From a virus: a DNA stretch of 23,948 nucleotides. This document shows positions 1 through 23,948 of this stretch, piece after piece (positions within the stretch are counted from its first letter, which is position 1; the number at the start of each line of letters is the position of its first letter). The stretch is taken from positions 1 to 23,948 of the IMG/VR virus record IMGVR_UViG_3300025828_000195; one strand, 5' to 3'. Below the pieces are notes generated by a model. That model searched no databases. It was given only the letters and a program-made list of their open reading frames with translations, and was not told the DNA's origin. The position numbers and the translations under genes were made by a program.

Positions 1-2
1 AT

Positions 3-746
3 TCTGAATTAGGTAAGACTATTGGTGATGCAAAGATGGGTATTGTGTTTCACACTACCTACACAGGTGGAACGATTGAAGATTTAAGTGCATCCTTTGG
101 TGCAAACATTTCTAGTTTAGGACACAGCAGAGATGTTTGGATTGATGATGCAAAGTATAAAGATGAATCAGGTAGTTCATCTATGACTGCAAAAGAAAGT
201 GTTGAACTTACAAAAGTATTAACTGACGTAGGAAAACAGTTTCATCTGATTAAAAAGAAAGACTTAGATACTTTTAGAAAAATACAAGACACTGTTGCTG
301 CAAAGTCAGCTGCAGGTGCATCATACAAGACATACACTAATGGATTAATTAGAGGTAATAGTTTTAAACCTACCTACGAAGGATATATTACACACTTTGA
401 AAGTTATTGGACTGATAAAGTAGTTGGTAAAGTAAAACAAGAAAAAACAAAACAGATGAAGAGAGAGATTGGTGAACAAGTATTAAGAGAACTCAGAAGT
501 TTGAAGAACTTTCTAATTGCACTCACCAAGTTTCAAGAGAAGATTGTAGAGGCAAAGAGTATTATTATAAACTCTCTAAATAGAATAAAGTCAATCGGAA
601 CTTTTGTAGAAACAGATAAAGGATTGAAAGCAGTAAATCCTGAAGGATATGTTTGCATAGACATTAATGGTAAGGCTGTCAAGTTTGTTGACAGATTAGA
701 ATTTAGTCAGAATAACTTTACTGCAACAAAGAACTGGAGTAAATAG
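3..746 (+). CDS. conserved phage protein, DUF6267-like, 5'-truncated
   Basis: The reading frame is open from the first full codon at position 3 to a TAG at 744-746, so the true start lies upstream of the window. The ATG at 36 sits inside the conserved stretch (SELGK..., then GIVFHTTYTG) and is not a credible start. That stretch matches my memory of the C-terminal half of a protein common in T4-like marine phages (DUF6267). Its biochemical role is unknown. The middle part is lysine-rich and helical (roughly 90-150 residues after position 36), without a signal peptide or membrane segment. The stop codon overlaps the GTG of the next gene (TAGTG), which suggests translational coupling. I am sure the gene is real, and moderately sure of the family. 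Confidence 0.8.
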   Translation, partial: SELGKTIGDAKMGIVFHTTYTGGTIEDLSASFGANISSLGHSRDVWIDDAKYKDESGSSSMTAKESVELTKVLTDVGKQFHLIKKKDLDTFRKIQDTVAAKSAAGASYKTYTNGLIRGNSFKPTYEGYITHFESYWTDKVVGKVKQEKTKQMKREIGEQVLRELRSLKNFLIALTKFQEKIVEAKSIIINSLNRIKSIGTFVETDKGLKAVNPEGYVCIDINGKAVKFVDRLEFSQNNFTATKNWSK

Positions 747-1123
747 TGAAATCTTTTAGAGACTTTTTAGAAGAACAAGAACTTAATGAAGTAGATTCAC
801 TTGCAACTCGTATGAAGAAACGAGCTGCATTTCGTAAGAACAAAGGAAAGATTCTTATGAAAAGAAAACGTGCAATGAAAAAGGCACAGATGAATCCTGA
901 AAAGTTAAAAACGAAAGCTGAAAAACAAGCACGAAATATTCTAATTAAGAAAATATTAAAGGATAAGTCTAAGTCAGACTTATCGTTAGGTGCAAAAGCA
1001 GAATTAGAAAAACGATTAGAAAAGAAAAAGGCATTCATTCAAAAACTTGCAAAAAGAATTCTACCATCTGTTAAAGCAAAAGAACTAAAAAAGACACAAA
1101 AGAAAGATGAAGGTGAAGAGTAG
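746..1123 (+). CDS. small basic protein with capsid-targeting-like N-terminus
   Basis: This is a 125-residue, very Lys/Arg-rich protein that starts with GTG in a TAGTG overlap with the previous gene and ends in another TAGTG overlap with the next. The N-terminus, MKSFRDFLEE, closely resembles the first ten residues of T4 internal proteins (MKTYQEFIAE), which target them into the prohead and are cut off by the gp21 protease. A gp21-like site (Leu-x-Glu) lies within the first 15 residues (FLE, then LNE). The rest is a highly basic helical region (about 20-120), which would suit a DNA-binding internal head protein. Function is inferred from this N-terminus and composition only; no enzyme motif is visible. 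Confidence 0.75.
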   Translation: MKSFRDFLEEQELNEVDSLATRMKKRAAFRKNKGKILMKRKRAMKKAQMNPEKLKTKAEKQARNILIKKILKDKSKSDLSLGAKAELEKRLEKKKAFIQKLAKRILPSVKAKELKKTQKKDEGEE

Positions 1124-2610
1124 TGAAATCATTTAAACAATTTTTAGAAGAAGAGTTTGCATTACCAAAGTATCCTATGCAAACAAATATCAAGTTTAAA
1201 AGAGATGACTGGGTAGTGGGTGACCCCACAAAAGCATTCGAATACGACACTTCAAAAGATGGTTATGAAAACATGGATAAAATGGATGACATGGTAGACC
1301 AAGACCGAGAGAAAATGAAAAGAAAAAGAAACAGTTTTGAAAATTTAACCGAGGCAAAAGGTAAAGGTGTAGTATTTACCTTTGGAAGATTCAATCCACC
1401 TACCACAGGACATGCAAAACTTGTAGATAAACTTACAAAGGCATCCAGTGGTGGTTATCAACCTCTATTGTTTACTTCACATTCAAATGACCCTGTAAAG
1501 AATCCTTTATCTTACAAAGACAAAATCAAATACCTCAAGAAGTTTTTCAAAAATGTGACTGTCGTAGAAACACCTGCACGTCAGATTTTTGAAATACTTA
1601 CTTACCTCTATGATAAGAAATACACCAACATTCGTATGGTCGTAGGTTCAGACAGAGTTAAAGAGTTCGAAAACATTATCACCAAATACAACAATGTAAA
1701 AGGTAGACACGGTTTCTACAATTTTGCAGAGATTACAATTATCTCAGCAGGTGAACGTGACCCTGATGCAGATGATGTATCAGGAATGAGTGCATCTAAA
1801 ATGAGAATGTTTGCAGAGAAGGGTGACTTCGAATCATTTAAAGAAGGTGTTCCTACTAAAAACAAATCAGATGCAGAGGGTTTATATAAAGCAATTCGTA
1901 AGGGAATGAAACTCATAGAGAACGAACTTCCCGACTATATGATTGAAGACCTCATACAAGAGGGTGTTTATGACCCAGGCATATTCAAAGCAGTATTCCT
2001 TATGGGTGGGCCAGGTAGTGGTAAGTCCACTGTGGTCGATAAACTAAACCTTAAAGCACTTGGTCTTAAACTAGTCAATACAGATAAAGCATTTGAAGTT
2101 GGTCTAAAGAAAGCAGGGATGACACTTGACCTTAGAGGTGCAGACTTTAGTAAAGTAGACCCTATCCGTGCAAAAGCAAAACAGATTACTGGAAAGAATA
2201 TGGATAACTATATTGAAGGTAGACTTGGATTAATCTTTGATACCACAGCTGCAAAGAAAGAAAAGATTGTCACATATAAAAATATGTTAGATGCACTTGG
2301 ATATGAATATAAGATGGTATATGTAAACACATCATTAGAATTTGCACAAGAACGAAATGCAGAGAGAGCTCGTAAACTACCACCTGAAATTGTTCAATCA
2401 GATTGGAATGCAGCTCAAAAAAATGCAAATGATTTTAAAAGGTTATTTGGTAAAGATTTTGTTGAAATTAAAAACGATGATACTAAAAAAGCATTAGAAC
2501 AAAAATCATCTGCACTCTACGGTAAGATGTTAACATGGACATCTAAGTTTCCATCTAATAAACTTGCATCTAAATGGAGAGAAATAGAACTCCTTAAAAA
2601 GAAAGGATAA
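1123..2610 (+). CDS. nucleotidyltransferase / P-loop kinase fusion with capsid-targeting-like N-terminus
   Basis: This 495-residue protein starts with GTG (TAGTG overlap). Residues 1-10 (MKSFKQFLEE) repeat the capsid-targeting-like start of the preceding gene. Residues 82-230 form a nucleotidyltransferase of the NMN adenylyltransferase/cytidylyltransferase superfamily: GRFNPPTTGH at 88-97, VGSDR at 174-178 and SGMSASKMR at 220-228. Residues 288-480 form a P-loop kinase domain (Walker A GGPGSGKST at 295-303), similar to zeta-toxin or polynucleotide-kinase-like folds. Matches to the T4 prohead-protease consensus (Leu/Ile-x-Glu before Ala/Gly) fall before each domain: LTE|A at 77/78 and IQE|G at 280/281. 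Substrates are unknown; NAD metabolism or RNA/nucleotide processing are both possible. Confidence 0.85.
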   Translation: MKSFKQFLEEEFALPKYPMQTNIKFKRDDWVVGDPTKAFEYDTSKDGYENMDKMDDMVDQDREKMKRKRNSFENLTEAKGKGVVFTFGRFNPPTTGHAKLVDKLTKASSGGYQPLLFTSHSNDPVKNPLSYKDKIKYLKKFFKNVTVVETPARQIFEILTYLYDKKYTNIRMVVGSDRVKEFENIITKYNNVKGRHGFYNFAEITIISAGERDPDADDVSGMSASKMRMFAEKGDFESFKEGVPTKNKSDAEGLYKAIRKGMKLIENELPDYMIEDLIQEGVYDPGIFKAVFLMGGPGSGKSTVVDKLNLKALGLKLVNTDKAFEVGLKKAGMTLDLRGADFSKVDPIRAKAKQITGKNMDNYIEGRLGLIFDTTAAKKEKIVTYKNMLDALGYEYKMVYVNTSLEFAQERNAERARKLPPEIVQSDWNAAQKNANDFKRLFGKDFVEIKNDDTKKALEQKSSALYGKMLTWTSKFPSNKLASKWREIELLKKKG

Positions 2611-2613
2611 ATA
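2606..2613 (+). promoter_or_regulatory. T4-type late promoter box GATAAATA
   Basis: This is a one-mismatch match to the T4 late promoter TATAAATA, overlapping the stop of the previous gene. In T4 the box occupies -13 to -6. That would put transcription start at 2619, exactly the first base of the next gene's ATG, so the message would be leaderless. No Shine-Dalgarno sequence lies between box and start. Confidence 0.5.
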
Positions 2614-2618
2614 CTATT

Positions 2619-3917
2619 ATGTTAAATATGATTTTAGAAAAATTTAAAAAAGCTGCAAGACAGGATAAAGACATCGAAGATAGAGATGGAACTCAACCTG
2701 CAAAATACTATGGTAAGGATGCAGAGGGAGACGAAATGTCTAAGTCTACTAAACAAGACCGTGCAAGACACTTTGAGAAAGGTGCAGAGAAGGACGATAA
2801 CGACTCTTCTGCATACAAACCTGCACCAGGCGATGCAACTGCAAAGACTAAACCTTCACAACACACTAAGAAATTTAAAAAGATGTTTGGAGAAGATGCA
2901 CAGGCAGCTGCCAAACTCAAAGCAAAACAGGCAGATGAACTAGAAAGACTTAAAGACAAACAGACAGATGAGTTAGAAGCACTCAAAGATAGACACGAGA
3001 GACAAAACGAAACTCAAAAAGATAAAGACACTACTGAAAAGGAAAACGAGACTCTTCAAAAACAAAGAGATGCAGAAAGAAAAGCTGCAGAGAAAGAAAG
3101 AGAAAAGGCAATGGAGTCTCTCTTAGATACACTTGATACACTACCCGATGCAGAAGACTCTACACACTTAAGTGAGTTAGAGGAAGGAGATGCAGATAAA
3201 TCACTTGAAAGTAAAGCATCGAAGTCAGGAATTGCAGTTGGTATTCTAAAACAAGTGTATAAGAGAGGAGTAGCTGCATGGAGAACAGGTCATAGGCCTG
3301 GGACTACCCCTGAACAGTGGGGACATGCAAGAGTTAATTCCTTTATCACAGGGGGTAAGACAAGAACCACTGCTGATGCAGACCTATGGAAACAACACTC
3401 AGGTAAAAAAGAAGAAGTCACAGAAAAAAGACTTGCAGATAGACAAAGAGAAAAAACTAAGTCTCAACAAAAGGCACATCAAAAAGCAATGATGAAGTCT
3501 GCAAGAGACTCTATTAAGAAATATCAAAAGGGTAAAAAAGAAGAGACTGAAGTCGAAGAAGAAAGAGATTACAAAAAAGAGTATGCAAACTACCATTCTC
3601 AACCTGAACAAATCAAAAGACGTGCAAAGAGAAATGAAGCACGTAGGTTAATGAAGAACAACAAAGATATTAAGGGAAAGGACGTTCATCATAAAGATAA
3701 CAATCCTATGAATAACGATAAGTCTAATCTATCAATAGTAACACAGAAATTCAACAGAACAGAACCAAGACTCAGAACAGAAGTTTTGGATAAATCAGCA
3801 ACTCAACAAGACTACATTGATGATTTCCTGAAGTCAGATGCACCTCAATTTAAAGGTAAGACAAAGGATAAGATTATTAAGATGGCAGTTGCAGCTTACA
3901 ACGAGAGGAACAAATAA
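2619..3917 (+). CDS. coiled-coil + DUF5824-like + HNH-motif fusion protein
   Basis: This 432-residue, highly charged protein has three parts. Residues 95-165 are a long Glu/Lys/Gln coiled coil. Residues 203-258 (GIAVGILKQVYKRG, then AWRTGHRPGTTPEQWGHARV) match a conserved module I recall from many marine phages (DUF5824-like). Residues 325-385 carry an HNH-type motif (HHKDNNPMNNDKSNL at 357-371) preceded by a basic helix (YHSQPEQIKRR), a pairing common in phage proteins. A prohead-protease-like site (LEE|G, 189/190) separates the coiled coil from the DUF module. The start is either ATG 2619 or ATG 2628; I chose 2619 because it lies where a late transcript would begin. It could be a packaged nuclease or a structural protein. 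The function is not proven. Confidence 0.75.
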   Translation: MLNMILEKFKKAARQDKDIEDRDGTQPAKYYGKDAEGDEMSKSTKQDRARHFEKGAEKDDNDSSAYKPAPGDATAKTKPSQHTKKFKKMFGEDAQAAAKLKAKQADELERLKDKQTDELEALKDRHERQNETQKDKDTTEKENETLQKQRDAERKAAEKEREKAMESLLDTLDTLPDAEDSTHLSELEEGDADKSLESKASKSGIAVGILKQVYKRGVAAWRTGHRPGTTPEQWGHARVNSFITGGKTRTTADADLWKQHSGKKEEVTEKRLADRQREKTKSQQKAHQKAMMKSARDSIKKYQKGKKEETEVEEERDYKKEYANYHSQPEQIKRRAKRNEARRLMKNNKDIKGKDVHHKDNNPMNNDKSNLSIVTQKFNRTEPRLRTEVLDKSATQQDYIDDFLKSDAPQFKGKTKDKIIKMAVAAYNERNK

Positions 3918-4138
3918 TGACAGGTAATAAAAAAGATAACGGTGTATGGGAACAAGGAACTGACGAAACTAGATGTGCATATCAAGATGACACACCTGGC
4001 CAGAAGGTAGAATCGTTTATTAAAGAAAATCAAAAAACTAAAAAGGATAATACAAAGAAACAGTTTAGTCAAGTGTTTCAAAATCCATTGAAAGGTTTTC
4101 CATACAACGAAGAAATCAAAGTTACAGAAAAGAAATAG
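3917..4138 (+). CDS. small hydrophilic hypothetical protein
   Basis: This 73-residue, Lys-rich protein starts at an ATG overlapping the previous stop (TAATG), which points to translational coupling. It begins MTGNKKDNGVWEQGTDET and ends in a run of Lys/Glu. No signal peptide, membrane segment or known motif is visible. The next gene starts 9 bases after the stop. I do not recognise it. Tight packing between two clear genes and uninterrupted phase support it as real. Confidence 0.6.
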   Translation: MTGNKKDNGVWEQGTDETRCAYQDDTPGQKVESFIKENQKTKKDNTKKQFSQVFQNPLKGFPYNEEIKVTEKK

Positions 4139-4146
4139 GCTAACAA

Positions 4147-4989
4147 ATGGCACAATATAGCAAGTATACCAACGCATATCTACCACAACAAACTACTAAT
4201 CACGAAGTAGTGATGTTATCAGACCAAGATGGTAATATTATTAACTCATTCGCTGCAGCTTCTAATATTGTTATCTCTGCCGGAGATTTGACAGGTTACT
4301 CTGCTATCAACAAATTTGGAAGAAATCCAAATGTTGGTGGTGCGCCAGAAACAATTTGGATGTATGGTGGAAGGTATGTATATCTTACATCACCATCTAC
4401 TGTTTATGCCCATAGTGCAGATACAGAAGATAGTGTCAGTGGAACAGGTGCGAGAACAGTCACTATTCAAGGACTAGATGTAAACTATGAATCCATAGAA
4501 GAAACAGTTACAGTAAGTTCAGGTGTTGCATCAACTGCCCAATTTTTAAGAGTATTTCGTGCTTTTGTTGCTACTGCTGGTTCAACTGGAACTAACGAAG
4601 AAAATATTACAATTTCTACTGGTGCTGCTGGAGCAGGAACAGTTCTTGCAGACATTGGAACAATTGGAACTGGAACAACTTATGGTCTAGGACAAACACA
4701 ACTTGCTCTTTATACTATCCCAGCACATTGCACAGGGTATTTAACATCATGGAATATTGGTGTTGGTTCTTATAATGACTCTGTGACAGTATCCTTACTG
4801 TCAAGAGAATTCAATTCTGCTTTCAGAACAAGAGATATTATGGATGTGCCAGGCGGTTCTCATGTAAGAAGTTATTCAGTTCCTATTAGATTACCAGCAA
4901 AAACTGATGTTGAAATAATTGGGATTGCTTCTACAGGAACAAATATATCTTCTTCATTTGACATTATTTTAGTGGATAATACAGCATAA
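4147..4989 (+). CDS. beta-rich virion structural protein (putative)
   Basis: This 280-residue protein is rich in Thr, Ser, Gly, Ala and Val with very few Lys, unlike its Lys-rich neighbours, and fits an all-beta extracellular or virion-surface protein. It contains YSAINKFGRNPNV (about 51-63), GTGARTVTIQGLD (about 99-111), a small-residue stretch TGAAGAGTV, and ALYTIPAHCTGYLT (about 189-202). I recall this arrangement in structural or tail-associated proteins of marine podo- and myophages. It lacks enzyme motifs and a signal peptide. A role as a head decoration, tail fibre or adhesin subunit is inferred. Its stop overlaps the start of the next gene (TAATG). Confidence 0.7.
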   Translation: MAQYSKYTNAYLPQQTTNHEVVMLSDQDGNIINSFAAASNIVISAGDLTGYSAINKFGRNPNVGGAPETIWMYGGRYVYLTSPSTVYAHSADTEDSVSGTGARTVTIQGLDVNYESIEETVTVSSGVASTAQFLRVFRAFVATAGSTGTNEENITISTGAAGAGTVLADIGTIGTGTTYGLGQTQLALYTIPAHCTGYLTSWNIGVGSYNDSVTVSLLSREFNSAFRTRDIMDVPGGSHVRSYSVPIRLPAKTDVEIIGIASTGTNISSSFDIILVDNTA

Positions 4990-5522
4990 TGAAAACATTT
5001 CATCAAATCACAATCAACGAAACACTTGATACACTCCAACAGGAGAAAACAAACCTATTAGACAATCCGTTTAGACTAGGTTCTATGATGTATTTCGAGA
5101 CCATCAAAGAAGCACGTAGATTAGTTGCAGAAGGTCGATACACACTTACTGAAGTAGACAAACAAATACTTGAAACAGATATCGGTGAGTTTGAAGTGTA
5201 TGAGGGAGAGATTGTCCCACTTGATTGTCCAATGATAATGGAAGAAAAAGATGTTGAACTGAACAAACCTAAAGTGGGTGGTTCAAAGAAATACTATGTA
5301 TATGTTAAAGACCCATCAACAGGTAATATCAAAAAAGTTTCTTGGGGAGACACAACAGGTCTCAAAGTTAAAATAAGTGACCCCGAAGCACGAAAGAGTT
5401 TTGCAGCTCGTCACAAATGTGACCAACAGAAGGATAAAACAAAAGCATCCTACTGGGCATGTAGACTTCCTTATTATGCTAAGCAATTAGGACTATCGGG
5501 TGGTGGGAGCTTTTACTGGTGA
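4989..5522 (+). CDS. conserved phage protein, DUF5872-like
   Basis: This is a 177-residue protein. The C-terminal half (about 97-177) is a module found, as I remember, in many marine phages: KKYYVYVKDPSTGNIKKVSWGDTTGL, then ISDPEARKSFAARHKCD, KASYWACRLPYY and a GGGSFYW end (DUF5872). The N-terminal half has a second conserved patch (FRLGSMMYFETIKEARRL). Two Cys and two His in the C-terminal module (RHKCD, WACR) might bind metal, but no classical zinc motif is present. Its biochemical role is unknown. The N-terminus MKTFHQITINE weakly echoes the capsid-targeting-like starts of nearby genes. It starts at the TAATG overlap with the structural gene before it. Confidence 0.75.
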   Translation: MKTFHQITINETLDTLQQEKTNLLDNPFRLGSMMYFETIKEARRLVAEGRYTLTEVDKQILETDIGEFEVYEGEIVPLDCPMIMEEKDVELNKPKVGGSKKYYVYVKDPSTGNIKKVSWGDTTGLKVKISDPEARKSFAARHKCDQQKDKTKASYWACRLPYYAKQLGLSGGGSFYW

Positions 5523-5528
5523 TATATT

Positions 5529-5843
5529 ATGAAAAAAACAACACAAAGAAGAGAATTAGTTCACGAATACTGGAACGGTAGTCGAAGAGCTCACGTAGTC
5601 TACGATTCAAATAAGGGTTGGGAAGTAGAAATGTTTAAGGATGATGGATGGATGGCATTAGTTCCACTACATAACCATTCAGAATCCTATGCAGAATCAG
5701 CTGCAGAAAATTGGGTAGAAGGAGTCTATCCCATAGATTCAAAACATCTACAAATAAAAAATGACCCAACTAATCCTAATAGTGTAGGATATTATGGATA
5801 CAATCAAAAAACAGACAACTTTGACCCCGAAGTCGATGACTAA
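5529..5843 (+). CDS. hypothetical protein
   Basis: This 104-residue protein begins 6 bases after the previous stop. It is rich in Trp, Tyr and His (HEYWNGSRRAHVVYD, WEVEMFKDDGWMALVPLHNHSES) and has an acidic C-terminus (FDPEVDD). It has no membrane segment. I do not recognise the family. Its 3' end overlaps the likely start of the cupin-like gene by 8 bases, so the two are probably co-translated. Confidence 0.65.
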   Translation: MKKTTQRRELVHEYWNGSRRAHVVYDSNKGWEVEMFKDDGWMALVPLHNHSESYAESAAENWVEGVYPIDSKHLQIKNDPTNPNSVGYYGYNQKTDNFDPEVDD

Positions 5844-6120
5844 ACCATATACAGAAACAATACAAGAAAAATACGGGACAAATGAACGATATATAATTAG
5901 AAGTTTTTCTAAAGATGTCGAAGAAACCGAACTGATTTGGCACCGTGACCACAATACTAGGAAAATACATGTTCTCCAAAGCAGTGGTTGGAAGTTGCAG
6001 ATAGATGATTCTTTACCACTAGAATTAAAGGTTGGTAATGAATACATTATTACACAGGGGGAATATCATCGTTTGTTAAAAGGAACAGACGACTTGATTA
6101 TTCGTATACAAGAGAGATAA
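5836..6120 (+). CDS. cupin-like small protein
   Basis: With start ATG 5836 the protein has 94 residues (MTKPYTETIQEKYG...). An in-frame ATG at 5794 would lengthen it, but that start lies well inside the previous gene; the 8-base overlap at 5836 fits the usual spacing here. The pattern ELIWHRDHNTRKIHVLQ, then GWKLQIDDSLPLELKVGN and YIITQGEYHRLLKGTDDL resembles single-domain cupin-like proteins I recall from T4-like marine phages. Such proteins form a small beta barrel that may bind metal through the histidines near residues 37-40 and in EYHR. No substrate can be inferred. It ends just before a perfect late-promoter box. Confidence 0.65.
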   Translation: MTKPYTETIQEKYGTNERYIIRSFSKDVEETELIWHRDHNTRKIHVLQSSGWKLQIDDSLPLELKVGNEYIITQGEYHRLLKGTDDLIIRIQER

Positions 6121-6135
6121 TGGATAATTAAATAT

Positions 6136-6143
6136 TATAAATA
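6136..6143 (+). promoter_or_regulatory. perfect T4-type late promoter TATAAATA
   Basis: This is an exact match to the T4 late promoter consensus in a 31-base intergenic gap, 8 bases before the ATG of the next gene. With T4 spacing, transcription would begin at about 6149, giving only about 3 bases of leader. There is no ribosome-binding site. It is the best late-promoter candidate in the window. Confidence 0.65.
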
Positions 6144-6151
6144 ATACTACT

Positions 6152-6724
6152 ATGAGTTATAAATCAGAAAACTGGAAAGAAAAGTTAGAAGAAGTAAGAC
6201 AATTCGTTCAGAGAAAAGAAGGTTCTGTTGAAAAAACAGCAGAAGAAATCATTAACGAAGAAATCGAAGAACTTCTACACGAAATCGAACCCGATGATTC
6301 TTTTATTGAAGAAGAAGTCATCCTCGAAGCATCTGCTGGTGAGATGATTGATAAATTATTCAATCTAAAAGGTGATAAAGATGCAGGTTATGGTGTTGCA
6401 AAAATGTTAAACATGACTGGTGTAAAGGTCATTCAATCAATGCAGAAACAAAATCCTCAAGGATTCTTAAATACTGTAAGAGCATTAGGTAAAGACAATA
6501 AAATCAAACTTGCAACAAACAATCAGTTAATGAAAATGTTCAAAGATGCAGGTGTAACACCCCTAAAAGATGAAGTCGAAGAAACTCCAGTAAAAGAAAC
6601 AGTAGAAAAGACAACCGAAAAACTCGTAGAAAGAAACATGTTAGGTCGTCTTGCAAAACAACTAAGATTAAACGAAGAAGGTAAACAAAAAATGTTTGAC
6701 TACTTTGAAAAAGGGGAATTATAA
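6152..6724 (+). CDS. acidic hypothetical protein with internal prohead-protease-like site
   Basis: This 190-residue protein heads a run of late-type genes. Residues 25-58 are strongly acidic (many Glu, with EEIINEEIEELLHEIEPDD), followed by ILE|A at 59/60, which matches the T4 gp21 prohead protease consensus. The region after that (60-135) is a compact helical domain (ASAGEMIDKLFNLKGDKDAG...), and a second charged linker (EETPVKETVEKTTEKLVER) leads to a C-terminal helix. An acidic propeptide followed by a cleavage-like site would fit a scaffold or internal head protein, but this is inference. I do not recognise the family. The next gene starts 2 bases after the stop. Confidence 0.7.
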   Translation: MSYKSENWKEKLEEVRQFVQRKEGSVEKTAEEIINEEIEELLHEIEPDDSFIEEEVILEASAGEMIDKLFNLKGDKDAGYGVAKMLNMTGVKVIQSMQKQNPQGFLNTVRALGKDNKIKLATNNQLMKMFKDAGVTPLKDEVEETPVKETVEKTTEKLVERNMLGRLAKQLRLNEEGKQKMFDYFEKGEL

Positions 6725-6726
6725 CA

Positions 6727-6927
6727 ATGAGTATAAAAGATTTACCACAAGGTTTAGTTGATTCAGTAGCTAAAATCTACAAAGAGACAACAGAATACCA
6801 AAAGTTTTTTCAGTCTGCACTGAAAAAGTTTGGTGTAACATCACCTAAAGAATTGTCAGGAGACAAAGAAAAAGAGTTCTACGACTATGTCGATAAGAAC
6901 TGGAAAGGGGAAAAGGAAACAGACTAA
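6727..6927 (+). CDS. small hypothetical protein
   Basis: This is a 66-residue, mostly helical protein (MSIKDLPQGLVDSVAKIYKE..., SPKELSGDKEKEFYDYVDKNW). A conserved-looking C-terminal patch (KEFYDYVDKNWK) is familiar from small proteins in marine T4-like phages, but no function is known to me. It is sandwiched between the acidic protein and the 377-residue gene; its stop overlaps the next start (TAATG). Confidence 0.65.
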   Translation: MSIKDLPQGLVDSVAKIYKETTEYQKFFQSALKKFGVTSPKELSGDKEKEFYDYVDKNWKGEKETD

Positions 6928-8060
6928 TGAATATCTTTCAAGAAGCAAAACAAGTATTAGACAAAGACGGTAAAGTAAATCCACTTGGCCCATACGGTAA
7001 GTCAAAACTTACTGGGTCTGAGGTTGCTTCTTATTTTAGAAAACATCCTGTCAAAGACCCTAAAGTTAAAAAGGCAGTAGAGGTTGCATTAGACTTAGAA
7101 GGTGCATTTGATGTTGCAATGAAAGCAATCAAAGACTTCTACGGAGACAAGATTCTAAAGTCAAAAGAAGTGCAAACTGCACTTAGATTTGCAAACGAAG
7201 AAGTAGAAGTAATCGGTGAAAACTACAGAACACTTGCACAAAAAGGAATGGGAACAGAGTCCGAAAAGGATGCAAGGGTTGGTCTTGAGTTAGACTTTTA
7301 TGATTCACAGGGTAACAAACAATTTGGTAAGATTGTAAAGAAAGATAGAAAAGGTTACACTGTTAAAGATGAGAAAGGGAAAACCCACACTTTTATGTTC
7401 CTAGACAGACAAAAGGCAAAGAAACTTTTAACAAAGGAAGACACACAACTTGGTGAAGCAATGAAAATAAAAGATATCTTCAGGAAACACAAAAGAGAAA
7501 TTACAAAAGCATACAAAACGGGTGATTTATCATTCTCATCATCTGCTGGTAAGAAAGCAGAAGACGATTTAATGCAGTGGGCAATGAACAATGGTGAAGT
7601 CAAGAGTGATGACCCCGATGACTTTTTTGACTGGTTGTCTCGTGACCTTGAAGATATAGTTAAAGGTAAAATCAGAGAAGCAGTATCACCTGCTCAACAA
7701 GCTGCAATCGCAATTGCAAAGAAAGAGAAAGAAGAGAAGAACGAATCAGTATTCAACTCTTATAGAAGAATGGTTGAAATGTGGTTAGACGAAGAAGTTG
7801 CAAACATCACAGTTGACCCTAAAAACAGAATACCAACACCTGCTGGTCAAAACAAACACTCATTAGAAATTGTAAAACAAGCAAGAAGATTTGGTATCAA
7901 AGCATCACAATTAGGTAAACACATAAGAATTAAAGGTAATAAGAAGGCAGTTAATGACTTCTTAAGAATGGTTATCGGTAGGTCATCATATGGTGACCCA
8001 ACAGAAAAGGACACATCAACACCTCAGATTGACAAGATGTTGACTAAAGGTTTGAAGTAA
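6927..8060 (+). CDS. multi-segment hypothetical protein, possibly processed head protein
   Basis: This 377-residue protein has at least three segments separated by prohead-protease-like motifs. Residues 1-177 include a small beta-rich part (VGLELDFYDSQGNKQFGKIVKKDRKGY..., about 118-165, Tudor/SH3-like in appearance). LGE|A at 177/178 precedes a helical segment (MKIKDIFRKHKREITKAYKTG...). IRE|A at 251/252 precedes a Glu/Lys-rich linker and a C-terminal domain (about 290-377), where residues 300-350 resemble a small nucleic-acid-binding KH-like fold (KQARRFGIKASQLGKHIRIKG). No catalytic motif is visible. Its stop overlaps the next gene (TAATG). The domain readings are weak; I do not recognise the family. 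Confidence 0.7.
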   Translation: MNIFQEAKQVLDKDGKVNPLGPYGKSKLTGSEVASYFRKHPVKDPKVKKAVEVALDLEGAFDVAMKAIKDFYGDKILKSKEVQTALRFANEEVEVIGENYRTLAQKGMGTESEKDARVGLELDFYDSQGNKQFGKIVKKDRKGYTVKDEKGKTHTFMFLDRQKAKKLLTKEDTQLGEAMKIKDIFRKHKREITKAYKTGDLSFSSSAGKKAEDDLMQWAMNNGEVKSDDPDDFFDWLSRDLEDIVKGKIREAVSPAQQAAIAIAKKEKEEKNESVFNSYRRMVEMWLDEEVANITVDPKNRIPTPAGQNKHSLEIVKQARRFGIKASQLGKHIRIKGNKKAVNDFLRMVIGRSSYGDPTEKDTSTPQIDKMLTKGLK

Positions 8061-8377
8061 TGTCTAAAGACTTGTTCGAAACATACAGAGATATGCATCA
8101 ACTAGATGAGAAACTAGGATTTAATGGTTCGTATCAAAGAAAAAGTAAGTATGATGGTAAAGAGTTTGATAGAAATAAAGAAATCAAACAAATTGCAAAA
8201 ATCAAAAAGACATTAGAACAAGCAGATAAACTACATTCAGACTTGCAGTATCCTAATACAGTAGATACAGTCTCAAAAGTTTGGGATAAGATAAACGATG
8301 CATACATAGGTCTTATTAACTATGAAGAACAAGTTAAGAAGGGTGAGTATGACGGAGAAATCGACACAGATTCGTAA
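8060..8377 (+). CDS. hypothetical protein
   Basis: This 105-residue, helical, charged protein (MSKDLFETYRDMHQLDEKLGF...) starts at a TAATG overlap with the preceding gene. It contains a Lys-rich stretch (KEIKQIAKIKKTLEQADKL) and an acidic end (EYDGEIDTDS). No motif or membrane segment is visible, and I do not recognise it. It overlaps or abuts the next gene, depending on which start is used there. Confidence 0.65.
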   Translation: MSKDLFETYRDMHQLDEKLGFNGSYQRKSKYDGKEFDRNKEIKQIAKIKKTLEQADKLHSDLQYPNTVDTVSKVWDKINDAYIGLINYEEQVKKGEYDGEIDTDS

Positions 8378-8921
8378 TATGGATAGAGTAGACGCAAGAT
8401 ACAAATTGTTTAAAGAGAAACTTAAGAAATTAGGTTATATCAAACAAGAGACTGCTAAAGTCAGAAAGGTAATGGAAAAAGTTGCCGACTTTGGTATGAT
8501 GTCTGATGCTGGTAATAAAAAGATTGCACGTGCAGTTGCACAAGCAAAAGACGAGAAAGATTTGAGAGCTAGACTTGCAAGTATATCAACAATGGCAGGT
8601 GGAAAATATTCCGAAGCTCAAGAGGATGAAGTTATATCTAGAGCTATAGATGCACTTGCATCAACAGCTAGAGGAACTCAACTTCGACCTGATGCAAATG
8701 TTCTAATGCAGTTAAAATCTATGGAAGATACAGGTAGAGACACAGAAGTTAGAACAGATGATATGAAAAAGACAAAGGTCAAAGCTGCAGATGCAGTTAA
8801 AGTAAAAGATGCATTATTGTCTGTTAAGGCACCTATTCGTGATAAATACCTTAGACTTTTACAGAAAGATGCAAATTCTTTCAAAAAAACTTTTAATGCT
8901 ATATTAAAGGTTGTAAACTAA
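8349..8921 (+). CDS. hypothetical helical protein
   Basis: The frame allows starts at 8322, 8349 and 8379. I chose ATG 8349 (190 residues) because AAGAAGGG lies 7 bases upstream and looks like a ribosome-binding site. ATG 8379, one base after the previous stop, would give 180 residues and is a fair alternative. The protein is almost entirely helical and basic, with an Ala-rich middle (KKIARAVAQAKDEKDLRARLAS) and a C-terminal part DALLSVKAPIRDKYLRLL. It has no recognised domain or signal peptide. It precedes a small gene with a strong ribosome-binding site. Confidence 0.65.
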   Translation: MTEKSTQIRNMDRVDARYKLFKEKLKKLGYIKQETAKVRKVMEKVADFGMMSDAGNKKIARAVAQAKDEKDLRARLASISTMAGGKYSEAQEDEVISRAIDALASTARGTQLRPDANVLMQLKSMEDTGRDTEVRTDDMKKTKVKAADAVKVKDALLSVKAPIRDKYLRLLQKDANSFKKTFNAILKVVN

Positions 8922-8937
8922 ATTTAGGAGAAGAAAA

Positions 8938-9228
8938 ATGGCACTATGGGGATTACTAGACAACGAAGCATCAAAACCAAAATGGTTAACAGATGCTGAA
9001 AAAGTTGAATGTTATGGTGTTGATACTGCTGAAGTAACTGCAAATGCAGACAACGGTGTTGTGTCAGAGGGATGGTTACAAAGAACTGTAGTCGGTTCTA
9101 GAACAAGATGGGAAACATTGGTTGCAATGTCTTCAGGTTCTATGGGCGGTGACGTTGCAGACTATGATGACGATTCTGATTCAGGCACACCTGATGTTGA
9201 TGACGATTCAGTATTAGCTGACAGTTAA
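8938..9228 (+). CDS. small probable virion protein with Asp-rich tail
   Basis: This 96-residue protein is preceded by TAGGAGAAG, one of the clearest ribosome-binding sites in the window, implying high expression. The start MALWGLLDNEASKPKWL followed by DAEKVECYGVD resembles a family of small proteins I recall in T4-like marine phages, sometimes annotated as structural. Residues about 63-75 (GSRTRWETLVAMS) are conserved-looking. The last 25 residues are Asp/Ser-rich (DYDDDSDSGTPDVDDDS), strongly acidic and probably disordered. A virion role is inferred from the strong ribosome-binding site and family memory; no enzyme motif is present. Confidence 0.7.
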   Translation: MALWGLLDNEASKPKWLTDAEKVECYGVDTAEVTANADNGVVSEGWLQRTVVGSRTRWETLVAMSSGSMGGDVADYDDDSDSGTPDVDDDSVLADS

Positions 9229-9230
9229 GA

Positions 9231-9461
9231 ATGGCTTGGGTAACCGTAGCTGGTTCCAACAGTATTTGGGAATATGATAACGCTGCATCAGCAGTTGACA
9301 CATATAGAGATACGCCTGGAACAATATCTGCTGGGGTTAGAACATATACTTCTCCATTTACTGGTCTCGAAAAGAAAACCTATATTAAGTGTAGGAAGAC
9401 TGGAGAGACCATTGTAAGGGGAGAGATAAATAAAGATTATTACGATAATCTTATACCATAA
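9231..9461 (+). CDS. small hypothetical protein, likely structural
   Basis: This 76-residue protein begins 2 bases after the preceding stop. It is beta-rich: MAWVTVAGSNSIWEYDNAAS, then DTPGTISAGVRTYTSPFTGLEKKTYIKCRKTGE. I recall similar short proteins next to the previous family in marine phages. There is no signal peptide or catalytic motif. Pairing with the 96-residue gene suggests a shared virion-related role, which is inference. Confidence 0.65.
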   Translation: MAWVTVAGSNSIWEYDNAASAVDTYRDTPGTISAGVRTYTSPFTGLEKKTYIKCRKTGETIVRGEINKDYYDNLIP

Positions 9462-9469
9462 GGAAAATA

Positions 9470-9883
9470 ATGAAAAAGTTTAAAGAATTTTTTAAAGAAA
9501 ATGTAGGAGTGTTCCAAACTTCAGGTTTATCATCTGAACATATCCCACATGATATAGATGACCCACAAGTTGTTTCAGCAGTAAATGCTGTTCTAGGACA
9601 CGCTGCTACCTCAGAATTCTTAAACCCTAAAGCTGCCATTGCACAGATGGAAGCAAAACTTTCACTGTTAGGTTTAGAGTTAGATCATAGTGCAGTTGAA
9701 TTTGATGGTTTAAGTGAAGAAGGCAGTTTTGATATCCCTATGAAAAGATATGGGGACATCATGGGCAAATCAGTCGATACACCTATAGATGAAATTGAAC
9801 ATGAAGAAAGAGCATATAACCTTTCTATTCGTTTCGAAAAACTAGATACTGGAACTTACAAAGTTTACGGTTCACTTGATTAA
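9470..9883 (+). CDS. hypothetical protein with capsid-targeting-like N-terminus
   Basis: This 137-residue protein has AAGGAAA as a ribosome-binding site 5 bases upstream of the ATG. Its first ten residues, MKKFKEFFKE, resemble the T4 internal-protein targeting sequence and the starts of the genes at 746 and 1123. The rest is acidic: VVSAVNAVLGHAATSEFLNPKAAIAQMEAKLSLLGLEL forms likely helices, and the C-terminal part (YNLSIRFEKLDTGTYKVYG) likely strands. No motif gives a function. It is the last gene before a clear intrinsic terminator. Confidence 0.65.
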   Translation: MKKFKEFFKENVGVFQTSGLSSEHIPHDIDDPQVVSAVNAVLGHAATSEFLNPKAAIAQMEAKLSLLGLELDHSAVEFDGLSEEGSFDIPMKRYGDIMGKSVDTPIDEIEHEERAYNLSIRFEKLDTGTYKVYGSLD

Positions 9884-9919
9884 TATACAATAGACATCCT
9901 TTGGGTGTCTTTTTGTATA
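9884..9919 (+). terminator. intrinsic terminator after the virion-gene block
   Basis: An 8-bp stem AGACATCC/GGGTGTCT (9892-9899 with 9903-9910, one G-T pair) has a TTT loop and is followed by TTTT. An outer helix of TATACAA with TTGTATA (9884-9890 with 9913-9919) flanks it, which may let it work on both strands. It sits one base after the stop of the 9470 gene. Confidence 0.8.
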
Positions 9920-9929
9920 CCTACATACT
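9901..9929 (+). promoter_or_regulatory. possible promoter overlapping the terminator
   Basis: TTGGGT (9901-9906, in the terminator loop and 3' arm) and CATACT (9924-9929), 17 bases apart, resemble weak -35 and -10 boxes. The predicted start, about 9936, is 2 bases before the ATG at 9938. Alone it is weak; the layout copies the two stronger elements near 18871 and 19761. Confidence 0.3.
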
Positions 9930-9937
9930 ATTACATT

Positions 9938-10309
9938 ATGGGTCTATTTGACAAAATAACATCTAAAAACTTTCAGGCTTATGCCCTTCAAAACTATGAC
10001 GACCCTCAATGCACAGACATTGAGGATTTTCAAGAGGACTTGAAGAGGTTTCGATACCTGAAACGTCTACTACACAGATACCACGAAAACGGAGAGATGA
10101 GAGAAAGACTCATGTTGAATCATGTCATCTGTCTTTTCAATGTCTTTGGATATGACGCATGTATGAGAATGTTGGATTTCAAAATTAAAGAAAAAACCTA
10201 TTGGAGTTCAATCAAAACTATGTTATTATATCTAGGTTATGTTGAAGAAAATTGGAAAGTTGATATCTCTATAGATGAAAAACTTGCACAAAGATTAAGA
10301 GAACTATAA
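9938..10309 (+). CDS. conserved T4-like phage hypothetical protein
   Basis: Starting at ATG 9938 (MGLFDKITSKNFQ...) the protein has 123 residues. The frame is open further up to an ATG at 9905, but that lies inside the terminator hairpin and is unlikely. The sequence DLKRFRYLKRLLHRYHENGEMRERLMLNHVICLFNVFG, followed by YWSSIKTMLLYLGYV, matches my memory of a protein conserved across T4-like marine phages without known function. It is helical and soluble. It stands alone between the terminator and the tRNA genes. Confidence 0.75.
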   Translation: MGLFDKITSKNFQAYALQNYDDPQCTDIEDFQEDLKRFRYLKRLLHRYHENGEMRERLMLNHVICLFNVFGYDACMRMLDFKIKEKTYWSSIKTMLLYLGYVEENWKVDISIDEKLAQRLREL

Positions 10310-10310
10310 C

Positions 10311-10386
10311 GCTGGATTAGCTCAGTTGGTAGAGCAACTCACTTGTAATGAGAAGGTCGCGAGTTCGACTCTTGCATCCAGCACCA
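10311..10386 (+). tRNA. tRNA-Thr (UGU anticodon)
   Basis: This is a complete 76-base cloverleaf: acceptor GCTGGAT/ATCCAGC, D arm GCTCAGTTGGTAGAGC, T loop with GTTCGA, and an encoded CCA. The anticodon loop CTTGTAA gives TGT, which reads ACA. The first anticodon-stem pair is an A-A mismatch. It begins one base after the previous stop. ACA is a common Thr codon in the neighbouring genes. Confidence 0.95.
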
Positions 10387-10393
10387 CTTTCAT

Positions 10394-10469
10394 GGGGCAT
10401 TAGCTCAGTTGGGAGAGCGCCTGCTTTGCAAGCAGGAGGCCGTGGGTTCGATTCCCTCATGCTCCACCA
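10394..10469 (+). tRNA. tRNA-Ala (UGC anticodon)
   Basis: This is a complete 76-base cloverleaf: acceptor GGGGCAT/ATGCTCC with one G-T pair, D arm GCTCAGTTGGGAGAGC, anticodon stem CCTGC/GCAGG with loop TTTGCAA, T loop GTTCGA, and an encoded CCA. The anticodon TGC reads GCA, the dominant Ala codon in this window. Seven bases separate it from tRNA-Thr, so the two are probably cut from one transcript. Confidence 0.97.
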
Positions 10470-10478
10470 GTCTTAAGA

Positions 10479-10486
10479 CATAAATA
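10479..10486 (+). promoter_or_regulatory. T4-type late promoter box CATAAATA
   Basis: This is a one-mismatch match to TATAAATA between tRNA-Ala and the next gene. With T4 spacing (box -13 to -6) the transcript starts at 10492, the A of the ATG. No Shine-Dalgarno sequence is present. Confidence 0.5.
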
Positions 10487-10491
10487 GTAAT

Positions 10492-11085
10492 ATGAAAATA
10501 GTCGACACCCTTATAGTCTTCCGTATCCTCAAGTTGTTAACTACACCTTGGGAAAAACAAGCTGCATATAAGTTTGGATTTATCGATAAAGAAGGTAAGA
10601 GAATCAAAACAAAACCAAGAGAGGACAATCCTAATCTATTTGTTCCTAATGACCCTTCTACATCTGAAGAAAAGTCATCTATGACACTACTCCATAGATT
10701 GGTATTCAATCTCAAGAGACTCATCAATAAAGTTCCTTTCGGTAAGACTGCATTTGCATCATACGCTGTTGCACTTGCACTTCTTAAGGAAGAAGCAAAG
10801 ATAGATGCAAATCAGATGGAAGAACTTTGTGAAAAGTTCTATCGTCATTTAAAAGACAATGAATTAATGAAACCTGAACATATCACTGAAGTGGTGGAAA
10901 TGTCTAAACTCTCTATTGGAGAAAAATACAGACTTAGACGTTCAGTAGAACAGGGGGATGTATACTTCCAAGCAAAGAGTTCATTAGAGGTGGTTGCAGA
11001 ACATAGTAAAATTTTCGGTGTTCCACTCTATGTTGGTTTCATCGATGACAAAAGAATATTGGTAACTTCAGATGATGTTTATTGA
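10492..11085 (+). CDS. conserved T4-like phage hypothetical protein
   Basis: This 197-residue protein begins MKIVDTLIVFRILKLLTTPWEKQAAYKFG and continues with SMTLLHRLVFNLKRLINKVPFGKTAFASYAVALALLKEE. The pattern matches a family I remember as conserved in T4-like marine phages, with no assigned function. The N-terminal 20 residues are hydrophobic and amphipathic but contain charged residues and do not look like a signal peptide. The C-terminal part (VAEHSKIFGVPLYVGFIDDKRILVTSDD) is alpha/beta. It overlaps the PAP2 gene by 14 bases. A late-promoter box places the RNA start at its ATG. Confidence 0.75.
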   Translation: MKIVDTLIVFRILKLLTTPWEKQAAYKFGFIDKEGKRIKTKPREDNPNLFVPNDPSTSEEKSSMTLLHRLVFNLKRLINKVPFGKTAFASYAVALALLKEEAKIDANQMEELCEKFYRHLKDNELMKPEHITEVVEMSKLSIGEKYRLRRSVEQGDVYFQAKSSLEVVAEHSKIFGVPLYVGFIDDKRILVTSDDVY

Positions 11086-11833
11086 AGCAATACAAAATAT
11101 CAATGCACTAGTTTTTGATAAAAATCCACCTAAGAAGTTTGAAAAAGATGAAGCAGACCGTTTGTTTGATGATGGTTGGATGCAGATGGATGTCCCACCA
11201 CCACCTAAAAATGATTCTCGTCAGACACTAAACGAACTAGAAGAAATGAAAAACAGACGAGAAATGTTGTCTGATTTTGATAAGAAAGTGTATATCAACA
11301 CAGATGAAGATACTAGTTACTACATCAAAGAATACTTAGAAGAACAAGATTTAGACTATAGTGAGGACGAAATAGAAGACCTCAGAAAAAGTGTAAGACA
11401 TATTGGTAGGTATTACAAAAACAAATTTAACAGACCTAGACCTTTTCAACTTGCAAAGGAATTAGGAATCAATCTAAAGGATGAGAAATTTGAAACAGTA
11501 GACTCTCCGTCTTATCCTTCAAATCATGCACTACAAGCTAGAACAGTTGCAAACTTTTATGGAGAGAAATATCCTGAACATAAGAAATACCTTCTTAGAG
11601 CTGCAGATATGAGTGCAGAAGGTAGAATTAATGCAGGAGTCCATTTTCCCTCAGATAAGATATCTGCATATATGATTGCAGATACCGTAATGGAGTTTTT
11701 GAAGGATGATGTAAATGAGGATGCACCAGTGAATGCAACAGGAGCTGCAGTTTCTACTAATGTTCCTATTGTGAAGAGAAAGAAAATGCACACACCTAAT
11801 CTTGTGTTTGGAATGCTTTCTCGTAAAAAATAA
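11072..11833 (+). CDS. PAP2-family phosphatase-like protein
   Basis: This 253-residue protein has the three motifs of PAP2/acid phosphatase-haloperoxidase enzymes in order: K-x6-RP (K116 to R123-P124), PSNH at 149-152 (usual form PSGH) and R185-x5-H191-x3-D195 (usual SR-x5-H-x3-D, with the Ser replaced by Gly). These would form the phosphohistidine active site. Unlike typical lipid phosphatases it has no transmembrane helices, so it is likely soluble. The first 100 residues are an acidic extension not seen in minimal family members. Substrate may be a phosphorylated lipid head group, nucleotide or other phosphomonoester. The start is ATG 11072 or 11075; both overlap the previous gene. Confidence 0.8.
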   Translation: MMFIEAIQNINALVFDKNPPKKFEKDEADRLFDDGWMQMDVPPPPKNDSRQTLNELEEMKNRREMLSDFDKKVYINTDEDTSYYIKEYLEEQDLDYSEDEIEDLRKSVRHIGRYYKNKFNRPRPFQLAKELGINLKDEKFETVDSPSYPSNHALQARTVANFYGEKYPEHKKYLLRAADMSAEGRINAGVHFPSDKISAYMIADTVMEFLKDDVNEDAPVNATGAAVSTNVPIVKRKKMHTPNLVFGMLSRKK

Positions 11834-11836
11834 ATT

Positions 11837-12658
11837 ATGAATACATTTTTGAGTTACCTTGCATTATTTACTTCCCTTGCTGTTGCAGGAATAGCTGCAT
11901 ACTTTTCAGTCATTGGACTTGCAACGATATTTGCAGGTGCATGGTTGGGAGTTGTTATCATGGCAGGAACACTTGAATTCGGTAAACTGGTTACTGCTGT
12001 TCTTCTACACTTAAGATGGAAGGATTTAAACTACCTCAAATACTACCTAGTCACATCAGTAGGTGTATTGATGTTAATTACATCATTAGGTATTTTCGGG
12101 TATCTATCCAAGGCAAACATAGAGACTACACTTGTAGGTGACGGTAATAATTTAGAGTTATCTATTATTGATACTCGTCTTACTGCACAACAAAACAATT
12201 TAGATAGATTGAATGCACGATTAGAAGGATTAGACTTGGTGGTAGAGACAGGTAGACCACAAGACAGAAATTATATCAATAGACAACAAAGAGAAGAACG
12301 TTCTGATATAAATAATGAGATAGATACAATCGTTGCAGAGATAGTTCGTCTAAATGAAGATAAACTACCTATACAACGAAAACAACTAGAACAAGAGTCA
12401 GAAATAGGCCCTATTAAATATGTTGCAGAGGTTATCTATGGTCAGGATAATGCAAAGGACTACTTAGATAATGCAACACGTTGGGTCATATTTGCATTGA
12501 TATTTGTGTTTGACCCACTTGCAGTTCTCTTATTGATAAGTGCAACAGGTCTAATTGCAAACCCTAGACCTAGAGAACCAAAACCTGCAACTGTTGAGAA
12601 CAGATATGTTATCCAAGTTCCAAAAGATAGGGTTGCAGATTTCAGAAAAAATAAATAA
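11837..12658 (+). CDS. four-helix membrane protein with central coiled coil
   Basis: This 273-residue protein begins 3 bases after the previous stop. Transmembrane segments are visible at about 5-25, 28-55 and 67-90, followed by a soluble region of about 125 residues (95-215) and a fourth helix at about 217-240 (WVIFALIFVFDPLAVLLLIS). The soluble region contains a coiled coil (DTRLTAQQNNLDRLNARLEG, and later Glu/Arg-rich helices). The C-terminus has PRPREPKPATVENRY and ends KDRVADFRKNK. An acidic residue lies inside helix 2 (GTLEFGKL) and an Asp in helix 4 (FDPLA). I recall homologues in T4-like marine phages, but no function. Superinfection exclusion, lysis control or an envelope-remodelling role are all possible. 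Confidence 0.75.
   Translation: MNTFLSYLALFTSLAVAGIAAYFSVIGLATIFAGAWLGVVIMAGTLEFGKLVTAVLLHLRWKDLNYLKYYLVTSVGVLMLITSLGIFGYLSKANIETTLVGDGNNLELSIIDTRLTAQQNNLDRLNARLEGLDLVVETGRPQDRNYINRQQREERSDINNEIDTIVAEIVRLNEDKLPIQRKQLEQESEIGPIKYVAEVIYGQDNAKDYLDNATRWVIFALIFVFDPLAVLLLISATGLIANPRPREPKPATVENRYVIQVPKDRVADFRKNK
12650..12657 (+). promoter_or_regulatory. possible T4-type late promoter AATAAATA
   Basis: This one-mismatch late box overlaps the end of the membrane protein gene. The predicted RNA start, about 12663, gives a 21-base leader carrying TAGGAGAAT before the ATG at 12684. It is the one late-box candidate here with a normal ribosome-binding site downstream. Confidence 0.4.
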
Positions 12659-12683
12659 GTATATACTTTTTTAGGAGAATAAT

Positions 12684-12902
12684 ATGCCAGATTTAGTAGA
12701 CCTTTCAGCAATGAGTGATGCAGACAGACTTGCATGGATGAAAGCAGACGGACAACCAGTCAAACCTGAAGGTTATGATGACTTGGCCGAAGACCATCCA
12801 GGCAAAGTGTCCTACGACACTTCAAAAGCACAATGGGATATTGATGTAGCTATATGGGAAACTGCCGTTGCAGACGGTGGACACCCTGCACCATCAGAAT
12901 AA
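12684..12902 (+). CDS. small acidic protein, tandem paralogue A
   Basis: This 72-residue acidic protein is preceded by the strong site TAGGAGAAT. It begins MPDLVDLSAMSDADRLAWMK, followed by KPEGYDDLAEDHPGKV. The next gene encodes a similar protein (DLxAMS, KLAF/RLAW, KPExxDE/DxxEDH), so the two are tandem duplicates. Trp and acidic residues dominate the second half (AQWDIDVAIWETAV). No motif reveals function. Its strong ribosome-binding site suggests high late expression, as for a virion component. Confidence 0.7.
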   Translation: MPDLVDLSAMSDADRLAWMKADGQPVKPEGYDDLAEDHPGKVSYDTSKAQWDIDVAIWETAVADGGHPAPSE

Positions 12903-12914
12903 TAGGAGAAAAAA

Positions 12915-13112
12915 ATGTCAGATTTACCTGATTTAAATGCAATGTCTAAAGTTGAAAAACTTGCATTCTACAAGTCCAATGAACCTCAAAAACCTGAGAA
13001 TTTTGATGAAATATCAGAAGAACATCAGCAAGAATTTGAAGCATCACATGCACATTGGGTAGAAAAGTGCGAGTCTCTAGAGACAATCATTAAAGAAAAC
13101 GACCTTTCTTAA
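12915..13112 (+). CDS. small acidic protein, tandem paralogue B
   Basis: This 65-residue protein, 12 bases after paralogue A, has its own site TAGGAGAAAAA. It shares the pattern DLPDLNAMSKVEKLAF, KPENFDEISEEHQ and a later H/W/E-rich segment (SHAHWVEKCESLE) with the gene before it. The sequences have diverged to roughly one third identity by eye. No known domain is visible. The pair may form a heteromer or be expressed as dosage copies. Confidence 0.7.
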   Translation: MSDLPDLNAMSKVEKLAFYKSNEPQKPENFDEISEEHQQEFEASHAHWVEKCESLETIIKENDLS

Positions 13113-13143
13113 AAATCCACTAGTATTTCCTATCTAATCATAG

Positions 13144-13149
13144 TATAAT
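13144..13149 (+). promoter_or_regulatory. possible -10 box TATAAT before primase
   Basis: A perfect TATAAT lies 6 bases before the ATG at 13156. The predicted RNA start coincides with that ATG. No TTGACA-like -35 is found 16-18 bases upstream, so it may need a phage activator (middle-type promoter). Confidence 0.45.
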
Positions 13150-13155
13150 GAATAC

Positions 13156-14181
13156 ATGCTATGGTTAGAACGGAAATATTTGTCTATGGTCGTTTCTTCA
13201 TTGGATATGGCCAAGTGGAAAAACGACAATACCCTGAATCACAGGTGTAATTATTGTGGAGATTCGTCTAAGAATCAACATAAAGCACGAGGGTATCACT
13301 TTCTTGTTGAACAATCATTTGTATACAAGTGTCACAACTGTGGTAAGTCAACATCAAGTGTAAACTTTTTAAAAGACCATTTTCCTTCTATACATAAAGA
13401 CTATCTGAAAGAGTGGTTAACTGAAACTGGACGTAAACCTAAAAATCAAAGAATGCCTTCTTCTAATGCATTCAAGTTTACTCCAAAAACTGAAAAACTA
13501 AATATGTCTGTAGAAAATCTTAAAGCTATTTGTCACAGTGCATGGGACAAAATAGTAAGTAGAGAATACCTACAAAACAGACATATACCCGATGATATCA
13601 TAAAAACATTATGGTATATTGACAATGCACAAACTCTATCGTTTCTACACAAGAAATATAAAGAAAGAGTTTTAGGTAATGACCCTAGAGTAATAATACC
13701 CTTTTTTGATGAAAAGGGGGAATTGATTGGTATTTCAGGACGTGCAATAAACGATTCACCATTGAGATATCTAACCATGAGATTCCTAGATGATGTTCCA
13801 CTCATCTATAACATAAAAAATGTGGACACATCAAAAACTATCTATGTAACAGAGGGGCCAATAGATAGTTTATTCCTACCAAACAGTATTGCAGTGGGTG
13901 GTAGTGATTTCAAAAAGATTGATAATAAACTACAAGATAAAGCAACACTCATTTATGACAACGAACCACGAAACAGAGAAATCCTAAAGAAACTTGAAGA
14001 AGTGATTGAGTTAGGATGGACTGTTTGTGTGTGGAATGATGCAAAGGTGAATGGTTTAAAAGATATAAATGATATGATTAATTCAGGAATTAGTCCTGAA
14101 GAGATAGTTGATATAATTGATAGAAATAGTTTTAGTGGTCTCTCTGCAAAATTAAAACTAATGGAGTATAAAAGAACATGA
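13156..14181 (+). CDS. DNA primase, T4 gp61-like
   Basis: This 341-residue protein makes RNA primers for lagging-strand synthesis, in T4 together with the gp41 helicase. An N-terminal zinc finger has C31-x2-C34 and C59-x2-C62, with the gp61-type signature CNYCGDSSKNQHKARGY and YKCHNCGKS. A TOPRIM-like catalytic domain follows: VTEGPIDSLF (E233 to S238), LIYDNE (D268) and KDINDM (302-307). Length equals that of T4 gp61. There is no ribosome-binding site at this start; a TATAAT box puts the RNA start at the ATG. The 3' end overlaps nrdA by 4 bases (ATGA). Confidence 0.93.
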   Translation: MLWLERKYLSMVVSSLDMAKWKNDNTLNHRCNYCGDSSKNQHKARGYHFLVEQSFVYKCHNCGKSTSSVNFLKDHFPSIHKDYLKEWLTETGRKPKNQRMPSSNAFKFTPKTEKLNMSVENLKAICHSAWDKIVSREYLQNRHIPDDIIKTLWYIDNAQTLSFLHKKYKERVLGNDPRVIIPFFDEKGELIGISGRAINDSPLRYLTMRFLDDVPLIYNIKNVDTSKTIYVTEGPIDSLFLPNSIAVGGSDFKKIDNKLQDKATLIYDNEPRNREILKKLEEVIELGWTVCVWNDAKVNGLKDINDMINSGISPEEIVDIIDRNSFSGLSAKLKLMEYKRT

Positions 14182-16487
14182 GTAGTTTAGACATGAAGGT
14201 TATTAAATCTGATGGAACTAGGGTTGATATTGAATTAGATAAAATTCACAAAATGGTTATGAAAGCTTGTAGAGAACTTGCAGGTGTTTCTGAGTCACTA
14301 GTAGAAATGAATAGTGGTTTACAGTTTTATGATGGTATCACCACACAAGAAATTCAAAAGATTTTAATCAAGTCTGCAAGTGACCTAATTACACTAGAAC
14401 ACCCCAATTATCAATTTGTTGCATCAAGACTATTGTTGTTTGCAATTCAGAAACAAGTATTTAATACCAAATGGAAAGACTCACAGATTTATCCACCATT
14501 ATTTGAAATCATTGAACGCAATATTGAATACGGAGTGTATGATAAAGACATTCTAAATTCATATACAAAAGAAGAGATTGAGTCTATCGATAGTTTTATT
14601 AAACATGGTAGAGACTATGATTTCACTTATGCAGGACTACAACAAATTGTAGACAAATACTTAGTGCAAGATAGGTCGAGTGGAGTCTTATATGAAACTC
14701 CACAGTTCATGTATATGTTAATTGCAATGACTTTATTTAAAAACTATACTAATGACAGACTAGGATACGTAAAAAGATATTATGATGCAATCTCTCAATT
14801 TAAAATTAACATCCCAACTCCAATCATGGCAGGAGTTAGAACACCACTTAGACAATTTGCATCGTGTGTCCTTGTCGATTCAGACGACACTCTCGATAGT
14901 ATCTTCTCAAGTGACACAGCTATCGGAAAGTATGTTGCACAAAGAGCAGGTATTGGTATTAATGCAGGGAGAATTAGAGGACTTGGTTCGAGAATTAGAG
15001 GGGGTGAAGTTCAACATACAGGAGTTATACCGTTTCTCAAAAAATTTGAATCAACAGTTAGATGTTGCACTCAAAACGGTGTAAGAGGGGGAAGTGCAAC
15101 AGTTCACTTTCCAATATGGCACCAAGAGATTCAAGACATCATTGTTCTCAAAAATAACAAAGGGACTGAAGACAATCGTGTCAGAAAACTAGACTACAGT
15201 ATTCAGTTATCAGAATTGTTCTACAAGAGATTTCTTGCAAACCAAGAGATATCATTGTTCTCACCACATAATGTTCCTGGCTTGTATGAAGCATTTGGAA
15301 CACCTGAGTTTGATGAACTCTATGAGAAGTATGAAAGAGCAACATCAATTCCTAAGATTAAAGTGAGTGCAAGGGAATTGATTACAGATTTATTAAAAGA
15401 AAGAGCCGAGACTGGCAGAATCTATATTATGAATATAGACCACTGCAACTCACATAGTAGTTTCAAAGACAAAGTGAACATGAGTAATCTTTGTCAAGAG
15501 ATAACACTACCAACAGACCCAATTCAACACATTGATGGAGAGGGTGAAATTGCACTTTGTATTTTAAGTGCAATCAATGTAGGTATTGTGAAGAAGGAAG
15601 AAATGGAATCACTATGTGAACTTGCAGTTCGTGGACTAGAAGAACTGATAGACCATCAAGAGTATCCTGTTGTAGCTGCAGAACAGTCTACAACTAAGAG
15701 AAGGTCACTCGGTATTGGTTTTATTGGTCTTGCACATTTTCTTGCAAAGAATAAAGTTAAATATGGTGATAAAGAATCACTTCAACTGGTGCATGAACTT
15801 ACAGAGTCATTTCAGTATCATCTATTGAAAGCATCTGTTGAAATTGCAAAAGAGAAAGGTGCATGTTTAGGTTTTGGTCAAACAAAATATGCAGACGGTA
15901 TCCTACCTATCGATACATACAAGAAAGAGGTAGATGAGTTGGTTGCACCTAAGTATAAATTAAATTGGGAAAAACTTCGTGCAGAGATTTTAACACACGG
16001 ATTAAGACACTCTACACTTACTGCACAGATGCCTTCTGAGAGTTCCTCAGTGGTCTCTAATGCAACGAATGGTATCGAACCACCTAGAGACTATCTAAGT
16101 GTTAAGAAGAGTAAGAAAGGAACACTGAAACAAGTGGTTCCACAATATCAACATTTAAAAAATAACTATACCTTATTGTGGGATATGCCCTCTAATGAAG
16201 GATATATAAATATTGTAGCAGTTATGCAGAAGTTCTTTGACCAAGCAATCAGTGGAAACTGGTCATATAATCCTGAGAACTATGAAAACGGAGAGGTTCC
16301 TGTATCAGTCATGGCAAAAGATTTACTCAACACATACAAATATGGTTGGAAGACATCTTATTATCAGAACACAATGGATGGTAAGAAAGAAGATGTTGTT
16401 GAAGACTTACCAAGTGCAGTAGACGATGCAGCTAATGTGATGTCAAATTATGGAGACGAAGATGAGTGTGAAGCTTGCGCAATATAA
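14178..16487 (+). CDS. nrdA: ribonucleotide reductase class Ia, alpha subunit
   Basis: This 769-residue NrdA reduces ribonucleoside diphosphates to deoxyribonucleotides in the cytoplasm. An N-terminal ATP-cone (about 6-95) suggests allosteric activity control. Catalytic residues are visible: C230 (FASCVLVDSDD), N437-x-C439-x-E441 (NLCQEI, the thiyl radical site) and C461 (ALCILSAINVG). The C-terminal redox pair is in DECEACAI, the dithiol that glutaredoxin reduces. The tyrosines of the radical path lie in the LKNNYTLLWDMPSNEGYIN region. It overlaps the primase by ATGA and is followed by an oxygenase gene whose start lies within its last codons. Length is normal; no intron is seen. Confidence 0.97.
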   Translation: MSSLDMKVIKSDGTRVDIELDKIHKMVMKACRELAGVSESLVEMNSGLQFYDGITTQEIQKILIKSASDLITLEHPNYQFVASRLLLFAIQKQVFNTKWKDSQIYPPLFEIIERNIEYGVYDKDILNSYTKEEIESIDSFIKHGRDYDFTYAGLQQIVDKYLVQDRSSGVLYETPQFMYMLIAMTLFKNYTNDRLGYVKRYYDAISQFKINIPTPIMAGVRTPLRQFASCVLVDSDDTLDSIFSSDTAIGKYVAQRAGIGINAGRIRGLGSRIRGGEVQHTGVIPFLKKFESTVRCCTQNGVRGGSATVHFPIWHQEIQDIIVLKNNKGTEDNRVRKLDYSIQLSELFYKRFLANQEISLFSPHNVPGLYEAFGTPEFDELYEKYERATSIPKIKVSARELITDLLKERAETGRIYIMNIDHCNSHSSFKDKVNMSNLCQEITLPTDPIQHIDGEGEIALCILSAINVGIVKKEEMESLCELAVRGLEELIDHQEYPVVAAEQSTTKRRSLGIGFIGLAHFLAKNKVKYGDKESLQLVHELTESFQYHLLKASVEIAKEKGACLGFGQTKYADGILPIDTYKKEVDELVAPKYKLNWEKLRAEILTHGLRHSTLTAQMPSESSSVVSNATNGIEPPRDYLSVKKSKKGTLKQVVPQYQHLKNNYTLLWDMPSNEGYINIVAVMQKFFDQAISGNWSYNPENYENGEVPVSVMAKDLLNTYKYGWKTSYYQNTMDGKKEDVVEDLPSAVDDAANVMSNYGDEDECEACAI

Positions 16488-17490
16488 CCATAGAGTAGCC
16501 ATTGATGTAAATGGTGAAGAATATTCAGGTTATCTTAATGAGACTACTCGTAAGTTTTATGAAAACAGATTTGTTGTAATTCGTAACATTATTCCTAAAG
16601 ACCTTTTACAGTTTGTAAACGATACTTGGAAAGTAATAGAACAACATCCTGCATCAAATGAATTCTATTTTGGTGACCCTGAGGAAGAGACAACTTTCGA
16701 TACACCTGATGCACAAAAGTTTTCTTCACATGGTGCATATTGTTTTCCACCTGCTGTTGCACTACACCATTTTTTGGTGAAAGAGTTAAGAAACCATCTT
16801 AGCATTGCTCTAAAGGAAACATATTCATACACTAGAAAGTATAAAAGAAATGCAGTCTTAAATGCACACTACGATAGACCATCATGTGAGATTAGTGTTA
16901 CCACAGTTATGGATTATAAAACTGATGACAACACACCATGGACTATTTGGGTGCAAAATGATATTAACTACTTGGGTGAAGACCAATCATGGGCAAAATC
17001 AATTTCACAAGACGAACCTGTTAGAAGAAGAAAAAATGCAATTCCAATTAGATTAGAGCCAGGAGATATCTTAGTGTATCAAGGGCCAAATGTTGTTCAT
17101 TGGAGAGACACCTTAGTTGGTGATTATAGTAAACATATTTTTCTACACTTCTATAATGAACACTCTAGACTAAAAGGATGGCCAGAGTGTAGTATAAATG
17201 TTCAAGTGGATGGATTCCCTAATAATGACTATGGTGACCAATATGCAACCGTATTAGACTATGATGGTAGACAAAATAGATATACAACATACGATGAAGA
17301 TATAGATAACACTGAAAAGAAACTAAAATTTAGACACTTTATGCAAAGATGGGACGAGATTTGTGGTAAATCTCAAAGTGGTGATGAAGAAGCAAAAAAC
17401 TTTTTACAAAAAACATGTAACTACTACGACAATATAGAATTTAAAGATAAGAAGAGAAAGAATGACAGTATTCAACAAGAAAAAGATTGA
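16462..17490 (+). CDS. 2-oxoglutarate/Fe(II) oxygenase-like protein inside the nrd operon
   Basis: Of two nearby starts (16450, 16462) I chose 16462 because GGAG lies 6 bases upstream; this gives 342 residues. The fold is recognised by the metal triad pattern H136-x-D138 (NAHYDRPS) and H213 (PNVVHWRDT), with GDILVYQG between them and a basic residue about ten positions later (SKHIFLHFYN) that could bind the 2OG carboxylate. Enzymes of this type hydroxylate proteins, nucleic acids or small molecules. The gene overlaps both nrdA and nrdB and must be co-translated with them. The C-terminal 100 residues are charged, with an N/D/Y-rich linker (NNDYGDQYATVLDYDGRQN). Substrate is unknown. Confidence 0.8.
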   Translation: MSVKLAQYNHRVAIDVNGEEYSGYLNETTRKFYENRFVVIRNIIPKDLLQFVNDTWKVIEQHPASNEFYFGDPEEETTFDTPDAQKFSSHGAYCFPPAVALHHFLVKELRNHLSIALKETYSYTRKYKRNAVLNAHYDRPSCEISVTTVMDYKTDDNTPWTIWVQNDINYLGEDQSWAKSISQDEPVRRRKNAIPIRLEPGDILVYQGPNVVHWRDTLVGDYSKHIFLHFYNEHSRLKGWPECSINVQVDGFPNNDYGDQYATVLDYDGRQNRYTTYDEDIDNTEKKLKFRHFMQRWDEICGKSQSGDEEAKNFLQKTCNYYDNIEFKDKKRKNDSIQQEKD

Positions 17491-18559
17491 TTTTACCAAA
17501 CAGAAGATATTCTTTGGTGAAGAATTAAACACACAAAGATTCGATGAGTTTAAATACCCTATCTTTGATAAACTTACACAAACACAATTAGGTTTCTTTT
17601 GGAGACCTGAAGAGGTGTCCCTACAAAAAGATAGGTCAGATTACCAACAACTAAACGATGCACAGAAACATATCTTTACATCTAATTTAAGATATCAAAC
17701 ACTTTTAGACTCAGTTCAGGGAAGAGCACCATCCATAGCATTCCTTCCATTCGTATCTTTACCTGAACTTGAGTCTTGTATTATCACATGGGACTTCATG
17801 GAGACTATTCACAGTCGTTCCTATACACATATCATTAAGAATGTGTATGCAAATCCTAGTGATATATTTGATACTATACTAGATGAACCTGCAATTATTA
17901 AACGTGCAGAAATGGTAACAGAAAAGTATGATAATTTCATTGATATAGGTAGACGTAAACTATCGGGTCTAAAGGTAGAGGACTATGACTTATATAAAGC
18001 TTTATACCTTGCACTTATCTCAGTCAATATCTTAGAAGGTCTTCGATTCTTTGTATCCTTTGCATGTTCATTTGGATTCGGAGAACTTAAACTTATGGAA
18101 GGAAGTGCAAAGATTATATCTCTTATTGCAAGAGACGAATCACAACACCTTGCAGTGTCACAACACATTCTCAAGTGTTACAAAAACCATGAGAATGATA
18201 AGTTGATGAACAAAGTAATGAAAGACTGTGAAAAAGAAGTATACGAAATGTATGAAGATGCAGTGAATCAAGAAAAGGAATGGGCAGAGTTTCTATTTCA
18301 AAAAGGTTCAATGATTGGATTGAGTATTCCTCTTTTGGGTAATTATATAGAATATATTGCAAATAAGAGATTGAAAGCTATTGGGTTAAATCCAATCTTT
18401 GATATCTCTTCAACCAATAATCCTTTACCATGGACACAACACTGGTTTAACAGTAGAGGACTACAGAATGCACCACAAGAGACTGAGATTGAATCTTATG
18501 TGATTGGTGGTATTAAACAAGATGTCAATGACGACACATTTGCAGACTTTAAATTATAA
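17462..18559 (+). CDS. nrdB: ribonucleotide reductase class Ia, beta subunit
   Basis: This 365-residue NrdB holds the diiron-tyrosyl radical cofactor for NrdA. All expected ligands are present: D83 (LLDSVQG), E114 and H117 (DFMETIHSRSY), E192 (LEGLRF), E226 and H229 (RDESQHL), and the radical Y121. The C-terminal tail (DDTFADFKL) has the acidic and aromatic residues that dock into NrdA. It starts within the last bases of the oxygenase gene (29-base overlap). The length suits the family. With nrdA and the glutaredoxin that follows, it forms a complete dNTP-making unit. Confidence 0.97.
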   Translation: MTVFNKKKIDFTKQKIFFGEELNTQRFDEFKYPIFDKLTQTQLGFFWRPEEVSLQKDRSDYQQLNDAQKHIFTSNLRYQTLLDSVQGRAPSIAFLPFVSLPELESCIITWDFMETIHSRSYTHIIKNVYANPSDIFDTILDEPAIIKRAEMVTEKYDNFIDIGRRKLSGLKVEDYDLYKALYLALISVNILEGLRFFVSFACSFGFGELKLMEGSAKIISLIARDESQHLAVSQHILKCYKNHENDKLMNKVMKDCEKEVYEMYEDAVNQEKEWAEFLFQKGSMIGLSIPLLGNYIEYIANKRLKAIGLNPIFDISSTNNPLPWTQHWFNSRGLQNAPQETEIESYVIGGIKQDVNDDTFADFKL

Positions 18560-18593
18560 AAACAATATATAACTTATTGAATATGGAGACATT

Positions 18594-18821
18594 ATGATTA
18601 AGATTTATGGAAAACCTGATTGTCCTTACTGTGACAGAGCAAAGTCTTTCCTAGAAGCTCGTGGTATTGATTATCAATACCTATTGATTGGAACTGATGT
18701 AGAAATGGGTGAGTTTAGAGAAGAATTCCCAGCTGCAAGAAGTGTCCCCCAAATCATCGTGGACGATGTCAAAATCGGTGGATACACTGATTTGGTAGAG
18801 TTCTTTAAAAAAACACCTTAA
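18594..18821 (+). CDS. glutaredoxin
   Basis: This 75-residue glutaredoxin has the active site C10-P-Y-C13, the cis-Pro loop (RSVPQI) and the GG motif (KIGGYTDL). It probably reduces the C-terminal cysteines of NrdA, using glutathione from the host. It lies 34 bases after nrdB, with ATGGAGAC as ribosome-binding site 6 bases before the ATG. It is the last gene before a terminator/promoter element. T4 nrdC plays the same role, but this protein is shorter than T4 NrdC, so I give no symbol. Confidence 0.92.
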   Translation: MIKIYGKPDCPYCDRAKSFLEARGIDYQYLLIGTDVEMGEFREEFPAARSVPQIIVDDVKIGGYTDLVEFFKKTP

Positions 18822-18866
18822 ATTTCAATAACATATAAAACCACTGTAAAATCAATGACTTATCAG

Positions 18867-18892
18867 GGGGTTGACAGTGACCCCACTTTTTT
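18867..18892 (+). terminator. terminator hairpin overlapping the next promoter
   Basis: GGGGT (18867-18871) pairs with ACCCC (18880-18884) around an 8-base loop, followed by AC and TTTTTT. It would end the primase/nrd transcript. The loop and the T-run are also parts of the next promoter. Confidence 0.65.
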
Positions 18893-18900
18893 GAGATAAT
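18871..18900 (+). promoter_or_regulatory. sigma70-type promoter embedded in the terminator
   Basis: TTGACA at 18871-18876 and GATAAT at 18895-18900 are 18 bases apart, a near-consensus host promoter. The predicted start, about 18907, is one base before the ATG at 18908, so the mRNA would be leaderless. The perfect -35 suggests early expression by host RNA polymerase. Confidence 0.75.
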
Positions 18901-18907
18901 ATAGTAA

Positions 18908-19174
18908 ATGAGGGAATACAAACTATATCTACCACATCCAAGTGAACAGACCGTCCAGTGTGAACGGTGGATACACTTGTTCAAACAGATAGATAGAGAA
19001 TATCAAGATGTTAGAGTCTATGTAGCTGGGTTAGATTTTAGTGAGAAGGATGCAAAACATCCTTTACCTTATGCAGTCCTAGATGGGAAAAAGAAGTCCT
19101 TTGAAAGTCTTTGGAAAAAGATACTGATTAACAGTGGTAAGACCACAGAGGAGTATATTCCCAAAAATGAATAA
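18908..19174 (+). CDS. small hypothetical protein, likely early
   Basis: This 88-residue protein (MREYKLYLPHPSEQTVQCERWIHLFKQ..., DVRVYVAGLDFSEKDAKHPLPYAVLDGKK) follows a consensus promoter at its ATG. It is alpha/beta and soluble, with a single Cys (C18) and several aromatic residues. I do not recognise the family. Expression from a strong host-type promoter and small size are typical of phage host-takeover proteins, but that is inference only. Its last 8 bases overlap the next gene. Confidence 0.7.
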   Translation: MREYKLYLPHPSEQTVQCERWIHLFKQIDREYQDVRVYVAGLDFSEKDAKHPLPYAVLDGKKKSFESLWKKILINSGKTTEEYIPKNE

Positions 19175-19331
19175 AGTAAAGATTTGTTGTGACCAATGCA
19201 AAAGTGAATCAATTATTGAACATGAAATGGATGAGTTCCACTATGTTATCAATCATTGTCCCTTTTGTGGTTCAGACAATATAGACATTGATGATGATTG
19301 TGGAGAGTTATATGATGAGTTTCCTTCCTAA
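19167..19331 (+). CDS. small zinc-ribbon protein
   Basis: Starting at ATG 19167, which overlaps the previous stop (ATGAATAA), the protein has 54 residues; an upstream ATG at 19134 would overlap more and is less likely. Two paired-cysteine knuckles are visible, CDQC (with an extra Cys before it) and CPFC in NHCPFCGSDN, separated by about 26 residues. This is a zinc-ribbon arrangement. The rest is acidic (DIDDDCGELYDEFPS). It could bind nucleic acid or a host protein; nothing is specific. The next gene starts inside its 3' end. Confidence 0.65.
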   Translation: MNKVKICCDQCKSESIIEHEMDEFHYVINHCPFCGSDNIDIDDDCGELYDEFPS

Positions 19332-19746
19332 CATACACGTTAGTTTTAAAGGACGAATTGCAGAAAAGAAACGTATTGAGAAGTATGTAAAATCAGTCCT
19401 ACACTACCTATACCCACGAATGAAACGTAATGTTATTATTGATTTACATTTTGCAAATTTCTTAGAGGATTCTTGTTATGGGTTATGTGTAGGTGATAAG
19501 TCAGGAGCAGAGATTGAAATCAGTCGAAATGACCCACTAACGGGTAAACCACTTACCAAGTCTAAAATGATGTTGACCCTTGCACATGAATTGGTTCATG
19601 CAAAACAGTTTTTAAAGGGTGAATTATCCCCACAAATGAGGAATTGGAAGACAGTTCCCACCAGTTTACCCTATTCTCGTCAACCTTGGGAACGAGAAGC
19701 TTACAAAAAAGAGGACTTTCTTCACCATATGTTTTGGGGTGAATAA
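19312..19746 (+). CDS. HExxH metallopeptidase-like protein
   Basis: This 144-residue protein, starting at ATG 19312 (or 19315), has GGAGAG a few bases upstream and overlaps the zinc-ribbon gene by 20 bases. It carries a zincin motif H92-E-L-V-H96 (TLAHELVHAKQFLKGEL) and a downstream PWEREAY (125-131) whose Glu would be a third zinc ligand, a layout like SprT-like and ImmA-like peptidases. Other conserved-looking parts are YGLCVGDKSGAEIEISR. Fold and active-site residues suggest a protease or metal-binding protein acting in the cytoplasm. A target is unknown: host regulator cleavage or protein-DNA crosslink repair are options. Confidence 0.75.
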   Translation: MMSFLPNIHVSFKGRIAEKKRIEKYVKSVLHYLYPRMKRNVIIDLHFANFLEDSCYGLCVGDKSGAEIEISRNDPLTGKPLTKSKMMLTLAHELVHAKQFLKGELSPQMRNWKTVPTSLPYSRQPWEREAYKKEDFLHHMFWGE

Positions 19747-19751
19747 TATCC

Positions 19752-19782
19752 AAAAAACCCTTGACAATGGGTCTCATTTTTT
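19752..19782 (+). terminator. weak terminator-like hairpin overlapping the next promoter
   Basis: ACCC (19757-19760) pairs with GGGT (19769-19772), with TTGACAAT in the loop. An A6 run upstream can pair with the T6 run at 19777-19782. The core stem is only 4 bp, so termination strength is uncertain. The layout copies the element at 18867. Confidence 0.4.
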
Positions 19783-19790
19783 AGTATACT
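19761..19790 (+). promoter_or_regulatory. sigma70-type promoter before the nucleotidase gene
   Basis: TTGACA at 19761-19766 and TATACT at 19785-19790, 18 bases apart, form a near-consensus promoter. The predicted start, about 19797, leaves a leader of about 3 bases before the ATG at 19800. No ribosome-binding site is present. Confidence 0.75.
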
Positions 19791-19799
19791 AATATAGTA

Positions 19800-20312
19800 A
19801 TGAGAATATTTAAGAGAAAAGAAGTGAAAAGAATTTTTGTAGATATGGATGGAGTCGTAGCAGACTTCTTGGGTGGAGTTAGTGAACTGATTGGTTATCA
19901 ATTGACTCCTGACGATAAAGGTCATGTAGAATATGACGAGAGAAAAGAAGAGTTAACTAACAAAAGACTATTCAGAAACTTGAAACCACTACCTGATATG
20001 TATGACTTGATTGCATACATCAGACACACTGGACTTCCTTGGGAAATCCTAACTGCTGCTGGTAAGGTAAACAGAGAATTAGTAGTCTTTGACAAGAATG
20101 CATGGGTTAGAAGATATATTGACCCTAGTGTGGTTGTGACTTGCACTATGAAAGGAAGTCAAAAGGCTGCATTTGCAGAGCCTGGAAGTGTCCTCATCGA
20201 TGACAGAAAGAGAAACATCGAGTGTTGGGAAAAAGCAGGTGGTATCGGAATACTACATACTAGTGCAAAAGATACAATTAACAAATTAAAAGCTTTAAGA
20301 GCAATTAAATAA
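19800..20312 (+). CDS. HAD-family 5'-deoxynucleotidase-like protein
   Basis: This 170-residue protein is of the 5'(3')-deoxyribonucleotidase type within the HAD superfamily. Motif I is D15-M-D17-G (FVDMDGVVADF), where D15 would be the phosphorylated nucleophile. Motif II is T85 (ILTAAG), a Lys of motif III lies in MKGSQKAAF (K118 or K122), and motif IV is D134-D135 (LIDDRKRN). It probably dephosphorylates deoxynucleoside monophosphates and so balances precursor pools, complementing the nrd operon. It has its own consensus promoter and a near-leaderless start. Just 5 bases after its stop, a structured non-coding segment begins. Confidence 0.85.
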   Translation: MRIFKRKEVKRIFVDMDGVVADFLGGVSELIGYQLTPDDKGHVEYDERKEELTNKRLFRNLKPLPDMYDLIAYIRHTGLPWEILTAAGKVNRELVVFDKNAWVRRYIDPSVVVTCTMKGSQKAAFAEPGSVLIDDRKRNIECWEKAGGIGILHTSAKDTINKLKALRAIK

Positions 20313-20317
20313 GTTTA

Positions 20318-20463
20318 AGACTGTGGAATATCGGGGACTAGTCATCCCTTCCACTAGAGTGGACTGAAGAACAAATGACGATTGTGACGAGTAAGATTCC
20401 AGTCTAGAACTCACCGAAACACTACTGAAGAGTATTGTATGAAGTAGGTGAGTTCGTTTTTTA
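20318..20463 (+). ncRNA. candidate structured small RNA
   Basis: This 146-base stretch between two genes has no open frame of note but holds several helices that I can pair by hand. A closing helix AGACT-(GT bulge)-GGAAT with ATTCC-AGTCT joins 318-329 to 396-405 (add 20000). Inside are GGGA/TCCC (334-337 with 345-348, 7-base loop), TCCAC/GTGGA (350-354 with 359-363, TAGA loop) and ACAA/TTGT (371-374 with 382-385, 7-base loop). AGTC (340-343) can pair with GACT (362-365) as a pseudoknot. A 9-bp hairpin with a T6 run ends it. It could be a processed small RNA or a structured 3' end of the nucleotidase message. No known family matched from memory. Confidence 0.55.
20407..20462 (+). terminator. 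terminator arm of the candidate RNA
   Basis: GAACTCACC (20407-20415) pairs perfectly with GGTGAGTTC (20447-20455), followed by G and TTTTTT (20457-20462). An inner TACT/AGTA helix (20423-20426 with 20443-20446) stacks on it, leaving a 7-base bulge and a 16-base loop. The arm is longer than typical terminators but has the right 3' end. Confidence 0.7.
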
Positions 20464-20475
20464 TAGGTAATAAAT

Positions 20476-20685
20476 ATGTGGAAATGGTTGGAGAAGATGA
20501 TTTCTCCTAAAAAGTTAATCCGTGTCTCATTTAATAGTGAATGGGGTGACGGTGATGATAAAGTCTATCGAATTAAAAAAATATTAATTCAAAAAGAGAA
20601 TCATCTGAAATTCAAAGACGAGAACGATAAAGTCATTGAATACAGAAGTGCAGCTGGATTAAACTACATAGTAGAGGACGAATAA
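20476..20685 (+). CDS. small hypothetical protein
   Basis: This 69-residue protein starts MWKWLEKMISPKKLIRVSFNSEW. It is basic at the N-terminus and beta-rich further on (DKVYRIKKILIQKENHLKFKDENDK). AGGT 9 bases upstream may serve as a weak ribosome-binding site; the sequence AATAAATA overlapping its ATG is not placed to act as its late promoter. It precedes the spanin-like pair and overlaps the next start (TAATG). I do not recognise it. Confidence 0.6.
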   Translation: MWKWLEKMISPKKLIRVSFNSEWGDGDDKVYRIKKILIQKENHLKFKDENDKVIEYRSAAGLNYIVEDE

Positions 20686-21068
20686 TGAATCAGTTTTTTA
20701 TCGCAATAATTTTAGTATTGGGGGGTGGGTGTTATTTCCTATGGAATGAAAACCAAACTCTAATTCAAAACAACGTGTTGTTGGAAGGTGCAGTAGAACA
20801 ACAACAACAAGCAATGGATGCACTTCAGAGTGCATTTCAACGACAGACCTCTGCACTAAATAATATGACTGCAAAGAACGCAGAAATTGAAGCAGATATG
20901 GATAGATATCTTGATATCTTTCGTAGACATAATCTAAATCGACTTGCAGAGGCAAGACCTGGCTTAGTCGAAACAAGAGTAAATAACGGAACTAAAGAAG
21001 TATTCGATAGTATAGAAAATGATAGCAAAGAACTTAGCAACCTTAACAATCCTAGTAACAATCCTTAG
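20685..21068 (+). CDS. Rz-like inner-membrane spanin (predicted)
   Basis: This 127-residue protein has one N-terminal transmembrane segment (about 4-20, FFIAIILVLGGGCYFLW) with no signal-peptidase site, followed by a long Gln/Glu/Asn-rich coiled coil (22-75). That is the topology of inner-membrane spanins, which help fuse the inner and outer membranes at lysis. Its last 50 bases overlap, in another frame, the start of a lipoprotein gene, the classical Rz/Rz1 layout. The C-terminus is polar (SNLNNPSNNP). Identification rests on topology and gene arrangement, as spanins have little sequence conservation. Confidence 0.7.
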   Translation: MNQFFIAIILVLGGGCYFLWNENQTLIQNNVLLEGAVEQQQQAMDALQSAFQRQTSALNNMTAKNAEIEADMDRYLDIFRRHNLNRLAEARPGLVETRVNNGTKEVFDSIENDSKELSNLNNPSNNP

Positions 21069-21534
21069 TGGTTGTTCTCTATTGGGGACTAGACCTATTG
21101 AGGTCAGAACGGTTCCTGTAAAAATAGATATAGCACAACCTACACTTCCTAGAGAGATTAGTTTAACAGAACCACAATGGTATGTGGTATCTGAAGCACG
21201 TATTGTCAATAGATGTATTGAAAGACTACAAGACGATGGGTCAATGAAGAGACCTGATACTTGTCTACAAGAGGATAGAGAACATCCTGATTGGCCAGAA
21301 GGTTATACATATCTAGATAAATTTCTAGATGAAATGAGAAAACAGAACGGTGGAAGTGTTGTCTTTGTTGCAACATCAATCGGTGACTATGAAGTCATGT
21401 CTACAAATATGCAAGAACTCAGAAGGTATATCCGAGAACTTGGAGAAGTCATTATATATTATCGTAATGTAACACTACCCGATGGAGAAGAAGGTGTAGG
21501 TGTAGGTGTGAGATTGAATGGACAATCAGAATAA
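21019..21534 (+). CDS. lipoprotein, probable outer-membrane spanin partner
   Basis: This 171-residue protein has a signal sequence with lipobox LSGC (Cys19, after the hydrophobic stretch LATLTILVTI), so it should be lipid-anchored. Residue +2 is Ser, which favours sorting to the outer membrane. It starts 50 bases before the end of the Rz-like gene in a different frame, as Rz1 genes do. It is longer than most Rz1 proteins: after a short Pro-containing part (APQPTLPRE-like region at about 40-48) there is an alpha/beta domain (GGSVVFVATSIGDYEVMSTN, ELRRYIRELGEVIIYYRN). I recall similar proteins in marine T4-like phages. It may be a spanin with an added domain. Confidence 0.7.
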   Translation: MIAKNLATLTILVTILSGCSLLGTRPIEVRTVPVKIDIAQPTLPREISLTEPQWYVVSEARIVNRCIERLQDDGSMKRPDTCLQEDREHPDWPEGYTYLDKFLDEMRKQNGGSVVFVATSIGDYEVMSTNMQELRRYIRELGEVIIYYRNVTLPDGEEGVGVGVRLNGQSE

Positions 21535-22258
21535 CTTTAGACCAGCAGAAGCAGAAGAACTTGCACTATTCAGTGTTCCTTTTCTAAGAGGTAGTCTACC
21601 ACTCGACCATGACATTGTTGCAGCTGAATGTAGACAGTTAGTCTCTCAGTGTGCAGAAAGAAATCCTGACGATGACCTAAAAAACTACACTACGTATTTT
21701 GAAGAAGATATCAGATTGCAGATGCACAATCAAAGGTGGTTTAAAGACTTTTCTGATATCATCAAAGATACCTACATCAAATTCATTTATGGTTCTTTTG
21801 GTAAGGATGTAACACACTTAAAACGGTCAGACATACACTTGTTTGCATGGATAAGTATCTACAATAAACCACATCAACACGAGACACACAACCATGTTAA
21901 TTCACTCATCAGTGGAACATACTATGTAAAAAGACCTGACGATGGTCAACCAATCAAATTCCAAAATCCAAATCTTCTTGCAAACTTTGGTCATCAAATA
22001 TATGATAAACCACAAGAAGGAGAAGACCCCACTATGCTTCCAATGGGTTCACCATCTAGTCATGGTGAGGTAATGTTCTATCCAAGAACGGGAGAATTCC
22101 TTTTGTGGCCTTCATATATAATGCATAGTGTTCCAAATTGGTCAAACAAGGTTAACGACAACTATGAAAGGATTGCAATATCCTTTAATTTAAAACACAG
22201 AGAAGAAATTGATAACAATGACACTGGAACAGAGTTGTCCTATGATTTCATGAGGTAG
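21518..22258 (+). CDS. 2OG-Fe(II) oxygenase-like protein, TIGR02466 type
   Basis: This 246-residue protein resembles the putative 2OG-Fe(II) oxygenases grouped as TIGR02466. The core runs from WISIYNKPHQHETHNHVNSL (His at 119, 121, 124, 126) through SGTYYVKRP (132-140), then LLWPSYIMHSVPNWS with H203, and R218 (RIAISFNL), which would bind the 2OG carboxylate. Metal ligands would come from the His cluster and H203. The enzyme would be cytoplasmic; substrate unknown. It overlaps the lipoprotein gene by 17 bases and is the first of three consecutive oxygenase-like genes. Confidence 0.85.
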   Translation: MDNQNNFRPAEAEELALFSVPFLRGSLPLDHDIVAAECRQLVSQCAERNPDDDLKNYTTYFEEDIRLQMHNQRWFKDFSDIIKDTYIKFIYGSFGKDVTHLKRSDIHLFAWISIYNKPHQHETHNHVNSLISGTYYVKRPDDGQPIKFQNPNLLANFGHQIYDKPQEGEDPTMLPMGSPSSHGEVMFYPRTGEFLLWPSYIMHSVPNWSNKVNDNYERIAISFNLKHREEIDNNDTGTELSYDFMR

Positions 22259-22261
22259 AGT

Positions 22262-22945
22262 ATGGAAAAGTATTTTGATTTAGATGAACTCTTTGTTCAT
22301 TCCCCTAAACTAGAACCACAATATGATGGGTTTGTAATGACCATAGACAACTTCTATGAGAATGCAGAAGATATCTACACTTGGTTGAAGGAACAGAGAT
22401 ATCCATATTGGAAGTATAATGCAGAAAGAGAAAGTCGTAATGGTAAGGACTATAGAGACTGTAGACTCATTCATAAGATAGGACACCCCACACGAAAATA
22501 CATTGGTAGAATGGAACAGATTCTAAACATGTGTAGAGAACACTGGTGGAAAGGTGCTTATTCATACGACCAAGTGTATGAGTTTAATTGTTTTCAAGCT
22601 TTTCCAAATCTTTCTCAGGAACTACAACACTACCCTCATGTAGACAGTTCACTGTTTACACCTGACCACCAATCTACTCTGAACATGATTATATACTTGG
22701 ATAAAGAAGAGAGTGGTGGAACAGCAGTCTATGAAGGTGACTGGATATCTAACGATGAACAAATCAATCTATTGTATCCAGTGGAAGATAGGTTTACACT
22801 TCATAGTGTAGTAGAACATAAATTCAATCGTTGTGTTATATTTCCTGGCAATAGACTTCATGGTGCATATATCGGTGACTACACTAAATACACTGGTGAT
22901 AATTGGAGATACACACAAGTTAATTTCCTACACCCAAACTTTTAA
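22262..22945 (+). CDS. 2OG oxygenase-like protein, DUF6445 type
   Basis: This 227-residue protein begins 3 bases after the previous stop. The metal-site pattern is H126-V-D128 (YPHVDSS), H200 (GNRLHGAY) and R216 (WRYTQVNF), with a jelly-roll core (TLNMIIYLDKEESGGTAVYEG). I place it with the DUF6445-like proteins often seen in marine phages and bacteria near other such enzymes; that assignment is from memory. It is distinct in sequence from its two oxygenase neighbours, so the cluster is not a simple recent triplication. Substrate is unknown. Confidence 0.8.
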   Translation: MEKYFDLDELFVHSPKLEPQYDGFVMTIDNFYENAEDIYTWLKEQRYPYWKYNAERESRNGKDYRDCRLIHKIGHPTRKYIGRMEQILNMCREHWWKGAYSYDQVYEFNCFQAFPNLSQELQHYPHVDSSLFTPDHQSTLNMIIYLDKEESGGTAVYEGDWISNDEQINLLYPVEDRFTLHSVVEHKFNRCVIFPGNRLHGAYIGDYTKYTGDNWRYTQVNFLHPNF

Positions 22946-22951
22946 GGAACT

Positions 22952-23635
22952 ATGAAAAATTTATTTATATTTGATGAAGTAATCCCCATGGATGATTGTG
23001 AACTAATAATCAAAAGGTTTGAAAGAGCACCTGAGACAGAGGTGGAAATAACACAAGACGGTGAAAACGGTCAATACGGAGAAGTTGCAGTTGCAAAGAA
23101 TCCTGATGAAAATAATCGAGTAAAGTATATTGACCAATATGGAAGAACACTGTATAATTTCTCTTATGAAGATAATCCTGATTTCAAATATATTATAAAC
23201 AAGGTTGTAGACCATCTACCAAAAGGCCCTGACTTTTATAAAGTCAACTTTGCACAAATCATTCATTATCCTACGGGAACCTTTATGCCTATACACCAAG
23301 ATAAGGCAGATGATGACGATAGTGCAACTGCAATCGTCATGTTAAATGATGGGTTTGAAGGTGGGAGACTATGGGTAGATGGACATACCATATATTCGGG
23401 GACAGGAACCGTTGTAGGATTCAATGGGTCACAAGACCGTTTTCATTATGTAGAACCAATTTTTGCAGGTGACCGTTATGTCCTTGCAATATGGTTCGGG
23501 CCTGAACCTTTCGATAACATCGAAGAAGAGGACGGGTTAGAAGAATTTACAGAACACATGGATGAAACTGTAGAGGTAGAACAGGAAGAAAAACCAAAGG
23601 CATCTAAAAAATTTGAAGCATTCATTACCAAGTAA
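22952..23635 (+). CDS. 2OG-Fe(II) oxygenase, prolyl-hydroxylase-like
   Basis: This 227-residue protein has AAGGAAC 5 bases upstream of its ATG. It carries the P4H-like core: HYPTGTFMPIHQDK (H115-x-D117), AIVMLNDGFEGGRLWVDG, VVGFNGSQDRFHYVEPI (H165) and DRYVLAIWFGPE (R175). All four expected cofactor-binding residues are present, so it is probably active. The C-terminal 40 residues are acidic then basic (EEEDGLEEFTEHMDE..., KPKASKKFEAF). It is the third oxygenase in a row; its stop overlaps the next start (TAATG). Confidence 0.87.
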   Translation: MKNLFIFDEVIPMDDCELIIKRFERAPETEVEITQDGENGQYGEVAVAKNPDENNRVKYIDQYGRTLYNFSYEDNPDFKYIINKVVDHLPKGPDFYKVNFAQIIHYPTGTFMPIHQDKADDDDSATAIVMLNDGFEGGRLWVDGHTIYSGTGTVVGFNGSQDRFHYVEPIFAGDRYVLAIWFGPEPFDNIEEEDGLEEFTEHMDETVEVEQEEKPKASKKFEAFITK

Positions 23636-23817
23636 TGGAACATGCTTATAAATGTGCAGTGTGTGGAGTATTATTTCCAGTAGAAAAACTGGTATATCAT
23701 ACTGACCCAAATAAAAAACCGTTATACCTCTTTTGTGGAGTTGAGTGTAGTTTTAAACATCATCAGGAGAAAATAGATGCCAATAAAATTAAGCAAGAGT
23801 CAAGTATTAGTCAATAG
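23635..23817 (+). CDS. small zinc-finger protein
   Basis: This 60-residue protein has CAVC (residues 7-10) and a second Cys pair, C34 and C39 (FCGVEC), with nearby His in SFKHHQ. It starts at the TAATG overlap with the oxygenase gene. The spacing suits a single treble-clef or zinc-ribbon finger (FPVEKLVYHTDPNKKPLYLFCG). Such phage proteins may bind RNA polymerase, DNA or RNA; no specific role can be given. The next gene begins inside its 3' end. Confidence 0.7.
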   Translation: MEHAYKCAVCGVLFPVEKLVYHTDPNKKPLYLFCGVECSFKHHQEKIDANKIKQESSISQ

Positions 23818-23948
23818 AGATACAAAGAAAAAGTCTATCTCACATGATTATGTCAAAACCAAATCAAAAGAAGAGTTGATTGAGTTATACAATAAGTCAG
23901 GTCAACTACCAAAACGTAAACAAAAAATTAAAAATGAACTAGTGAAAA
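23777..23948 (+). CDS. conserved small phage protein, 3'-truncated
   Basis: An ATG at 23777, 6 bases after AGGAGA, opens a frame that runs off the window end (57 codons seen). It begins MPIKLSKSQVLVNRDTKKKS, followed by HDYVKTKSKEELIELYNKSG and LPKRKQKIKNELVK. The sequence is basic, and I recall similar short proteins in T4-like marine phages. It overlaps the zinc-finger gene by 41 bases in another frame; the strong ribosome-binding site and amino-acid pattern favour it being real. No function is known to me. Confidence 0.7.
   Translation, partial: MPIKLSKSQVLVNRDTKKKSISHDYVKTKSKEELIELYNKSGQLPKRKQKIKNELVK

Follow-up and report, generated by a model that had tools for sequence, protein, structure and literature searches.

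A candidate head-targeted enzyme polyprotein with putative prohead-protease sites at its domain borders in a relative of the Kyanoviridae

Packaged phage proteins and multidomain enzymes

The internal proteins of phage T4 (IPI-III) are single small proteins that carry a capsid-targeting start (CTS) of the form MKxF/YxxF[L/I]xE and undergo one N-terminal cut. Mutagenesis of IPIII has demonstrated that residues 4 and 7 mainly target the capsid, with residues 8 and 10 involved in processing (PMC9026906). The cut motifs of T4 include IAE/A in IPIII, ITE/A in IPI and LTE/A in gp23, the slash marking the cut. In cyanophages, a protein described as a cytidylyltransferase or as NMNAT-like (T4-GC190; phrog_395, phrog_3041), which often bears a CTS, has been detected in the virions of S-SM1 (PMC3037559), S-SCSM1 (PMC9602691), S-SZBM1 (PMC9146016) and S-CREM2 (PMC10665884), although carry-over of abundant proteins is possible according to the authors of the virion proteomics (PMC9602691, PMC10665884). 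No CTS or cut-site analysis of this protein was found in the passages of these proteomics papers that were examined.

Other systems combine several activities in one chain or several cuts in one injected protein. Polyvalent proteins of phages and conjugative elements contain several enzymatic domains in a single injected polypeptide which is split by proteolysis, with a built-in metallopeptidase proposed for the task (PMC5512222). The ejection proteins of phiKZ and SPN3US are injected head proteins cut after a short x-x-E motif, and their long propeptides are cut at several places (PMC5694885, PMC10052503). NadR joins a nucleotidyltransferase (NMNAT) and a P-loop kinase (ribosylnicotinamide kinase) in that order (PMC9503650).

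The locus described here lies in IMG/VR virus record IMGVR_UViG_3300025828_000195, of which a stretch of 23,948 nucleotides was analysed as a whole (the window), and encodes a fusion protein that resembles each of these systems in part. It shares residues 4, 7, 8 and 10 of the CTS and the L/I-x-E motif before alanine with T4, and several CTS genes are adjacent in the window, but enzymes are joined within one protein and the motif recurs at internal borders. Its NMNAT-like domain is about 45% identical to the cyanophage virion protein, whereas the S-SCSM1 and S-CREM2 virion NMNATs have no P-loop kinase in the part of the sequences examined. Unlike in polyvalent proteins, the sites fit the phage’s own prohead protease, and Pfam and PHROG identify no peptidase domain in the fusion protein. 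The cuts in phiKZ and SPN3US remove propeptides or the protease C-terminus and do not yield separate enzymes. The fusion protein has the domain order of NadR, but its kinase is AAA_33/zeta/PNK-like and not of the NadR kinase family. Taken together, the protein is probably a head-targeted enzyme polyprotein cut by the prohead protease, derived from fused CTS-tagged genes and representing a variant of the T4 internal-protein system.

The fusion gene, its product and its neighbours

The coordinates of the gene, its domains and its nearest neighbours are collected in Table 1. The product opens with MKSFKQFLEEEF, and F4, F7, L8 and E10 of its CTS correspond to Y4, F7, I8 and E10 of T4 IPIII (MKTYQEFIAE), so that both the targeting and the processing residues of a CTS-tagged internal protein are present. 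AlphaFold (91-row alignment; mean pLDDT 86, pTM 0.51) predicts two compact domains with pLDDT >90, the low-confidence stretches being residues 13-44, 73-77 (pLDDT <50) and the block 271-280 (mean 55). The motif [LI]xE[AGS] occurs only twice in the 495 residues, as LTE/A (77/78) and IQE/G (280/281), and both occurrences fall in low-pLDDT stretches between folded domains. Each has the form of a gp21-type substrate, with L/I-x-E before a small residue in a stretch predicted to be exposed and flexible. Shuffled versions of the protein contain a mean of 0.76 such matches, and both border windows of about 23 residues were matched in 0.09% of them.

Table 1. Coordinates of the fusion gene, its parts and the adjacent genes within the window
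Feature	Position	Strand	Remarks
DUF6267 protein	36..746	+	match to the family confined to its C-terminal part
Very basic Lys/Arg-rich protein, 125 aa, CTS MKSFRDFLEE/Q	746..1123	+	directly upstream; like T4 basic internal proteins
Fusion gene: CTS, leader, NMNAT-like domain, P-loop kinase	1123..2610	+	GTG start, 495 aa
CTS, residues 1-10, MKSFKQFLEE	1123..1152	+	possible cut LEE/E at 10/11
Leader, residues 11-77, partly disordered	1153..1353	+	separate gene of 66-73 aa in L012, L013, L014, L028
AGA codon in place of the upstream gene’s TGA stop in L028/L014/L013	1321..1323	+	stop lost, net +1 nt downstream
Putative prohead-protease site LTE/A, residues 75-78	1345..1356	+	cut after nt 1353; corresponds to the downstream-gene CTS end (FLTE/A) in relatives
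NMNAT-like (HIGH-type) nucleotidyltransferase domain	1366..1908	+	about residues 82-262 (to 270 by Pfam/PHROG)
Putative prohead-protease site IQE/G, residues 278-281	1954..1965	+	cut after nt 1962; corresponds to the stand-alone kinase CTS end
P-loop kinase domain, PNK/zeta/PSTK-like	1963..2607	+	residues 281-495; Walker A GGPGSGKS at 295-302
DUF5824 + HNH-like protein	2619..3917	+	LEE/G before the DUF5824 domain

The same full-length protein, identical or nearly so, is encoded on five further IMG/VR contigs (L005-L009) and in part on L025. Misassembly of the fusion is unlikely, as the same fused frame is found in other IMG/VR contigs, two of them differing at one C-terminal residue. The closest annotated relatives belong to the Kyanoviridae and include Pelagibacter phage HTVC008M, the Methylophilales phages Melnitz, phage C48C1 and many cyanophages. 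A first-pass annotation of this DNA had claimed the MKSFKQFLEE start as a T4-type CTS, a nucleotidyltransferase and a P-loop kinase domain, and the two sites just before each domain; the start and the domains were confirmed by ORF translation, Pfam and PHROG, the match to IPIII supports the CTS, and both sites stand where they were placed.

The nucleotidyltransferase is matched by Pfam CTP_transf_like at residues 86-189 (25.6 bits, cutoff 21) and by PHROG 3041 (E 1e-60) and PHROG 395 (E 2e-47). It harbors the HIGH-type motif GxFxPxxxGH as GRFNPPTTGH (residues 88-97) and a predicted Rossmann-like fold, with Foldseek matches to PPAT and NadM; a search for PDB sequence relatives of the NMNAT profile gave no close one. 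For the kinase, the Pfam models AAA_33 (residues 291-430) and Zeta_toxin (residues 289-456) each exceed their cutoff; it also has profile matches to zeta toxin and PSTK, and matches T4 PNK and bacterial PNK in Foldseek (TM-score to target 0.69-0.72). Profiles and models are consistent with putative NMNAT/PPAT-like and PNK/zeta/PSTK-like activities, respectively. Identity with NadR was rejected (TIGR01526 at 25.6 bits against a cutoff of 341; kinase AAA_28 at 14.5 bits, under cutoff), and PADLOC returned no defence-system match for the fusion protein. HTVC008M, the closest isolate, which also has an NMNAT-like gene, encodes a genuine NAD synthase (gp161, L035:30412-31170; PF02540, E 1e-50), making a NAD role for the NMNAT-like enzyme possible rather than proven.

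Relatives preserve what appears to be the state before fusion. In four contigs of about 70% identity (L012, L013, L014 and L028) the leader is a gene of its own, encoding 66-73 residues (MKSFKQFLEEEYALPKY...KMK-stop), and the downstream gene starts in an ATGA overlap with MKKTFGKFLTE/AKDKG or MKKFNTFMRE/AKDKG. The change of TGA to AGA together with a net gain of one nucleotide downstream results in the in-frame fusion seen in the window. Closer relatives begin the gene directly with a CTS, MKTFESFLKE/AKGKG in L010 (~95% identity) and MKTFQSFLKE/ATGKG in L011 (~90%). Since relatives have separate CTS genes and the stop has been lost, the first site, LTE/A, is where the CTS of the downstream gene used to end. 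Comparison of these sequences indicates that a small CTS gene and the CTS gene following it were recently fused to give the gene of the window, an origin missed by the earlier reading.

The surrounding genes contain further starts of this kind. A relative of the 125-residue basic protein in C48C1 begins MLSFKQFVSE..., and the DUF6267 family has a CTS in some relatives, for example MLDFKNFITE/Q in C48C1. Short proteins at 4989-5522, 8060-8377 and 9470-9883 have the CTS-like starts MKTFHQITINE, MSKDLFETYRDMHQLDE and MKKFKEFFKE. A stand-alone gene at 11072-11833 belongs, like the PAP2 module of L098 (below), to the PAP2 family and has no clear CTS. The additional CTS-like proteins suggest that the window may contain a whole head-targeted cluster.

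Domain borders across related proteins

Across 192 related proteins, [LI]xE[AGS] was rarer than expected in domain cores (14 seen, 77 expected, 57,813 aa) and commoner outside them (197 seen, 40 expected, 26,945 aa). The controls displayed no such split, with 128 seen against 114 expected in cores and 47 against 40 outside for [LI]xD[AGS], and 226 against 186 and 92 against 69, respectively, for [LI]xK[AGS]. In the junction survey all kinase borders carried a site, N-terminal (32/32) and internal (32/32) alike. The corresponding counts were 38/66 (shuffles 4.2) and 20/31 (shuffles 3.3) for NMNAT, 12/19 and 5/7 (shuffle 0.3) for the Pol-beta-type NTase, and 3/5 and 4/4 for the QGKK domain. As the domain families behind all these counts are few and share ancestry, the figures do not amount to phylogenetically independent trials. 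The strict motif is absent at the border in some CTS-bearing NMNATs (FNE/A, FKE/N, and LLRKK in HTVC008M). In the long fusions L149 and L155 it lies close to or inside PAP2, making the border-site rule a statistical one.

The most extensive example is a protein of 1,182 residues (L098:1108-4656) with the order kinase-PAP2-NTase (Pol-beta-type)-NMNAT. Five [LI]xE[AGS] sites, at 11, 227, 429, 713 and 1162, are distributed so that one precedes each enzyme domain and the last is near the C-terminus. Other orders include kinase-DUF6267 (L177) and NMNAT-DUF-kinase-DUF5824 (L185). Alignment of diverged homologues of the window protein likewise shows L/I-x-E kept at both borders, while P2 and the linkers vary. 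Multi-enzyme fusion with border sites appears, from these sequences, to be general in marine T4-like phages.

The kinase border allows fused and stand-alone forms to be compared. Stand-alone kinases begin with MKTFAELQE/GVYDP in Melnitz and MIPFILKE/GLYDP in HTVC008M, and occur in many environmental contigs, e.g. MLNFKDFLTE/GVNDP and MKQFKQIIQE/GVYDP. All 24 non-redundant examples have L or I at P3 (12 each), E at P1 and G at P1', of which only P3, together with P2, is free of selection bias as the search query began at P1. The entropy of P2 is 2.6 bits, and everything upstream varies except P3 and P1. IQE/G of the window matches the position of this CTS end, and 36/36 non-redundant fused kinases retain [LIV]xE/G. 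The layout extends beyond the Kyanoviridae, given that Agrobacterium jumbo phage Atu_ph07 encodes a protein of 778 residues (L216:748-3084) which starts MKWNDLNE/A and contains the kinase after SEVTE/GVND. A search of genome contigs for cellular kinases found only six loci, in environmental MAGs, and these are probably phage-derived.

The same border provides the grounds for supposing that the protein is packaged but remains uncut between its enzymes, its first 10 or 77 residues being trimmed and the NMNAT-kinase staying bifunctional, with IQE/G as part of linker or kinase structure. In all fused kinases a conserved PxYMxEDL segment (1930-1953 in the window) directly precedes [LI]xE/G; it may serve as a helix that recruits the protease or the core, or as a structural cap, and its conservation exceeds the needs of a bare cut site. 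Furthermore, six NMNAT-kinase fusions (L015, L016, L026, L027, L062 and L063) have no CTS and open directly with the NMNAT domain (MKKVTFTFGRFN or MKEVSFTFGRFN), yet keep ITE/G. Packaging by a CTS is consequently not universal for this fusion, and the second site may be a structural element; these six are the main counter-evidence, left unexplained by a pure protease-site reading. Bifunctional proteins of a nucleotidyltransferase and a P-loop kinase are also known, NadR (PMC9503650) and ATP sulfurylase-APS kinase, the latter with a match to 2gks. We nevertheless regard persistence of the uncut form as unlikely, for 24 stand-alone kinases have [LI]xE/G at their N-terminus with little but the CTS before it, and with P2 free. 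Distant kinases that have lost GVYDP still keep the CTS, MKKFSEFIKLEE/K (LEE/K) in Aeromonas phage 65 and MNFKEFCQLDE/A in Cronobacter phage S13, which together with the free P2 also weakens the view of the second site as a purely structural kinase feature. Finally, the varying domain order (NMNAT-kinase, kinase-PAP2-NTase-NMNAT, kinase-DUF6267) does not suggest obligate coupling.

The NMNAT borders bear on whether the sites are merely undecayed CTS remnants in linkers, scars of fusion devoid of function in what would be an ordinary cytoplasmic metabolic enzyme. The recent age of the window fusion, with separate genes in relatives, and the fusions without an N-terminal CTS agree with such an origin. 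N-terminal NMNAT relatives start MKxFxxFLxE/A, with an aromatic at CTS position 4 in 27/37 and at position 7 in 30/37. At the 20 internal NMNAT junctions, chosen for having a site (as 20 of the 31 internal borders do), aromatics are found at these positions in only 0/20 and 2/20, and P3 and P1 are kept across diverged sequences; the internal site of the window, ...NSFENLTE/A, has no aromatic at either position. Scars would lose all of these residues equally, domain cores are depleted of the motif, and several groups report homologues in virions, rendering this reading quite improbable. That ribosomes also use the in-frame ATG at 1315-1317 (MKRKRNSFENLTE/A), 4 nt from the ancestral start and reminiscent of the internal start of T4 gene 21, such that the NMNAT-kinase is made apart from the leader and the fusion matters little, is barely credible, as the N-terminus it would give has no aromatics where the CTS of T4 IPIII has its targeting residues, and should target poorly.

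Proposed processing in the head and its implications

A gp21-type protease (PF03420) is encoded by HTVC008M and by 6/12 relative contigs, most of them fragments, and two of the contigs with PF03420 also encode the fusion (G001/L086 and G008/L018); none was identified in the window, itself a 24-kb fragment. Capsid proteins of fusion-bearing contigs (L204, L205) have AVLSE/AAP and ATLSE/AAP where T4 gp23 has FLTE/AEI. Other relatives have FLSE/A, FMAE/A, MLFE/A or FLGE/I, and S-CREM2 has LLTE/A, all of these capsid sites being placed by comparison with T4. The first-pass proposal, in which the fusion would be packed in the prohead, cut into two enzymes and injected to act on host NAD, nucleotides or RNA, is partly supported, by the CTS, by the border sites kept in diverged homologues, and by the presence of both the protease and capsid sites of the same type in relatives. 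Among the virion-detected NMNATs, that of S-SCSM1 starts MKSFLQFLKE/AAE and that of S-CREM2 MKNFSSFLTE/ADE, and several neighbours of the S-SCSM1 gene are also labelled virion proteins. A search of the open-access literature found no report that describes cut sites at domain borders or places this kinase in virions.

From this evidence we infer packaging, cleavage and delivery of the window protein. By analogy with T4, the N-terminal CTS would bring the polyprotein into the prohead core. During head maturation a gp21-type protease would cut after LEE (10), LTE (77) and IQE (280). A short piece of the leader would thus be released, and the NMNAT-like nucleotidyltransferase (78-280) and the P-loop kinase (281-495) would become separate proteins. 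The freed enzymes would be delivered with the DNA and, as infection begins, may act in nucleotide/NAD or RNA-end metabolism. In evolutionary terms, ancestral genes each possessing their own CTS would have fused, after which the internal CTSs would have lost their targeting residues, with only the cut motif (P3 L/I, P1 E) staying under selection.

A wider proposal, to which we incline with somewhat more reserve, is that marine T4-like phages, meaning the Kyanoviridae and their relatives, produce modular polyproteins of virion enzymes. CTS-tagged kinase, PAP2, Pol-beta-type NTase, NMNAT and other domains would be fused in changing orders, with border sites selected in linkers and excluded from domains. 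A single CTS would in this way load several enzymes, to be split during head maturation into separate injected ones. If true, the protease of head maturation would also process polyproteins, as happens in many eukaryotic viruses, and a CTS at the start with L/I-x-E at the borders would predict the injected proteins of marine T4-like phages and their cuts. It would also help to explain the recurrent NMNAT-like enzymes in cyanophage virions, offer clues to the function of many conserved hypothetical genes in abundant ocean phages, and suggest how one tag could bring several separate enzymes into T4-type heads.

Follow-up and report, generated by a model that had tools for sequence, protein, structure and literature searches.

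The intergenic spacer at positions 20318-20463 of the window (the whole 23,948-nucleotide stretch of viral DNA analysed here) is, on comparative sequence evidence, a member of a structured RNA family whose shape is conserved among T4-like phages from metagenomes. The core of this RNA is made up of a closing helix and three hairpins, and it is followed by a linker, a 3' hairpin and a run of T residues. It is a small structured RNA previously unlisted as a family, with no match in Rfam. The spacer probably encodes a structured RNA of about 140 bases that acts in trans, a reading drawn from the stand-alone, relocating character of the RNA, its tertiary contact and a conserved interior that resembles a docking site; judged by these features, the RNA would most likely be protein-binding.

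In the window, the RNA follows an NT5C-type 5'(3')-deoxyribonucleotidase gene, with a gap of 5 bases between the stop codon and the core, and it precedes a 69-aa ORF with no known function and Rz-like spanin genes. The features of this locus are:

19761..19790, plus strand: strict sigma-70-type promoter match, TTGACA-N18-TATACT, 5' of the nucleotidase gene
19800..20312, plus strand: NT5C-type 5'(3')-deoxyribonucleotidase gene, upstream neighbor
20318..20463, plus strand: whole RNA, comprising the core (P1-P4), linker, 3' hairpin P5 and T-run (covariance model R1 match, covariation)
20318..20329, plus strand: P1 5' strand, closing helix, with a bulge at 20323-20324
20333..20349, plus strand: P2 hairpin, with loop TAGTCA (20339-20344) as one side of the kissing contact (covariation)
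20351..20362, plus strand: P3 hairpin, CCAC-TAGA-GTGG
20363..20392, plus strand: P4 arm, with an outer helix, an internal loop, the inner helix ACAA/TTGT and the loop ATGACGA (covariation)
20376-20381, plus strand: TGACGA of the P4 loop, second side of the kissing contact
20396..20405, plus strand: P1 3' strand, closing helix
20407..20455, plus strand: P5 3' hairpin, 9-bp stem
20419-20441, plus strand: conserved 23-base interior of P5, ACACTACTGAAGAGTATTGTATG
20457..20462, plus strand: T6 run of the terminator
20476..20685, plus strand: 69-aa ORF, downstream neighbor
20685-21068 and 21019-21534: Rz-like spanin genes, after the 69-aa ORF

The gap that holds the RNA is 163 bases long and, read by eye, is the longest among the ORFs taken as genes; the first-pass annotation had described most gene gaps as shorter than 40 bases, and by eye just three others exceed that length. 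Stop codons occur in five of the six frames across the gap; the sixth, on the minus strand, is open for 54 codons. The promoter match at 19761 is the only strict one of its type in the window, and a transcript that starts there and runs through the nucleotidase gene would have the window RNA at its 3' end. A search of the whole window against Rfam 15 at the gathering threshold returned only two tRNAs elsewhere in the window (the genes for Thr (TGT) and Ala (TGC), at 10311-10469), and a search of 401 bases around the RNA with E up to 5 gave one chance hit outside the RNA. According to ARAGORN and Rfam, the window RNA is neither a tRNA nor a tmRNA. A hammerhead-like reading, for which CUGANGA and GAAA serve as the consensus, was rejected because the order of the elements misfits by eye, and no Rfam ribozyme was matched. 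Full-text literature searches returned no title or abstract describing the RNA, which is not proof that it is unpublished.

Relatives were collected by several routes. A query with the nucleotidase yielded 72 loci, and a clear relative lies 3' of the nucleotidase in seven of them (L001, L002, L027, L030, L031, L033, and L051), with the spacer of L001 identical to that of the window; L028 and L029 contain the 3' hairpin motif alone. Two motif patterns brought further relatives, after pattern hits judged by eye to be coding were dropped (ten distinct hits from one pattern search and eleven from another), and the pattern CACTRCTGAAGAGTA added one new member (L127), its other matches being coding or chance by eye. 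A further route was R1, a covariance model built from the 33 distinct cores of the alignment A1 described below; the window core, itself among the source rows of R1, scores 93.8 bits. R1 finds a single core match per record in 48 of the 49 pattern-picked records, the 49th (G003) being a false hit in coding sequence. Among the nucleotidase-picked records there is an R1 match (E < 1e-10) in 9 of 50 and 2 of 22, or 11 of the 72, and one record of the set of 22 (G036) is also among the pattern-picked records; weak hits of 12.8-17.8 bits in G086, G117, and G077 were not counted. With five further records added, and L342 and the window besides, the core is present in 65 records, with one match in each. 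It occurs in three of the five nucleotidase-picked records of 120-155 kb, and from this fraction together with the 11 of 72 it follows that the RNA is not universal.

The carriers are related to Pelagibacter and cyanobacterial myoviruses: by NrdB, the nearest named relatives are the Pelagibacter phages HTVC008M (67%) and Mosig (65%), followed by Synechococcus phages (62%). The RNA is absent from the three named phages tested (HTVC008M, Mosig, and Synechococcus phage S-B64), a 21-bit R1 hit in Mosig being a chance match inside the DNA polymerase gene. When named phages were searched by BLAST, neither the spacer nor a composite probe nor a PNKP-type locus gave a real match to the RNA; a 31-base hit in LR756502 was discarded, as P2 and several pairs are missing from its alignment. 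In genome contigs, a search with the P5 pattern found nothing and one with the P4 pattern found a single match, the contig L342, which is binned with a Synechococcus MAG, such binning being weak evidence of the host. L342 contains an alternative oxidase gene, as well as nrd genes that by eye resemble those of the window phage. The MAG of L342 belongs to the Synechococcus-type family, and under stricter filters none of the remaining 200 family genomes contains the core.

The coordinates and parts given in the first-pass annotation are borne out on the sequence. The closing helix pairs A20318-T20329 with A20396-T20405 through ten base pairs and a 2-base bulge (20323-20324), and the three inner hairpins lie at 20333-20349, 20351-20362, and 20363-20392. 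The minimum free energy structure of the window RNA alone omits the closing helix and is unexceptional (z = -1.30, with 21 of 200 shuffles folding as well), so that it is comparison across relatives that carries the case. Two alignments were used: (i) A1, a structure-free MAFFT alignment of 37 raw rows minus 4 duplicate cores, leaving 33 distinct cores; and (ii) A2, in which 39 of the 65 records, picked as distinct, were fitted to R1 and which leans to the structure, one row being identical to another, so that it holds 38 distinct sequences. In A1, both partners vary in 26 of the 32 named pairs; double-change cells number 185, compared with 75.2 (sd 8.7) in shuffled alignments and at most 58 in slid controls. 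In A2, two-sided changes that preserve pairing are seen at 27 of the 32 core pairs among the 38 distinct sequences, with 254 double-change cells against 88.1 (sd 8.8), a count reached in 0 of 500 shuffles, and no more than 67 in slid controls. All nine modelled pairs of P1 and all four of P3 are changed on both sides in A2; the outer helix of P4 is the weakest part, with 55.5% of its cells paired. RNAalifold on A1 recovers just portions of P2 and P3, and the remaining structure was named by hand from the sequences and then counted, which makes it something other than a blind prediction. A lack of compensatory changes in homologous spacers had been set beforehand as the refutation of the structure, and such changes were found; the family shows covarying secondary structure, as a stand-alone structured small RNA would. 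A further remark, that CTGAAGA occurs twice, holds in that both copies are present, but the repeat itself is due to chance, as the word appears in 1 of the 38 distinct cores and only the copy in the 3' hairpin is part of a conserved motif.

Hairpins 2 and 4 have mutually complementary loops, with TCGTCA, TCGTTA, TAGTCA and others in L2 and TGACGA or TAACGA in L4, and comparison of the sequences identifies L2-L4 as a covarying kissing contact, within or between molecules. In the window, TAGTCA (20339-20344) faces TGACGA (20376-20381) with five of six pairs formed, and what had been put forward as a possible pseudoknot is supported as covariation. Although the alignment model leaves out the kissing pairs, their double-change cells number 16, compared with 5.0 (sd 3.7) in shuffles; the number of pair types in the helix is no higher than in shuffles (4 vs. 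5.4). Mapped onto a tree from which the loop columns were withheld, columns 26 and 63 switch jointly from C-G to T-A, with four changes each, and all three independent supported pairs are concordant and none opposed, although a sign test with three pairs cannot reach 0.05. In L030, TCACTA faces TAGTGA, which swaps two further kissing pairs. The 26-63 pair is broken in 8 of the 38 distinct rows and the 23-66 pair in 13, and these rows suggest a contact of about 4-6 pairs.

The perfect 9-bp arm described earlier at the 3' end is present, with GAACTCACC (20407-20415) pairing with GGTGAGTTC (20447-20455) ahead of the T6 run at 20457-20462. In members of the window type, the P5 stem is 8-10 bp long and varies in sequence yet remains paired, and the interior, ACACTRCTGAAGAGTATTGGATG, is nearly constant (alignment A3, from which, of 21, L315 with its 5-bp stem was omitted). 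L211, L217 and others have a related interior, CTGCTGAAGAG, with a different right half, and the interior is unrelated in L213, L236, L253, and L342. The same P5 interior as in the window RNA is also carried by a second, distinct RNA, here called RNA-B (GGGTAGCGCAAGAAT...GGAGAAGGAGCCCCC...), in which the apical loop differs from the window type in three of four cases. An element of another kind, ATTTTTCGGTGTG followed by a terminator-like hairpin (GGGAGTTTTGACT...), is conserved in the same gene slot. Their positions are:

L315 about 2190-2365, L325, and L338 about 3600-3760: RNA-B
L028 about 5490-5600: RNA-B, reduced form
L018 5648, L028 5681, and L029 5681: ATTTTTCGGTGTG element, with similar elements in L034 and L036

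A nearly constant interior that is exchanged between RNAs could be a targeting module, in which case the RNA would act as an antisense small RNA, with the P5 interior or the loops pairing with host or phage mRNAs. This is quite unlikely: the P5 interior differs in some members, and the interior or its complement occurs, with up to three mismatches, in just 2 of the 201 genomes of the Synechococcus-type family, a count that weighs little since the host is uncertain.

The genes around the RNA bear on whether it serves a neighbor. The RNA occurs in at least seven neighborhoods, so that the core is not tied to one neighboring gene. It follows NT5C, a PNKP-type phosphatase gene, a DnaB-like helicase, alternative oxidase or tRNA-Glu, and in other loci it lies beside porphobilinogen deaminase or a large non-coding-looking stretch; a tRNA gene is nearby in only some loci. 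Among 34 loci sorted by hand, the core comes after the nucleotidase in six, after a PNKP-type gene in 15 (the identity confirmed in L211 and L267 as Pfam HAD_PNKP and PHROG polynucleotide kinase), after the large non-coding-looking stretch in four and after a strict promoter in seven, while L233 and L253 stand apart from these groups. The L253 contig, 156 kb long and containing gp23-type genes, has a hemC-type porphobilinogen deaminase gene (1373-2215) directly 3' of the RNA.

Transcriptional riboswitches are commonly laid out as a multi-branch core with a loop contact and a terminator behind it, and the next gene in the window (the 69-aa ORF, with the spanin genes behind it) is on the same strand as the RNA; the first-pass annotation listed a riboswitch-like element for the downstream genes among its options. 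Across the family, the downstream genes do not keep to the strand of the RNA. In 12 of the 34 loci, the longest of the ORFs that begin in the 500 bases downstream runs on the opposite strand, which contradicts riboswitch control as a general role, and the downstream genes are by eye unrelated to one another. These opposite-strand frames include gp23, which by sequence is the next long frame in 8 of the 15 PNKP-type loci and was confirmed in L301. A cis-acting riboswitch or attenuator is therefore highly improbable.

A stop codon lies no more than about a dozen bases from the start of the core in 18 of the 34 loci (the gap is -6 to 4 in 14 of the 15 PNKP-type loci), and none of these 18 has a strict promoter of its own. 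Together with the terminator-like P5 and its T-run in the window, this would fit a 3'-UTR element, that is, a stabilizing or processing structure plus terminator for the upstream mRNA with no role of its own. Against this, a strict sigma-70-type promoter match lies directly 5' of the core in seven of the 34 loci, at near-fixed spacing, its -10 box ending 6-9 bases from the core (random 60-base windows give a background of 0.0032), and an eighth is seen by eye ahead of the core in L342; the upstream genes are unrelated between groups; and the covarying kissing contact and conserved loops exceed what a terminator needs. A 3'-UTR element as the whole explanation is thus unlikely. The protective 3' structure proposed at first may still be an additional role, given the cores near stop codons, but it leaves the copies with their own promoter and the kissing contact unexplained.

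Of the three functions first proposed, then, the small regulatory RNA is the one that gains support, from the compensatory changes, the single match per record, the shifting neighborhoods and the apparent promoters in seven loci. As a trans-acting small RNA, it would be made from its own host-type promoter with a start near the first base of the core or, alternatively, as the 3' end of a longer mRNA, and the P5 terminator would end the transcript. Tentatively, the kissing contact may lock a compact core for a phage or host protein, with the P5 interior as a second dock, so that during infection the RNA would act in a ribonucleoprotein or as a decoy and not in the control of neighboring genes; this detailed version is possible but falls short of being probable.

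The large stretch that precedes the core in L077, L088, L098, and L301 covers about 0.7-1 kb without long ORFs (for example, L301 about 850-1500), and these stretches are mutually alike, most strongly over the last 350 bases. The distance from the end of the PNKP gene to the core in L267 is about 1,050 bases. A pattern from the stretch, ACCTATACAGAATCCGAG, matched 21 contig stretches, and these are followed by the core in 11 cases, by RNA-B in four and by a short hairpin with a terminator in six, RNA-B and the short hairpin having been sorted by eye. That any of the three may follow the stretch indicates that the cassette behind it is exchangeable. Against Rfam with E up to 1, the stretch gave only hits far below threshold; on the opposite strand of the same L301 contig, a glutamine riboswitch (RF01739, 46.4 bits) is found at 271-398 (minus strand). 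Judging from its sequence, the stretch probably encodes a large structured RNA, with the PNKP-type gene on one side and an exchangeable 3' cassette on the other. It is a long shot that the core, RNA-B and the ~1 kb RNA, which lies beside one or the other, form an exchangeable kit that assembles through the P5 interior and loops, in one molecule or among several, into an RNA particle used in infection. If so, the kit would be an RNA machine new to phages, of a kind with the GOLLD and ROOL cages or the packaging-RNA ring.

Several known phage RNAs invite comparison. The packaging RNA of phi29-type phages is branched and has two mutually complementary hairpin loops, features that the window RNA shares, although it has no Rfam match to that RNA; no T4-type phage is known to use a packaging RNA of this type. 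RNAC and RNAD of T4 (species 1 and 2), described as stable and given no function in the relevant section of PMC9697503, are like the window RNA in being small (about 120-140 bases by the record note and that section) and in belonging to a T4-type phage. Homology was rejected, as R1 reaches at most 1.6 bits on the RNAC/RNAD region with filters off; RNAC ends by eye in a tRNA-like T arm, unlike the window RNA, and both T4 RNAs lie inside a tRNA cluster, whereas the window family is near tRNA genes in some loci only. GOLLD and ROOL, as portrayed in the pertinent part of PMC12286853, are structured phage RNAs of unknown function that have kissing loops and frequently neighbor tRNA genes. They are 600-800 bases or more in length and form multimeric cages, in contrast to the 140 bases of the window RNA; the ~1 kb stretch is closer to them in size, and neither it nor the window RNA has an Rfam match to GOLLD or ROOL. 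The manA and wcaG motifs are structured RNAs of marine T4-like cyanophages that, in the passages of PMC2864571 devoted to them, sit in the 5' UTRs of metabolic genes and are thought to be cis-acting, while the window RNA has no fixed downstream gene and no Rfam match to either. Structured RNAs of lytic phages are few and mostly without known function; RNAC and RNAD are examples with none assigned (PMC9697503). The window RNA combines strong comparative support, a tertiary contact, a size compact enough for structure work and a swappable P5 module, and its family offers a concrete handle on what the structured RNAs of phages do.
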